Positions 1 to 64,000 of a stretch of DNA of 64,000 nucleotides are shown here, one piece after another (the stretch's first letter is position 1; each line of letters starts with the position of its first letter). The stretch is from positions 1-64,000 of the forward strand of contig CAIZNI010000027.1 of NCBI GenBank assembly GCA_903934295.1, in the 5' to 3' direction. A program made the translations under genes and the position numbers. This DNA is from an uncultured beta proteobacterium. GTDB lineage: Bacteria; Pseudomonadota; Gammaproteobacteria; Burkholderiales; Burkholderiaceae_E. The notes under the pieces are model-generated. The model worked only from the letters and a program-made list of their open reading frames with translations. It made no database searches and was not told where the DNA came from.

Positions 1-15
1 CGGCCGGGCCGGTTT

Positions 16-1008
16 TCACACCCCCGGCGGGCGGGCCAGCACTTCCATCCGGTCGATCGAGCGCAGCGGCACGTTTTTCACCTCGCCGCCCTTGAGCAGG
101 CGCAGCGTGATCTCGGTGCCGGCCGGTCCCTGTTTCCAGAGCCGGCGATAGAAGTCGGCCTGGTCCGCGACCCGGTCGGCGCCCACCGCCAGGACGATGT
201 CGCCCGGATCGATGCCTGCCTGGTCAGCGGGCCCGTTGCGCGACACCCGCACCACCATCAGGTTGCCGCGGACCACTTCGGTGGTCAGGCCCAGCCAGGG
301 CTGAACCGGGGCGCTGCGCCGGCCGTTGGCCAGCAGGTCGGCCAGGATCGGCTTGAGCAGGTTCACCGGCACAAAAAGGTTGCCGGGCACGCCCTGGCGA
401 TCGCCCGCGGCGTCGTTGACCACCAGCGAGCCGATGCCCACCAGCTGGCCGTCCTCCGAGAGCAGCGCCGCGCCGCTCCAGTTGTTGACCGGCGGAAAAG
501 TGAAGATCGGCCGCTCCAGCAGGTATTCCCAGCTGCCGGCGAAGGGTTTGCGCGACACCACCATCAGTTCGGTGGCCTCGGCCTCGCCCTGTCCGACGGT
601 GAGCACCTTCTGGCGTTCGGCGATCCGGTCGGAATCGCCCAGCTGGATCTGTCGGCCGTCCATCGGCAGCGCGGTGCGCACCAGCCCGAGGCCGCTCGCA
701 TGGTCATAGCCGGCCACCGACGCCGGCACCTGGCGCCCGGACGCGGTGGTGACCTCGACGGATTCGACCTCGAGCAGCAGGTAGCCGATGGTGAGCACCA
801 GCCGCTCGCCGATGATCACCCCCGACCCGCTGCGCCGCGCGCCGAGCGAGGCGGCACTGGTGGCGCCCTCGAGCGCGCGCGCCTCGACCCTCACGATCGA
901 GGCGACCGGCTCGCGCAGCGCGACCGCCGGCCGAGTCTCGCTCGCCGGTGCCGCACCCGGCAGCCACGCGAGCAGGGCCGCGATCAGTGTCAGCAGCAGT
1001 CGAAGCAT
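16..1008 (-). CDS. PDZ-domain protein with degenerate trypsin-like (DegP/S1C-type) domain
   Basis: 330 aa. An N-terminal signal peptide (about residues 1-22, hydrophobic LLLTLIAALLAWLPG) implies export to the periplasm. A trypsin-like fold spans about 55-215 and a PDZ domain about 237-316 (GPADQAGIDPGDIVLAVG). The DegP His loop (normally LTNNHV) reads LTIGYLLLE at 72-80, so the catalytic His is absent. The Asp region is also unlike an active protease. The nucleophile loop is NNWSGAAL at 175-182 and keeps a Ser. I infer a non-proteolytic binding or chaperone-like protein; this degenerate form belongs to the S1C family as I know it. The ATG at 1008 was chosen because it starts the signal peptide and follows GGGGAACC; an in-frame start at 1146 would add 46 residues without signal-peptide character. 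The gene is divergent from the atp operon. Confidence 0.75.
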   Translation of the reverse strand: MLRLLLTLIAALLAWLPGAAPASETRPAVALREPVASIVRVEARALEGATSAASLGARRSGSGVIIGERLVLTIGYLLLEVESVEVTTASGRQVPASVAGYDHASGLGLVRTALPMDGRQIQLGDSDRIAERQKVLTVGQGEAEATELMVVSRKPFAGSWEYLLERPIFTFPPVNNWSGAALLSEDGQLVGIGSLVVNDAAGDRQGVPGNLFVPVNLLKPILADLLANGRRSAPVQPWLGLTTEVVRGNLMVVRVSRNGPADQAGIDPGDIVLAVGADRVADQADFYRRLWKQGPAGTEITLRLLKGGEVKNVPLRSIDRMEVLARPPGV

Positions 1009-1152
1009 GTCGGTTCCCCGGTTGGATGAGCGCTCAGTCTGACGCAATATCGTGAGTCGAGCTTGCGCTGCCGCATGCCCGACGGGCCGAAAGGCCCCTG
1101 CCGCACCGGGGAAAACGCCAGCGAATCGCGGTCGTGAGCGGACCATTCATGC

Positions 1153-1167
1153 TGTTGCGATGCAACA
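1153..1167. promoter_or_regulatory. Perfect 15-bp palindrome TGTTGCGATGCAACA
   Basis: The arms TGTTGC and GCAACA flank GAT. It lies in the 359-bp divergent region between the PDZ protein (starts 1008) and atpI (starts about 1368), about 40 bp upstream of the atp promoter -35. Its core TGTTGCGATGCA is identical to the operator-like palindrome at 12878-12896 upstream of the phasin gene. It is a candidate binding site for a dimeric regulator; the regulator is unknown. A second short palindrome, TGAGCGCTCA, is at 1027-1036, just upstream of the PDZ gene. Confidence 0.45.
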
Positions 1168-1205
1168 CAAACGCGCGCTCAGCCAAGGGTCTTGTATAAG
1201 ACCAT

Positions 1206-1234
1206 TTGACCCTCTCGGGGCAAACCCTTAAAAT
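1206..1234 (+). promoter_or_regulatory. Sigma-70 promoter of the atp operon
   Basis: A -35 element TTGACC (1206-1211) and a -10 element TAAAAT (1229-1234) are separated by exactly 17 bp, five of six matches each. Initiation near 1241 would give a leader of about 125 nt before the atpI start at 1368. It is the only good match between the two divergent genes. Confidence 0.65.
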
Positions 1235-1367
1235 CTTCAGTCTTCGCCTGCCGCGAGGAAGCCTGCTGTCAACAACAGGATCGGGCGGTCGTGATCGGGT
1301 CAGCCCGATCGGGTCGGCGCGTGCCAGTGGGCGCGCTGTCACGAATCACTTCCGCGGGTCGCTCAAC

Positions 1368-1778
1368 ATGTTTGCAGCAGTCGGTTTGCAAGCCGCATCG
1401 CTCATCTTGCTCGGTGTTTTCACTGGGCTGGTGTTTGACTGGACGAGCGCCTGGTTTTTCGCGCTCGGCGGCATGGCGGCGTTGGTCCCGAATGCCTTGT
1501 TTGCCTTGCGGTTGGCAATGCACCGGGGGCGGACACCCGAGTCATACCCGGTGATCTTCTTTCTGGGTGAGTTCGTCAAGATCGGTTTGACGATCGGGTT
1601 GCTGGCGGTGGTGGTGCAAACGGTTGCCGATCTCCAGTGGTTGCCGCTGGTGCTTGGGTTGATCGTCTCGCTGAAGGCGCCGCTGTTCGCGCTGCTGTTG
1701 TCGAAAGACGCACCGCTCGACTGGCCGCCGCTGGCTGGAAATGGATCTGCCGGTAAAGACGTCGAAACTGGACACTGA
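1368..1778 (+). CDS. atpI: ATP synthase subunit I (AtpI)
   Basis: 136 aa small membrane protein at the head of the atp operon. It has four hydrophobic segments (about residues 3-22, 25-45, 66-86 and 92-112), the usual AtpI topology. In other bacteria AtpI assists c-ring assembly or Mg2+ handling. The ATG at 1368 (MFAAVGLQAAS) opens the first membrane helix. The frame is open upstream to a TTG at 1206, but that TTG is the promoter -35 itself, so it cannot be the start. The 3' end overlaps an upstream in-frame ATG (1741) of atpB; the likelier atpB start lies 20 nt after the atpI stop. Confidence 0.8.
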   Translation: MFAAVGLQAASLILLGVFTGLVFDWTSAWFFALGGMAALVPNALFALRLAMHRGRTPESYPVIFFLGEFVKIGLTIGLLAVVVQTVADLQWLPLVLGLIVSLKAPLFALLLSKDAPLDWPPLAGNGSAGKDVETGH

Positions 1779-1797
1779 ACAAGTAAAAACTGAAGAC

Positions 1798-2966
<1,169 letters not shown>

Positions 2967-3007
2967 ACCGGGCAAGCCGCCCTGGACTTCAGTAAAGGAA
3001 GTCACTC

Positions 3008-3481
3008 GTGAACATCAATGCGACCTTGTTCGTCCAGATCGCCGTTTTCCTGGCGCTCTGGTGGTTTACCGCCAAGTTTGTCTGGCCGCCGATCATCAAG
3101 TCCCTCGATGAGCGCAGCAAGCGCATCGCCGACGGTCTGGCGGCTGCCGACAAGGCCAAAGCCGACCTGGCTTCGGCCGAGCGGCGCGTGGCCGACGAGC
3201 TCAAGAAGGCGCGCGATGGCGCGGCCGAAGTCCGTTCCGGCGCCGAGCGTCAGGCCGGTCAGGTCCTCGAAGAGGCGCGGGCGGAAGCCGGCCGAATCGT
3301 GACTGCCGCCAAGAAGGCTGCCGAAGAAGAAGCTGCCCTGGCCGCCCAGCGTGCCAAGGAACAGCTGCGTGAACAGGTCGCTCAGCTTGCGGTCGCCGGT
3401 GCCGAGCGCATCCTGCGTCGCGAGATCGATGCGAACCGTCATGCCGAGCTTCTGGGCAACCTGAAGAACGAACTGCACTAG
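3008..3481 (+). CDS. atpF: F1Fo ATP synthase subunit b
   Basis: 157 aa peripheral-stalk subunit. One N-terminal membrane helix (about 6-26, LFVQIAVFLALWWFTAKFVW) is followed by a long charged coiled coil rich in Ala, Glu, Lys and Arg. It starts with GTG at 3008, preceded by AAAGGAAG. Length matches the 156-residue family norm. It lies 41 nt after atpE and 10 nt before atpH. Confidence 0.94.
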   Translation: MNINATLFVQIAVFLALWWFTAKFVWPPIIKSLDERSKRIADGLAAADKAKADLASAERRVADELKKARDGAAEVRSGAERQAGQVLEEARAEAGRIVTAAKKAAEEEAALAAQRAKEQLREQVAQLAVAGAERILRREIDANRHAELLGNLKNELH

Positions 3482-3491
3482 GACCAGGATC

Positions 3492-4025
3492 ATGGCCGAG
3501 TCACTCACCATAGCCCGTCCGTACGCCGAAGCCGTGTTCCGGCTGGCGCGCGATGCCGGGGCCCTGCCCTCGTGGTCTGATGCTCTCGGGCGTCTGGCGG
3601 CGATCGCGGGCAACGAGTCGGCTCGCGAGCTGCTCGGCAATCCCCGGCTGACCACCGATCAGGTGTCGCAGCTGCTGGCCGACGCCGCTGGCCAGCTGGC
3701 CCCCGAACAGATGAACCTGGTTCGGGTGCTGTCCGAAAACGAGCGTCTGGCGGTGCTGCCCGAAATTGCGCAGCACTTCGAGACCTTGCGCAGTGGTTTC
3801 GAGAATGTGGTCGACGCCCATGTGGTGTCGGCGTTTCCGCTCTCCGACGCCCAGGTGGCGCAGGTGGTGGACACGCTGCAGGCCAAGTACGGGCGCACGG
3901 TGAAGGTCTCGGTGTCGATCGACGCCGACCTGATCGGCGGGGTCTCGGTCCAGGTGGGCGACGAGGTCATGGATGCGTCGGTTCGCGGCAAGCTCGCGCA
4001 ACTGGCGGGCGTGCTGAAGGCATAA
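3492..4025 (+). CDS. atpH: F1Fo ATP synthase subunit delta
   Basis: 177 aa peripheral-stalk subunit that joins b to the top of the alpha-beta hexamer (OSCP family). It begins MAESLTIARPYAEAVFRLA, the usual family opening. The C-terminal signature lies in IDADLIGGVSVQVGDEVMDASVRGKL, close to the canonical D..LIGG..(I/V)..GD...D.S....L pattern. The ATG follows AGGATC. It is cotranscribed with the other atp genes. Confidence 0.94.
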   Translation: MAESLTIARPYAEAVFRLARDAGALPSWSDALGRLAAIAGNESARELLGNPRLTTDQVSQLLADAAGQLAPEQMNLVRVLSENERLAVLPEIAQHFETLRSGFENVVDAHVVSAFPLSDAQVAQVVDTLQAKYGRTVKVSVSIDADLIGGVSVQVGDEVMDASVRGKLAQLAGVLKA

Positions 4026-4067
4026 CGCGTCGGATTTCCGCCGCGTCGAAAGAAACAGGAGAGTCTC

Positions 4068-5609
<1,542 letters not shown>

Positions 5610-5682
5610 TTAGTCGCCTTCGCTGGCCGGCCCTGCGCTGACGCGCAGGGCTCCGATCCACGGCGCCCCACAAGGAACCGAG

Positions 5683-6552
5683 ATGCCCGGAAGTAAAGAG
5701 ATCCGGACCAAGATCAAGAGCGTGCAAAACACGCGCAAGATCACCAAGGCGATGGAGATGGTCGCCGCGTCCAAGATGCGCAAGGCCCAGGAGCGCATGC
5801 GTCGCGCGCGCCCCTATGCCGACAAGATCCGCAACATTGCGGCGCATCTGGCGACGGCCAATCCCGAGTACCGTCATCCTTTCCTGGTCGAACACGACTC
5901 GGTCAAGGGCGCGGGCCTCATCGTCATCACCACCGACAAGGGTCTGTGCGGTGGTCTGAACACGAACATCCTGCGGGCAGTCACCACCAAGCTGCGCGAG
6001 CTGACCCAGGCCGGCGAGACCGTCATCACCAGCGCCATTGGCAACAAGGGCCTGGGCTTTCTGAACCGGATCGGCGCCAAGGTGGTGTCGCACGCGGTCC
6101 AGATGGGCGATACCCCGCACCTGGAAAAGCTGATCGGCCCGGTCAAGGTCCAGCTCGACGCGTACACCCGCGGCGAGATCGATCAGGTCTTCATCTGCTA
6201 CACCCGCTTCATCAACACCATGAAGCAGGAAGCGGTCATCGAGCAGTTGCTGCCGCTGTCGTCCGCCAAGCTGCAGGAAGAGTCGCGGGAGTATTCCTGG
6301 GACTACCTGTACGAGCCCGATGCGCAGATGGTGCTCGACGAGCTGCTGGTTCGCTACATCGAGTCGCTGGTGTTCCAGGCGGTCGCCGAAAACATGGCCA
6401 GCGAGCAGAGTGCCCGCATGGTCGCGATGAAGGCGGCGTCCGACAACGCCAAGAAGGTCATCGAAGACCTGCAACTCACCTACAACAAGGCGCGTCAGGC
6501 GGCGATCACGAAAGAACTTTCGGAGATCGTGGCAGGCGCGGCGGCGGTTTAA
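5683..6552 (+). CDS. atpG: F1Fo ATP synthase subunit gamma
   Basis: 289 aa central rotor shaft. N-terminal [20 protein letters not shown] and the C-terminal helix signature [13 protein letters not shown] are the two conserved ends of the family that form the rotating coiled coil. The start ATG follows AAGGAACC. It lies 73 nt after atpA. Confidence 0.96.
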
Positions 6553-8016
<1,464 letters not shown>

Positions 8017-8101
8017 ATGCAGTCGGTCGGGCGCGTGCCGAGCCGGGCGCGCCAGGCTGCTGCGGGCCGGCCTGCCCGGCCGGTTTCCCGAAGGACACAG
8101 C

Positions 8102-8524
8102 ATGGCCCACACCATTCACGTCGATGTTGTCAGCGCGGAAGCCTCGATTTTCGAGGGTGAAGCCGAATTCGTCGCGCTGCCCGGCGAGGCGGGCGAACTG
8201 GGCATCTATCCCCAGCACACGCCGCTGATCACCCGCATCCGTCCGGGCGCGGTCCGCATCAAGCTCGCGGGCGTTGCCGAGGAAGAGTTCGTGTTCGTGG
8301 CGGGCGGCATCCTTGAGGTCCAGCCCAATCGGGTCACCGTTCTCGCCGATACCGCGATCCGGGGACACGACCTGGACGAGGCCAAGGCCGAAGCCGCCAA
8401 GAAGGCCGCCGAAGAGGCGATGGCCAATGCCCGCAGCGACATCGACTTCGCCCGTGCGCAATCGGAATTCGCTGTCATGGCCGCTCAGATTGCGGCCCTG
8501 CGCAAGCTGCGCAGCAAGCGCTGA
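8102..8524 (+). CDS. atpC: F1Fo ATP synthase subunit epsilon
   Basis: 140 aa rotor subunit and intrinsic inhibitor of ATP hydrolysis. The N-terminal beta-sandwich carries [17 protein letters not shown]; the C-terminal helical hairpin follows from about residue 90. The ATG at 8102 follows GAAGGAC. The 85-nt spacer from atpD contains a GC-rich inverted repeat (GGCCGGCC...CGGCCGG around 8068-8085) that may modulate stoichiometry. It is the last gene of the operon. Confidence 0.94.
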
Positions 8525-8642
8525 TTCCAGGCGCGACCCGGTCGCCGCCCGCGGCACCGGCGGTGCCAGTTGCGCTGCGTGGCACGCTGCCGCGCGTCCG
8601 TCCGGAACGGCAACCCCGCTTTCGCTGAGACTTCGCCGCGCG

Positions 8643-9830
8643 ATGCTGCGACCGTTTCGCTTGCCCTCAGGGTGGGCATTCGCCGGCCACGCGTGGGCTC
8701 TGGCCGTCGCGCTGCTCGCGATGCCGGTCGGTCAGGCCCGCGCCCGGCTGATCGAAGAGCAGGTCCGCGTCCCGGTCACCGTGGTCGATCTCTATCGCAA
8801 GACGGTGAGTCAGGAGATCGTGGTCACCGTGTTCCGCGATGCGCGAGCCACCCGCGCCCCTTACCTGATCCTGCACCACGGCCGCGCGGTGAACGAGCAG
8901 GCCAACCTCGCCTACGGCCGGGTGCGCTATTCGGCGGCGGCACGCTATTTCGTGGCCAAGGGCTTTGCGGTCCTGGTCCCCACCCGCATCGGCTACGGCG
9001 TGTCGGGCGGCAGCGATGTCGAATTTTCCGGGAACTGCAGCGACCATCGCCACCTGCCCGGTTACCAGGTCGCCGCCGACCAGTCCCGCCAGGTGCTCGC
9101 CCACTTCTCGCGCGCCGACTTCCTCGATCCCTCGCAGGGTCTGGTGGTCGGCCAATCCTATGGCGGGGCGACCTCGGTGATCCTGGCGGCCCAGGGGCTC
9201 GACGGTCTGGTCGCCGCGCTGAATTTCGCTGGCGGCGGCGGTGGCAATCCCGAGAGCCGACCCGAGAACCCTTGTCGCGCCGATCTGCTCGAGAAGATTT
9301 TCGAGACGGCCGGCAAGTCGAGTCTGGTGCCGGTCTACTCGTTCTACAGCGCCAATGACCGCTTCTGGGGGGAGCGCCTGCCCCGTGAATGGTTCTCGGC
9401 CTTCCTGAGGGCCGGGGGCCGCGGCGAGTTCATCGCGCTGCCCGCCCATGGCACCGATGGGCACGGCGTGTTCACTGCCGCACCGGCGCTCTGGCAGCCG
9501 GCGGTTGACCGGATTCTCGCCTCACTGCCTCTGCGCCTGACGCCCTTGCCGGCACCGCCCACTGCACCGGTGCCCCCGCCCAGCGGTTTTGCCCGCCTCG
9601 ACGACGTGACGGCACTGCCGCACGTTCAGGACGGGGGACGAAAGGGCTATGAAGCCTTCCTCGCCTCTCCCGCGCCCCGGGCCTTCGTGCTCAACGAGAA
9701 CGGGCGATGGGCCTGGTCGAGCACGCCTGACGATCCACTGGGTGACGCGCTGGGCCGCTGCAATCAGGGGGCCCGCAGCCCGTGCCAGCCCTATGCGGTG
9801 GACGCCGCGGTGGTCTGGCGGGTGCGCTGA
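8643..9830 (+). CDS. Exported alpha/beta hydrolase (dienelactone hydrolase-like)
   Basis: 395 aa. A signal peptide occupies about residues 1-34 (WALAVALLAMPVGQARA), so the product is probably periplasmic or secreted. The hydrolase domain shows the nucleophile elbow GQSYGG with Ser172, a probable acid Asp239 (SANDRF) and a probable His at 269 or 274 (AHGTDGHG). About 110 C-terminal residues after a Pro-rich linker (LPAPPTAPVPPPS) form a second small domain with two Cys (near RCNQGARSPCQPYAVD) of unknown role. The ATG at 8643 starts the signal peptide; the frame is open further upstream into atpC. The substrate is unknown. Confidence 0.7.
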   Translation: MLRPFRLPSGWAFAGHAWALAVALLAMPVGQARARLIEEQVRVPVTVVDLYRKTVSQEIVVTVFRDARATRAPYLILHHGRAVNEQANLAYGRVRYSAAARYFVAKGFAVLVPTRIGYGVSGGSDVEFSGNCSDHRHLPGYQVAADQSRQVLAHFSRADFLDPSQGLVVGQSYGGATSVILAAQGLDGLVAALNFAGGGGGNPESRPENPCRADLLEKIFETAGKSSLVPVYSFYSANDRFWGERLPREWFSAFLRAGGRGEFIALPAHGTDGHGVFTAAPALWQPAVDRILASLPLRLTPLPAPPTAPVPPPSGFARLDDVTALPHVQDGGRKGYEAFLASPAPRAFVLNENGRWAWSSTPDDPLGDALGRCNQGARSPCQPYAVDAAVVWRVR

Positions 9831-9950
9831 ACCGGGCCGCGCCCGGCGCGCCCGCATCGAGCGGCGCGGCGGACGGCCCGCCCGCACCCAGCGGCGGAGC
9901 GCCTGCCAGCGCGCCCGCATCCAGCCCGCCGCGGAGCGCCTGCCGGTGCG

Positions 9951-11540
9951 TCAGAACCCGGCGCAGGCGCCGTCGGCCCGGGGGTCGGTGGCGCCTTCGA
10001 TCACGCCGTCGGGACGGATCTGCACCGCGCCGGCGTGGCCCATCATGTCCTCGTAGGGCCCCACGACCTGGACGTCATGGCCGGCGGCGCGCAGCGCCTG
10101 GATCAGCGCCGGATCGGTCCGCGACTCGATCTTGAGATTGGTCGAATCGTCGCCCCAGGTCCGTCCGAGCAGCCAGCGCGGCGCGGTCACCGCCGCCTGC
10201 AGGTTTTGCCCGAGCGCCTGCCGGGTGAACACCGCCGCTTGCGTCTGGGGCTGACCCTCGCCGCCCATGGTGCCGTAGGCCAGCACCCGGCCGTCGGCCA
10301 GGCGGGCCAGCGCCGGATTGAGCGTGTGGAAGGGCAGCCGGCCGGGCACCAGTTCATTGGGGCCGGGCGTCAGGGTGAAGCTCGCGCCGCGGTTCTGCCA
10401 GTTCACGCCGGACTGCGACAGCACGATGCCGCTGCCGAATTCCCAGTAGATGCTCTGGATGTAGCTCACCACCCGGCCCTGGGCGTCGGCGGTGCCCATC
10501 CAGATGGTGTCGCCCGGCAGCGCCGGCTGCGGCCAGGGGGCGGCGCGCAGGGGGTCGATGCGGGCGGCCTCGGCATCCAGGGAAGCCTTGCTCAGGAAGG
10601 CCAGCGGATCGTCGCCGCGCGCCGCCATCGCGTCGGGATCGCCGACCCGCGCGTTGCGCCAGCCGAAGGCCCGCTTGGTGGACTCCACCAGCCCGTGCAC
10701 ATGCGCGAAGCTCTCGGCCTCGCGCACGCCCAGGCGATCGAAGCAGCCGAGGATGGCCAGCGAGGCCACGCCTTGCGTGGGCGGCGGCTGGTTGTAGACA
10801 CGGCCCACCGACAGGTCGACCGACAGCGGCGCAACCTCGCGGGCCCGCCAGGCCTGGAGGTCGGACAGGCGCAGCGGGCTGCCCACCCGCTCCAGGTCGG
10901 CGGCCATGCTGCGGGCCAGGTCGCCGCGATAGAAATCGTCCAGTCCGGCGCGGCCCAGCTGTTCAAGCGTGGCGCCCAACCGTGGCTGGGCGATCGTGTC
11001 GTGCAACGCCGGCAGGCCGCGCGGCGCGAAGGTCTCGGCGAAGCCGCTGACGTCTTTCGTCTCGGCCCATTTCGAGGCGGTCAGCGCGACCTGAGAGCGG
11101 GTCACCGGCACGCCCTGTCGGGCGTGGTGGATCGCCTCGGCCAGCAGACGCGGCAGCGGCAGGGGCTTGCCCCAGGGCTGCGCGACCGCCAGCGCCTGCG
11201 CCCAGCCGCCGACCGCGCCGGCCACGGTGAGCGCGGCCCGCGGCCCGCGGGTCGGAATGGCGGCATCGCCATGCTCGGCATAGAACCCGGGGCTGGCCAG
11301 CGCGGCCGCCGCGCCGCAGGCGCGCACCGCGACCGGCTCGCGCCCGGGTTCGGCGATCAGCCAGAAGCCGTCGCCGCCGATGCTGTTCATGTGCGGATAG
11401 ACGACCGCGATCGCGGCGGCGGCCGCGACCATGGCCTCGACCGCGTTGCCGCCGTCGCGCAGCACGGCCAGGCCGGCCTGGGCGGCCAGGTGATGGGGGG
11501 CGGTCACCATGCCGCCACGGCAGGTCAGACTGTGCAGCAT
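9951..11540 (-). CDS. Gamma-glutamyltransferase family protein
   Basis: 529 aa Ntn-hydrolase of the gamma-glutamyltranspeptidase family. The conserved opening GGMVTAPHHLAAQAGLAVLRDGGNA is followed by SIGGDGFW. The likely autocleavage site and nucleophile is Thr345 in GDTIWM, at the large/small subunit boundary. The C-terminal portion has GTMGGEGQPQTQ and family strand motifs. No signal peptide is visible, unlike E. coli Ggt, so it is probably a cytoplasmic member of the GGT-like/acylase subgroup, and the substrate may not be glutathione. The frame stays open upstream through coaA, but that extension is an antisense-frame shadow. It is convergent with the hydrolase. Confidence 0.8.
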   Translation of the reverse strand: MLHSLTCRGGMVTAPHHLAAQAGLAVLRDGGNAVEAMVAAAAAIAVVYPHMNSIGGDGFWLIAEPGREPVAVRACGAAAALASPGFYAEHGDAAIPTRGPRAALTVAGAVGGWAQALAVAQPWGKPLPLPRLLAEAIHHARQGVPVTRSQVALTASKWAETKDVSGFAETFAPRGLPALHDTIAQPRLGATLEQLGRAGLDDFYRGDLARSMAADLERVGSPLRLSDLQAWRAREVAPLSVDLSVGRVYNQPPPTQGVASLAILGCFDRLGVREAESFAHVHGLVESTKRAFGWRNARVGDPDAMAARGDDPLAFLSKASLDAEAARIDPLRAAPWPQPALPGDTIWMGTADAQGRVVSYIQSIYWEFGSGIVLSQSGVNWQNRGASFTLTPGPNELVPGRLPFHTLNPALARLADGRVLAYGTMGGEGQPQTQAAVFTRQALGQNLQAAVTAPRWLLGRTWGDDSTNLKIESRTDPALIQALRAAGHDVQVVGPYEDMMGHAGAVQIRPDGVIEGATDPRADGACAGF

Positions 11541-11770
11541 TCTCGGATTCGCTGAAGGAGGGGCAGGGAAACCGGCGTCGGAAGACCGGCGACGGGAAAA
11601 ACCCGCGGCAGCCCCTTGAAGCGGCACCGCGCAGACCCGTATTTTGCCTGTTTTCGATCCGTTGCCGGTGCGTTCTGTCGACGCTGCGTTCGGTGGAGCC
11701 GGGCGCCGGGGCCTCCCGGTGGAGGTCCGGCAGGCCGCGAGACGTGCCCGGTCAGCGATCCTGAACCCGA

Positions 11771-12793
11771 TCAGATCTCGCGCAGCCAGACCTCGCCCAC
11801 CGTGTGATCGGCCTGCTTGCGCACCACCACGTTGGCGCGCTCGCGGGTGGGCAGGATGTTCTCGCGCAGGTTCGCCAGGTTGATGTCGCTCCAGATCTCG
11901 CGCGCGACCTGGGTCGCCTCGGCCGGCGACAGGTCGCGGTAATGGTGGAAGTAGGAGTCGGGATTGCTGAAGACCGTTCGTTGCAGCAGCAGGAATCGGT
12001 CGATGTACCAGCGCTCGATGTGCGCCTCGTCGGCATCGACATAGATGGAGAAGTCGAAGAAGTCGGAGACGATCACGCTCGGGGTGCGGGTGCGCCCCGG
12101 GTCGACGGTGCCGGTCTGCAGCACGTTCAGGCCTTCGAAGATCAGGATGTCGGGCTCGCTCACCGCCTGCGATTCGCCGGCCAGGATGTCGTAGCTGCGG
12201 TGCGAGTAGACCGGCGCGTGCACCAGCCCCTTGCCGGCCTTGGTGTCGGCCAGGAACTCGACCATCCGGCGCCGGTCGTAGCTTTCCGGGAATCCCTTGC
12301 GTTTCATCAGGCCGCGTTCCTGCAGCACCTTGTTCGGGTGCAGGAAGCCGTCGGTGGTGACCAGCGCCACCCGCGGGTGATCGGGCCAGCGCGCCAGCAG
12401 CGCCTGCAGCACGCGCGCGAAGGTGCTCTTGCCCACCGCCACGCTGCCGGCGATGCCGATTACATAGGGCCGGCTGCCGACCAGGCGGCCCAGGAACTCG
12501 TCCTTGACGCCGGCCAGGCTGCGCGCCGAGCGGAAGTGCAGATTCAGCAGCCGCGACAGGGGCAGGTAGATGTCGACCACATCGCGCATCGACACCTGCT
12601 CGGTGACGCCGCGCAGCGCGCCCAGGTCGTCTTCGGACAGGGTGAGCGGGGTGTTCGAGCGCAGCCGGGCCCATTCGTCGCGGGCGAACTCGATGTATGC
12701 GGAGTATTCCGTCTTGCCGGTTCCGCGGGGAGCAGACGGCGCCGCGGGCTCGCCGGCGTTGTCTGCTGATCCGGCGCCATCCTCAAGTTGCAT
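11771..12793 (-). CDS. coaA: Pantothenate kinase, type I
   Basis: 340 aa, catalysing phosphorylation of pantothenate, the first step of CoA synthesis. The P-loop GSVAVGKST is at 116-124. Family motifs [29 protein letters not shown] and the C-terminal [10 protein letters not shown]-like segment match type I CoaA. The first 25 residues are an additional Ala/Gly-rich tail absent from E. coli CoaA. The ATG at 12793 follows GAGAAGG. It is divergent from the phasin gene and shares a 211-bp control region with it. Confidence 0.92.
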
Positions 12794-12877
12794 GACCTTC
12801 TCGCCTGGTTCGTTGGCGCTATTGTCGCCCGGATCGGGCGCGGCGCCGGATGCGCGTCGGCAATCGGCTGGGCAGCT

Positions 12878-12896
12878 TATGTTGCGATGCACCATA
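12878..12896. promoter_or_regulatory. Operator-like palindrome 1 of the phasin promoter
   Basis: TATGTTGCGATGCACCATA is an imperfect 19-bp palindrome with a single mismatched pair in each arm, ending 5 bp upstream of the phasin -35. It shares TGCnnTGCACCA with palindrome 2 at 12934-12950 and TGTTGCGATGCA with the site at 1153-1167. Confidence 0.5.
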
Positions 12897-12901
12897 AAAG
12901 C

Positions 12902-12929
12902 TTGACATCCCTTGCCGGTGCTGCATAAT
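12902..12929 (+). promoter_or_regulatory. Sigma-70 promoter of the phasin gene
   Basis: A perfect -35 TTGACA (12902-12907) and a -10 CATAAT (12924-12929) are 16 bp apart. Transcription would begin near 12936, inside palindrome 2, so a repressor bound there would block initiation. Confidence 0.7.
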
Positions 12930-12933
12930 TCGA

Positions 12934-12950
12934 TTTGTGCACTGCACCAA
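12934..12950. promoter_or_regulatory. Operator-like palindrome 2 of the phasin promoter
   Basis: TTTGTGCACTGCACCAA is a palindrome with a perfect GTGCA-C-TGCAC centre (12937-12947). It sits immediately downstream of the -10, on the expected start site. Its centre is 55 bp from the centre of palindrome 1. Position and TGC/GCA content are what I would expect for a PHA-granule-responsive repressor (PhaR type); that assignment is inference. Confidence 0.5.
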
Positions 12951-13004
12951 TTCAAGTTTCGGCGCAGTGATCCTCACCGAACCCGCTGCCCAAGGAAACC
13001 GATC

Positions 13005-13532
13005 ATGATGAAATCCCCCGAAGACCTCCTGAAGATGCAATCCGAAGCCTTCGGCGCGTCCAACGCGGTGATGGCCAAGGCCGTCGAACAGTTCGAGAAG
13101 CTCGCCGCCCTGAACCTGAAGGCCGCCACCGACACCTTCGCGCAGTCCACCGACCAGCTCAAGGCGCTGCTGTCGGCCAAGGATCCGCAGCAGGCCGCCA
13201 AGCTGTTGAGCGAGATGGCCCAGCCGTCCTCGGAAGCGCTGACCACCTATGCCAAGGAGTTCTTCGAACTCTCGAGCAAGACCGGCAACGAGCTGACCGC
13301 GATGGCCGAGAAGCAGATCGCCGACGGCAATCGTCAGCTGCTGACGGCGGTCGAGCTGTTCGCCAAGAGCGCGCCGGCCGGCTCCGAGGGCGCGGTGCAG
13401 ATGCTGCGCACCAGCGTGACCGCCGCGTCGTCGGCCTACGACCAGGTTTTCAAGGTCACGCGCCAGTTGGCCGAACAGGCCGAAGCCGGTCTGGCCAAGG
13501 CCGGCAAGGCCGCCGGCGGCAAGAAGGCCTGA
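13005..13532 (+). CDS. Phasin family protein (PHA granule-associated)
   Basis: 175 aa, almost wholly helical and rich in Ala, Lys, Glu and Gln, with the Phasin_2-type opening MMKSPEDLLKMQSEAFGASN and an Ala/Lys/Gly-rich tail (KAGKAAGGKKA) typical of PHA granule coat proteins. Phasins cover polyhydroxyalkanoate granules and control their number and size. No PHA synthase is in this window. SD AAGGAAA precedes tandem ATG codons at 13005 and 13008; either could start. A GC hairpin without a T tract (13540-13560) follows the stop. Confidence 0.85.
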   Translation: MMKSPEDLLKMQSEAFGASNAVMAKAVEQFEKLAALNLKAATDTFAQSTDQLKALLSAKDPQQAAKLLSEMAQPSSEALTTYAKEFFELSSKTGNELTAMAEKQIADGNRQLLTAVELFAKSAPAGSEGAVQMLRTSVTAASSAYDQVFKVTRQLAEQAEAGLAKAGKAAGGKKA

Positions 13533-13604
13533 ACGGAACCGGCGCCCTGCCGGGGCGCCGTCGCCATCGGCCCGGACCCGTCAAAAGCGGGTAGGATCGT
13601 GATC

Positions 13605-13628
13605 AAGGTCGCCCGCCCGGGCGACTTT
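13605..13628 (+). terminator. Intrinsic-terminator-like hairpin after the phasin gene
   Basis: GTCGCCCG (13608-13615), a 2-nt gap, then CGGGCGAC (13618-13625) form a perfect 8-bp stem, extendable by A-T/G-T pairs. It is followed by TTTGTCATTT. The T tract is weak, and the loop of 2 would need to open to 4 in RNA. It lies 76 nt after the phasin stop and just before the next gene. Confidence 0.4.
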
Positions 13629-13652
13629 GTCATTTGACCGGAGACCGATGCG

Positions 13653-15218
13653 ATGAACGGGGCCGAGAGCCTGGTCCACACCCTGCTCGATTCAGGGGTG
13701 GACGTGTGTTTCACCAATCCCGGCACCTCGGAGATGCATTTCGTCTCCGCGCTCGACCGGATCGACGGCATGCGCTGCGTGCTGGGCCTGTTCGAAGGGG
13801 TGGTCACCGGCGCAGCCGATGGCTACTGGCGAATCGCCGACAAGCCTGCGTGCACCCTGCTGCACCTGGGCCCCGGGCTGGGCAACGGCCTGGCCAACCT
13901 GCACAACGCCAAGAAGGCGCACTCGGGCATCGTGAACATCGTGGGCGAGCACGCCACGTACCACGTGCCGCTCAATGCGCCGCTGACCAGCGACATCGAG
14001 GGCGTTGCCCGGCCGATGTCGCACTGGGTCCACACCAGCCGCTCGGCCGACGACATCGCCGCTGACGGCAAGGCGGCGGTCGCGGCGGCCCGGACGTCGC
14101 CCGGTCAGATCGCCACACTGATTCTGCCGGCCGACACCGCCTGGACTGAGCTGTCGGCCACCGCGTCGGTGCCCGGTGGCGGACCGACGGCGCCGCCTGC
14201 GCAGCGCCCGCTCGACGCGGCGCGCCTGGAAGCGGCCGCTGCGAGCCTCGCCGGCCCCGACACCTTGCTGCTGCTGGGCGGCTCGGCGCTGCGCGAAGGC
14301 GCGCTGGCGCGGGCCGGCCAGATCGCCGCGCGCACCGGCTGCGCGCTGATGTCCGAGTTTTCCGCCGCCCGCGTGCAGCGCGGCGCTGGCCGCGTGGTCG
14401 CCCCGCGGGTGCCCTATGTGGTGGCGGCCGCCCAGGCGGCGCTCGCGCGCTATCGCAAGATCGTGCTGGTGGGCACCACGCCGCCGGTGGCTTTCTTCGC
14501 CTATCCGGGCAAGCCCAGCCTGCTGGCACCCGAGGGCTGCGAGTTCATCACCCTGGCTGAAGTCGATCAGAACCTCGACCAGGCGCTGGCCGCGCTGGCC
14601 GATCGCCTGGGCGCCAGTGCGCTGGCGCCGGCTGGCATCGCCGCCCGCAGCCGGCCGGCGGGCGCGCTGCCCACCGGCAAGCCCGATGCCGAGGGCATTG
14701 CCGCGGTCCTGGCCGCGCTGCTGCCCGAACACGCGATCGTGGTCGACGAGTCGGTCACCGTCGGTCGCGCCTTCGGCAGCGCCACGCTGGGCGCCGCTCC
14801 CCACGACTGGCTGACCGGCACCGGCGGCTCGATCGGCTTCGCGATGCCCAACGCGGTGGGCGCGGCACTGGCCGCCCCCGATCGCCGGGTGGTGGTGCTC
14901 GAGGGCGACGGCAGCGGGATGTACACCCCGCAGGCGCTCTGGACGATGGCCCGCGAGGGCCTGAACACCACCGTGGTGGTGTTCGCCAACCGGGCCTACC
15001 AGATCCTGCGTGGCGAGCTCGACGCGGTGGGTGCGGGCGCCCCCGGCCCGCGCGCCAACCGCATGCTGCTGCTGGACCAGCCGACCCTCGACTGGGTGTC
15101 CCTCGCGCGCGGCATGGGCGTCTCGGCCACCCGGGCCGAGGACCTGGCAGCGTTTGCCGACCAGTTCGCGCGCTCGCTGGCCACGCCCGGCCCGAGCCTG
15201 ATCGAACTGGTCGTCTGA
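13653..15218 (+). CDS. Thiamine-diphosphate-dependent enzyme, acetolactate synthase-like
   Basis: 521 aa ThDP enzyme with the three-domain POX/ALS layout. The N-terminal Pyr domain carries the cofactor-activating Glu48 (LFEGVVTGAADGYWR). The central domain is about 190-320. The C-terminal PP domain has the Mg-ThDP motif starting GDGSGMYTPQALW near 411 and ending in a conserved Asn. It lacks the length and the partner small subunit of IlvB, so an anabolic acetolactate synthase is unlikely. Benzoylformate decarboxylase-type or another 2-oxoacid decarboxylase or lyase is possible. The ATG at 13653 follows GGAGACCGATGCG. The downstream NAD-binding gene is 18 nt away and probably cotranscribed. 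Confidence 0.75.
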   Translation: MNGAESLVHTLLDSGVDVCFTNPGTSEMHFVSALDRIDGMRCVLGLFEGVVTGAADGYWRIADKPACTLLHLGPGLGNGLANLHNAKKAHSGIVNIVGEHATYHVPLNAPLTSDIEGVARPMSHWVHTSRSADDIAADGKAAVAAARTSPGQIATLILPADTAWTELSATASVPGGGPTAPPAQRPLDAARLEAAAASLAGPDTLLLLGGSALREGALARAGQIAARTGCALMSEFSAARVQRGAGRVVAPRVPYVVAAAQAALARYRKIVLVGTTPPVAFFAYPGKPSLLAPEGCEFITLAEVDQNLDQALAALADRLGASALAPAGIAARSRPAGALPTGKPDAEGIAAVLAALLPEHAIVVDESVTVGRAFGSATLGAAPHDWLTGTGGSIGFAMPNAVGAALAAPDRRVVVLEGDGSGMYTPQALWTMAREGLNTTVVVFANRAYQILRGELDAVGAGAPGPRANRMLLLDQPTLDWVSLARGMGVSATRAEDLAAFADQFARSLATPGPSLIELVV

Positions 15219-15236
15219 GCGCGACGGGCCGCCCGC

Positions 15237-15902
15237 ATGGCTGAAATGGCCCGGACGGCCCTGGTGGCGGGCGCGGTCGGGCGACTGGGTGAGGCACTGC
15301 TCAACCGCGTGCTGGCCAGCGGCGACTACCGCACGGTGGTGGCCCTGGCCCAGGCGCCGATGGCCCTGGGCGTGCGCGGGCTGGCGCTGGCGTCGCTGGT
15401 CGATCTGCCGCGCCTGGACGATGTGTTCCTGCTGCCCAGCGACAGCCGCGACCCGGCGGTGCGCTCGTTTCACGGCCGCGATGCGCCCTTCGTGCAGGTC
15501 GACGCCTTGCAGGTGGAGGCGATCGCCCAGGCGGCCTGCCAGGCCGGTGCGCGCCGGCTGGTGCTGGTCGCGCCCACTCCCGTGTGGCAGCAGATGGGCG
15601 GATTGCACGGCGGGCTGTCCGGGCAGGCCGAACTCGCGCTCGCGGCGCTGCCATTGTCCAGCCTCACCGTGCTGCGCCCGGTCGCCGCGTCGGCCAGCCG
15701 GGCGAGCGGCCTCGTCGAGCGGATCGCCGCGTTCTACACCAGCCTGCAACTGCTCGCGATGCCCCGCTCGATGGAGATCATCCCGAGTGAAAAGCTTGCC
15801 CGCTGCGCCCTCGAGGCGATGCGCCGGGCCGGCGACGGTGTGCGAATCTTCGGGGCGGATAGAATTTCAACATTGCTCGACCCGGTCCCCGAAGGTGCGT
15901 GA
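15237..15902 (+). CDS. NAD(P)-binding Rossmann-fold protein
   Basis: 221 aa. The N-terminal dinucleotide motif VAGAVGRLGEALLNRVLASG (about 10-29) replaces the usual GATGxxG. The rest resembles atypical short-chain or NmrA-like oxidoreductases (ARRLVLVAPTPV, LTVLRP.A). No catalytic YxxxK is evident, so enzymatic activity is uncertain. It sits 18 nt after the ThDP enzyme and 66 nt before hemE. Confidence 0.6.
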   Translation: MAEMARTALVAGAVGRLGEALLNRVLASGDYRTVVALAQAPMALGVRGLALASLVDLPRLDDVFLLPSDSRDPAVRSFHGRDAPFVQVDALQVEAIAQAACQAGARRLVLVAPTPVWQQMGGLHGGLSGQAELALAALPLSSLTVLRPVAASASRASGLVERIAAFYTSLQLLAMPRSMEIIPSEKLARCALEAMRRAGDGVRIFGADRISTLLDPVPEGA

Positions 15903-15968
15903 ACGGCGCCTTCCCCCTGACTCGCGGCCCGGACCGCCGACGCACCCTACTTCCGAAAGACCCTGCCC

Positions 15969-17063
15969 ATGACCGCCGCCCCGAACGACACCTTCCTGCG
16001 CGCCCTGCGCCGGGAATCCACCGAGCACACCCCCGTCTGGCTGATGCGTCAGGCCGGCCGCTATCTGCCGGAATACAACGCGACCCGCGCCCGCGCCGGC
16101 AGCTTCTTGAACCTTTGCAAGAATCCGGAGCTGGCCTGCGAGGTCACCCTGCAGCCGCTCAAGCGCTATCCCCTGGACGCGGCCATCCTCTTCTCGGACA
16201 TCCTGACGGTACCCGATGCGATGGGGCTGGGCCTGTATTTCGCCGACGGCGAAGGTCCGCGCTTCGAGCGTCCGGTGCGCGATGAGGCGGCGGTGAGCCA
16301 GCTCGCGGTGCCCGATCCCAATGATTCGCTGCGCTATGTGATGGACGCGGTGCGCACCATCCGCGGGGCGCTGGGCGGCAGCGTCCCGCTGATCGGCTTC
16401 TCCGGCAGCCCGTTCACGCTGGCCTGCTACATGGTCGAGGGCGGGGGCAGCGACGACTTCCGCCGCATCAAGACCATGCTCTACAGCCGTCCCGACCTGC
16501 TGCACCGCATCCTCGAGGTCAACGCGCAGGCGGTGGCGGCCTATCTGAACGCCCAGATCGAGGCGGGCGCCCAGGTGGTCATGATCTTCGACTCCTGGGG
16601 CGGCGTGCTGGCGGATGCGGCTTTCCAGGAATTCTCGCTGGCCTATACCCGCAAGGTCCTGGCCGGTCTGAAACGGGATCGGGTGGAGAACGGCCAGTCG
16701 GTCCGGGTGCCGACCATCGTCTTCACCAAGGGCGGCGGGTTGTGGCTCGAATCGATCGCCGACAGCGGTGCCGACGCGGTGGGGGTCGACTGGACGGTGA
16801 ACCTGGCGCAGGCGCGCCAGCGCATCGGCGCGCGCTGCGCAATCCAGGGCAATCTCGATCCGATGTCCCTGATGGCCTCCCCCGACCAGGTGCGCGCCGA
16901 GGCCCGCAAGGTGCTCGACAGCTACGGCACGCCCGCCGCCGGCCACGGCCACGTCTTCAATCTCGGTCACGGCATCTCGCAGTTCACCCCGCCCGACAAC
17001 GTGCTGGCGCTGGTCGAGACCGTGCACCAGCACAGCCGCGAAATGCGCCGCCGCGGCGGTTAG
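15969..17063 (+). CDS. hemE: Uroporphyrinogen decarboxylase
   Basis: 364 aa. Converts uroporphyrinogen III to coproporphyrinogen III in haem synthesis. Both signatures are present: [15 protein letters not shown] near the N-terminus (substrate-binding Arg residues) and [16 protein letters not shown] in the middle. The C-terminal NLGHGI.Q motif is also present. Full length. Its 3' flank is the unusual 352-bp hemE-priA intergenic region. Confidence 0.96.
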
Positions 17064-17150
17064 CGCGCCCTCACTTCAGCGCTCAGCCAGCCCTGCTGTG
17101 AGCCGTCCCGGTGCCCCATAAAGGCTTTCGGGCGGACTGTGGTTTCGGAC

Positions 17151-17195
17151 TTATGCACACTTGACGACCGATGCCCAAGTGTGCATCCGGGTTTT
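17151..17195. promoter_or_regulatory. Inverted repeat joining two head-to-head DnaA-like boxes; possible hemE terminator
   Basis: ATGCACACTTG (17153-17163) and CAAGTGTGCAT (17176-17186) are a perfect 11-bp inverted repeat with a 12-bp spacer. TTATGCACA (17151-17159) overlaps the left arm and TGTGCATCC (17180-17188) the right. CCGGG and then five T (17191-17195... ) follow, so as RNA it could also be an intrinsic terminator for hemE, with the T tract displaced by about 5 nt from the stem. Confidence 0.45.
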
Positions 17196-17314
17196 TCGAT
17201 GTGCCTGGACCGGTTTTGCAAGTCATTGAAATATAGGGATATTTTCCTGTCGAAAAATCAGGCAACCGACCTCGGCTCAAGGACTGGCGCGGATTTCCGG
17301 GCAATCGGCAAAGG

Positions 17315-17335
17315 TTAACCACAGTTTTATCCACA
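17315..17335 (+). promoter_or_regulatory. Tandem DnaA boxes
   Basis: TTAACCACA (17315-17323) and TTATCCACA (17327-17335) are in the same orientation, 12 bp apart start to start, each followed by G. The second is the high-affinity consensus box. They end about 80 bp upstream of the priA start. Confidence 0.6.
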
Positions 17336-17415
17336 GGCCCTGTGAACGAATCGAAAATCTCTCGTTACTGCGTCGGCTTAGTGTCTGAACTTAAAGTAGT
17401 TTCGAGCTTGGCGGC

Positions 17416-19489
<2,074 letters not shown>

Positions 19490-19507
19490 CGTTTTCACCC
19501 CCCCCCT

Positions 19508-21559
19508 GTGTCCACCCCCCTGAATCCCGCCCAGCGCGAGGCGATCCGCTATCTCGACGGTCCGTGCCTGGTCATTGCGGGCGCCGGCAGCGGCAAGACG
19601 CGGGTGATCACCCACAAGATCGCGCACCTGGTCGACAGCGGCGTGCAGGCCTCGTCGATTGCCGCGATCACCTTCACCAACAAGGCGGCCCAGGAGATGC
19701 AGGAGCGCCTGGGCGCACTGGTGAAGCTGCCCGAGCGGCAGCGCCCGCTGGTGAGCACCTTTCATTCGCTGGGTGTGCAGATCGTGCGCAGCGAGGCGCG
19801 CGCGCTGGGCCTCAAACCCGCCTTCTCGATCCTGGATGCCGATGACTCGGGCGGCATCCTGCAACAGGCGCTGGCCACCACCGACCGCAAGCTGCTGCGC
19901 GCCGCCCAGACCCGCATCTCGCTGTGGAAGAACGCGATGGTCGAGCCGGCCGCGGCGCTCGGGCTGGCCGCCGACCAGACCGAGCAGATGATCGCGCTCG
20001 CCTATCGCGATTACGCCGCGACGCTGGCGGCCTATCAGGCGGTCGATTTCGATGACCTGATCCGCCTGCCGGTGAAGCTGCTGCGCGAGGATGCGGGGGC
20101 CGCGCAGCGCTGGCGCGAAAAGCTGCGCTACCTGCTGGTCGACGAGTACCAGGACACCAACGCCAGCCAGTACGAGCTGCTGCGCCTGCTGGCCGGGCCG
20201 CGCGCCGCCTTCACCGCGGTGGGCGACGACGACCAGTCGATCTACGGCTGGCGCGGTGCCACGCTCGAGAATCTCGACCGTTTGGGCAAAGACTATCCTG
20301 AATTGCGGGTCATCAAGCTCGAGCAGAACTACCGTTCCAGCGCCAACATCCTGCAGGCGGCCAACCGGCTGATCGCGCACAACCCGAAGCTGCATGAAAA
20401 GACGCTGTGGTCGGAGCTGGGCGCCGGCGACCCGCTGACGGTGGTCGCCTGCGAGAACGACGAACAGGAGGCCGAGTCGGTGGTGGCCCGCCTCAGCGCC
20501 AGCAAGTTCGAGCGCCGGGGCCAGTACGCCGACTACGCGATCCTGTATCGCGGCAACTACCAGGCGCGGGTGCTCGAGCAGGCGCTGCGCAAGGAGCGCA
20601 TTCCCTATGTGCTGTCGGGCGGCCAGAGCTTCTTCGAGCGCGCCGAGATTCGCGATCTGCTGGCCTATCTGCGCCTGCTGGCCAACGACGACGACGATCC
20701 GGCCTTCATCCGGGCGATCACCACGCCGCGGCGCGGCGTCGGTACCGCGACGCTGGCGGCGCTGGGCGAGTACGCCGGCCAGCGCCAGGTGTCGATGTTC
20801 GCCGCGCTTTTCGAAGCCGGGTTCGAGAGCCGGTTGCCGGCTCGCCAGCGCGAACCGATGCGCGAGTTCGGCGAGTTCATCAACCGCATCGGCGCGCGCG
20901 CCGCCCGCGAGCCCGCCGCCCAGGTCCTGGACGACCTGATCGAGGCGATCGGCTATCACGCCTGGCTCTATGAGTCGGGCGACGAGAAGCAGGCCGCGCA
21001 GCGCTGGGGCAACGTCACCGATTTCGTCGACTGGCTCAAGAAGCGCGCCGAGGAGGATGGCGCGAACCTGGTGCAGCTGGCGCAGACGGTGGCGCTGCTC
21101 TCGCAGCTCGATCGCCGCGACGACAGTCAGGACGCGGTGAGCCTGTCCACCGTCCATGCCGCCAAGGGCCTGGAGTTCGCCCATGTGTTCATCGTCGGCT
21201 GCGAGGAGGGCATGATGCCGCACCTGGGCGGGCTGGAGATCGACGAACCGGGCACCGGCGAGCCCGGTGCGCCCGGCGTCCCGGAAAGCGCCGATGCACT
21301 CGCGCAGCGGGTGCGGGTCGAGGAGGAGCGGCGCCTGATGTATGTGGCGGTCACCCGCGCCAAGCGCAGCCTGACGCTGACCTGGTGCGGCTCACGCAAG
21401 CGGGCCCGCGACCTGTTGCGGCGGGAGCCGTCGCGCTTCCTGGGGGAGATGCAGCTGCAGGCGTCGCCCGCCGCCCGGAAAACCGACCAGGGGGACGCGC
21501 GCGAGCGGCTGTCGCAGCTGCGCGCCTTGCTGGCCGGGGCGGGCAAACCGGGCAAGTAA
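19508..21559 (+). CDS. rep: ATP-dependent DNA helicase Rep (UvrD/Rep family)
   Basis: 683 aa SF1A 3'-5' helicase that clears proteins ahead of forks and cooperates with PriA in restart. Motif I AGAGSGKTRV (about 24-33), Ia ITFTNKAAQEM, II VDEYQDTN, III VGDDDQSIYGWRGA, IV EQNYRSS, V TVHAAKGLEF and VI YVAVTRAK are all intact. GTG start at 19508, just 18 nt after priA. Length and motif spacing fit Rep better than UvrD (no long C-terminal Tudor region). Confidence 0.92.
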   Translation: MSTPLNPAQREAIRYLDGPCLVIAGAGSGKTRVITHKIAHLVDSGVQASSIAAITFTNKAAQEMQERLGALVKLPERQRPLVSTFHSLGVQIVRSEARALGLKPAFSILDADDSGGILQQALATTDRKLLRAAQTRISLWKNAMVEPAAALGLAADQTEQMIALAYRDYAATLAAYQAVDFDDLIRLPVKLLREDAGAAQRWREKLRYLLVDEYQDTNASQYELLRLLAGPRAAFTAVGDDDQSIYGWRGATLENLDRLGKDYPELRVIKLEQNYRSSANILQAANRLIAHNPKLHEKTLWSELGAGDPLTVVACENDEQEAESVVARLSASKFERRGQYADYAILYRGNYQARVLEQALRKERIPYVLSGGQSFFERAEIRDLLAYLRLLANDDDDPAFIRAITTPRRGVGTATLAALGEYAGQRQVSMFAALFEAGFESRLPARQREPMREFGEFINRIGARAAREPAAQVLDDLIEAIGYHAWLYESGDEKQAAQRWGNVTDFVDWLKKRAEEDGANLVQLAQTVALLSQLDRRDDSQDAVSLSTVHAAKGLEFAHVFIVGCEEGMMPHLGGLEIDEPGTGEPGAPGVPESADALAQRVRVEEERRLMYVAVTRAKRSLTLTWCGSRKRARDLLRREPSRFLGEMQLQASPAARKTDQGDARERLSQLRALLAGAGKPGK

Positions 21560-21574
21560 GCCCGGCCGGGAAAG

Positions 21575-21656
21575 GGCTGCCGGACCGAGGGGTTGCCGGA
21601 CCGAGGGGCTGCCGGACCGAGCGGGCTGCCGGACCGAGCGGGCTGCCGGCGCTGCC
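21575..21656. repeat. Tandem repeat of 16-17 bp between rep and cytochrome c
   Basis: Four units beginning GGCTGCCGGACCGAG(C)G are at 21575-21590, 21591-21606 (one T variant), 21607-21623 and 21624-21640, with a degenerate fifth to 21656. The third and fourth units are 17 bp and identical, as if recently duplicated. The array fills the convergent spacer between rep and the cytochrome gene. It contains inverted GGC/GCC segments but no T tract. Confidence 0.85.
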
Positions 21657-21681
21657 GGCCGGGGCGCGGCAGCGGGCCGTC

Positions 21682-22248
21682 TTACTTGCTGGCGGGGGCG
21701 GCTGCCGGCATGGCAGGGGCAGCGCCCGGCGCAGCGGCCGGCGCTTCGGCGGCAGCCGGCGCCTTGGGCTCGGCGAACTTGGCCCCGGCCGCATTGGCCA
21801 TGTGCACCACCGCGCGGCCGATCTCGAGGTCCTCGTATTCTCCGCCGGCCTGCGCGGCCATCGCGCCCTTGCCCTTGAGCGCCGAGGTCAGCAGCGCCTC
21901 GTAGCCGGTCTTGAGGCGGGCGGCCCAGGCACCGGCATCGCCGAGCTTGGGTGCACCGGCCGCACCGACCTCGTGGCAGGCCGAGCACTGGGCCTTGTAG
22001 ACCTCTTCACCCGCGCGCAGCGCCTTGGCTCCGGCGGCGCCCTTCAGCTCGAAGCGGGCCACCGGCTGGATGCGCGCCTCGGTGGCTTCGGCCGTCAGGG
22101 CCTGATTGCCCGAGCCGCCGCGGTCGCCCGCGCCGACATACTTGACCAGCAACACGATGATGAGGATGGGCACCACGAAGGACAGGACCACCACGGTGAT
22201 CAGCTGTTTAGGTGTCTTGATGAAGCTTTCTTCTTCGCCTGAGCTCAT
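21682..22248 (-). CDS. Membrane-anchored class I cytochrome c (c5-like)
   Basis: 188 aa. An uncleaved N-terminal helix (about 16-37, LITVVVLSFVVPILIIVLLV) anchors a periplasmic domain. There is one haem-attachment site CSACH at 88-92 and a probable distal Met at 130 (KGKGAM) in a cytochrome c5-type fold of about 75 residues. The last 35 residues are a low-complexity Ala/Pro tail. It probably carries electrons in respiration. The ATG at 22248 is the only start before the anchor. Confidence 0.85.
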   Translation of the reverse strand: MSSGEEESFIKTPKQLITVVVLSFVVPILIIVLLVKYVGAGDRGGSGNQALTAEATEARIQPVARFELKGAAGAKALRAGEEVYKAQCSACHEVGAAGAPKLGDAGAWAARLKTGYEALLTSALKGKGAMAAQAGGEYEDLEIGRAVVHMANAAGAKFAEPKAPAAAEAPAAAPGAAPAMPAAAPASK

Positions 22249-22325
22249 GCGCTATTCCCAAGTTGGCCGCAGTGATCAAAGCCTTGAATTCTAATGGAAA
22301 ACGCAGTCCCCATGAGCCCGCCGCG

Positions 22326-22354
22326 TGGACTGCGTCGCGAAAACGGGGTATTCT
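22326..22354 (+). promoter_or_regulatory. Possible promoter of tRNA-Arg
   Basis: TGGACT (22326-22331) and TATTCT (22349-22354) are 17 bp apart, four and four or five matches to consensus, placing a start about 40 nt upstream of the tRNA. Confidence 0.35.
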
Positions 22355-22402
22355 TGTCGTCTCCCCTGCCGGCGTCGTGATTCAGATGCGCCGGCCACAC
22401 AG

Positions 22403-22478
22403 GCGCCCGTAGCTCAGTGGATAGAGTACTGGCCTCCGAAGCCAGGGGTCGCTGGTTCGATCCCAGCCGGGCGCGCCA
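22403..22478 (+). tRNA. tRNA-Arg (anticodon CCG)
   Basis: 76 nt cloverleaf. The acceptor stem GCGCCCG pairs with CGGGCGC, with discriminator G and an encoded CCA (22476-22478). The D arm begins TAGCTCAGTGGATAGAG. The anticodon stem CTGGC/GCCAG encloses CTCCGAA, anticodon CCG, which reads CGG arginine codons. The T arm contains GGTTCGATCC. It stands alone between the cytochrome and PhoX genes. 22479-22694 downstream shows no gene. Confidence 0.97.
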
Positions 22479-22694
22479 CCCTCTTGTCAGACTTCTCAGA
22501 CTTGTCTTCGCGTCTTCCGCCGATCCGTGGCGCAGCAGCGCTGGCGTTCGTGCGCGCCTGACGGTGCCGGGCTGTGCCGCCCGGGGGCGGCCGAAACAGG
22601 CCATTGCGCCTGCCCGCGGCTGAAACGAACAGGCCGCCAGGCCGCCGGGCGGTTCATGCGCCCAGCCGCCCAGCGGCCCGTTCGATGCCTTCAA

Positions 22695-22718
22695 CGGCCC
22701 GATCAGCTGATCGGGCCG
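22695..22718. terminator. Perfect 24-bp palindrome downstream of phoX-like gene
   Basis: The arm CGGCCCGATCAG (22695-22706) is followed directly by its exact reverse complement (22707-22718). It lies 8 nt beyond the stop of the minus-strand PhoX gene. As RNA it makes a strong stem, but there is no T tract in either direction, so it may stabilise the 3' end or act with Rho rather than be a canonical terminator. Confidence 0.45.
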
Positions 22719-22725
22719 GTATGCC

Positions 22726-24954
22726 TCAGACCCCGATCTTGCCGCCGTCGGTGCGGGTGATCACGATGGTGGCCGAGCGCGGCCGTCCGGTCACCCCGTA
22801 GCCGGTGTTGCCGGGCCACTGGCTCTCGAACGTGAACTCGCTGGCGGTGCCCAGCGCCGGGGTGTTCTCGCCCGGATGCTGGATGCACACGAACATCGTC
22901 TTGCCGTCGGGCGACTCGGTCAGGCCGGTCACTTCGGCGCCCTTGGGCGCCACCAGGAAGCGGCGCAGCTTCGCCTCGCCGAGCGCCGCGCCCACGAAGG
23001 TCTCCTGGGTACCGGTGACCACCGTGCCGCTCACCGTCATGCTGTTGTTCACGGTGACCTTGCCGCCATCGCCCACCGTGCCCGGAATCGCGGCCAGCAG
23101 CATGCAGTTCGTCTCATCGGTCATCGCGCCGTCGTCGGTCTGGATCCAGCAGATGCCGGTCGACTTGCTGAACCACAGGCCGTCGGGCGACGAGAATGAA
23201 TTCTTGGCGGTGAGCTTGGACACATTGGCGTCGCCCGCGTCCTCTTCCGCGCCGAACAGGAAGATGTCCCACACGCAGGTAGAGGCAGTCGACAGACCGC
23301 CCGTTTCCCGGAAGCGGAGGATGTGGCCGTTGGGGTTGCCCGAGCCCTTCTTGCCGTCGACGTCGGCATAGGCGCGCGGGTTGACCGCGTCGACCTTGGT
23401 CGGGGTGCGGTTGGCGTTGCTGTTGTTGGTCAGGGCGAAGTAGATCTCGCCGTTGGCCGGGTTCACCGCGCCCCACTCCGGGCGGTCCATCCGGGTGGCG
23501 CCCAGCGCCGTGGCGGCGTGTCGCGCATTGACCAGCACGTCGCCCTGGTTGGCGAAGGCATAGCCGGTGTAGTCGCGGACCAGGGGGTTGGCGATGCTCA
23601 GTTCCAGCCAGGCGCCGGTGCCGTCGGCATTGAACTTCGCCGCGTACAGCTTGCCTTCGTTGAGGTATTTGTCGCCCACACTCACCCCGCCGCCGACGTC
23701 GGCCGGGTCCCAGTTCGCGGCGCTCACGAACTTGTAGATGTACTCATTGCGCGAATCGCAGCCCATGTAGAAGGCCAGCGGTTTGCCGGCGACCGGCAGG
23801 CCGCAGACTGCGGCTTCGTGGGCGAAGCGGCCCATCGCCACGCGCTTGACCGACTGGGTGTTGCTCAGCGGGTCGATTTCGACGTTGTAGCCGAAGGTGT
23901 TGGGTTCATTGCGGAAGTCGTCGGCCGCGGTCGCGGCGACGGCCGAGACATTCCAGCGCGCGAAGCGGTCGTCGTTCGCGTCCGGGGTGTGCCAGCCCTG
24001 ACCCGAGCCGGTAGTGGCGGTGGCCGCGAGCGGGGTGCTGGCCACGCCGTAGCGGGCGCGCGACGCCGCCAGCTTCGCGTCCACCGCATTGGAGCCCTTG
24101 GGCATGCTGAAGTACGCGGCCCAGTTTTCCTCGCAGGCCAGATAGGTGCCCCAGGGGGTGATGCCGTGGCCGCAGTTGTTCAGCGTGCCGCGGGCGGTCG
24201 CGCCGGTGCGGTCGAATCGGGTCGCCATCAGGGCCTTGATGTCGGCCAGATGCGCGGCCGGGCCGGCGATGCGCACCGGGGTCTGGGCGGTCACGCGGCG
24301 GTTGTAGGGCGAGTCGATCACCATCCGCCAGGCGTTGCCGGTGCGGGTCACTTCGGCCAGGCTCACGCCGTGGTGGTTGATTTCCTTGAGCACTTCGGCC
24401 GCCGGGCGGTTGCCCAGATCCCAGTCGCCGAACTGGCTGAACTTCTTGCCGGTCACGCCGTTGGACGTCTGGCCGGCGAGGTTGAAGAAATGCGCATCGG
24501 CCGAGCTCTCATGGTTCACTGCCAGCACCGCGCGCCCGGTGTCCTGCGTGGTGAACTTGCCGTTACCGCCGATGAAGAACAGGTCCATGCCGTCGTGGTG
24601 GTCGCCGACGCGCATCGACCAGTCGTCGGTGTCGGTGCCCTTGTTCGAATAGGCGCCGATGCTCGACACCAGCCGGTCGCCGGTGGCGTGCAGCACGGTG
24701 TAGCTGTAGCCGGCCGGCAGGACCACGTTGTCGAGCAGGCTTTTCTCGGTGGGGGTGAAGCCCAGCGCGACCGCATCGCTGCCGCCGTCGCTGCTGCCGC
24801 AGGCGCTCACGAAGGGAAGGGTGCTCAGCGCGGCCAGGCCGAAACCGCCACGGATCACGCCGCGCCGCGAGGGGTTGCTCAGCGAACGCGCCAGGACGTC
24901 CTGGAAGTGTTCATGGGTCGACGGGTTGTGGTTGGTATCGAGCTTGTCCGACAT
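22726..24954 (-). CDS. PhoX-family phosphatase (DUF839), Tat-exported
   Basis: 742 aa. The N-terminus has a twin-arginine motif (SRRGVIRG, Arg30-Arg31), a hydrophobic stretch and then VSAC at 49-52, a plausible lipobox, so it is probably a Tat substrate and possibly a lipoprotein. The body has the PhoX family's beta-propeller-type motifs (NHESSADAHFF, NNCGHGITPWGTYLACEENW, DRPEWGAVNP, LTESPDGKTMFVCIQHPG). PhoX enzymes are Ca2+/Fe3+ alkaline phosphatases active on phosphomonoesters. The start at 24954 was chosen because AGGATG lies 8 nt upstream; an ATG 9 nt earlier is inside that SD. No PHO box could be identified. Confidence 0.85.
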   Translation of the reverse strand: MSDKLDTNHNPSTHEHFQDVLARSLSNPSRRGVIRGGFGLAALSTLPFVSACGSSDGGSDAVALGFTPTEKSLLDNVVLPAGYSYTVLHATGDRLVSSIGAYSNKGTDTDDWSMRVGDHHDGMDLFFIGGNGKFTTQDTGRAVLAVNHESSADAHFFNLAGQTSNGVTGKKFSQFGDWDLGNRPAAEVLKEINHHGVSLAEVTRTGNAWRMVIDSPYNRRVTAQTPVRIAGPAAHLADIKALMATRFDRTGATARGTLNNCGHGITPWGTYLACEENWAAYFSMPKGSNAVDAKLAASRARYGVASTPLAATATTGSGQGWHTPDANDDRFARWNVSAVAATAADDFRNEPNTFGYNVEIDPLSNTQSVKRVAMGRFAHEAAVCGLPVAGKPLAFYMGCDSRNEYIYKFVSAANWDPADVGGGVSVGDKYLNEGKLYAAKFNADGTGAWLELSIANPLVRDYTGYAFANQGDVLVNARHAATALGATRMDRPEWGAVNPANGEIYFALTNNSNANRTPTKVDAVNPRAYADVDGKKGSGNPNGHILRFRETGGLSTASTCVWDIFLFGAEEDAGDANVSKLTAKNSFSSPDGLWFSKSTGICWIQTDDGAMTDETNCMLLAAIPGTVGDGGKVTVNNSMTVSGTVVTGTQETFVGAALGEAKLRRFLVAPKGAEVTGLTESPDGKTMFVCIQHPGENTPALGTASEFTFESQWPGNTGYGVTGRPRSATIVITRTDGGKIGV

Positions 24955-25098
24955 GCGAATCATCCTGTGTTGCGCTGTCTGGCTCGGGCGAGGATGTCGC
25001 CGGCCGGACAGGGGTGCACCGGCACGACGCCGGCCGCGATAGGATGAAAGTCGATTGTTGCGGACGAATGTCGAATTCGTGTCAGACCCGTGACGGCG

Positions 25099-26832
25099 CT
25101 AGTGGATTTCCGGGTCGGCGGTGCCGGCGCCGTGCTCGAGGAAATCGAAATCGCAGCCTTCATTGGCCTGCTTCACATGCTTCAGATAGAGCGCCCCGAA
25201 GCCGCGCTGATAGTGCGCCGCCGGCGCGGTCCAGGCAGCGCGGCGGGCCGCCAGTTCGTCGGCCGGCACTTTCAGTTCCAGGCGGCGGGCCGCCACATCG
25301 AGTTCGATCAGGTCGCCGTCGCGCACCAGCGCCAGCGGGCCGCCGATGTGCGATTCGGGCGCCACATGCAGCACGCAGGCGCCATAGCTCGTGCCGCTCA
25401 TGCGGGCATCCGAGATCCGCAGCATGTCGCGCACGCCTTGCTGCAGCAGCTTCTTCGGGATCGGCAGCTGGCCCCACTCCGGCATGCCGGGGGCGCCCTG
25501 GGGGCCGGCGCTTTGCAGCACGATGACCGAGTCGCGGGTGACCGGCAGCGCCGGATCGTCGATGCGCGCGGCCATGTCGTTGTAGTCGCGAAACACCACC
25601 GCCGGGCCGCAATGGCGGTGCAGGTGTGCCTCCATGGCCGCCGGCTTGATCACCGCGCCGTCGGGCGCGAGGTTGCCGTGCAGCACCGCCAGCCCGTCGT
25701 TGGGCACCAGCGGCCGGGTGCGCGGGCGGATCACCTCGTCCTGGTGGACCTGGCTGCCGTCCAGGTTCTCGCCCAGCGTGCGGCCGTTGACGGTGGGCAC
25801 GGTGGTGTCGAGCAGGTCGGTCAGGCGCGACATCAGGCCGCGCAGCCCGCCGGCGTAATAGAAGTCCTCCATCAGGAAGCGGCCGGTGGGCCGGATGTCG
25901 GCCAGCACCGGGGTGCGCCGGGCCAGCGCATCGAAGCGCGCCAGATCCAGGTCGACGCCGGCGCGCCGCGCCAGCGCGATCAGGTGGACGATCGCGTTCG
26001 TCGATCCGCCCAGCGCCAGCACGGTGGTGACGGCGTTGTCGATCGCGCGCGCGTCGACGATGTCGCGGATGCACAGGTCCTCCCAGACCATGTCGACGAT
26101 GCGCTTGCCCGACAGCGTGGCCATCTGCGAATGGCGCGAATCGGGAGCCGGAATCGACGCGGCGCCCGGCAGGGTGAGGCCCATCGCCTCGGTCGCGCTG
26201 GTCATGGTCGAGGCGGTGCCCATCGTCATGCAGTGACCGGGCGAGCGCGCGATGCCTTCCTCGACGCCCCGCCAGTCGTCCTCGGTGATGTTGCCGGCGC
26301 GCAGCTCGGCCCAGTACTTCCAGGTGTCGCTGCCGCTGCCCAGGAACTGGCCCTTGAAGTCGCCGCGCAGCATCGGCCCGGCCGGCACGAAGATCGACGG
26401 CAGGTTCATCGACAGCGCGCCCATCACCAGCGCCGGGGTGGTCTTGTCGCAGCCGCCCATCAGCACGCAGCCGTCGGCCGGGTAGGAGCGCAGCAGTTCC
26501 TCGGTCTCCATCGCCAGCAGGTTGCGGTAGAGCATGGTGGTGGGCTTCTGGAACGGCTCGGACAGCGAGATCGCCGGCATCTCGACCGGGAATCCGCCGG
26601 CCTGCCAGATGCCGCGCTTGACCTCCTCGGCGCGCTGGCGGAAGTGGCTGTGGCAGGGGTTGATGTCGCTCCAGGTGTTGATGATCGCGATCACCGGTTT
26701 GCCGGCGTAGTCGGAGCGGTGATAGCCCATCTGGGCGGTGCGCGAGCGGTGGCCGAACGAGCGCATGTCGTTCACGCCGTACCAGCGGTGGCTGCGCAGT
26801 TCGTCGGGCTTCTTGCGGGCTTTGGTGGTCAT
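25099..26832 (-). CDS. IlvD/Edd family dehydratase, probably a sugar-acid (L-arabinonate-type) dehydratase
   Basis: 577 aa. Three Cys at 60 (NPCHSH), 128 (GGCDKTTPA) and 201 ([11 protein letters not shown]) fit the [2Fe-2S] ligands of the family. Their positions are nearly those of Rhizobium L-arabinonate dehydratase as I recall them. The opening [18 protein letters not shown] is typical of the pentonate dehydratase subgroup rather than of IlvD proper. It would convert an aldonate to a 2-keto-3-deoxy acid; specificity is inferred. The ATG at 26832 follows GGAATCCGCC. No other sugar-pathway gene is adjacent. The very long antisense frames over this gene are shadows. Confidence 0.8.
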
Positions 26833-26977
26833 GGCGGATTCCTGGAACGGCGGGGCCGGGGTTCGGCGGGCCGGGGGGGCGCGGGGATCGGGAGGGTCGG
26901 AAGCCAAGTGTTGCGCGGTCGATGATACCCGCGCGAATTCCCCCGCGAGGGCTGGCGGGCGGTCCTGTTCCGGGCCC

Positions 26978-27010
26978 GTGGCCGGGCCGGTTTCCCCTAT
27001 CATCGGAGGC
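26978..27010 (+). promoter_or_regulatory. Promoter-like element, copy A (with TATCAT)
   Basis: A 33-nt segment ending with CCCCTATCATCGG (-10-like TATCAT at 26998-27003) lies 64 nt upstream of the patatin gene. It matches the segment at 51820-51852 upstream of an acyl-CoA dehydrogenase at about 29 of 33 positions with one indel. No TTGACA-like -35 is present in either copy. Confidence 0.45.
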
Positions 27011-27073
27011 TCGCGCCGCCGGCCGTCCTGCCTCGGGACGTGGTGCGGCGGGCACTCTCGAGCTTCCCCTTTC

Positions 27074-29413
27074 ATGATCGAACTCTCTTTCTGCGGCGTT
27101 CGCGCACTGTGCGTCGGGCAGCCCTTGCGACGCTTGCGGCGCAGCCTGCCCGCCCTCCTGGCAGCCACCCTGACAGCGACCCTGGCATCCACGCTGGCGA
27201 TGTCGGCGGGCGCCGCGGGCCTGCCGGCGCCCGCTGCTGCTTTGCCGGTTGCGGTTTCCCCCGCCGCGTCTTCGGCCCCCGCCGCCCCCCCGCGCCCGCG
27301 CATCGGCCTGGCCCTGTCGGGCGGCGGCGCGCGCGGGTTCTCGCATGTCGGCATCCTGCGCGCGCTCGAGCGGCTGCGGGTGCCGATCGACTGCATCGCC
27401 GGCACCAGTGCCGGCTCGGCGGTGGCGGCGGCCTATGCGGTGGGCCTGACGCCCGACGAGATCGAGGCCCGGCTGCGCCGCGTCGACTGGAGCGACATCT
27501 TCGCCGACGGCGTCGACCGCACCGACCAGAGCTATCGACGCAAGAACGACGACCGGCCGTTTCAGCTCGGCATGACCTTCGGTCTGGGCGACGACCTCGC
27601 CCTGCGCGCGCCCGAAGGCCTGGTCGCCGGGCACAAGATCGAACTGTTCCTGCATGACCTGCTCGGCGTGAGCACGGTGCTGCCCAGCTTCGACCGTCTG
27701 GCGATGCCCTTTCGCGCCATCGCCACCGACCTGGCCAGCGGCGAGATGGTGGCGCAGCGCGAAGGCAGCCTGGTGCGGGCGGTGCGCGCCAGCATGTCGG
27801 TGCCCTCGGCGTTCGCCCCGGTGCGCGAGGCCGGACGCCTGCTGGTCGACGGCGGGCTCACCCGCAACCTGCCGGTCGATGTGGTGCGCAACCTGTGCGC
27901 CGATGTGGTGATCGCGGTGAACATCGGCAGCCCGCTGCTGCGCGAGGACGAAATGCAGTCCCTGCTCGGGGTGGCGGCGCAGATGGTCAACATCCTGATC
28001 GAGGAGAACGTGCGCCGCTCGTTGGCCGAGATCCGCCCGCGCGATGTGCTGATCCTGCCCGAACTGGGCAAGCTGGGGTCCAGTGATTTCGCCAGCGGCG
28101 TGGCCGCGATTCCGGCGGGTGAGCAGGCTGCGATGGCCAGCGCACCCGCGCTCGCCGCGCTGGCGCTGGCGCCGGCCGACTATCAGCGCTGGGACGCGGC
28201 GCGTCGGCAGTGGTCGCAGGGTCAGGAGCGGGTCGACGCGGTCCGGATCGCACCGACCCGCTTCGTCAATCCAACGGTCATCGAGGCCCAGATCACCGGG
28301 CAGAAAGAAGGCCAGTCGCTGAACCGCGAGGCGCTGCGGGGCGATCTTTCCCGGCTGATGGCCAGCGGCGACTTCTCGCAGATCGACTATCGGCTGATCA
28401 ATGACCAGGGCGCCAGCGTGCTGTGGCTGCGCCCGCAGGAAAAATCGCTGGGCCCGAATTACCTGCGCTTCGGCTTCGGGGCGGCGGCCGATTCGAACGC
28501 GAACTCGCTGTTCAACCTGGCCTTCGGCTACAACCGCACCTGGGTCAATTCGCTCGGCGCGGAGTGGAACTCGATCGCCCAGATCGGACACGCCTCGCGG
28601 CTGGGCACCCAGTTCTTCCAGCCCCTGTCGCCCGATGGCAGCGTGTACCTGGCGGCCCGCCTGATGGCCGACTCCCGGCCGCTGAGCCTGTTCATCGACC
28701 GGCTGCGCATCTCCGACTATTCGGTCAAGACCACGCGCATCGAGCTGATGCTGGGCGCCCAGGGCAAGCTGCTCGACCTGCGCGCCGGGGTCGTGCGCGG
28801 CCAGCGCACCAACGAGTTGCGAATCGGCCTGCCGCTGCTCGACTCGGAGACCGAGCGGTTCGCCGGCTTCACCGGCGGGCTGAGCGTCGACCGGCTCGAT
28901 GCCATCGACTTCCCGCGCGCCGGCTGGGCGCTCGATGTCAGCGGCTTTGCGGCGCGCGAGGCCATGGGCGGCTCGGCGCATTACAACCGGGCCGAGCTGG
29001 TGGCCCAGCAGGTGGGCAGCCGCGGCTCGCACACGTTGAGCGCGCTGCTCAAGCTGGGTTACAGCCCCAACTCCCGGTTGCCGCCCACCGACAGCTTCAG
29101 CCTGGGCGGATTCCTGAACCTGTCGGGCCTGCAGATCAATCAGCTGCTCGGCTCCCAGGTTCAGTACGGCCGGCTCATGTACTACAACCAGGTCATGTCC
29201 CTGCCCAAGCCGTTCGGCAGCGGCCTGTATGCGGGTATGTCCCTGGAGGTCGGGCGCGTCAGCCAGCCGGTGGTGCCACAGGCCGATGCCAGCTGGGTGA
29301 CGGGCGCCAGCGTGTTCGTCGGCGCCAACACCGGGATCGGTCCGGTCTACCTGGGCGTGGGCCATGCCCGGCACGGCGGCAGCGCGGTCTACCTGTTCCT
29401 CGGGCGTCCCTGA
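27074..29413 (+). CDS. Patatin-like phospholipase with Omp85-type C-terminal domain
   Basis: 779 aa. A signal region occupies about residues 25-48. The patatin domain begins at about 77 with the oxyanion motif GGGARG (83-88), the nucleophile Ser112 in GTSAG and the catalytic Asp259 in DGG: an intact Ser-Asp dyad. A POTRA-like segment follows (about 390-465) and the rest is rich in alternating beta strands ending in [19 protein letters not shown], resembling the bacterial surface antigen/Omp85 barrel. This is the PlpD-type architecture, where the lipase is displayed or secreted by its own barrel. The ATG at 27074 starts the signal region. Confidence 0.85.
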
Positions 29414-29486
29414 ACAGGGGCCCATCGGAAGAACCGGAACGCCCGCTCAGGTAAGCTCGCGCAACCCAGATTCGGAGGCAATCGAC

Positions 29487-30245
29487 ATGAGCACAGACAA
29501 CCAGGTGGCACTGATCACCGGCGCCGGCAGCGGAGTGGGTCGCGCCACCGCGCTGGCTTTCCTGAACGCCGGCTGGAAGGTCGTGCTGGCCGGGCGCCGC
29601 GCCGATGCGCTGGCGGCCACGGTCGCCGCGGCCGGCGCCAACGGCGGCTCGGCCCTGGCGGTCCCGGCCGACATCGGACGGCCCGACTCGGTGCGGGCCC
29701 TGTTCGATGCGACGCAGGCACGCTTCGGGCGCCTCGACTTCCTGTTCAACAACGCCGGCACCGGTGCGCCGCCGGTGCTGCTGGAAGACCTGACTTACGA
29801 ACAGTGGATGACGGTGGTCAACGCCAACCTGACCGGTACCTTCCTGTGCATGCAGCAGGCTTTCCGGCTGATGAAGAACCAGACGCCGCGCGGCGGGCGC
29901 ATCGTCAACAACGGCTCGATCTCGGCCTACGCGCCGCGCCCCAATTCGGCGCCCTACACCTCGACCAAGCACGGGGTGAGCGGACTGACCCGGGCCGGCG
30001 CGCTCGACGGTCGCAAGTACGACATCGCGGTCGGCCAGATCGACATCGGCAATGCGGTCACCGAGATGACCGAGCGGATGGCCAACGGCGTGCTGCAGCC
30101 CGATGGCAGCATGCGGGTCGAGCCGCGCATGGACGTCGACCATGTCGCGCAGTCGGTGCTGCACATGGCCGGCCTGCCGCTGGAGTCGAACGTGCTGTTC
30201 ATGACGGTGATGGCCACGAAGATGCCTTTTGTGGGTCGCGGCTGA
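29487..30245 (+). CDS. Short-chain dehydrogenase/reductase (SDR 1)
   Basis: 252 aa classical SDR. Cofactor motif TGAGSGVG (11-18), NNAG (88-91), and catalytic Ser144, Tyr157 and Lys161 (YTSTK). Arg37-Arg38 after the second strand favour NADP(H). SD CGGAGG is 8 nt before the ATG. It is a single gene divergent in role from its neighbours; substrate unknown. Confidence 0.85.
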
Positions 30246-30277
30246 GGCACGCGGGGCACCGGGCGGGGGGGCGCGCG

Positions 30278-31222
30278 TCAGTAGCCGCGGTCGAGATCGA
30301 CGGGATCCTCGGGCAGCCCCCCGTTTTCCCAGGCCTTCAGGCTGCGCATGAACTTGGCGAACACCGCCTGGCGGACCTGCGGGCTGATCGCGCAGGTGTG
30401 CGGCGTGAGGAACACCTTCGGATGGGCGTAGAGCGGATGGCCCTCGGGCAAGGGCTCGGGCTCGGTCACGTCCAGGCTCGCCCAGCTCAGCCGCCCGGCA
30501 TCGAGCGCCTCGATCAGGGCCTGCTGGTCGATGAGGCTGCCGCGCGCCACGTTGATCAGATGAAGGCCCGGGCGCGCGAGCGCCAGCGTGTGCGCGTTGA
30601 CCACATGACGCGTGGCCTCGGTGCCGGGCGCGACGAGCGCGAGGTGGTCGCTGGAGGCCATCAGATCCTCGAGGCCCTCGGCCTGCTGCACGCCGTCCAT
30701 GCCCAGCGCACCGGGCTGGCGCCGCGTCGCCCGCACCCGCAGGCCCAGTGCCAGCGCGCGCCGCGCGAGCGCCTGACCGATGCCGCCGAATCCGAACAGC
30801 CCGAGCGTGCTGCCCGCCAGCGCGGGGGCCGGTGTGCGTCGCCACTCCTGACGCGAGCGCGCGCGCCGCTCGGGCAGGCGCAGCGCGCGCTGCAGCACGC
30901 AGGCCAGCACCCAGTCGGCGATGGTCTCGGAAGAGGTGCTGTGAGCGCTCGTGACCAGCGGCCCGCGCAGCATCCACGGCGGATAGTTGTTGAAGCCGGT
31001 GGAGTTCAGCTGCACCCAGCGCAGCCCGTAGGGCCAGCCGGCCGGCTCGGGGCGCGCGCGCACCTCGGCCGACACCGCCACGGCCAGCAGCACCGACGCC
31101 TGCGGCGGCAGGGGCGCATCGAGCACCGGTGGCAGGGAAACGACCTCGACATCCGGCCGCGCGGCGCGCAGCCAGCCGTCGAACTCTTCGCCGAACTGGC
31201 TGGCGATCACAAGGCGTGTCAT
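30278..31222 (-). CDS. D-2-hydroxyacid dehydrogenase family protein
   Basis: 314 aa. The NAD-binding motif LGLFGFGGIGQALARRALALG and the catalytic set Arg (NVARGSLID), Glu (EPEPLPEGHPL) and His (LTPHTCAIS) of the D-isomer-specific 2-hydroxyacid dehydrogenases are present. It would interconvert 2-oxo and D-2-hydroxy acids, probably as a glyoxylate/hydroxypyruvate reductase-like enzyme. The ATG at 31222 follows GGAGCTCCTCC; an upstream in-frame ATG adds 13 residues. It is the last gene of a minus-strand trio with the alcohol dehydrogenase and aminotransferase. Confidence 0.85.
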   Translation of the reverse strand: MTRLVIASQFGEEFDGWLRAARPDVEVVSLPPVLDAPLPPQASVLLAVAVSAEVRARPEPAGWPYGLRWVQLNSTGFNNYPPWMLRGPLVTSAHSTSSETIADWVLACVLQRALRLPERRARSRQEWRRTPAPALAGSTLGLFGFGGIGQALARRALALGLRVRATRRQPGALGMDGVQQAEGLEDLMASSDHLALVAPGTEATRHVVNAHTLALARPGLHLINVARGSLIDQQALIEALDAGRLSWASLDVTEPEPLPEGHPLYAHPKVFLTPHTCAISPQVRQAVFAKFMRSLKAWENGGLPEDPVDLDRGY

Positions 31223-31288
31223 GGAGGAGCTCCGGGTCGGGATCCACAAGGGAGCCGGCATTGTCGCGGCGCCGGCCGGCGCGCGTGC

Positions 31289-32515
31289 TTACCAGCAGTC
31301 CTGGATGAGCTCGGCGAGCATCGCCTGCTCCTTCAGGAACTCGCGCTTCGGATCGGCGTTGAAGTTCTTCAGCGAGTGCGCCATCACCGCCGGCAGGCTT
31401 TCGCGCGGGATGTCGAGCTGCGAGATTCGGGTGGGCAGCCCCGCGGCCTGAAAGACCCGCTCGAGCTCGGCGGCGGCACGCTCGGGGGCGAGCGCCACTG
31501 ACTCGTCGGGCTGCCACACCCCCAGGCCCTGGGCCATCTTCGCCATGGCCTGCGGATCGCGCGGGCCGAGCCGACGCACCACCATCGGGGTGAGTGCGGT
31601 GTTGGCCTCGCCCTGCCCCACCTGGGGGTGGAGCTGGAAGAGGCCGGTGGCAAAGCCGTAGACCACGCGGCTCACCCAGTGGGTGCCGATCGGTCCGCCA
31701 CCGTCGTCGGCTTCGCGGTTCTGCAGGAACGACGCCGCGCAGGCGGCGATGCGTGGGCCCGGATCGCGGGTATCGTCCACCCGCGAGAGCGCGAACTGCG
31801 CGAGCCGGAAGGACTGCAGGCGGTCGCCTTCGCACAAGGGCGAGGTCTGCGGCGCGCCCAGGTTCACCACCGAGCGCCAGTACACCGAGGCGCTGGTCGT
31901 GCGCACCAGCGACACCGGCGCCGTCATCAGCGCCTCCGAGTCCCAGAAGAGGGCCACCGGCCGGGTCTTGGGGTCGAAGAACTCCATGCGGTGCCCGCGC
32001 GATGGATCCTTCACCGCCGAGCCTGCGCGGTTCTGCGCGCTGGTGGCGGCGGTGAGCACATTGATGATCGGCACCTTGGGCGCCATCAGCTTCGGGCTGA
32101 TGGCGGCGCCGTGCGCGGGATACTGGGTGATCAGGGTATCGATGGGCGCGCTCTCGGCCATCAGGATGGCGACCACCCGGGCGCCCTGCGTGACGCTGCC
32201 CGCGCCCACGCTGACGAGCAGGTCGGCGTTCGCGTCCTTCGCGGCCCGGGCCGCGCGCACCACGGCATCGAGCGTGGTGTCCTTGTCCATTTCGTCGAAC
32301 ACGCCGGCGCAGTCTGCGCCAAGAATGGCGCGGATGCGGGCGATCAGGCCCAGGCTGCGCGACACCGTGCGGCCGCAGACGATGAAGGCGCGCTTGGCGC
32401 CGTGGCGCTTGAGTTCGACGGGCAACTGCTCGAGGGCGTCTTCGCCGCTGTACAGGCGCAGCGGGTAGGACACGGCACGAAAGTCGTTCTGGTACTGGGG
32501 CGCGGGTGGGGTCAT
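31289..32515 (-). CDS. Iron-containing alcohol dehydrogenase / maleylacetate reductase family
   Basis: 408 aa. Rossmann-type N-terminal domain with VSVGAGSVTQGARVVAI, corresponding to the family GGGS.D.AK nucleotide loop, followed by an all-helical metal domain with candidate ligands His in THWVSRVVYGFA and FQLHPQVGQGEAN. The Fe-ADH family oxidises alcohols or reduces maleylacetate. The GGGS..D motif is altered (GAGSVTQ), which is also seen in divergent members. The ATG at 32515 follows AGGAACC. It lies 66 nt upstream of the hydroxyacid dehydrogenase and 69 nt downstream of the aminotransferase. Confidence 0.75.
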   Translation of the reverse strand: MTPPAPQYQNDFRAVSYPLRLYSGEDALEQLPVELKRHGAKRAFIVCGRTVSRSLGLIARIRAILGADCAGVFDEMDKDTTLDAVVRAARAAKDANADLLVSVGAGSVTQGARVVAILMAESAPIDTLITQYPAHGAAISPKLMAPKVPIINVLTAATSAQNRAGSAVKDPSRGHRMEFFDPKTRPVALFWDSEALMTAPVSLVRTTSASVYWRSVVNLGAPQTSPLCEGDRLQSFRLAQFALSRVDDTRDPGPRIAACAASFLQNREADDGGGPIGTHWVSRVVYGFATGLFQLHPQVGQGEANTALTPMVVRRLGPRDPQAMAKMAQGLGVWQPDESVALAPERAAAELERVFQAAGLPTRISQLDIPRESLPAVMAHSLKNFNADPKREFLKEQAMLAELIQDCW

Positions 32516-32584
32516 GGTTCCTAACATAGCGCCGCTTGGGGACTCAGGCAAAGTGCCGCGTCCGGATTCTTCACGTCATCCGTT

Positions 32585-33772
32585 TCAGGGCGCCTGGCGC
32601 TGATACCAGTCCTTCACCGCTGCCACATACCGCTGCACCCCCTCGGCCACCGTGGCCGCGTCCAGCGCGCCGTACGACAGCCGCTGGTAGTTGGCGGTGC
32701 GCGTGTCGGTCAGCCCGAAGGCGAAGCCGGGAATCGTCGCCACGCGGTGGCGCTCGGTCATCGCCCGGTTGAAGGCGAGCGCATCGGGCACCCCGGGCAG
32801 TTTCATCAGCACATAGAACGCGCCCTGGGTGCGCGGGAACTGCGCCAGATCGCCCAGCCCCGACAGCGCCTCGTGCACCGAGGCCCGCACCCGCGCCAGA
32901 TCGGCGACGCGCGGCTCGACCATCGCGCGGCCCTGGCGCAGCGCCTGCAGGGCGAGCAGCTGCGAGGCCACCGGCGCACAGATCAGGTTGGTGTCCTGCA
33001 CCTTGTTCATCGCATCGAACAGGTCGGCCGGATACACCAGGTAGCCGACCCGCCAGCTCGCCATCCCGTAGTTCTTCGAGAAGGAAAAGAACGACAGGGT
33101 GTGGGCGTGCGCGCCGGCGATCGAGCCCGGCGAGAAGTGCCGCGCCTCGTCGTAGGTGAAGTACTCGTAGGCCTCGTCGCTGAAGTGGTAGATCCCGCGG
33201 CTGGCGCACAGCGCGTTGACCGCCTGCAGGTCGGCCTCCGGATAGACCGCGCCGGTCGGGTTGTTCGGCGACACGGTGACGATGGCGCGGGTGCGCGGGG
33301 TGATCGCCGCGGCCAGCGCCGCCACATCGAGCTGCCAGTCGTCGCGCGTGGGCACCGGCACCGGCACGCAGCCGCCCATGCGGATCGCCATTTCCTGGTT
33401 GAAATAGAACGGCGTCGGCAGGATGAACTCGTCGCCCGGGTCGGCCACCGCCAGCACCGCATTGAGGAAGGCCATGTTGCTGCCGGCGGTGACCATGATC
33501 CGGGCCTGGTCGCCGGTCACGATGCCGTTCTCGCGGGCGAGCTTGGCCTGGATCTCCTCGACCAGGGGCCCGTAGCCGCTGACCGCCTGGTACTTGTTGA
33601 GCTGGACATCGGCCATCAGGCCGGGCAGCGCCGCCACCGCGTCGGCGGGCGGGCCGTAGCTCACGACGCCCTGGCCCAGCGAGATGGTGCCGGGGTTGTC
33701 GCGCACCAGCGCGGCGATGGTGGGGATGATCGGGGTATCGACCCGATCCATGCGGGCGGAACTGCGTTTCAT
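32585..33772 (-). CDS. PLP-dependent aminotransferase, class I/II
   Basis: 395 aa fold-type I aminotransferase. N-terminal ISLGQGVVSYGPP, the NNPTG motif (SPNNPTGAVY), DEAYEYFTY, and the PLP Lys in SFSKNYGMASWRVGYL with the phosphate-binding Arg soon after. The C-terminal Arg for the substrate carboxylate falls in RLSYG. It resembles aspartate/aromatic-type enzymes; specificity is unknown. First gene of the minus-strand trio; the three could turn an amino acid into a 2-oxo and then 2-hydroxy acid (inference). Confidence 0.85.
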   Translation of the reverse strand: MKRSSARMDRVDTPIIPTIAALVRDNPGTISLGQGVVSYGPPADAVAALPGLMADVQLNKYQAVSGYGPLVEEIQAKLARENGIVTGDQARIMVTAGSNMAFLNAVLAVADPGDEFILPTPFYFNQEMAIRMGGCVPVPVPTRDDWQLDVAALAAAITPRTRAIVTVSPNNPTGAVYPEADLQAVNALCASRGIYHFSDEAYEYFTYDEARHFSPGSIAGAHAHTLSFFSFSKNYGMASWRVGYLVYPADLFDAMNKVQDTNLICAPVASQLLALQALRQGRAMVEPRVADLARVRASVHEALSGLGDLAQFPRTQGAFYVLMKLPGVPDALAFNRAMTERHRVATIPGFAFGLTDTRTANYQRLSYGALDAATVAEGVQRYVAAVKDWYQRQAP

Positions 33773-33871
33773 GGTGGTAAGGGCCGGGGGGCCTGCCGGG
33801 TGCCGGAAAGGCGATGATCTTAGCCCAAGGGTGAGGCGCAGCGCGCGCGCGGACCGATTCCCGGCCGGCCG

Positions 33872-33901
33872 GCTTCGACACGCCTGCGGGGCGACCGTAA
33901 G
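33872..33901 (+). promoter_or_regulatory. Possible promoter of the SDR 2/BVMO operon
   Basis: TTCGAC (33872-33877) and TAAGAT (33896-33901) are 18 bp apart in the divergent region between the aminotransferase and the 26-codon leader ORF. Confidence 0.4.
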
Positions 33902-33943
33902 ATCGGTGGGCCGCCCCTTCCGGGCTTCCGATCGGAGACCGCC

Positions 33944-34024
33944 ATGACCCTGCCCCCGCGTTCCTTCCCTGGCCTGCCGACCGGTGCCGGGGCGCACCAC
34001 CGCGCCGCGCGAGCCGCGTCGTGA
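33944..34024 (+). CDS. 26-codon ORF upstream of and overlapping SDR 2
   Basis: ATG at 33944 with a good SD (CGGAGACC) encodes MTLPPRSFPGLPTGAGAHHR and six further residues. Its TGA (34022-34024) overlaps the GTG start of SDR 2 (34021) as GTGA. SDR 2 has no SD of its own, so translation coupling from this small ORF is likely. The peptide itself has no recognisable motif; it may only serve to load ribosomes. Confidence 0.5.
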   Translation: MTLPPRSFPGLPTGAGAHHRAARAAS

Positions 34025-34788
34025 GCGGTCTGCTGCAGGGCAAGTCCGCACTGGTCACCGGCGGGGGATCGGGCATCGGGCGCGCCACCTGCCTGGCGAT
34101 GGCCGGTGAAGGCGCGCGGGTCACCGTCGCCGATCTGCCGGGCGCCGGGGCGGCGCAGACCGTCGCGCTCATTCAGGCCGCCGGCGGGCAGGCGCAGGCG
34201 GTGGACTGCGACGTGACCCGGCCCGATCAGGTGCAGGCGATGGTCGCCGCGGTGCTCAGTGCCTACGGGCGGCTGGACTGCGCCTACAACAACGCCGGCA
34301 TCGCCGCGATGCACGTGGGCGCGGGCGGCCAGCGGATCGGCGACATCTCGCAGGAGGCCTGGAGCCGCATGCTCGAGGTCAACCTGACGGGCGTGTGGCT
34401 GTGCATGAAGCACGAGATCGCCGCGATGGAGCCGCTGGGTGGCGGCTCGATCGTCAACACCAGCTCCATCGCCGGGCTGGTCGGCCTGCCGGGCTCCAAT
34501 GCCTATGTGGTCGCCAAGCACGGTGTGATCGGGCTGACGCGGGCCGCCGCGATCGACCACGCCGACCGGCACATCCGGGTCAATGCGGTGTGCCCCGGCT
34601 ATGTCGACACCCCGATGATCACCGAGGCGATGGCGCGGCGCGGCGACAGCATCCTGTCAACGGTGCCGATGCGCCGGCTCGGCCTGGCCGACGAGATCGC
34701 CCAGGCGGTGGTCTTTCTGTGCTCGGATCGTTCCGTGTTCATGACCGGCGCCGCGATGCCGGTCGACGGCGGCTACACCACCGTCTGA
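34021..34788 (+). CDS. Short-chain dehydrogenase/reductase (SDR 2)
   Basis: 255 aa classical SDR. TGGGSGIG (13-20), NNAG, Ser in NTSSIAGLVG, and YVVAKHG. Asp at the end of strand 2 (VTVADLPG) favours NAD. C-terminal MTGAAMPVDGGYTTV is the standard family end. GTG start. It is 31 nt upstream of the Baeyer-Villiger monooxygenase and would supply its ketone by oxidising an alcohol (inference from the pairing seen in ketone-degradation operons). Confidence 0.88.
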   Translation: MSGLLQGKSALVTGGGSGIGRATCLAMAGEGARVTVADLPGAGAAQTVALIQAAGGQAQAVDCDVTRPDQVQAMVAAVLSAYGRLDCAYNNAGIAAMHVGAGGQRIGDISQEAWSRMLEVNLTGVWLCMKHEIAAMEPLGGGSIVNTSSIAGLVGLPGSNAYVVAKHGVIGLTRAAAIDHADRHIRVNAVCPGYVDTPMITEAMARRGDSILSTVPMRRLGLADEIAQAVVFLCSDRSVFMTGAAMPVDGGYTTV

Positions 34789-34819
34789 TGGCGGTTTTCC
34801 CCCTTTCCAGGAGTACCCG

Positions 34820-36817
34820 ATGACCACCGATTTCCGCACCGCCGTCCGCCTCGCGGTGGACGACGAGGCCCGGCTGCGCGCTGCGCTGGTCGAGAGCGAC
34901 ATCGCGCCGATGCTGATGGTGCTGGTGCAACTCACAGGCGACATGGGCATCCTGGAGGAAGTGGCCCCTCACATACAGGGCCCCTGGAACTTCCTGCAGA
35001 CGGTGCCCGAGCCGCTCAAGGCCCGGGTTCGCGACCGCCTGGTCGCGGTGCTGCAGGACTTCGCCGCCCATGACCGCCCGGCCCCGCCGCGGCCCGCGCC
35101 CGAGGTGCTGCAGCGGATGATGAGCGCCGGGGTCGGCCAGCCGGTGCCGCCGGAATACATCCCGCTGCTGCTCGAGGAGATGAGCTTCGGCGAGGAGGAC
35201 ACCCGCGCGGTCCACTGGCAGCGCGATCCGGCGAGCCGGCCGGTGGACGGGTTCAAGGTGGTGGTGATCGGGGCCGGCCTGGGCGGGCTGTGCGCGGCGA
35301 TCCGGCTCAAGCAGCTGGGCATTCCCTTCGAGGTGCTGGAGAAGAACGCCGACGTCGGCGGCACCTGGCTGGAGAACAGCTACCCGGGCTGCGCGGTCGA
35401 CACGCCCAACCATTTCTATTCCTACTCGTTTCACATCAACAACCACTGGACGCGGCATTTCTCGCGGCGCGACGAGATCCTGGCCTACATCCGCGAGGTG
35501 GTGCGCGCGCACGACCTGCGCCCGCACATCCGCTTCGGGGTCGAGGTCACCGGCGCGGCCTACGACGAGGCGTGCGCCGACTGGCAGGTGAGCTGGCGCG
35601 ATGGCGCCGGCGCCGCGCACAGCGGCCGGTGCAACGCGCTGATCACCGCGGTGGGTCAGCTCAACCGGCCGGCGATCCCGCCGATCGAGGGGCTGTCGCG
35701 CTTTCGCGGGCCGGCCTTCCACACCGGTCACTGGGACGCCGGGGTCGACCTGAAGGGCAAGCGGGTCGCGATGATCGGCACCGGCGCCAGCGGCATGCAG
35801 GCCGGGCCGTCGATCGTCGGCGACGTCGGGCACCTGCGCATCTTCCAGCGCACCCCGCACTGGGCGGTCAACAACCGCAACTACCACCTGCCGGTCACGC
35901 CCGGCCACACCTGGTCGCTCGAGCACCTGCCCTACTACTCCAACTGGCTGCGCTTCCAGCAGTTCTGGGCCAGCTCCGACGGCTTTCATGCCTCGCTGCA
36001 TGTCGATCCCGACTGGCCGCAGCCGGCGCAGTCGCTGAACGCGACCAACCACCAGATGCGCGAGATGATCGTCGACTATGTGCGCGGCGAGCTCGGCGGC
36101 GACGAGGCGCTGCTGGCCAAGTGCATCCCGGCCTATCCGCCCTACGGCAAGCGCATGCTGCGCGACAACCACTGGTACCGGATGCTGCGGCGCGAGAACG
36201 TGACGCTGGAGACCGATCCGATCTCGCATTTCACCGAAGACGCCATCGTGATGAAGGACGGCACGGTGCATCCGGTCGACGTCGTCATCTTCGCCACCGG
36301 ATTTGCCGCCTCGCGCATGCTCTGGCCGCTCGAGATTCAGGGGCGCGATGGCCACAGCATTCGCGCCGACTGGGGCGAGGACGACCCGCGCGCCTATCTC
36401 GGCATGACCGCGCCCGCCTACCCGAACCTGTTCATGCTGTACGGGCCGAACACCAACCTGGCGCACGGCGGCTCGATCATCTTTCACTCCGAGTGCCAGG
36501 TGCGCTACATCATGCAGGCGCTGCGGCTGATGATCGAGCAGGGCGTCGAGTCGCTCGAGGTTCGCCCCGAGGTCCACGATGCCTACAACCAGCGCCTCGA
36601 CGAGAAGGCGCGCGGCATGGTCTGGACCCATCCGGGGGTGACCAGCTGGTACAAGAATTCGCGCAACCGCCTGACGGTGACCTCGCCGTGGCGCCTGCTC
36701 GACTACTGGGGGATGACCCGCGAGTTCGACCCGGCGCAGTTCGTGGCGCACCGGGCGGCGGGGGCGCCGTCTTCGCTGCCCGCGCTGCCCTCGCCGGCCC
36801 CGGCGGCCACGCCCTAG
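34820..36817 (+). CDS. Baeyer-Villiger monooxygenase (4-hydroxyacetophenone monooxygenase-like)
   Basis: 665 aa flavoprotein. The FAD motif GAGLGG is at 151-156, the BVMO fingerprint FRGPAFHTGHWD at 295-306 matches FxGxxxHxxxW(P/D) exactly, and the NADPH Rossmann motif is GTGASG at 320-325. The approximately 145-residue helical N-terminal extension before the FAD domain is typical of the HAPMO subgroup. Such enzymes insert oxygen next to a ketone to give an ester or lactone. The C-terminal tail (about 20 residues) is Ala/Pro-rich. SD CCAGGAG. Its TAG is shared with the opposing gene (CTAG). Confidence 0.9.
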   Translation: MTTDFRTAVRLAVDDEARLRAALVESDIAPMLMVLVQLTGDMGILEEVAPHIQGPWNFLQTVPEPLKARVRDRLVAVLQDFAAHDRPAPPRPAPEVLQRMMSAGVGQPVPPEYIPLLLEEMSFGEEDTRAVHWQRDPASRPVDGFKVVVIGAGLGGLCAAIRLKQLGIPFEVLEKNADVGGTWLENSYPGCAVDTPNHFYSYSFHINNHWTRHFSRRDEILAYIREVVRAHDLRPHIRFGVEVTGAAYDEACADWQVSWRDGAGAAHSGRCNALITAVGQLNRPAIPPIEGLSRFRGPAFHTGHWDAGVDLKGKRVAMIGTGASGMQAGPSIVGDVGHLRIFQRTPHWAVNNRNYHLPVTPGHTWSLEHLPYYSNWLRFQQFWASSDGFHASLHVDPDWPQPAQSLNATNHQMREMIVDYVRGELGGDEALLAKCIPAYPPYGKRMLRDNHWYRMLRRENVTLETDPISHFTEDAIVMKDGTVHPVDVVIFATGFAASRMLWPLEIQGRDGHSIRADWGEDDPRAYLGMTAPAYPNLFMLYGPNTNLAHGGSIIFHSECQVRYIMQALRLMIEQGVESLEVRPEVHDAYNQRLDEKARGMVWTHPGVTSWYKNSRNRLTVTSPWRLLDYWGMTREFDPAQFVAHRAAGAPSSLPALPSPAPAATP

Positions 36818-37863
36818 CCGATGCGGTAGACCCGGCTCGCGGTGCCGCTGAACAGCGCCGTCTTCTCGTCCTCGGACGCGCCGGCGGCCAGCCGCTTGAA
36901 CGCGTTCCACAGCGTGGCGTAGCCGGTGCTGACCTTGTCGACCGGGAAATTGCTCTCGAACAGGCAGCGCTGCGCGCCGAACAGTTCGATCGTGGTCTGC
37001 ACCCAGGGCCGCCAGGCGTCGGCGATCTGCTGCGAATCGGGCGGGGTGTCGCGGGCATGGTGGTCGAAGAGGCCGATGCGCATGCCCAGCCCGCCCAGCT
37101 TCACCGTCACATTGGGGCAGCCCGCCAGCTCGGTCATGCCGCGCTGCCAGACGGCGAAGGTCTCGTCGTTGCGTCCGGCGTAGGGGCCCACGCCGAGCGG
37201 CCCGCCGACGTGATTCAGGATGATCGGGGTGTCGGGGAAGGCGCGCGCCAGGTCGGTCACCTCGGGTAACTGCGGGTGGTATTGCCAGGCCTCGAACGAC
37301 AGTCCGAGCGGGGCGAGCTGTGCGAAGCCCTCGCGAAACGCCGGCATCGCGTACAGGCCGCGCGGTGGGTTGGTGTGGCTGTTGCTGATCCGCTCGCTCG
37401 CTTCCCAGCCGCCGGCGTGGCGGATGCCGCGAAACCGACCGTTGCCGGCGGCGATCTGCGCCTGCAGCACCTCGCGCACGGCGGCGCCGCGCAGCAGATT
37501 GGCATGGCTGACGATCGCCGCGCAGGCACGGGTCGGGCCGTAGATGCCGCTGGCGGCCATCGCGGCCACGCCGTTGGCGAACTCGACTTCGCCCACCGGC
37601 TTCATCCAGGCGGGCTCGTCGGCCCGGTAGAAGGCCACGCAGTCGATGTAGACGGTGGCCACGATGCGGTGGCCACTGCCGGTGTCGGCCAGCAGCTCGG
37701 GCAGCAGGTAGCGGTGCTTCGGGCGGTCCCACAGGTGGTGGTGCGCGTCGACGATCGGCCGGTCCGGGTCGAGGATGGCTTCGGCGGGCTGACGGGCGAG
37801 CCAGGCCGTATCGGGCACGCCGCCGGTGCCGATCGGGTTCACTTTCGGGATGGTGTCGGTCAT
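36814..37863 (-). CDS. Amidohydrolase family protein (amidohydrolase_2, lactonase/decarboxylase-like)
   Basis: 349 aa TIM-barrel metal-dependent hydrolase. The metal-binding start PIVDAHHHLWD, the mid-barrel ILNHVGGP and the C-terminal FESNFPVDK follow the family of 2-pyrone-4,6-dicarboxylate lactonase and related enzymes. Lactonase activity on a BVMO product is an attractive guess given the convergent neighbour, but not shown. ATG at 37863. Last gene of a possible minus-strand group starting at 41577. The upstream 162 bp (37864-38025) holds short GC repeats (GGGCAGGGCGG twice) and no gene. Confidence 0.8.
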   Translation of the reverse strand: MTDTIPKVNPIGTGGVPDTAWLARQPAEAILDPDRPIVDAHHHLWDRPKHRYLLPELLADTGSGHRIVATVYIDCVAFYRADEPAWMKPVGEVEFANGVAAMAASGIYGPTRACAAIVSHANLLRGAAVREVLQAQIAAGNGRFRGIRHAGGWEASERISNSHTNPPRGLYAMPAFREGFAQLAPLGLSFEAWQYHPQLPEVTDLARAFPDTPIILNHVGGPLGVGPYAGRNDETFAVWQRGMTELAGCPNVTVKLGGLGMRIGLFDHHARDTPPDSQQIADAWRPWVQTTIELFGAQRCLFESNFPVDKVSTGYATLWNAFKRLAAGASEDEKTALFSGTASRVYRIG

Positions 37864-38025
37864 GGTCGGGTCTCCTCGCGCGGTCGGCGCCGCAGTCGGG
37901 CCACTCTACCGATGCGGCCGGCCGCCGACAACGCGCGCGCGGACCGGGGGCCGGTATTCGGACTGGGAACGCGCGGACCGGGCAGGGCGGACCCGGGCAG
38001 GGCGGCCGGGCGACCCGGGCGGCGC

Positions 38026-38811
38026 CTACCAGGCGATGTCGCGGCCGTCCCAGGCGATGAAGCGGCCGTTGTCGGCCGGCGTGGCGGCGGCGATCACCGC
38101 CAGCAGATGGCCGGCGGCGGTGTCGGCGCTGAACAGCCGCTCGCGCGCCACCGAGCCCTGGAAGGGGCGCGAGAGTTCGGTGTCGACCGTGCCCGGGTGC
38201 AGCAGCAGGCAGCAGGCCTGCGGATTGAGCCGCTGCAGCTCGATCGAAAAGGTCTTGAGCAGCTGGTTCTGCGCCGCCTTGGCCGCGCGGTAGGCGTACC
38301 AGCCGCCCAGGCGGTTGTCGCCGATCGAGCCGACCCGCGCCGACAGCGAGGCGAACACCGCCGGCAGGCGATGGCGCAGCAGCGGGGCCACCGCCTGCGC
38401 GAGCAGGACCGGGCCGATCGCGTTGACCGCGAACGCCTGCGCGAGCGCATCGCGGCGCAGCGCCGCCAGGCTCTTTTCCGGCCGCAGCCCGGGCCCGTGC
38501 AGCAGGCCCGCGCAGTTGATCACCAGCTGCGGGCGGGCCTGCGCCTCGCGCAGGCGCTGCGTCAGCCCGGCCAGCGAGTCGTCGTCGGTGAGGTCCAGGG
38601 TCAGCGGGTGGACCACTCCCGGATGATCGGTGGCGAGATCGGCCAGGGGGCCGCTGGCCGGCGCCTGGCGTGACGTCGGAAACAGCCGGGCGACGCCCGG
38701 GTGGGCGGCCAGCGCGCGGGCCAGCGCCAGCCCGATGCCGCCGGAGGCGCCCACCACCAGGGCGTCGAGCGGGCCTTGCTGGCCGGTGATCAGGGGCGGA
38801 GTCGGGTGCAT
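38026..38811 (-). CDS. Short-chain dehydrogenase (SDR 3), C-factor-like
   Basis: 261 aa. Motif GASGGIG near 21-27, NCAG, Ser in ASLSARVGSIGDNRLGGW, and YAYRAAKAAQNQL (Tyr and Lys). The segment SARVGSI and the C-terminal FIAWDGRDIAW resemble the CsgA/C-factor subgroup of SDRs. NADP-type features are unclear. Start ATG at 38811, 10 nt after the MFS gene stop, so it is cotranscribed with it. Confidence 0.85.
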   Translation of the reverse strand: MHPTPPLITGQQGPLDALVVGASGGIGLALARALAAHPGVARLFPTSRQAPASGPLADLATDHPGVVHPLTLDLTDDDSLAGLTQRLREAQARPQLVINCAGLLHGPGLRPEKSLAALRRDALAQAFAVNAIGPVLLAQAVAPLLRHRLPAVFASLSARVGSIGDNRLGGWYAYRAAKAAQNQLLKTFSIELQRLNPQACCLLLHPGTVDTELSRPFQGSVARERLFSADTAAGHLLAVIAAATPADNGRFIAWDGRDIAW

Positions 38812-38821
38812 GGGGCAGAGC

Positions 38822-40042
38822 CTACCGCGCGTGCCGGATCGACAGCGCGACCGCCAGTGCCACCACCGAATACAGCCAGAACAGCGGCTGCACCCCGAGC
38901 AGGGCGGCGAGCGCCCCGACCACCACCGGCAGCAGGATCTGCTGGAAGCTCTGCAGGGTGATGCGCAGGCCGGCGGCCTCGCCGACGCGGCCAGCGGGCG
39001 AGGCGCCGTGCAGCGCGGCCATCGTCAGCGGCAGGCCGATGCCCGGGCCCACCCCCAGCAGGAAGGACATCGCCATGAGCGCCGGCAGCGCCGAGGAGAA
39101 CGGCAGCAGGGCGTAGCCGGCCACGCACAGGCCCAGTGCGAGCATCAGCCACTGGTGGCTGCCCAGGCGCGGCAGCAGCCGCGACATCAGCAGGCGGATG
39201 CTGAGCGAACCGGCCGAGAACGAGGCGATCGCCAGCCCCACCGACGAGGCGTTCAGTCCGATGGCGTGCGCATGCAGGGGAATCAGGAACTGGAAGGCCT
39301 CCCAGGCGGCCGAGACGACCAGCAGCGCCAGCAGCAGCTGGCGAAACCGCGTGTCGCCCAGCAGGGCCAGCGAGGCGCGCCAGCCGCGCGGTGGGGCGTG
39401 GGCGGGCGCCGGTGTCGCGCCTGACCCGCCCGCCGTCGCGTGGCCAGCGGCTGACCCGCCGTCAGTGGACCCGCCCGCCGCCCCCGCCCGGGCGTCGGCC
39501 GGCGGCAGATGCCGTTCGAACGGAAACAGGCGACAGCCGATCGTGACCGCGAGCGCCAGTACCGACATGACGGCGAAGGCGGCGCGGTGGCCGAAATGGT
39601 CGATGACCAGGCCGGCCAGCGGCGGTCCCATCAGCCCGGAACAGGAAAACGCCATCGTGAGCAGATTGAAGTTGGCCGCCCGGTGGGCCGGGCCGCCCAG
39701 TTCGCCGGCCGCGTGCTGGGTGCCCAGGGAGAACGCCAGGTGCGACAGCCCGATCATGACCGCCATCGCCGCCAGCATCAGCGGGTGCGGCCAGGCGGCG
39801 CAGGCTGCCGCGCCCAGGGCGGCGAGCAGCGCGCCCGCGGTCAGCGGCCGGCGCACCCCGATGCGGTCGATGAGCTTGCCCAGCCGCACCCCCAGCAGCA
39901 TCGGCATCAGCGCAAACAGCGCGATCATCGGACCGATCAGCGCCGGCGACAGGCCCGCGTGCAGCGCCGCCAGCGCGGTGGTCACCCGCACGCCGATCAC
40001 CGAGGTGAAGGTGAAGGCCGACAGCACCAGCAGCGGGCGCAT
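38822..40042 (-). CDS. MFS transporter
   Basis: 406 aa with about 12 hydrophobic helices in two halves. The first inter-helix loop has GVRLGKLIDRIGVRRPL, the MFS signature (G..D..GRR). The central loop contains about 35 residues of Ala/Gly/Ser/His/Pro low complexity with GG-S repeats. Substrate unknown; the location with an N-acyl-D-amino-acid deacylase and a dehydrogenase suggests import of a related compound. ATG 40042 is used; a GTG at 40066 would add 8 residues. Neither has a clear SD. Confidence 0.82.
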   Translation of the reverse strand: MRPLLVLSAFTFTSVIGVRVTTALAALHAGLSPALIGPMIALFALMPMLLGVRLGKLIDRIGVRRPLTAGALLAALGAAACAAWPHPLMLAAMAVMIGLSHLAFSLGTQHAAGELGGPAHRAANFNLLTMAFSCSGLMGPPLAGLVIDHFGHRAAFAVMSVLALAVTIGCRLFPFERHLPPADARAGAAGGSTDGGSAAGHATAGGSGATPAPAHAPPRGWRASLALLGDTRFRQLLLALLVVSAAWEAFQFLIPLHAHAIGLNASSVGLAIASFSAGSLSIRLLMSRLLPRLGSHQWLMLALGLCVAGYALLPFSSALPALMAMSFLLGVGPGIGLPLTMAALHGASPAGRVGEAAGLRITLQSFQQILLPVVVGALAALLGVQPLFWLYSVVALAVALSIRHAR

Positions 40043-40101
40043 CGCCGGCGCGGCCTGCGCGCTCACGGGTGGCGGGCCGGCGGGCCCGGGCGGGGTGGCG
40101 C

Positions 40102-41577
40102 TCAGGGGGCGTCGCTTCGTGCGGCGGGGTGGCGCAGCACGCGTCCCGGTCGGGCGCCGGTCTGGGCGCCGTCGCGCCACACGCAGGCGCCGTTGACCCA
40201 GACCTGATCGATGCCGCGCGCCGGCGCGATCGGATCGTCGAAAGTGACCGCCTCGTCGACCGTGTCCGGGTCGAACACCACGAAGTCGGCGAACGCCCCT
40301 TCGCGGATCACGCCGCGGTCGGCAAGACCGAAATTGGCAGCGGTCAGTCCGGTCATCTTGTGGATCGCGGTCTCGAGCGGGAACAGTCGCAGGTCGCGGC
40401 TGTAGTGGCCCAGCACCCGGGCGAAGGTGCCCCACAGGCGCGGATGGGGGCGCGCATCATGGGGCAGGCCGTCGGAGCCGATCATGGTGTGCGGGTAGGC
40501 GAGGATGCGCTGCACATCGTCCTCGTCCATCGAGAAGTAGATCGCGCCGGCCGGCAGCAGCCGCTGCACGGTTTCCTCGACCGGCAGGCCCATCGCCTGC
40601 GCGATGTCGGTCAGGTCGCGGCCGGCGTGTTCGGGATGCGGCACCGACCAGGTCACCAGCGTTCGCCTGGCGATCAGGGTGCGACCGTGGGTGAGGATGG
40701 TCGAGGAGGCGGCGTAGGGATAGCAGTCCAGGCACACCGGCTGCTCGCGCATCGCCGCATCGATGCGTGGCAGCGTCTGGCGCGAGCGGCCGAAATTCGC
40801 CCGGCCGGCGACCTTGTGATGCGAGATCACCACCGGCACGCCCAGCGCGCGGCCGATCCGCAGGGTCTCGTCGATCGAGTCGAGCACGCCCTCGGATTCG
40901 TCGCGCATGTGGGTGCAGTACACGCCCCGGTGGGCGGTGAGCGGGCGGCAGACCTCGATCACTTCCTCGGTGGTGGCGGCGGCCGCCGGTTCGTAGTAGA
41001 GCCCGGTGGACACGCCGATCGCCCCGCTCGCCAGCGCCTCGTCGACTGCCGCGCGCATCGCCGCGGTCTCGTCTTCGCTGGCCGGGCGCTGCAGGTCCGC
41101 CATGAACCGGGCGCGCAGTGCGGTGTGGCCGATCAGCAGCGCCGCGTTGGTGGCCGCCGGGGCGTTCTCAAGCGTCTGGACATAGTCGGCAAAGCGGGCA
41201 AAACGGAACCACCCGCCGCTCGCGTCGAGCAGGTCCAGCGGGGGCACCGGTGCGCGGCCGTCGGCCGCCGACGGGGCGAGCGACACGCCGCAGTTGCCGG
41301 CGATCACGGTGGTGACCCCCTGGCTGATCTTGCAGGCCATTGCCGGATCGGACAGCAGCAGCCGGTCGTCGTGGGTGTGGGCGTCGATGAAGCCCGGCGC
41401 GAGCACCTGGCCGGCGAGGTCGATCTCGCGCGTGGCGCGCCGATCGCCGGCGCCGGTGTCGCCCGGCGCGCCGACATGGGCGATGCGATCGCCGAGGATG
41501 CCCACCGTGGCCTCACGGCGCGGGGCGCCGGTGCCGTCGATGACGGTGGCGTTGCGCAGCAGGAGATCGAGTCTCAT
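40102..41577 (-). CDS. N-acyl-D-amino-acid deacylase (D-aminoacylase) family amidohydrolase
   Basis: 491 aa. Metal site motifs GFIDAHTHDD (HxH), IAGNCGVSLAP, THMRDE and ISHHKVAG, with SDGLPHDARPHPR near the C-terminus, follow the D-aminoacylase family. The Cys in GNCG is the family bridging ligand. It would release D-amino acids or hydrolyse related amides. ATG 41577 begins the beta-sandwich MRLDLLLRNATVIDGTG. First gene of the minus-strand group. Confidence 0.87.
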   Translation of the reverse strand: MRLDLLLRNATVIDGTGAPRREATVGILGDRIAHVGAPGDTGAGDRRATREIDLAGQVLAPGFIDAHTHDDRLLLSDPAMACKISQGVTTVIAGNCGVSLAPSAADGRAPVPPLDLLDASGGWFRFARFADYVQTLENAPAATNAALLIGHTALRARFMADLQRPASEDETAAMRAAVDEALASGAIGVSTGLYYEPAAAATTEEVIEVCRPLTAHRGVYCTHMRDESEGVLDSIDETLRIGRALGVPVVISHHKVAGRANFGRSRQTLPRIDAAMREQPVCLDCYPYAASSTILTHGRTLIARRTLVTWSVPHPEHAGRDLTDIAQAMGLPVEETVQRLLPAGAIYFSMDEDDVQRILAYPHTMIGSDGLPHDARPHPRLWGTFARVLGHYSRDLRLFPLETAIHKMTGLTAANFGLADRGVIREGAFADFVVFDPDTVDEAVTFDDPIAPARGIDQVWVNGACVWRDGAQTGARPGRVLRHPAARSDAP

Positions 41578-41678
41578 CGCCGTGACTGGCTGTCGGTCGG
41601 GTCTGCAAAGGGACGAACAGGAGCTGGGTGCATGGCGGGCCTTTTCCGAAGAGGCGAATCTGTCGCAGCCGGCGCCCC

Positions 41679-41706
41679 CTGTCAAACGAAGCCGATCGTG
41701 GACAAT
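41679..41706 (+). promoter_or_regulatory. Possible promoter of the NERD-helicase gene
   Basis: CTGTCA (41679-41684) and GACAAT (41701-41706) are 16 bp apart, about 34 nt upstream of the ATG at 41740. Confidence 0.4.
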
Positions 41707-41739
41707 GGCGCATCGACCTTCTGCGGGATTCCGACTTCC

Positions 41740-43392
41740 ATGGCCGTCATCCACCCCAGCGGCTGGCAGGCGCTGAGCGCCACCGGCTCGGCGCAGCGCG
41801 AGATCGAAACGCTCGCCCTGCTCGAGCGGGCGCTGCCCGACACCTTCACCGTCTTTCACGGCGTGCACTGGACGCGGCTGCAGCACGGCTTCAGCGTCTA
41901 CGGCGAGGTCGACTTCGTCATCATTGCGCCCAATGCGCGGGTGATGGTCATCGAGCAGAAGTCAGGGTTCCTGCAGGAGTCGGCCGACGGCCTGCTCAAG
42001 ATCTACGGCACGGTGAAAAAACCGATCGCCGCGCAGATCGCCCGCTCGATGGAGGGCCTGCAGGCGCGCTTCGGCCAGGGCCACGCCGGCCAGCGCATGG
42101 CGCTCGACTACCTGCTCTACTGTCCGGACTACGCGGTGCGCCATCCGCACATGGCGGGCATCGAGCCGCGCCACATCGTCGACACCGCGCGCCGCTCGCA
42201 GCTGGCCGCGATCATCCAGACCGACCTGGCCGCCGGCGAGGACGACCCGGTCGCCACCGCCGCGCTGTGCCGCTTCTTTGAAGGGGTGCTCGAACTGGTC
42301 CCCGAGGTGGGGGCGGTCTGCTCGCAGGTGCAGGCCCTGTATTCGCGGCTGTCCGGCGGGCTTGCCACCTGGGGGCGGCAGATCGAGCTCGATCCGTTTC
42401 GCCTGCGGGTGGTCGGCACCGCCGGGTCGGGCAAGACGCAGCTGGCGCTGGCGGCGCTGGGCGATTCGGCCGCCGCGGGCCGCCGGTCGCTGTACCTGTG
42501 CTTCAACCGGCCGCTGGCCGACCACCTGACCCAGCTCGCGCCGCGCGAATCGACGGTGCTCACCTATCACCAGCTGTGCGACCAGGTGCTGCGCGCGCAG
42601 TCGGTGGTGCCCGACTTCTCGCACCCGGACGCGTTCAGCCGGCTGGAGGCGGGCTTCGCCGCCGCCGAGCCCGGCCCGGCCTGGCTGTTCGATGAGATCC
42701 TGGTCGACGAGGGGCAGGACTTCGCGCAGCACTGGGTCGATCCGCTGTTGCGCCTGCTGCGCCCGGGCGGGCGTTTCTGGTGGCTGGAAGACCCGATGCA
42801 GAACCTCTACGGGCGCGCCCCGGTGACGCTGCCGGGCAGCTGGGCGACGCTGCGATCCGACACCAACTACCGCTCGCCGCGCGATGTGCTTGCGCGCATC
42901 AACCAGCTGATCGGGCCGCGCCGGGCGCTGCAGGCCGGCAGCCCGCTCACCGGTGTGGGCGGTGTCGGCGGCGAGATCCTGACCTATGCCGACACCGCCG
43001 GGCTGCTGGACCAGACCAAGCGCGCGATCACCCACTGCATCGCCCAGGGGTTCCGGCGCGAGATGGTGTCGGTGGTGACCTATCGCGGCCGCGAGGGCTC
43101 GGCGCTCACGCCCTTCGACGCGCTCGGGCCGCACCGCCTGCGCCGCTTCAGTGGCGAGTACGACCTGCTGGGGCTGCCGATCCACACCGACGGCGAGGTG
43201 ACGCTGGACACCGTCTTTCGCTTCAAGGGGCGATCGTCGCCGGCGGTGGTGCTGACCGAGGTCGATTTCGAGGTGCTGGACGACGACGCGATCCGGCGCA
43301 TCTTCGTGGGCGCGACGCGGGCCTCGATGGCGCTGGTGATGGTGGTGTCGGAGCGAGCCGCGCGGACCTTCCTCGAGCGGCTGGACGCCTGA
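41740..43392 (+). CDS. NERD nuclease-SF1 helicase fusion protein
   Basis: 550 aa. The N-terminal NERD domain (about 18-130) has the PD-(D/E)xK-like core GEVDFVII (55-62, Asp58) and IEQKSG (71-76, Glu72 and Lys74), so catalytic residues look intact. Helicase part: Walker A GTAGSGKT (226-233), Walker B LVDEGQDF (Asp323-Glu324), NYRSP, FKGRSSPAVVL and VGATRAS as motifs IV-VI of UvrD-like ATPases. NERD-helicases are thought to act in DNA processing or phage defence. It stands alone between metabolic genes with no obvious partner. Confidence 0.82.
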   Translation: MAVIHPSGWQALSATGSAQREIETLALLERALPDTFTVFHGVHWTRLQHGFSVYGEVDFVIIAPNARVMVIEQKSGFLQESADGLLKIYGTVKKPIAAQIARSMEGLQARFGQGHAGQRMALDYLLYCPDYAVRHPHMAGIEPRHIVDTARRSQLAAIIQTDLAAGEDDPVATAALCRFFEGVLELVPEVGAVCSQVQALYSRLSGGLATWGRQIELDPFRLRVVGTAGSGKTQLALAALGDSAAAGRRSLYLCFNRPLADHLTQLAPRESTVLTYHQLCDQVLRAQSVVPDFSHPDAFSRLEAGFAAAEPGPAWLFDEILVDEGQDFAQHWVDPLLRLLRPGGRFWWLEDPMQNLYGRAPVTLPGSWATLRSDTNYRSPRDVLARINQLIGPRRALQAGSPLTGVGGVGGEILTYADTAGLLDQTKRAITHCIAQGFRREMVSVVTYRGREGSALTPFDALGPHRLRRFSGEYDLLGLPIHTDGEVTLDTVFRFKGRSSPAVVLTEVDFEVLDDDAIRRIFVGATRASMALVMVVSERAARTFLERLDA

Positions 43393-43472
43393 GGTCTGGC
43401 GCGCGCCACCGCGCCCGATCGCGGTTACGATGCCGGCTGCATCGGCGTCGATGCGCCACCAGGGGGGAAGCG

Positions 43473-43877
43473 ATGAAGATCGAGGGCGGATGCTATTGCG
43501 GGGGCCTGCGCTACACGGCCGAGGGCGAGCCCCTGGGATCGCTGCAGTGCCATTGCCGGGAGTGCCAGTACATCACCGGCGGCAATCCGAATGTGATCAT
43601 GGTGATGCCCGAGTCGGGCTTCCGGTTCGTCAAGGGCGAGCCCCGGTCCTTCACCCGCACCGACATCGAGCAGGCGGTGACGCGGATGTTCTGCCCGACC
43701 TGCGGCACCGCGATCGGCACCCGCTCGCCCAAGCGCCCCGGCGCCGTCATCCTGAAGGTCGGCACCTTCGACGACCCCTCGGTCTTCCAGCCCAAGGTGG
43801 CGATCTTCACCGTCGACCGCCAGCCGTTTCACCACATCCCGGACGACCTGCCGGCGTTCGAGCGACGGCCCGGCTAG
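43473..43877 (+). CDS. GFA family (glutathione-dependent formaldehyde-activating-like) zinc protein
   Basis: 134 aa. Zn-binding Cys are GGCYCGGLRY, CHCREC and CPTCGTAI, the conserved GFA set of the Mss4-like fold. Most members are not real formaldehyde-activating enzymes, so the function is open. SD GGGGGGAAG precedes ATG 43473. A TACGAT element (43426-43431) could be its -10. Confidence 0.85.
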   Translation: MKIEGGCYCGGLRYTAEGEPLGSLQCHCRECQYITGGNPNVIMVMPESGFRFVKGEPRSFTRTDIEQAVTRMFCPTCGTAIGTRSPKRPGAVILKVGTFDDPSVFQPKVAIFTVDRQPFHHIPDDLPAFERRPG

Positions 43878-43892
43878 GGCCGGGGGGGGGCC

Positions 43893-43929
43893 GCAGGACC
43901 GGTTCCGTGGCGGGGGCAGGACCGGTTCC
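43893..43929. repeat. Direct repeat upstream of metC
   Basis: GCAGGACCGGTTCC occurs at 43893-43906 and 43916-43929, 23 bp apart. Each copy contains the near-palindrome GGACCGGTTCC. Together they lie 37-73 bp upstream of the -10 of metC, a position suitable for a regulator. A run of G precedes (43882-43890). Confidence 0.6.
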
Positions 43930-43965
43930 CGGTGAAAACACCGCATCGGCGCCGCCAACCCTTCC

Positions 43966-43971
43966 TATAAT
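43966..43971 (+). promoter_or_regulatory. Consensus -10 (TATAAT) directly before metC
   Basis: A perfect TATAAT ends 6 nt before the metC ATG (43978), so transcription would be expected to start at or next to the ATG. No -35 and no SD are visible. Confidence 0.55.
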
Positions 43972-43977
43972 CCGCAG

Positions 43978-45237
43978 ATGACCGCACCCGACCCCACCGC
44001 CGCCCCGTCCGCCGTTCCCCCAGCCCCGGCGCTGGGCAGCCTCGTCACCGAGGTCTCGCGCACCTTCGACACCGCGATCACCACCGCGAACCTGCCGGTG
44101 TACCGGGCCTCGTCGGTCTTCTTCGAGACGCTGGCCGACGCCTACGGCACCGGCGCGCGCGCGGTGGCCGGCGAGCGCCATGCCAGCAGCTACGCCACTG
44201 CCGGCACCCCGACCACCTTCGCGCTGATGGACGCGCTGGCCGAGATCGAGGGCCACGGCCATGCCTGCCGCGCCGCACTGATGCCCTCGGGCCTGTCGGC
44301 GATCGCCGCGGCGCTGCTGGCGGTCGTCAAGACCGGCGACCATGTGCTGATGCCCGATTCGGTCTACGGCCCCGGGCGCACCTTCGCCAACGGCCTGCTG
44401 GCCCGGATGGGCGTGCGCACCACCTTCTACGACCCGGCGCTGGGCGCCGAGGGCATCGCCGCCCTGATCGAGCCGGCGACCCGCGTGCTCTATCTCGAGA
44501 GCCCCGGCAGCTACACCTTCGAGATCCAGGACGTGCCGGCGCTGTGCGCGCTGGCCCGCCGTCACGGCATCGTGACCATGATCGACAACGCCTGGGCCTC
44601 GCCGATGTTCTCGCGGCCCTTCGACTGGGGCGTCGACATGTCGCTGCTGCCGCTGACCAAGTACTGGAGCGGTCACGCCGACGTGCTGATGGGTGCGGTG
44701 GTGGTGCGCGAGGATCTGTGGCCGGCGCTGCACACCGCGGTGCGCCAGATGGGCATCTGCGTGGGCGGCGACGACGCCTTCCTGATCCTGCGCGGTCTGC
44801 GCACCGCCAATGTGCGGATGCTGCGTCACCAGCAGTCGGCGCTCGAGGTGGCGCGCTGGCTGGGCACGCGGCCCGAGATCGGCGCGGTGCTGCACCCGGC
44901 GCTGCCCTCGCATCCGCAGCACGCGCTGTGGCAGCGCGACTTCCAGGGCTCCAGCGGCCTGTTCTCGTTCGAGCTGCGCCACGACGCGGTGGGCGCCGAC
45001 GAGGCGGTGGTGGCGCGCAAGCTGGCGGCGCTCGCCGAGCGGCGCCGCTTCTTCCGGATCGGCTACTCCTGGGGCGGATATGAGAGCCTCATCGTGCCGG
45101 CGCGCCTGAACGGCCTGCGCAACATCAAGCCCTGGACCGGCGGCCCGCTGGTGCGGGTGCACATCGGACTCGAGGAGCCCGCCGACCTGATCGGCGACCT
45201 GGAAGCCGGACTCGCCGCGATGAACGCGGCCCACTGA
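43978..45237 (+). CDS. metC: Cystathionine beta-lyase
   Basis: 419 aa Cys/Met-metabolism PLP enzyme that cleaves cystathionine to homocysteine. PLP Lys228 in PLTKYWSGHADVLMG, the family segment SSYATAGTPTT near residue 70, and YSWGGYESL near 360 are typical of the MetC (beta-lyase) branch. The first approximately 20 residues are an Ala/Pro-rich extension. No SD precedes the ATG; see the -10 element. 13 nt separate it from SDR 4. Confidence 0.87.
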   Translation: MTAPDPTAAPSAVPPAPALGSLVTEVSRTFDTAITTANLPVYRASSVFFETLADAYGTGARAVAGERHASSYATAGTPTTFALMDALAEIEGHGHACRAALMPSGLSAIAAALLAVVKTGDHVLMPDSVYGPGRTFANGLLARMGVRTTFYDPALGAEGIAALIEPATRVLYLESPGSYTFEIQDVPALCALARRHGIVTMIDNAWASPMFSRPFDWGVDMSLLPLTKYWSGHADVLMGAVVVREDLWPALHTAVRQMGICVGGDDAFLILRGLRTANVRMLRHQQSALEVARWLGTRPEIGAVLHPALPSHPQHALWQRDFQGSSGLFSFELRHDAVGADEAVVARKLAALAERRRFFRIGYSWGGYESLIVPARLNGLRNIKPWTGGPLVRVHIGLEEPADLIGDLEAGLAAMNAAH

Positions 45238-45250
45238 CAAGGAAAGTTCC

Positions 45251-46027
45251 ATGGATCTCAAAGGCAAGTGCGCGATCGTCACCGGTTCCTCGGCGGGGGT
45301 CGGCGCGGCCACCGCGCTGCTGCTGGCCCGCCGCGGCGCGTCGGTGCTGATCAACTGCACCAAGAGCACCGAGGCCGCCGAAGCGGTGGCTGCCCAATGC
45401 CGCGCGCTGGGCGCCGATGCGTTCGTGGTGAGTGCCAACGTGGCCGATGACGCCGACTGCGTGCGCCTGGCCGCCGCGGCGATGGCGCGCTGGGGTCGCA
45501 TCGACATGCTGGTCAACAACGCCGGCACCACCAAGTTCGTCGCCGCGCGCAAGCTCTCGGGCCTGTCGGCGCAGGACTTCCACGACATCTATTCGGTCAA
45601 CACCATTGGCGTGTTCCAGATGGTCCGGGCCTGTGAGGACGCGCTGCGCGCCTCGCACGGCGCGGTGGTCAACGTGTCGTCGATCGCCGGCCAGGAAGGC
45701 CAGGGCTCGTCGATCGCCTATGCCGCCTCCAAGGGCGCGCTGAACACCCTCACCGTGTCGCTGGCCCGGGTCCTGGGCCCCGAGGCGCGGGTCAATGCGG
45801 TGCTGCCCGGGTTCATCGAGACCGGCTGGCTGCAGGCCGGGCTGGGCGATGCCTACGAGGCCAGCCGCCAGGCCTACAAGGACAGCGCCGCACTGGCCGA
45901 GGTCCTCACCCCGGAGGACGTCGCCGATTCCATCGTCTGGCTGCTGACGGCCGGCAAGGTGACCGGGCAACTGCTGCGGGTCGACGCCGGCCGTGCGGTC
46001 GGGCGTCTGCAGGGCCGGCCGGCCTGA
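45251..46027 (+). CDS. Short-chain dehydrogenase/reductase (SDR 4)
   Basis: 258 aa. TGSSAGVG (11-18), NNAG, Ser in NVSSIAGQEGQ, YAASKGA. Thr/Lys after strand 2 (INCTKST) suggests NADP(H). C-terminal VTGQLLRVDAGRAVG. SD AAGGAAAG. Lies between metC and SDR 5 in a tightly spaced plus-strand run reaching about 56 kb. Confidence 0.87.
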   Translation: MDLKGKCAIVTGSSAGVGAATALLLARRGASVLINCTKSTEAAEAVAAQCRALGADAFVVSANVADDADCVRLAAAAMARWGRIDMLVNNAGTTKFVAARKLSGLSAQDFHDIYSVNTIGVFQMVRACEDALRASHGAVVNVSSIAGQEGQGSSIAYAASKGALNTLTVSLARVLGPEARVNAVLPGFIETGWLQAGLGDAYEASRQAYKDSAALAEVLTPEDVADSIVWLLTAGKVTGQLLRVDAGRAVGRLQGRPA

Positions 46028-46041
46028 GCCGCGGGGGTCAC

Positions 46042-46782
46042 CTGAACGAATCGCGGGTCGCGCTGGTCACCGGGTCCACCTCGGGGATCGGGGCGGCGAT
46101 TGCCGAGCGCCTGGCGGCCGACGGCTTTCAGGTGGCCTTTCATTCGCGCTCCTCACGGGCGCGCGGGCTGGCGCTGGCCGCGCAGTACCCGGGCGCCAGC
46201 TACACCGGCGCCGACCTGGCCGACGACGAGCAGGCGCGCGGGCTGATCCGGCAGGTGCTCGAGCGCCACGGCCGCCTGGACGTGCTGGTGAACAATGCCG
46301 CGATCAGCAAGGTGGTCCCGCACGCTGACCTGGCGGGCGCATCCCCCGACCTCTGGCGCAGCCACTACCAGGTCAATGTGATCGCGCCCTGGACGCTCAT
46401 CACCGAGGCCGAGGCGGCGCTGCGCCGCAGCGCGACTCCCGAGCGGCCGAGCTGCGTGCTCAACATCAGCTCGCACGCCGGTGTGCGCCCGAAAGGCGCG
46501 TCGATCCCCTACGCGGTGAGCAAGGCGGCGCTCAATCACCTGACGCGCCTGCTGGCGCTCAGCCTGGCGCCGGCGATCCGCGTCAATGCGATCGCGCCCG
46601 GCCTGGTCGACACGGCGCTCACCCGCGACTGGCACGCCGCGCAGGACCTGTGGCGCGAGCGTTCGCCGATGCGCCGGGCCGCGCGGGCCGACGAGATCGC
46701 GGACCTGGCCGCCATGATCATCGCCTCCCCTTACCTGACCGGCGAGGTCCTGGTGGCCGACGGCGGGCTGAACCTCACCTGA
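46042..46782 (+). CDS. Short-chain dehydrogenase/reductase (SDR 5), probable CTG start
   Basis: 246 aa if begun at CTG 46042. The cofactor motif VALVTGSTSGIGAAIAERL lies at 46057-46113, upstream of the first ATG/GTG/TTG in this frame (GTG 46132). The usable start is therefore probably CTG 46042, 14 nt after the stop of SDR 4 and preceded by GCGGGGGT. Other motifs: NNAA, NISSHAGVRP, YAVSKAA (Tyr and Lys), and LTGEVLVADGGLNLT at the end. A GTG-start product would lack the NAD motif and be non-functional. Confidence 0.75.
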   Translation: MNESRVALVTGSTSGIGAAIAERLAADGFQVAFHSRSSRARGLALAAQYPGASYTGADLADDEQARGLIRQVLERHGRLDVLVNNAAISKVVPHADLAGASPDLWRSHYQVNVIAPWTLITEAEAALRRSATPERPSCVLNISSHAGVRPKGASIPYAVSKAALNHLTRLLALSLAPAIRVNAIAPGLVDTALTRDWHAAQDLWRERSPMRRAARADEIADLAAMIIASPYLTGEVLVADGGLNLT

Positions 46783-46788
46783 CCCGCC

Positions 46789-47190
46789 GTGCACGCCATC
46801 CGACCCGAAGAGGTGAGCTTCACCGCCATCCGTGCCCAGGGCGCGGGCGGCCAGAACGTCAACAAGGTGTCCAGCGCGGTCCACCTGCGCTTCGACATCG
46901 CCGCCTCGTCGCTGCCGGCGGCGGTCAAGGAGCGGCTGATGGCCCTGGGCGATCAGCGGATCACCGAGGCCGGCGTGGTGGTGATCAAGGCGCAGCAGCA
47001 CCGCAGCCAGGACATGAACCGGGCCGAGGCGCTGCAGCGCCTGCAGGAACTGGTCGACCGCGCGGCGCATGTGCCGAGGACCCGCCGGCCGACCCGGCCG
47101 ACCCGTGGCTCGCAGATCCGCCGGGTCGATGAAAAGACCCGGCGCGGTCAGGTGAAGGCGCTGCGCGGCCGGGGTCCGACGGGGGACTGA
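46789..47190 (+). CDS. arfB: Peptidyl-tRNA hydrolase ArfB (ribosome rescue factor)
   Basis: 133 aa. The GGQ motif of class I release factors is in GAGGQNVNKV (Gly20-Gly21-Gln22), and the basic C-terminal tail (TRGSQIRRVDEKTRRG.KALRGR) is the part that enters the empty mRNA channel of stalled ribosomes. GTG start, 6 nt after SDR 5. It hydrolyses peptidyl-tRNA on non-stop ribosomes. No release-factor codon-recognition domain is present, as expected. Confidence 0.92.
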   Translation: MHAIRPEEVSFTAIRAQGAGGQNVNKVSSAVHLRFDIAASSLPAAVKERLMALGDQRITEAGVVVIKAQQHRSQDMNRAEALQRLQELVDRAAHVPRTRRPTRPTRGSQIRRVDEKTRRGQVKALRGRGPTGD

Positions 47191-47280
47191 CGCGCCGCCG
47201 ATCGCCGGTATCGCGACCGCGCCGACGCCAGCCGCGCCGACCGGCTACGATGCCACCCACGCCGCACCCAGGAGAAGCCG

Positions 47281-48612
47281 ATGGTCACCGATCTGCATGA
47301 ACTGCCCCTGACCGCCCCCTCGACGGCGGCGGCCGACGCCTTCAACCAGACCCTGCGGCGCTACCTCAGCTATCGGGCCGACACCGCCCAGCCGCTGTTC
47401 GAGTCGCTGGTGGCGCAGCCCGATTTCGCGATGGGTCAGTGCCTCAAGGGCTACCTGACGCTGCTCGGCTTCAAGCAGGCGAACCGGCCGGCGGCCGCCG
47501 CGATCGCGCGTGATGCGTCGCGCCTGGCGGGGGCGGCCACGCCACGCGAGCAGATGCACGCGGCGGCGCTGCAGGCCTGGGCCGACGGCCACCTCGAACG
47601 CTCGCTCGCGCTGTGGGCGCAACTGCTGCGCGAGCATCCCACCGACCTGCTGGCGTTTCGGCTGTCGCATTTCAACCTGTTCTGGCTGGGCCGCCCGCAG
47701 GCGATGCTCGCCTCGATCGACGAGATCCTGCCGCACTGGCACGAGGGCCTGCCCGGCTGGGGTGCGATGCTGGCCTGCCGGTGCTTCGCGCTCGAGGAGT
47801 GCGGCCGTTATTCGGAGGCCGAGCCGCTGGGGCGCGCTGCGGTGGCGCTCGACCCGGCCGACCTGTGGGGCACCCACGCGGTCGCCCATGTGATGGAGAT
47901 GCAGGGCCGTCACCAGGACGGCATCGACTGGCTGGCCGGCTTGTCGGTCCACTGGGCCAACGGCAACAACCTGCGTCATCACCTGTGGTGGCACCGCTCG
48001 CTGGCGCACCTGGCGCAGGGCGACACGACGGCGGTGCTCCAGTGCTACGACAAGGGCTTTCGCGACCCCGACTCGCCGCTCACCTGTGCCCAGCCCGACC
48101 TCTACATCGACCTCCAGAACGCGGTGTCGGCGCTGTACCGCCTGGCGCATCTGGGCGTGCCGGTGCAGGGGCGCTGGCGTGAACTGGCCGATCACGCCCA
48201 GGCGCGGATTGGCGACTGCCTGTCGGCGTTCACGCTGCCCCATTTCATGCTGGCGTTGCTGGCCGACGGCCGCGAGCAGGCCGCCGCCCAGATGCTGGAC
48301 GGGATGCGCGCGTTCGGTGCCGGCGACGACGACGGCGCCCCGCTGGTGCGCGAGGTGGCCCTGCCGCTGTGCCAGTCGATGCTCGAGGCGGCGCAGGGCC
48401 AGGCGGCCCGCGCGGTGGCGACGGTGCGCCCGATCCTGGCGCGGCTGCCCGAACTGGGCGGCAGCCATGCCCAGCAGGAGGTCCTGCTGCTGCACTGCTG
48501 GCGCACCGCGCGCGCGGCCGGCTGTGACGACGACGCCCGTGCGGCCTGCGAGCAGAGCGGGCGCTTCTTCACCGGCGGCTGGTCATCGCGGGCGGTGTTC
48601 GCGGTTTCCTGA
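47281..48612 (+). CDS. TTC38-like tetratricopeptide repeat protein
   Basis: 443 aa cytoplasmic, mostly helical. Degenerate TPR pairs run through the protein: FNQTLRRYLSYRADTAQPLFESLV, LQAWADGHLERSLALWAQLLREHP, ALEECGRYSEAEPLGRAAVALDPADLWGTHAVAHV. The HAVAHVMEMQGRHQDGIDWL segment and LRHHLWWHRSL are characteristic of the TTC38 family, whose biochemical role is unknown. SD AGGAGAA. Only 10 nt separate it from the next gene. TACGAT (47246-47251) may be a -10. Confidence 0.8.
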   Translation: MVTDLHELPLTAPSTAAADAFNQTLRRYLSYRADTAQPLFESLVAQPDFAMGQCLKGYLTLLGFKQANRPAAAAIARDASRLAGAATPREQMHAAALQAWADGHLERSLALWAQLLREHPTDLLAFRLSHFNLFWLGRPQAMLASIDEILPHWHEGLPGWGAMLACRCFALEECGRYSEAEPLGRAAVALDPADLWGTHAVAHVMEMQGRHQDGIDWLAGLSVHWANGNNLRHHLWWHRSLAHLAQGDTTAVLQCYDKGFRDPDSPLTCAQPDLYIDLQNAVSALYRLAHLGVPVQGRWRELADHAQARIGDCLSAFTLPHFMLALLADGREQAAAQMLDGMRAFGAGDDDGAPLVREVALPLCQSMLEAAQGQAARAVATVRPILARLPELGGSHAQQEVLLLHCWRTARAAGCDDDARAACEQSGRFFTGGWSSRAVFAVS

Positions 48613-48622
48613 AAGGGCTCCG

Positions 48623-49651
48623 ATGAAAGTCTTCCAGACCGAGCGCCACGCGCTGCACGACCCGCAGTTCTTCCTGGTGCGTGGCCAGCCGCGGCCGGCG
48701 GCCGAGCAGCCCGAGCGTGCTAACCGGCTGCTCGCCGCCGCCCGGGCGCAGGGGCACGACATCGCCGAGGCGCCCGACCGGGGTCTGGCGCCGCTTGCCG
48801 AGGTCCACACCCCCGAATACCTCGATTACCTGCAGGTGGCGCATCGCCAGTGGCGCGAACTGCCCGGCGCCAGCGCCGAGGTGATCCCCAACGCGCACCC
48901 GGGCCGGCGCCCGGCCCACTATCCGCGCAGCATCGTCGGGCGTGCCGGCTGGCATTCGTCCGATACCGGCGCGCCGATCGGCGCCGGTACCTGGGAAGCG
49001 TCCTATGCCGCGGCCCAGGTCGCGGTGGCGGCCGCCGACCAGGTGCTGGGGGGCGCCCGCGAGGCCTATGCGCTGTGCCGTCCGCCCGGCCACCATGCGA
49101 CGGCCGACACCGCCGGCGGGTTCTGTTTCCTGAACAACACCGCGATCGCCGCGCGGCGCCTGGCCGGCCGGCACGCGCGGGTCGCGGTGCTCGATGTCGA
49201 CGTGCACCACGGCAACGGCACGCAGTCGATCTTCTACCGGTCGCGCCAGGTGCTCACCGTCTCGCTGCATGCCGATCCCCATGACTTCTATCCCTACTTC
49301 TGGGGCCATGCCCACGAGCGCGGCGAGGACGAGGGCGAGGGCTTCAACCTGAACCTGCCGCTGCCCCTGGGCTCGGGCGACGAGCCCTGGCTGGCGGCCG
49401 GCGGGCAGGCGCTCGAGCGCATCTCGCGCTTTGCACCCGACGCGCTGGTGGTGGCGCTCGGTCTGGACGCCGCCGAGAGCGATCCGCTGCAGGGCCTGCG
49501 CATCACCCGGCCTGGCTTCGCCCGGATGGCCGGCCTGATCGCGGCGCTCGGCCTGCCGACGGTGCTGGTTCAGGAGGGCGGCTATCTGGGCCCGGAACTC
49601 GGTGACAATCTGATCGCGTTTCTCGACGGCTTCGAGCGCGCCCGACCCTGA
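48623..49651 (+). CDS. Histone deacetylase superfamily protein (acetylpolyamine amidohydrolase-like)
   Basis: 342 aa arginase/deacetylase fold. RPPGHHA (153-159, catalytic His pair), DVDVHHGNGT (191-200, Zn-binding Asp and His) and a later conserved Asp in GLDAAESDPLQG complete the HDAC active site. The N-terminal HDPQFFLVRGQP segment and size match acetylpolyamine amidohydrolases, which deacetylate acetylputrescine or acetylcadaverine. ATG 48623, 10 nt after the TPR gene, so the two are cotranscribed. Confidence 0.87.
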   Translation: MKVFQTERHALHDPQFFLVRGQPRPAAEQPERANRLLAAARAQGHDIAEAPDRGLAPLAEVHTPEYLDYLQVAHRQWRELPGASAEVIPNAHPGRRPAHYPRSIVGRAGWHSSDTGAPIGAGTWEASYAAAQVAVAAADQVLGGAREAYALCRPPGHHATADTAGGFCFLNNTAIAARRLAGRHARVAVLDVDVHHGNGTQSIFYRSRQVLTVSLHADPHDFYPYFWGHAHERGEDEGEGFNLNLPLPLGSGDEPWLAAGGQALERISRFAPDALVVALGLDAAESDPLQGLRITRPGFARMAGLIAALGLPTVLVQEGGYLGPELGDNLIAFLDGFERARP

Positions 49652-49712
49652 CCCGCCGGCCGACAGCCCGCGCGGGTCTGCCGGCCACCCCCGACCCCAA
49701 GGAGACCACCGC

Positions 49713-50525
49713 ATGCCGACCGATTCCGCCTCCACCTCGCTCGACCGGCGGGTGGCCATCGTCACCGGCGCCGGGTCGGGCATCGGCCGCGAGATCGCCC
49801 TGATGATGGCCGCCAGCGGCGCGGCCGTCGCCGCGCTCGACATCGACGGGCAGGCGGCGCTGCAGACCGCCGCCCTGATCGGGGATGCGGGCGGCCGGGC
49901 CCTCGGGCTGCGCGCCGACGTCAGCCAGGAAGCCGACATCGACGAGGCGGTCGGCACCGCGGTCGCGACGCTGGGCCCGCTCGACATCATGGTCAACAAC
50001 GCCGGCATCCTCGACGGCTATCTCGATGTCCACGAGATGGATCCGGCGGTCTGGCGGCGGGTCATCGACATCGACCTGACCAGCGTGTTCCTGGGCTGCC
50101 GGCGCGCGCTGCGCGAGATGCTGCCGCGCGGTCGCGGTCGCATCATCAACATGGCCTCGGTGGCCGGGCTGAACGGCACCGGTGGCGGTGTGGCCTACAT
50201 CGCCGCCAAGCACGGCGTGATCGGCCTGACCCGGCAGATGGCGGTGGTCTATGGCAACCGGGGCATCACCGTCAACGCGGTGTGCCCCGGAGTGATCCCG
50301 ACCGGCCTGCGCCACCATTCCCAGGAACTCCTGGGTCCCGGGCTGCCCGATTTCGCCCGGCGCGGCGTGGCGGTCAACGACGACCAGGTCCGCGCGCTGG
50401 TGCCGGCGGGCGTGCGCGGCAGCGTCCAGGACATCGCCGCCTCGGTGTGTTTTCTGGCGGGCGACGGGGCCGGCTACATCAATGGCCACAGCCTGGTGGT
50501 CGATGGGGGCTGGCGGGCGCGCTGA
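49713..50525 (+). CDS. Short-chain dehydrogenase/reductase (SDR 6)
   Basis: 270 aa. TGAGSGIG (18-25), Asp after strand 2 (AALDIDG, NAD type), NNAG, NMASVAGLNGTGG, YIAAKHG, and a family-typical end INGHSLVVDGGW. SD AAGGAGA. First of a run of CoA-ester catabolism genes; likely a 3-hydroxyacyl-CoA or alcohol dehydrogenase (inference). Confidence 0.87.
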   Translation: MPTDSASTSLDRRVAIVTGAGSGIGREIALMMAASGAAVAALDIDGQAALQTAALIGDAGGRALGLRADVSQEADIDEAVGTAVATLGPLDIMVNNAGILDGYLDVHEMDPAVWRRVIDIDLTSVFLGCRRALREMLPRGRGRIINMASVAGLNGTGGGVAYIAAKHGVIGLTRQMAVVYGNRGITVNAVCPGVIPTGLRHHSQELLGPGLPDFARRGVAVNDDQVRALVPAGVRGSVQDIAASVCFLAGDGAGYINGHSLVVDGGWRAR

Positions 50526-50579
50526 TTCGGCTGCGCTGCTGCGACAATGAGCGCCTGTCTTCCGAAGGATGCCCCCGCC

Positions 50580-51782
<1,203 letters not shown>

Positions 51783-51819
51783 CCGGGGCCCGGGTTCCGA
51801 GTTCACCCCAGCGGCGAGC

Positions 51820-51852
51820 GTGGCCGGCCCGGCTTGCCCCTATCATCGGGGC
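51820..51852 (+). promoter_or_regulatory. Promoter-like element, copy B (with TATCAT)
   Basis: Near-duplicate of the element at 26978-27010, with TATCAT at 51841-51846. It lies 31 nt upstream of the GTG of ACAD 2 in the 100-bp spacer after ACAD 1, so the following genes may have their own promoter. Confidence 0.45.
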
Positions 51853-51882
51853 TGACCGAGCCTCCTCGAGACAGGACACCCC

Positions 51883-53013
51883 GTGAAATTCAGCTTTACC
51901 TCCGAACAGGAGGAGTTCCGCGCGGTCGTGCGGCGATTCCTCGCCGACCGTTCGCCCACCAAGGAAGTGCGCCGGCTGATGGCCACCGACGCCGGCTGGG
52001 ACCGCGACGGATGGCGCGCGCTCAACAGCGAACTGGGCCTGTGCGCGGTGCGCATCCCCGAGGCCCTGGGCGGCCACGGCTTCGGCTTCGGCGAGCACTG
52101 CATGGTGCTCGAGGAGATGGGCCGCGCGCTGCTGTGCGCGCCCTATTTCGCCACCACCGTGCTGGGCGCCGGCGCGATCCTGCACGCCGGCAGCGCTGCG
52201 CAGCAGCAGGCGCTGCTGCCCGGGATCGCCAGCGGCGACACCGTCGCGACCCTGGCCGGCGCCGAGGACAATGGCGATTGGGAGGCGGCGGGCACCACGC
52301 TGAGCGCGACCCGCTCGGGCAGCCAGTGGCGCCTGAATGGGCACAAGAGCTTCGTGCTCGACGGCCACACCGCCGACCTGATCGTGGTGCTGGCGCGCGC
52401 GCCGGGCTCCACCGGCCTGTCGGGGCTGTCGCTGTTCACCGTGGCGGGCGACGCGCCCGGCCTCGATCGCCGCGTGCTGTCGACCGTCGACCAGACCCGC
52501 AAGCTGGCCCGTCTGCGTTTCGCCGACGTCCCGGCCACGCTGCTGGGCGACGAGGGTGCCGGCGCCGAGCCGTTTGCCCGGACCCTGGTCGAGGCGACGG
52601 TGTGCCTGTCCAACGAGATGGTCGGGGGTGCGGCGCGCCTGCGCGAGGACGCGCTGGCCTACGCCCTGATGCGTGTGCAGTTCGGCCGCGCGATCGCCTC
52701 GTTCCAGTCGATGAAGCACAAGCAGGCCGACATGCTGCTCGAGGTCGAGCTCGCCAAGTCGGCCGCCTATTTCGCGGCTGCGGCGCTCGACGAGGGTGAT
52801 GCCGATGTCGCCGCCACCGCCTCGCTGGCCAAGGCCGGCGCGAGCGACACCTATCTGCAGACCGCCATCCACGCCATCCAGATCCATGGCGGCATCGGCT
52901 TCACCTGGGACAACGACACGCACCTGTGGTTCAAGCGTGCCAAGGGTTCCGAGGTGCTGTTCGGCGATGGGCACTTTCACCGCGAGCGCATGATGCGCCA
53001 CTGGGCCGCCTGA
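51883..53013 (+). CDS. Acyl-CoA dehydrogenase-like subunit lacking the catalytic Glu (ACAD 2)
   Basis: 376 aa. Typical ACAD fold with KFSFTSEQEEFRAVVRRFL at the start and IQIHGGIGFTWDNDTHLWFKRA near the C-terminus. The position of the catalytic base (DGT-E-I or SE-I in active enzymes) reads GDGHFHR, with His at about 364, so it is probably not active alone. The pattern matches the FadE-type alpha2beta2 heterotetramers known from steroid side-chain catabolism, with ACAD 3 as partner. GTG start after ACAGGAC. 13 nt from ACAD 3. Confidence 0.83.
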   Translation: MKFSFTSEQEEFRAVVRRFLADRSPTKEVRRLMATDAGWDRDGWRALNSELGLCAVRIPEALGGHGFGFGEHCMVLEEMGRALLCAPYFATTVLGAGAILHAGSAAQQQALLPGIASGDTVATLAGAEDNGDWEAAGTTLSATRSGSQWRLNGHKSFVLDGHTADLIVVLARAPGSTGLSGLSLFTVAGDAPGLDRRVLSTVDQTRKLARLRFADVPATLLGDEGAGAEPFARTLVEATVCLSNEMVGGAARLREDALAYALMRVQFGRAIASFQSMKHKQADMLLEVELAKSAAYFAAAALDEGDADVAATASLAKAGASDTYLQTAIHAIQIHGGIGFTWDNDTHLWFKRAKGSEVLFGDGHFHRERMMRHWAA

Positions 53014-53026
53014 GGAGGATGCACCG

Positions 53027-54286
53027 ATGACTGAAGTGACCGAATCCTCCGTGCGCGCCGATGTGCGCGCCTGGCTCGAAGCCAACTGGCAACCCGACTA
53101 TTCGCTGCTCGAGTGGCGCACCAAGCTGGTCGACTCCGGCTGGGGTGCGCCGCACTGGCCCCGCGCCTGGCACGGCCGCGACCTGCCGGTCGGCCTGGTG
53201 CCGGTGGTCGAGGAAGAATTCGCCCGCCTGGGCGCGGTCGGCGTGGCCAAGGTCGGGATCCGGGTGCTGGCCGCGGCCACCATCCTGGCCCACGGCACCG
53301 ATCGCCAGAAGGAGCGCTTCCTGCGCCCCAGCCTGACCGGCGAGCAGGCCTGGTGCCAGCTGTTCAGCGAGCCGGGCAGTGGCTCGGACGCGGCCGGCGC
53401 GGTGACGCGGGCCGATTTCAACGGCACGCACTGGGTGGTCAACGGCCAGAAGCTGTGGACCTCCGGCGCGCAGAAGGCCGACTTCGGCCTGCTGCTGGCG
53501 CGCACCGACTGGAACAAGACCAAGCACGCCGGCCTGTCGTTCTTCATCCTCGACATGCACCAGCCCGGGGTGGTGGTGCAGCCGCTGCAGCAGATGAACG
53601 GCCACGCCACCTTCAACCAGGTCTTCATGACCGACGCCCTGGTCGAGCCCGACCTGCTGCTCGGTCAGGAAGGCGGCGGCTGGGCGGTCACCAACACCAC
53701 GCTGATGCACGAGCGCCGCAGTGCCGACGGTCTGCGCAGCTGGGGCATGATGGGCTCGACGAAGGTCGGTCGGGTCTACGACGAGGAGCGTGCCGAGACC
53801 GCGGTGGCCCTGGCGCCCTACAAGTGGTATCCGAACCGGGCCGGGCGGGTCGAGCTCATCGTCCCGCGTGCCCGGGAGACCGGCCGGATCGACGACCCGG
53901 TGGCCCGCCAGGAGATCGCGCGCCTGCTGGTGCTGTCGAAGTCGGCCGAGTGGACCGCGCGGCGGGCCCGCACCGCCCAGGAGCAGGGCCGCCCGCAGGG
54001 GCCGGAAGGCTCGCTGGGCAAGCTGGCGGCCAGCCACGTCGCCCGGGCAGCGGCCCGGGTGCACACGCTGCTGAGCGGCGCCGATGCCCTGCTGTCGGGG
54101 GCCGACGCCCCGCTCGAGGGCACGATCGCCGAGATCCTGGTGTCGGTGCCGGCCACCTCGATCGCCGGGGGCACCGACGAGATCCAGCGCAACATCATCG
54201 CCGAACGCGTGCTGGGCATGCCCAAGGAGCCCAGCGTGGACACCGACAAGCCCTACCGGGACGTGCCCCGCAACATCGCGAGCTGA
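53027..54286 (+). CDS. Acyl-CoA dehydrogenase, catalytic subunit (ACAD 3)
   Basis: 419 aa. FAD motif QLFSEPGSGSDAAG, WTSGA, and the catalytic Glu at about 385 in AGGTDEIQRNIIAERVLGMP. The N-terminal half (DSGWGAPHWPRAWHGRDLP) is like the large-group ACADs acting on bulky acyl-CoAs. Adjacent, same-strand and 13 nt after ACAD 2, which lacks its base; the pair probably makes one enzyme. SD GAGGA. The stop is 1 nt before the next ATG. Confidence 0.88.
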   Translation: MTEVTESSVRADVRAWLEANWQPDYSLLEWRTKLVDSGWGAPHWPRAWHGRDLPVGLVPVVEEEFARLGAVGVAKVGIRVLAAATILAHGTDRQKERFLRPSLTGEQAWCQLFSEPGSGSDAAGAVTRADFNGTHWVVNGQKLWTSGAQKADFGLLLARTDWNKTKHAGLSFFILDMHQPGVVVQPLQQMNGHATFNQVFMTDALVEPDLLLGQEGGGWAVTNTTLMHERRSADGLRSWGMMGSTKVGRVYDEERAETAVALAPYKWYPNRAGRVELIVPRARETGRIDDPVARQEIARLLVLSKSAEWTARRARTAQEQGRPQGPEGSLGKLAASHVARAAARVHTLLSGADALLSGADAPLEGTIAEILVSVPATSIAGGTDEIQRNIIAERVLGMPKEPSVDTDKPYRDVPRNIAS

Positions 54287-54287
54287 C

Positions 54288-55295
54288 ATGAACACGAACA
54301 AACGGATCCTGTTCGTCAAGCGCCCCAGCGGCTGGGTCGATGAATCCTGCTTCGCCCTCGAGTCCGGCCCCGAGCCGGTGGTGGGCCCGCAGGACGTGCT
54401 GGTCCAGGCGCTGTACCTGTCCACCGATCCCTATCTGCGCGGCCGGATGAACGAGGGGCCCTCGTATGCCCCGGGCTTCGCGCTGAACAAGCCGATCGTC
54501 TCGCGGGTGGTGGGCCGGGTGATCGAATCGCAGAACGCCCGCTTCGCGGTGGGCGACCACGTCTGGGGCTTTCTCGACTGGGCGCAGCGCAGCGTCGTGC
54601 CGCGCGGCGAGGGGCTGCACCGCATCGACCCGTCGCTGGGCCGGGTGAGCCTGGCGGTGTCGGCGCTCGGCATGCCCGGGCTCACCGCCTGGGTCGGCGC
54701 CATCGAACTCGGCCTGCCGACGCCGGGCGACACCGTCTACATCTCCTCGGCCGCCGGTGCGGTCGGTCAGCTCGCCGGGCAGTTCGCGCGGCGCGCCGGC
54801 GCGCGCGTCGTCGGCTCGGCCGGCAGCGACGACAAGGTGGCCTACCTGCTGGAGCGCTGCGGGTTCGATGCCGCGTTCAACTACAAGACGACCGACCTGG
54901 ACGAGGCGCTGCGTCAGCATTGCCCGGCTGGCATCGATGTGTATTTCGACAACGTGGGCGGCGCCACGCTCGAGGCGGCGCTGCGCCACGCCAACGTGGC
55001 CGCGCGGTTTCCGGTGTGCGGCATGATTTCCGCCTACAACGAGGTCGGCGACCGCGGCATCCGCGGGTTGCAGGCGGTGCTCAGCAAGCGCATCGCGATG
55101 ACCGGCTTCATCATCTACGACCATGTGCACAAGCTGCCGGCCTATCTTGCCCGCGTCGCGCCCTGGTTTCGCAGCGGCGAGATGGTCTTCCACGAGGACA
55201 TCGTCCCGGGGATCGAGAACGCGCCCGCCGCGCTGATCGGCATGATGCAGGGCGAGGCGATCGGCAAGCGCCTGGTGCAGGTCGCGCCCGAATAG
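54288..55295 (+). CDS. NADP-dependent medium-chain reductase (CurA/PTGR family)
   Basis: 335 aa zinc-independent MDR. The segment LSTDPYLRGRMN and the cofactor motif SSAAGAVGQLAGQFARRAG, followed by YKTTDLDEAL and DVYFDNVGGATLEAAL, are diagnostic of the leukotriene B4 dehydrogenase/CurA group, which reduces alpha,beta-unsaturated ketones or aldehydes. ATG at 54288, in a gene-end junction with ACAD 3 (TGACATG). May reduce an enone intermediate (inference). Confidence 0.87.
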   Translation: MNTNKRILFVKRPSGWVDESCFALESGPEPVVGPQDVLVQALYLSTDPYLRGRMNEGPSYAPGFALNKPIVSRVVGRVIESQNARFAVGDHVWGFLDWAQRSVVPRGEGLHRIDPSLGRVSLAVSALGMPGLTAWVGAIELGLPTPGDTVYISSAAGAVGQLAGQFARRAGARVVGSAGSDDKVAYLLERCGFDAAFNYKTTDLDEALRQHCPAGIDVYFDNVGGATLEAALRHANVAARFPVCGMISAYNEVGDRGIRGLQAVLSKRIAMTGFIIYDHVHKLPAYLARVAPWFRSGEMVFHEDIVPGIENAPAALIGMMQGEAIGKRLVQVAPE

Positions 55296-55318
55296 AACCG
55301 TCCGGACAGGGGAATCGA

Positions 55319-56128
55319 ATGACCGCCAGGGAACTCGCGCCGTACCAGGTGGTGGCGTTCAACGCCGCCAAGCTTTCTGAAAACAAGATGCACGACGACA
55401 CGGTGGCGCGCCGCTTCGGCTTCACCGGCGGTCTGGTGCCCGGCGTCGATGTCTTCGCCTACCTGAGCCACGCGCCGCTGGCGCATTGGGGGCGCGCCTA
55501 TCTCGAGCGCGGTCACATGACCGGCCGCTTCGGCAAGCCCCTGTACGAGGGCGAGACCGCGACCGTCACCGCGCTCGAGCGCGACGGCGGCCTCGACGTC
55601 ACGATCGAGAGCCAGGGCATCGTCTGCGGCACGGCGCACGCCACGCTGGCACCGGCAGCACCCACGCCGGCGCTGGCCGACTTCGGCGAAGGCACCCCGC
55701 CCGCGCACGAGGATCGCCCGCCCGCCGACCCGCAAAGTTACCGGCCGGGCGCCTGGCTGGGCATCCACCCGTTCGTGTTCTCGGCCGACCAGCAGGCGGC
55801 CTACCTGAAGGAAATCAGCGAGCAGGACCCGCTGTACGTCGAGCAGGGGATCCTGCACGACGGCACCCTGCTGCGCGCCTGCAACTGGGCGCTGACCCAC
55901 AACGCGCGGATGGGCCCCTGGATCCATGTGGGCAGCGCGCTGCAGCACCTGGCGACCGGGCGGGTGGGCGACGAGATCTCGGTGCGGGCCCAGGTGCTGC
56001 GCAACTACGAGAACAAGGGCCACAAGTTCGTCGAACTCGATGTGCTGGTCGTCGCCAACCGGACCACCCCGATCGCGCGCGTGGCCCACACCGCCATCTA
56101 CGAGCCGCGCCAGGTTCGGGCCGCCTGA
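55319..56128 (+). CDS. MaoC-like acyl-CoA hydratase/dehydratase (MaoC 1)
   Basis: 269 aa, roughly two hot-dog domains: residues 1-115 and about 140-269. The first contains HDDTVARRFGFTGGLVPGVDVFAYL, the second GRVGDEISVRAQVLRNYENKGHKFVELDV. The classical hydratase Asp/His motif is not clearly seen in either half. It could hydrate an enoyl-CoA from the ACADs or be a regulatory or partner subunit. ATG 55319 follows GGGGAATCG. It ends the plus-strand run; the next gene is convergent. Confidence 0.65.
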   Translation: MTARELAPYQVVAFNAAKLSENKMHDDTVARRFGFTGGLVPGVDVFAYLSHAPLAHWGRAYLERGHMTGRFGKPLYEGETATVTALERDGGLDVTIESQGIVCGTAHATLAPAAPTPALADFGEGTPPAHEDRPPADPQSYRPGAWLGIHPFVFSADQQAAYLKEISEQDPLYVEQGILHDGTLLRACNWALTHNARMGPWIHVGSALQHLATGRVGDEISVRAQVLRNYENKGHKFVELDVLVVANRTTPIARVAHTAIYEPRQVRAA

Positions 56129-56145
56129 AGCGGCCCCGGCCCGGA

Positions 56146-57696
56146 TCAGACGATCCGGGTCTTGCGGTCGCCCCAGTACGGATCGCGCAGCACCTTCTTG
56201 TAGAGCTTGCCGGTGGGCAGGCGTGGCAGCTGGTCGCTGAAGTCGATCGAGCGCGGCACCTTCTGGCGCGACAGGTGCTCGCCGCAAAAGGCGATCAGTT
56301 CGGCGGCCAGCGCCGGTCCGGCCTGCACGCCCTCCACCGGCTGGACCACCGCCTTCACCTCTTCGCCGAGGTCCTCGTTGGGCACCCCGAACACTGCCGC
56401 GTCGGCCACCTTGGGGTGGGTGATCAGCAGGTTCTCGCATTCCTGCGGATAGATGTTCACCCCGCCCGAGATGATCATGAAGGTCGAGCGGTCCGTCAGG
56501 TACAGGAAGCCGTCGTCGTCGACATAGCCGACATCGCCCACCGTGCTCATCGCGCCGTCGGCCGAGCGCGACTGCGCGGTGCGCTCGCTGTCGTTGAAAT
56601 ACTCGAAGGGCGTGGCGGTGCGGAACCAGATCTCGCCGGCGGTGCCCTTTGGGCAGGGCTGCATCTGCTCGTCCAGGATGTGCAGCTCGCCCAGCAGGAC
56701 CCGGCCGACCGAGCCGCGGTGGGCCAGCCATTCGGCCGAATCGCAGGCGGTGAAGCCCAGGCCCTCGGTGGCGCCGTAGTACTCGTGAATGATCGGGCCC
56801 CACCACGCGATCATCTGTTCCTTGACCTGGGCCGGGCAGGGCGCGGCGGCGTGCACCGCGATCTCGAGCGAGGACAGGTCGTGTTTCGTGCGCACCGCCT
56901 CGGGCAGCTTGAGCATCCGGCTGAACATGGTGGGCACCAGCTGGCTGTGCGTCACCCGGTACTTCTCGATCAGCGCCAGGTATTGCTCGGGATCGAAGTG
57001 CTCCATGATGATCACCGTGCCGCCGTTGCGGATGGTGAGCGAGACTGCCGCCTGGGGCGCCGAGTGGTACATCGGTGCCGGCGACAGATAGATCATGTCG
57101 GCGCGGTAGTGCCACAGCTTGTTCAGGAAGTGAAAGAGCGGCAGCGGCTGCGACGGCGGATTGTCGGGCAGCGGCCGCACGATGCCCTTGGGCCGGCCGG
57201 TGGTGCCCGATGAATAGAGCATCGGCGTGCCCAGGCGCTCGTCGGCGATCGGGGTGGCGGGATGGCCGGCGACCGCGCTGGCGTAGTCGGTGAAGGTGTC
57301 GTCGTCGCCGGTGCCGTCGACGATCAGCGCCAGCGTCACGTTCGGGCACTGCTTGAGCGCCTCGGCCGCCACCTCGCGGCGCGAGGCGGAGGTGATCAGC
57401 ACCTTCGATTCGCTGTTGTTCAGGATGTAGGCCAGTTCGTCGGCCTTCAGGTAGGAGTTCACGCAGGTGTAGTACAGGCCCGAGCGCTCGCCCGCGCCGC
57501 AGACCTCGAGGTAGCGGTTGTTGTTCTCCATGAACATCGCGAAATGGTCCAGCCGCTTCAGGCCGTGCGCGCGCAGCAGGTGCGCGAGCCGGTTGGTGCG
57601 CGCCTCGAGCTCGGCGTAGGTCACGCGCTCGCCGGTGGCGGCCATGATGAAGGCGGGGCGGTCGGGATGGTCGATGGCGTGCTGGCCTGCGTACAT
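56146..57696 (-). CDS. Acyl-CoA synthetase (AMP-forming, ANL superfamily) 1
   Basis: 516 aa. P-loop YSSGTTGRPKGI, YGATEGLG, GDVGYVDDDGFLYLTDR and PRLPTGKLYKK with the C-terminal catalytic Lys: all ANL core motifs. It activates a carboxylic acid to its CoA thioester. Start ATG at 57696 (MYAGQHAIDHPDRPAF). Convergent to MaoC 1 (17 nt between stops). The subgroup with MYAGQ..IDHPDR openings is common in steroid/terpenoid-degrading clusters (recollection, moderate). Confidence 0.87.
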   Translation of the reverse strand: MYAGQHAIDHPDRPAFIMAATGERVTYAELEARTNRLAHLLRAHGLKRLDHFAMFMENNNRYLEVCGAGERSGLYYTCVNSYLKADELAYILNNSESKVLITSASRREVAAEALKQCPNVTLALIVDGTGDDDTFTDYASAVAGHPATPIADERLGTPMLYSSGTTGRPKGIVRPLPDNPPSQPLPLFHFLNKLWHYRADMIYLSPAPMYHSAPQAAVSLTIRNGGTVIIMEHFDPEQYLALIEKYRVTHSQLVPTMFSRMLKLPEAVRTKHDLSSLEIAVHAAAPCPAQVKEQMIAWWGPIIHEYYGATEGLGFTACDSAEWLAHRGSVGRVLLGELHILDEQMQPCPKGTAGEIWFRTATPFEYFNDSERTAQSRSADGAMSTVGDVGYVDDDGFLYLTDRSTFMIISGGVNIYPQECENLLITHPKVADAAVFGVPNEDLGEEVKAVVQPVEGVQAGPALAAELIAFCGEHLSRQKVPRSIDFSDQLPRLPTGKLYKKVLRDPYWGDRKTRIV

Positions 57697-57906
57697 CTGG
57701 GGTCTCCGTTGGCGTGGGGCGGCATTCTCGGGCCGGCCATGGGGTCTCGCGGTCTTGGGCCGCTGGTTTCCGGGGCTGCGCCGGGGCGCTGGCCACAGGG
57801 TTGTTACTTTACCCCGCGTGATGGCGCCGGCTCCAGTCCCGGCGCCCGTCACCGGGGCTTGTGCGGCGCGGCTGAAGTAAACTGCAACCGCCTTCAGGAG
57901 CCCTTT

Positions 57907-58911
57907 ATGCCCATGTCATTTCCCAGGCGCCGCCTGGCCCGCTACGCAGTGGCTGCGTCCTTGTCGGCGGCCGGCCTGGCCGCCGTGCCGCAGGCTCAGT
58001 CGCAGACCGCCCCCGCGTTTCCGACCCGACCGGTCAAGCTGGTCGTCCCGTTTCCGGCCGGGGGCGCCACCGACCTTACCGCGCGGCTGCTGGCCGGCAA
58101 GCTGGCCGAGGCCTGGGGCCAGCCGGTGGTGGTCGAAAACAAGCCCGGCGCCAGCGGCATGATCGGCTCCGAGCAGGTCGCACGCGCGCCGGCCGACGGC
58201 TACAGCATCCTGGTCACCATCACCACCCACATCCAGAACCCGGCGCTGTTCGCCAAGATTCCCTACGACGCCCTCAAGGACTTCGAGCCGATCTCCCAGA
58301 TCTGCCTTTCGTACCTGGTGCTGGCGGTCAAGCCCGAGTTCCCTGCCCGCGACCTGAAGGAGTTCATCGCGCTGACCCGCGCCAATCCGGGCAAGCACAC
58401 CTTCGGCTCGTTCGGCACCGGCTCGAGCTCGCACATCGTGGGCGAGCGCTTCGCGCGCCAGCAGGGGCTGGACATGACCCACGTGCCCTACAAGGGCGCC
58501 GCGCCGCTGGTCACCGATCTGCTGGGCGGCCAGGTCAGTTCGTCGTGGATCGACGTCAGCACCGCCACCCAGCACATCGCCGCCGGCAAGCTCAAGCCGC
58601 TCGCGGTCACCGGTCCGCAGCGCGCCTCGATGCTGCCCAACGTGCCCACGCTGGGCGAAAGCGGTTTCCCCGGCTACGAGCCGCTGGGCTGGGTCGGCAT
58701 GCTGGTGCCGGCGGGCACGCCGCGCCCGATCATCGACCGGATCTCGCGCGAGGTGATGCGGGTGGTCCGGCTGCCCGACGTTCAGGCGCGCCTGAACGAG
58801 CAGACCCTGGTGCCGGTGGGCGACTCGCCCGAATCGTTCGCCCGCACGCTGCGCCAGGACATGGCCCTGTGGGCGCAGATCGTCGCCGGCGCCGGAATCA
58901 AGGCCCAATGA
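57907..58911 (+). CDS. Bug/TctC family periplasmic solute-binding protein
   Basis: 334 aa. Signal peptide about 1-32 (RRRLARYAVAASLSAAGLAAVPQAQSQ). Family motifs FPTRPVKLVVPFPAGGATDLTARLLA, VVENKPGASGMIGSEQVA and HVPYKGAAPLVTDLLGGQV. Bug proteins bind small carboxylates; most have no dedicated permease, as here. SD CAGGAG is 7 nt before the ATG at 57907. Its stop overlaps the next start (ATGA). Confidence 0.92.
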   Translation: MPMSFPRRRLARYAVAASLSAAGLAAVPQAQSQTAPAFPTRPVKLVVPFPAGGATDLTARLLAGKLAEAWGQPVVVENKPGASGMIGSEQVARAPADGYSILVTITTHIQNPALFAKIPYDALKDFEPISQICLSYLVLAVKPEFPARDLKEFIALTRANPGKHTFGSFGTGSSSHIVGERFARQQGLDMTHVPYKGAAPLVTDLLGGQVSSSWIDVSTATQHIAAGKLKPLAVTGPQRASMLPNVPTLGESGFPGYEPLGWVGMLVPAGTPRPIIDRISREVMRVVRLPDVQARLNEQTLVPVGDSPESFARTLRQDMALWAQIVAGAGIKAQ

Positions 58912-59393
58912 CCACGCCCGCCGAGCTGCAGGCCAGCCATCGCCTGTGCGAGCAGCGCTGGTTCGACGATTTTCAGGTCGGCGAGCGCTTCCCCATGCCC
59001 TCGCGCACCCTGACCGACGCGCTGTTCGCCGCGTTCCAGCTGGCCAGCGGCGACAACCACCCGATCCACTACGACGTCGAGTTCTGCCGGCGCCACGGCA
59101 TGCCGCACATGCTCGCCCATGGCTTCCAGGTGCTGATCCAGACGGCCGCCGGCGCGGGGCTGTTTCCGCACACGGTCGAGGATTCCCTGAAGGCCTTCAT
59201 CGAGCAGAGCAGCCGGTTCCTGAGCCCGGTCTACGTCGGCGACACGCTCTACAGCGCGATCGAGGTGGCCGAGCTGCTGCCCGGGCGCACCACCGGCGTG
59301 CTGGTGATGCGCTCGACCGTGCACAACCAGAACGGCGTGCTGGTGATGGACGGCGTCCAGAAGTACCTGCTGAGGAAGCGGCCGGCGGCCTGA
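58908..59393 (+). CDS. MaoC family (R)-hydratase-like protein (MaoC 2)
   Basis: 161 aa single hot-dog domain. Hydratase motif SGDNHPIHYDVEFCRRHGMPHMLAHGFQVL (Asp/His catalytic pair, then the FabZ-like helix). Typical of enoyl-CoA hydratases in degradation clusters. The ATG overlaps the TGA of the Bug gene, implying translational coupling. It may bind an acyl-CoA substrate. Its partner in function is unclear. Confidence 0.85.
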   Translation: MTTPAELQASHRLCEQRWFDDFQVGERFPMPSRTLTDALFAAFQLASGDNHPIHYDVEFCRRHGMPHMLAHGFQVLIQTAAGAGLFPHTVEDSLKAFIEQSSRFLSPVYVGDTLYSAIEVAELLPGRTTGVLVMRSTVHNQNGVLVMDGVQKYLLRKRPAA

Positions 59394-59400
59394 GTGCGTC

Positions 59401-60396
59401 TCAGGGTTGCAGCGCGACCCGCCCGATCACCTGGCGCGAGGTGATCGCCGTCAGCGCCTCGCGGAATCCGGCCATCGGATAGGTGACCCAGGTGCGCGGG
59501 CGCAGGCGGCCCTGGGCGCACCAGTCGAACATCTCCGCGAATGCCTCGCGCACCCGCGCATCGGTGCCGGGCGGGGGCAGCGCGCGCCCCCAGCCGACGT
59601 AATAGCCCCAGTACAGGCCGATCACCGTGATGTTGCGGATCAGCACCTGGTTGGCGGGAATCTGGGGAATCCGGCCGCCGGCAAAGCCCATCGGGATGAT
59701 CCGGCCGTCCGGCGCGATGCAGCGCAGCGATTCATCGAAGACCTCGCCGCCCACCGGATCGAAGATCACGTCGGCGCCGCGCCCGCCGGTCGCCTGCAGC
59801 ACCGCCTCGCGGAACCCGCCCTCGGCCAGATTGATCAGCACCTGCGCACCGTGCTCGCGGGCAGCCGCCAGCTTCTGCGCCGATCCGGCGGTGGCGATCA
59901 CGGTGGCGCCCAGGCAGCGGGCCAGTTCCACCGCCGCCAGGCCGCTGCCGCCACCGGCGCCGTGCACCAGCACCACCTCGCCGGGCCGCACCGCGGCGCG
60001 CCATTTCAGCGCGGCATACGCGGTCGCGTAGATCGTGGGGAAGTGCACCGCCTGCTCGAAGCTCACCGCGTCGGGCAGCCGGTAGACGGTGGATTCGGGG
60101 GCGACCACCTCGGTGGCCCAGCCGCCCGACCGCGTGCCCGCGGCAACCCGGTCGCCGACCGCGACCGCGGTCACGTCCGGCGCGCACGCCAGCACCACGC
60201 CGGCCACTTCGGTGCCGGGGATGAAAGGAAGGGGGGGTGTGTTCTGGTGCTTGCCTTCCAGCACCAGCTGGTTGGCGAAGCTCACGCCGATCAGGCGGAT
60301 GCCGATCCGCACGCCGCGCTCGATCATCGGCGGTGCGGGGACCTCTTCGAGACTCACCGACGCATCGTCGTGAGCACGGCAGACGATGGCGCGCAT
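59401..60396 (-). CDS. NADPH:quinone reductase-like MDR oxidoreductase
   Basis: 331 aa. GroES-like domain followed by the cofactor motif VHGAGGGSGLAAVELARCLGATVIATAGS and FDPVGGEVFDESLRC. The QOR group is zinc-free. Probably reduces enoyl or quinone substrates. Start 60396. Convergent with MaoC 2, sharing the short 7-nt spacer. Followed upstream by the TRAP binding-protein gene on the same strand. Confidence 0.87.
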   Translation of the reverse strand: MRAIVCRAHDDASVSLEEVPAPPMIERGVRIGIRLIGVSFANQLVLEGKHQNTPPLPFIPGTEVAGVVLACAPDVTAVAVGDRVAAGTRSGGWATEVVAPESTVYRLPDAVSFEQAVHFPTIYATAYAALKWRAAVRPGEVVLVHGAGGGSGLAAVELARCLGATVIATAGSAQKLAAAREHGAQVLINLAEGGFREAVLQATGGRGADVIFDPVGGEVFDESLRCIAPDGRIIPMGFAGGRIPQIPANQVLIRNITVIGLYWGYYVGWGRALPPPGTDARVREAFAEMFDWCAQGRLRPRTWVTYPMAGFREALTAITSRQVIGRVALQP

Positions 60397-60454
60397 CGGT
60401 TCGTGGCCGGGTGAAGGGCGGCGCCCGAGCGGCGCTGCCCCTCACCCGTCGGCA

Positions 60455-61537
60455 TCAGCCCTTCTGGCTGGCCATGTAGTTGTCGAACGAGCCCTCGGCC
60501 ACCCGGAACCACTGCGTCAGTTCCTTGTTGTACTTGGAGTACGACGCATACATCGTCTTGAACTCCGGGTACTTCTCCGACCAGTCCTTGTACTGCTCGA
60601 GCGACGCCTTCTGGCAGGCGTCCATCACCGCGCGCGGGAAGGCGCGCAGCTGGGTGCCCCCGCCCACCAGGCGGCGCAGCGCGGTCGGGTTCAGGTGGTC
60701 GTACTTGGCCATCGTCACCGCGTTGCACTCGCCGCAGGCGGCGGCGAACGCGGCCTGGTATTCCTTGGGCAGCGCTTCCCAGGCCTTGGTGTTGACGATC
60801 ATGTGGCCCATCGAGTTGGGCTCCCACCAGCCCGGCGCGTAGTAGAACTTCGCGACCTTGGCAAACCCGAGCTTCTCGTCATCGAACGGGCCGATCCACT
60901 CGGCCGCGTCGATCGCGCCCTTTTCCAGCGACGGGTAGATGTCGCCGGCTGCGATCTGCTGGGGCACCACGCCCAGCCGCGACAGCACCGCGCCCGCGAC
61001 GCCGCCAACCCGGAACTTCAGGCCCTTCAGGTCCTCGACGGTCTTGATTTCCTTGCGGAACCAGCCGCCCATCTGGGTGCCGGTGTTGCCGTAGGCGATC
61101 GCCACGCAGTTGTAGGGCTTGAGAAACTCGTTGAACGCCTGCTCGCCACCGCCGTGGTACCACCAGGCGTTCTGCTGGCGCTGGTTCATGCCGAAGGGCA
61201 GGCAAGTGGCGAAGGCCATCGCGGGGTTCTTGCCGAAGTAGTAGTACATCGCGGTCTGGCCGGCTTCGACCGTCCCCGCCTGCACCGCGTCGAGCACCTG
61301 CAGCCCGGGCACGACCTCGCCTGCCGCGAAATTGGTGATCTTGAACTTGCCGCCGGTGAGCTCGCCGACCCGCTTGGCGACGAATTCGGCCGCGCCCCAG
61401 AGCGTGTCCAGACTCTTCGGAAAGCTGGAAGTCAGACGCCAGCGAATTTCCGGGAGTGTTTGTGCGATGGCCGGCGCGGCGCCGGTCGCAAGAATGGCGG
61501 CCAACCCGCCGTGACTGACGAAATCCCGACGCTGCAT
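60455..61537 (-). CDS. TRAP transporter substrate-binding protein (TakP/DctP-like)
   Basis: 360 aa. Twin-arginine signal (QRRDFV, then GGLAAILATGAAPAIA, cleavage about residue 26). The mature sequence SFPKSLDTLWGAAEFVAKRV, AAGEVVPGLQVLDAVQ.GTV, GQTAMYYYFGK, NTGTQMGGWFRKEI and AAEWIGPFDDEKLGF closely follow Rhodobacter TakP, an alpha-keto-acid binding protein. The QM membrane subunits are not in the window. SD AGGAG 7 nt before the ATG at 61537. Confidence 0.9.
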   Translation of the reverse strand: MQRRDFVSHGGLAAILATGAAPAIAQTLPEIRWRLTSSFPKSLDTLWGAAEFVAKRVGELTGGKFKITNFAAGEVVPGLQVLDAVQAGTVEAGQTAMYYYFGKNPAMAFATCLPFGMNQRQQNAWWYHGGGEQAFNEFLKPYNCVAIAYGNTGTQMGGWFRKEIKTVEDLKGLKFRVGGVAGAVLSRLGVVPQQIAAGDIYPSLEKGAIDAAEWIGPFDDEKLGFAKVAKFYYAPGWWEPNSMGHMIVNTKAWEALPKEYQAAFAAACGECNAVTMAKYDHLNPTALRRLVGGGTQLRAFPRAVMDACQKASLEQYKDWSEKYPEFKTMYASYSKYNKELTQWFRVAEGSFDNYMASQKG

Positions 61538-61672
61538 GCGTGTCTCCTGTGATCGGGTGATGGACCGGGCGCCGGTTGAACCGGTCGCGCCCGGCGCGCG
61601 GCAAAATGCCACCCGCGCAAAGCTGCGCCATGCCCGTGCCGCCGTCAAGCCCCCCGGGGCCGAAGCGACCGA

Positions 61673-62059
61673 TTACTGCGCGCTCTGGCTCTCGTCGCCG
61701 GAGTCGTAGGGCACCGCGCCGCGCTTGACTTCGGCCATGTCGAGCGCGCGCACCTGACCGATCAGGTCGTTGAGCGCGCCCCGCGGCAGGGCTCCGGCCT
61801 GCTCGAACACCAGGACCTGTTCCCGGAACACCATCAGGGTGGGGATCGAGCGCACCTGGAAGTGCGACGACAGCGCCTGTTCCTCGTCGGTGTTGACCTT
61901 CACGAACTTGATGTCGGCATGGTCCTCGGACACCTGCTCGAAGACGGGCGCGAAGCCCTTGCACGGGCCGCACCAGGGGGCCCAGAAGTCGACCACCACG
62001 ATCTCGTGGTCGGTGACGGTGCTGTCGAACTCCGCGGTGGTCAGGTCTTGTACGGACAT
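61673..62059 (-). CDS. Thioredoxin family protein
   Basis: 128 aa. Active site WAPWCGPCKGF with Cys30 and Cys33, cis-Pro loop in RSIPTLMVF. About 18 residues longer than E. coli thioredoxin, with an acidic/polar C-terminal tail (PYDSGDESQSAQ). It reduces disulfides in the cytoplasm (no signal peptide). SD AGGAGC precedes ATG 62059. Divergent from acyl-CoA synthetase 2, sharing a 224-bp control region. Confidence 0.9.
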   Translation of the reverse strand: MSVQDLTTAEFDSTVTDHEIVVVDFWAPWCGPCKGFAPVFEQVSEDHADIKFVKVNTDEEQALSSHFQVRSIPTLMVFREQVLVFEQAGALPRGALNDLIGQVRALDMAEVKRGAVPYDSGDESQSAQ

Positions 62060-62178
62060 GGGCTGCTCCTGGTGGTGAAATCCGAGTCTAGCCTGAGGGC
62101 GTTCCGGTGCGCGAGGGCGGTTCCGGGGCGGCGGGTCGATTCTTGACCGGACGTCGGCGTGCGGGGGAAGATGCAGCC

Positions 62179-62192
62179 ATACCGGTCGGTAT
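62179..62192. promoter_or_regulatory. TetR-type operator-like palindrome ATACCGGTCGGTAT
   Basis: The arms ATACCG and CGGTAT are perfect complements around GT. It lies 92 bp upstream of acyl-CoA synthetase 2, in the divergent spacer with thioredoxin. Such ACCG(N2)CGGT palindromes are common for TetR-family repressors, and a TetR-family gene follows the synthetase at 63923. Confidence 0.6.
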
Positions 62193-62198
62193 TTCGTG

Positions 62199-62254
62199 CG
62201 CACCCGAATGCGCATCCGAACCCACACCCGAACGCACAGCCGAACCCACACCCG
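62199..62254. repeat. 12-bp tandem repeat upstream of acyl-CoA synthetase 2
   Basis: Units starting at 62199, 62211, 62223, 62235 and 62247 (partial) follow the pattern CRCAYCCGAAYS with few substitutions. The array lies between the TetR-like palindrome (62179-62192) and the start codon at 62284, that is, in the probable leader of the mRNA. Confidence 0.75.
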
Positions 62255-62283
62255 CCCTCCGCCGTCTTCGCCCGAGAACCGCC

Positions 62284-63909
62284 ATGGACTGGAACACCCT
62301 CACGATCGGCGAGGCGCTGCGCGCCACCGCGGGCCGCTTTCCGGCGCGCACCGCGCTCACCGGGCTGGGCAGCACCCTCAGCTTCGCCGAGCTCGACCGC
62401 GCCGCCGATGAACTGGCCCATGGCCTGGCCTCGCTTGGCGTGACGCGCGGCGACCAGGTCGCCCTGTGGATGACCAACTGCCCGTCCTGGGTGGTGTGCT
62501 GGATGGCCTGCGCGCGCGCCGGCGCGGTCCTGGTGCCGATCAACACCCGTTTCAAGCCCGACGAGGTCGAGTACATCCTGCGCCAGTCCGATGCGCGCGT
62601 GCTGATCGCGATGGATCGCTTCTGGGACATCGATTTCGCCGGCATGATCGCCACGCTGGTGCCCGAGCTCGCGCAGTCGGCGCCGGGCGCGCTGCAGGCG
62701 TCGCGGCTGCCGCAGCTGCGCTCGGTGGTCCTTTGGGAGTCGGTACCGATGCCCGGCGCCACCCATCTGACGGCGCTGCGCGCCGAGGGGGCGCGGCGCA
62801 TCGCCGCCGGCGCGACCCTGGCGCCCGCCGATCCCGGCGACCCGGTGATCATCGTCTACACCTCGGGCACCACCGGGCATCCGAAGGGCGCGATGCACAG
62901 CCACATCGTGATGCGCAACGCCGCCAATGTGGCGCGGGTGATGCGCATCGGCCCCGACGACGTGATCCTGGGCCACATGCCCTTCTATCACGTGGCCGGC
63001 GCCTTCACCGAGGTGATCCCGATGGTGCTGCTGGGCTGCACGCTGGTCACCCTGGCGCAGTGGATCCCGGACGAGGCGCTCGAGACCATCGAGCGCGAGC
63101 GGGTGACCATCTTCGGTGGCATCCCGACCCACTTCATCGACTGCATCGACGCGATCCGGCGGCGCCCGCGCGACGTCTCGAGCCTGCGCTCGGCCTGGAT
63201 CGGCGGCGCGCCGGTGACCCCCGACGTGGCGATGGCGGCCCGCCAGGAGCTCGGCCTGCAGGCGCTGCAGGCGGTCTACGGCATGACCGAGACCACCGCG
63301 GCCACCGTGTTCAGCGAGTTCGACGCGCCGCTGGACATCCTGTGCGACAACAAGGGCCGCCCGATCGGCGAGTTCGAGGTCGCGGTCTGCGACCCGGCCA
63401 GCGGCGCGCCGCTGGCTGCCGGCGAGACCGGCGAGGTGCGGGTGCGCGGCCATCTGGTCATGCTGGGCTACTACCGCAACCCGGCCGCCACCGCCGAGGC
63501 AATCACCGCCGACGGCTGGTTTCGCACCGGCGATCTCGGCGTCTTCGATGCGGCCGGCTACCTGAAGATCACCGGCCGCCTGAAGGAGATGTTCATCGTC
63601 GGCGGCTCCAACGCCTACCCGGCCGAGATCGAGCGGCTGCTGCAGGGCATGGCGCAGATCCGCCAGGCGGTGGTGGTGGGCGTGCCCGACCGGCGCCTGG
63701 GCGAGGTCGGGTTCGCGTTCGTGCAACTGCACGAGGGCGAACAGCTGGGCGAGCAGCAGATGCGCGAGCATTGCCGGGCCCGCATGGCCGACTACAAGGT
63801 GCCGCGGCATCTGCGCTTCGTGGACGATTTCCCGCGCACCTCGACCGGCAAGATCCAGCGCTTCGTCCTTCAGCAGCAGGCGCGCGACGAACTGGCGGGC
63901 GCCCCTTGA
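62284..63909 (+). CDS. Acyl-CoA synthetase (AMP-forming) 2
   Basis: 541 aa. P-loop VYTSGTTGHPKGAM, YGMTETTAATVF, GDLGVFDAAGYLKITGRLKEMFIVGG and TSTGKIQRF with catalytic Lys. It activates a carboxylic acid as CoA ester. ATG 62284 starts the domain (MDWNTLTIGEAL); the frame is open to 62107 without reason to prefer it. Followed by the TetR-family gene 13 nt later, probably cotranscribed and under its control. Confidence 0.9.
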   Translation: MDWNTLTIGEALRATAGRFPARTALTGLGSTLSFAELDRAADELAHGLASLGVTRGDQVALWMTNCPSWVVCWMACARAGAVLVPINTRFKPDEVEYILRQSDARVLIAMDRFWDIDFAGMIATLVPELAQSAPGALQASRLPQLRSVVLWESVPMPGATHLTALRAEGARRIAAGATLAPADPGDPVIIVYTSGTTGHPKGAMHSHIVMRNAANVARVMRIGPDDVILGHMPFYHVAGAFTEVIPMVLLGCTLVTLAQWIPDEALETIERERVTIFGGIPTHFIDCIDAIRRRPRDVSSLRSAWIGGAPVTPDVAMAARQELGLQALQAVYGMTETTAATVFSEFDAPLDILCDNKGRPIGEFEVAVCDPASGAPLAAGETGEVRVRGHLVMLGYYRNPAATAEAITADGWFRTGDLGVFDAAGYLKITGRLKEMFIVGGSNAYPAEIERLLQGMAQIRQAVVVGVPDRRLGEVGFAFVQLHEGEQLGEQQMREHCRARMADYKVPRHLRFVDDFPRTSTGKIQRFVLQQQARDELAGAP

Positions 63910-63922
63910 GCGCCGGTGCGAG

Positions 63923-64000
63923 ATGACGATCCGCGACGAACTGAAGCTGTTCAAGAAGGAGCGCATCCTCCAGGAGGCCGAGCGCCTGTTCTACGAGCGC
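63923..64000 (+). CDS. TetR-family transcriptional regulator, 5' part only
   Basis: Twenty-six codons are present before the window ends: MTIRDELKLFKKERILQEAE and then RLFYER. The RILQEAERLFYERG-like helix is the standard beginning of the TetR DNA-binding domain. ATG 63923 lies 13 nt after the stop of acyl-CoA synthetase 2. The rest of the gene is outside this window. Confidence 0.75.
   Translation, partial: MTIRDELKLFKKERILQEAERLFYER

Follow-up and report, generated by a model that had tools for sequence, protein, structure and literature searches.

The window analyzed here, bases 1 to 64000 of contig C27, is a 64-kb stretch of a 4.62-Mb genome in 72 contigs. It holds an intergenic spacer between hemE and priA with a G+C content of 54%, against 70% across the window. 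The HemE of the window is 80% identical to HemE of a Quisquiliibacterium MAG, and the closest named HemE matches are mostly labelled Burkholderiales or Burkholderiaceae. The frame starting at 17416 and the frame at 17843-19489 both resemble parts of PriA, so we place a frameshift near 17843, either in the assembly or in the gene. The sole tRNA found in the window is a tRNA-Arg (CCG) at 22403-22478. The features of the locus are as follows.

15969-17063: hemE, left flank of the spacer
17064-17415, no strand: hemE-priA intergenic spacer, 352 bp
17151-17159, plus strand: distal DnaA box TTATGCACA, perfect; starts 176 bp before the start of box II
17153-17186, no strand: perfect 11-bp inverted repeat ATGCACACTTG/CAAGTGTGCAT, which takes in part of the distal box
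17211-17260, no strand: AT-rich stretch, overlapping the IHF-like site
17219-17231, plus strand: IHF-like site CAAGTCATTGAAA, two mismatches to TAAnnnnTTGATW; ends 83 bp before box III
17315-17323, plus strand: DARS-type box III TTAACCACA, one mismatch; starts 12 bp before the start of box II
17327-17335, plus strand: DARS-type box II TTATCCACA, perfect; 3 bp after box III
17341-17349, minus strand: DARS-type box I TCGTTCACA, two mismatches; inverted, 5 bp after box II
from 17416: priA, right flank of the spacer; frame apparently broken near 17843

A preliminary description of this DNA had reported two perfect DnaA boxes, a one-mismatch box, and partial boxes between hemE and priA, around a stretch with 33 A/T of 50. 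The boxes, the A/T count, and the two flanking genes were all confirmed. The weaker boxes, with two mismatches each, start at 17180, 17248, and 17341, and 17211-17260 shares the highest A/T content of any 50-bp stretch in the window. A T-rich tract follows the inverted repeat at 17153-17186, which is therefore possibly a hemE terminator.

Across the whole window, boxes with at most one mismatch are unremarkable (7 found versus 5.75 expected). The perfect box TTATNCACA occurs only 8 times in the 4.62-Mb genome, compared to 18 times for the pattern read backwards, and two of these eight sit in the spacer, 176 bp apart. In the dnaA region of the same genome, four boxes have a single mismatch (one lies upstream of dnaA, three follow the gene) and none is perfect.

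A check proposed in the preliminary description, the conservation of the boxes in the hemE-priA spacers of relatives, was run. A HemE search yielded 80 loci from Burkholderiales and other betaproteobacteria, or 81 with the window. The spacer could be measured in 71; 10 loci had no match to the N-terminal part of PriA downstream of hemE. A pair of DnaA boxes, each with at most one mismatch and 150 to 200 bp apart, was kept in 70 of the 71 spacers, the window included, with L059 as the sole measured spacer lacking such a pair. Two pairs were present in 12 of the 71. Among the 82 pairs in total, 66 were spaced 173 to 189 bp apart, and the commonest spacing was 176 bp (21/82). We judged the cluster to be real because the pair is kept in 70/71 spacers, and this was the decisive argument over chance.

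Tandem box pairs were seen in at least nine spacers (L015, L033, L034, L056, L058, L061, L066, L079, and L081), from Massilia, Herbaspirillum, Janthinobacterium, Noviherbaspirillum, and similar genera. The spacers of L022, L029, L037, L044, L047, and L074, several of them from Hydrogenophilales MAGs, are 1.2 to 1.3 kb long, and their box pair is confined to the last 300 bp. These long spacers may encode something else between hemE and the element.

A three-box core, an IHF-like site, and a second copy beside xseA

The primary papers on the DARS and datA sites of Escherichia coli are reportedly Fujimitsu 2009 and Nozaki 2009. In the passages of PMC5742627 that define them, DARS sites consist of boxes I to III, with the same spacing at both sites and with box I inverted relative to boxes II and III. 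Three boxes at this fixed spacing, with an inverted box I, were found at 17315-17349, where box III, a gap of 3 bp, box II, a gap of 5 bp, and box I carry three mismatches in total. This was the sole match to the layout in the whole 64-kb window with up to five mismatches allowed. The same pattern was used to scan the regions of DARS1, DARS2, datA, and oriC in E. coli. It returned one site with two mismatches in the bioD-uvrB spacer at 0.81 Mb and one with three mismatches upstream of mutH (MG1655) at 2.97 Mb, as well as a weaker match (five mismatches) 316 bp from the latter. By layout and by map position, as given in the same part of PMC5742627, these two sites were assigned as DARS1 and DARS2. 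The E. coli datA and oriC regions gave no match to the layout with up to six mismatches.

Across the measured spacers, the core was present with at most six mismatches in 54/71, compared to 1 of 1420 shuffles. Box I had 0, 1, 2, 3, or 4 mismatches in 9, 22, 17, 3, and 3 of these 54 spacers, respectively, and thus 0 to 2 in 48 of them; that of Cupriavidus necator has three. When box II was placed by the distal pair alone and other offsets were then scored, the best plus-strand offset was −12, with a mean mismatch of 1.84 (background, 5.78; standard deviation, 0.68), and the best minus-strand offset was +14, with a mean mismatch of 3.19 (background, 5.76; standard deviation, 0.52). The remaining 17 of the 71 spacers had no passing core. 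In 15 of these, among them that of Cupriavidus sp. 2SB (L062), box III (at most two mismatches) and box II (at most one) are present with no box I in place.

We scored the IHF-like site against the consensus TAAnnnnTTGATW, taken from the relevant part of PMC8682772. A plus-strand match with no or one mismatch within 150 bp upstream of the core was found in 44 of the 54 core-bearing spacers (2.6 expected), and the other 10 have a match with two mismatches. The best match lies 82 to 86 bp before box III in 44/54 spacers, or in 48/54 if ties are broken the other way, versus 1.2 expected. The site thus stands at a fixed distance on the box III side, as at DARS2, the window's own site having two mismatches.

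These distances bear on a fallback in the preliminary description, that DnaA control or titration takes place at the site. Regulation involving DnaA comes close to the reading that we prefer below. A passive titration site, merely holding DnaA, would fit the clustering of perfect boxes in a box-poor genome, but titration needs no fixed spacing, and here constraint is seen in the 3-bp and 5-bp gaps as well as in the distances to the IHF site and the distal box. We consider passive titration very unlikely.

The core is not confined to the spacer. A strict core, with at most two mismatches to the 20 fixed bases, is present in 126/150 genomes of the order (reversed control, 0/150) and in 159/185 genomes of the class (reversed control, 1/185), and 72 of the 150 genomes of the order have more than one. 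A comparison of 77 box-pair rows with 76 core rows covered 53 box pairs in genomes with core rows, and in 39 of these pairs, the window's included, the second box is box II of a core. We also examined 20 loci with a loose box pair away from hemE, 8 kb each. Fifteen (L085 to L099) have a core, and the five without one (L100 to L104) were set aside. In L085 to L087 the core lies beside priA with hemE elsewhere, while the 12 other loci, from seven genomes, have neither hemE nor priA within 8 kb. Neighbors at those 12 loci include parE, a TatD-family nuclease gene, fabF, and mtnA.

Twenty second cores away from hemE were then picked by hand among the matches listed, and 19 passed scoring (L219 failed). 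In 15 of the 19, the adjacent gene belongs to the same protein cluster, and the only member of it that was scanned proved to be xseA (481 bits versus a cutoff of 180). Nine neighbors on the opposite side form a second protein cluster, of which two scanned members, one of them from L091, resemble TolQ/ExbB with scores below the curated cutoffs. L091 is probably an xseA-type copy as well. The window's genome has such a copy of its own.

L229 (G000:C40), 3018-3052: second DARS-like core, three mismatches, adjoining an xseA homologue

This xseA homologue is 56% identical to the cluster member used as the query, and box II of the C40 core is one of the genome's eight perfect DnaA boxes. The copy has an IHF-like site with two mismatches 83 bp before the core and another, slightly better one with a single mismatch at 69 bp. 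Its distal box, at 175 bp, is weak (two mismatches).

The distribution of the core speaks to whether the boxes serve a neighboring gene. A DnaA-controlled priA promoter, or a hemE terminator region, would tune replication restart to the DnaA level. The element is upstream of priA in all 71 measured spacers, priA accompanies it in L085 to L087, and the terminator-like hairpin overlaps the distal box. Against such a role stand the 12 loci with neither gene, the conserved second copy beside xseA, and the finding that no sigma-70-like promoter was detected within 17040-17440. We regard this explanation as quite unlikely.

GC skew around the element

hemE flanks the alphaproteobacterial origin in Caulobacter and Rickettsia, and the preliminary description had drawn that parallel in proposing an origin-like region. 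On this proposal, the DnaA boxes and an AT-rich unwinding stretch beside hemE would form the chromosomal origin. The spacer does share a hemE neighbor and DnaA boxes with the alphaproteobacterial hemE-linked origin, and the box pair, the AT-rich stretch, and the IHF-like site together look origin-like; 17211-17260, the AT-rich stretch, coincides with the IHF-like site. In several genomes, the element is near dnaA or parS (for parS, in single genomes among the matches listed). The parallel with hemE fails, as the core is also found next to priA without hemE and at loci without either gene. Unlike the alphaproteobacterial origin, moreover, the element shows no skew switch in relatives.

Skew was examined in nine relatives at a scale of 12 to 20 kb; the window's own genome, in its 72 contigs, has dnaA on a contig of 13 kb. 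A sustained minus-to-plus switch at the element was found in none of the nine (0/9), and the skew signal was strong in four. In G254, with dnaA at 0.45 kb and the box pair at 24.4 kb, the three stretches sampled between 14 and 74 kb to the left of the contig start had negative skew, and all 4-kb pieces between 0 and 80 kb were positive. In G307, from the window's family, dnaA lies at 653.7 kb and the core at 735.5 kb. Skew there was negative at 620 to 660 kb, reached +0.022 at 660 to 680 kb, and was about +0.1 farther on; the values flanking the element were +0.137 and +0.074. A single stretch at 600 kb was also positive. G268 (dnaA at 0.4 kb, parS at 24 to 33 kb, and the box pair at 335.6 kb) had a skew of −0.059 at 0 to 20 kb and positive values in every stretch from 40 kb, including +0.058 to one side of the pair and +0.041 to the other. 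The hemE-adjacent core of G233, 1.56 Mb from dnaA, had −0.111 and −0.118 on its sides, and both sides of dnaA were positive. With no switch at the core or at dnaA, the origin of G233 is therefore at neither.

The weaker cases G226 and G248 showed no flip at the element; first skew attempts were noisy, and skew at four-fold sites split by gene strand was of little help for these two genomes. G274 has a step from −0.013 to +0.036 at the element on the 5-kb scale, a point in favor of an origin there, but a similar step lies 20 kb away and the 20-kb values stay unflipped at the element. In N. aerium (G337), no flip was found anywhere sampled, which is informative only in that nothing flips at the element.

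Chromosome 1 of C. necator UYPR2.512 shows a weak sign change at 80 to 90 kb, between L236 and L237, which is about 100 kb from the element and 70 to 80 kb from dnaA and so argues against an origin at the element. This chromosome also carries two perfect boxes 183 bp apart at 69.1 to 69.3 kb. Its transition echoes that of Cupriavidus metallidurans CH34, which is placed about 90 kb from dnaA in the pertinent section of PMC2864759. The CH34 transition can be counted in favor of an origin here, since it is described in that section as next to a 213-nucleotide stretch with three perfect boxes, which may be the hemE-priA spacer.

Among the nine genomes, a good core is present in G307, G233, G274, G226, and N. 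aerium. G254 and G248 have no box I and G268 has no strict core at hemE, so in these three the skew test bears on the box pair only. We also stacked loci across genomes. For the 54 spacers flanked by 6 kb or more on each side, skew on the right minus skew on the left was +0.002 and positive in 25/54, whereas for 20 dnaA loci it was +0.055 and positive in 18/20. The dnaA means were −0.055 on the left and 0.000 on the right, so dnaA itself gives no clean switch, a caveat on the test. As the right side averages zero, dnaA is near the switch, not at it, in many genomes. A stack of four-fold sites over 71 spacers showed no sign change at the spacer. Skew in the window itself is ambiguous: to the left of the spacer it is near zero, from there to about 43 kb it is weakly positive for the most part, and farther right it is mixed.

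An origin at hemE-priA was thus rejected on GC skew in the relatives and, with two or more cores in 72/150 genomes also against it, seems highly improbable to us. The preliminary description had named a skew minimum elsewhere, together with loss of the boxes in relatives, as the outcome that would speak against its proposal. The former was observed in the relatives; the boxes, by contrast, are conserved.

Comparison with the DARS and datA sites of E. coli

Like E. coli DARS2, the element has the core III-3-II-5-I, is intergenic, and is apparently not the origin. As with the DARS sites, it is noncoding and appears distinct from oriC, judging from its intergenic position and the nine relatives with no sustained skew switch. 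Its IHF-like site has the same orientation as IBS2 of DARS2 and is likewise on the box III side, at 83 to 86 bp from the core here and 74 bp at DARS2, where the distance is about one helical turn less. A 10-bp shift keeps the same helix face, and in E. coli a 10-bp shift of the IHF site away from the core was better tolerated than a 5-bp shift, as the results in PMC4245941 indicate. Unlike DARS2, the element also has a distal DnaA box, which points the same way as box II, and it differs in its neighbors and in its variable position. DARS1 shares the core as well, with two mismatches in total versus three in the window. It differs in that the element has a conserved IHF-like site and the description of DARS1 in PMC5742627 mentions none.

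We think that the spacer probably carries a betaproteobacterial DARS-type element that regenerates ATP-DnaA, not a replication origin. The element most likely acts on the nucleotide state of DnaA, with reactivation as the likeliest action. Regulation of this state would explain why the core and its distance from the IHF site are fixed, why the genome has two copies, and why the element can occur apart from hemE and priA. By analogy with E. coli, ADP-DnaA would bind boxes III, II, and I, and the molecules on boxes II and I would meet head to head across the 5 bp, which would loosen ADP. DnaA freed of ADP would take up ATP. IHF bending the DNA 83 bp upstream, together with DnaA on the distal box, would gate ADP release in the cell cycle. 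DnaA and IHF binding, ADP release, and timing at the element are all inferred from E. coli.

The weak points of a DARS-type assignment are the two mismatches in each of the window's box I and IHF-like site, the relatives without box I, and Fis. E. coli DARS2 requires Fis, whereas a search of the window's genome for HTH_8 gave seven matches, in open frames of 263 to 610 amino acids, with no visible stand-alone Fis among them. The shortest of these frames reads by eye as a response regulator. DARS1 is described in part of PMC5742627 as active in vitro without added factors. Also against a DARS-type assignment, the distal box, the IHF-like site, and box III are spaced as in datA, which acts in the opposite sense.

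Part of the spacer also has a datA-like spacing. In the window, the distal box, the IHF-like site, and box III point in one direction, with 68 bp from the distal box to the IHF-like site (start to start) and 83 bp from there to box III. In E. coli datA (glyY-queG spacer), box 2, the IBS, and box 3 also point in one direction, at 65 and 84 bp; we assigned the datA box numbers from the description in PMC5742627. Thus, two boxes in the same direction flank an IHF site at fixed intervals in both, and passages of PMC5742627 and PMC4585315 call these intervals functionally important for datA. Box 7 of datA is described as essential in the same part of PMC5742627. We identified it with the box that lies 3 bp upstream of box 2, as this choice gives the published span of 183 bp. 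There is no counterpart of this low-affinity box in the element; at the corresponding offset, the window has six mismatches and the mean mismatch over 77 units is 6.04 of 8. For this reason, we did not file the element as datA.

A datA-type site, at which IHF bending would join ATP-DnaA on the distal box and box III so that ATP is hydrolyzed, would account for these directions and near-datA intervals. The relatives without box I retain the arm of distal box, IHF site, and box III, and in several relatives no more than about 100 kb separates the element from dnaA or parS (parS among the matches listed). Besides the missing box 7, an inverted box I spaced 5 bp from box II is characteristic of DARS, and the E. 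coli datA region gave no core. We find a datA-type site unlikely.

Since the arm repeats the datA spacing, we also entertained a dual on/off switch. A single element would do the work of both datA and DARS2, which are distinct sites in E. coli, and would switch DnaA in either direction. Genomes would often carry two such switches, at hemE-priA and at xseA, and the two E. coli sites may descend from a combined element of this kind. During one phase, with IHF bound, the arm would hydrolyze DnaA-bound ATP; during another, ADP would be released by the III-II-I core. This is a speculative model that we put forward only tentatively. If the datA-like arm is functional, it would show how two opposite E. 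coli controls could join in one 200-bp site.

To our knowledge, DnaA ATP/ADP recycling has been little tested outside E. coli. A recognizable element that can be sought at hemE-priA and at xseA makes such recycling testable across betaproteobacteria. It also carries a warning, as origin finders based on DnaA boxes could take such an element for oriC. In the titles and abstracts of the open-licence papers searched, we found no paper describing an element of this kind at hemE-priA or xseA. The occurrence of DARS beyond E. coli is in itself no new finding, given earlier reports of its conservation: a section of one review (PMC5742627) has DARS2 spacing conserved in beta- and gammaproteobacterial species near E. 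coli, part of another (PMC10380432) has DARS-like sequences in many proteobacteria, and a 2014 paper (PMC4245941) reports, in the portion concerned, conservation of the DARS2 core in gammaproteobacterial relatives of E. coli. The E. coli DARS sites are placed mid-replichore in the relevant text of PMC5742627, whereas the position of the betaproteobacterial element is variable, at distances from dnaA between 23 kb and 1.56 Mb in the genomes examined, which counts against the DARS-type reading.
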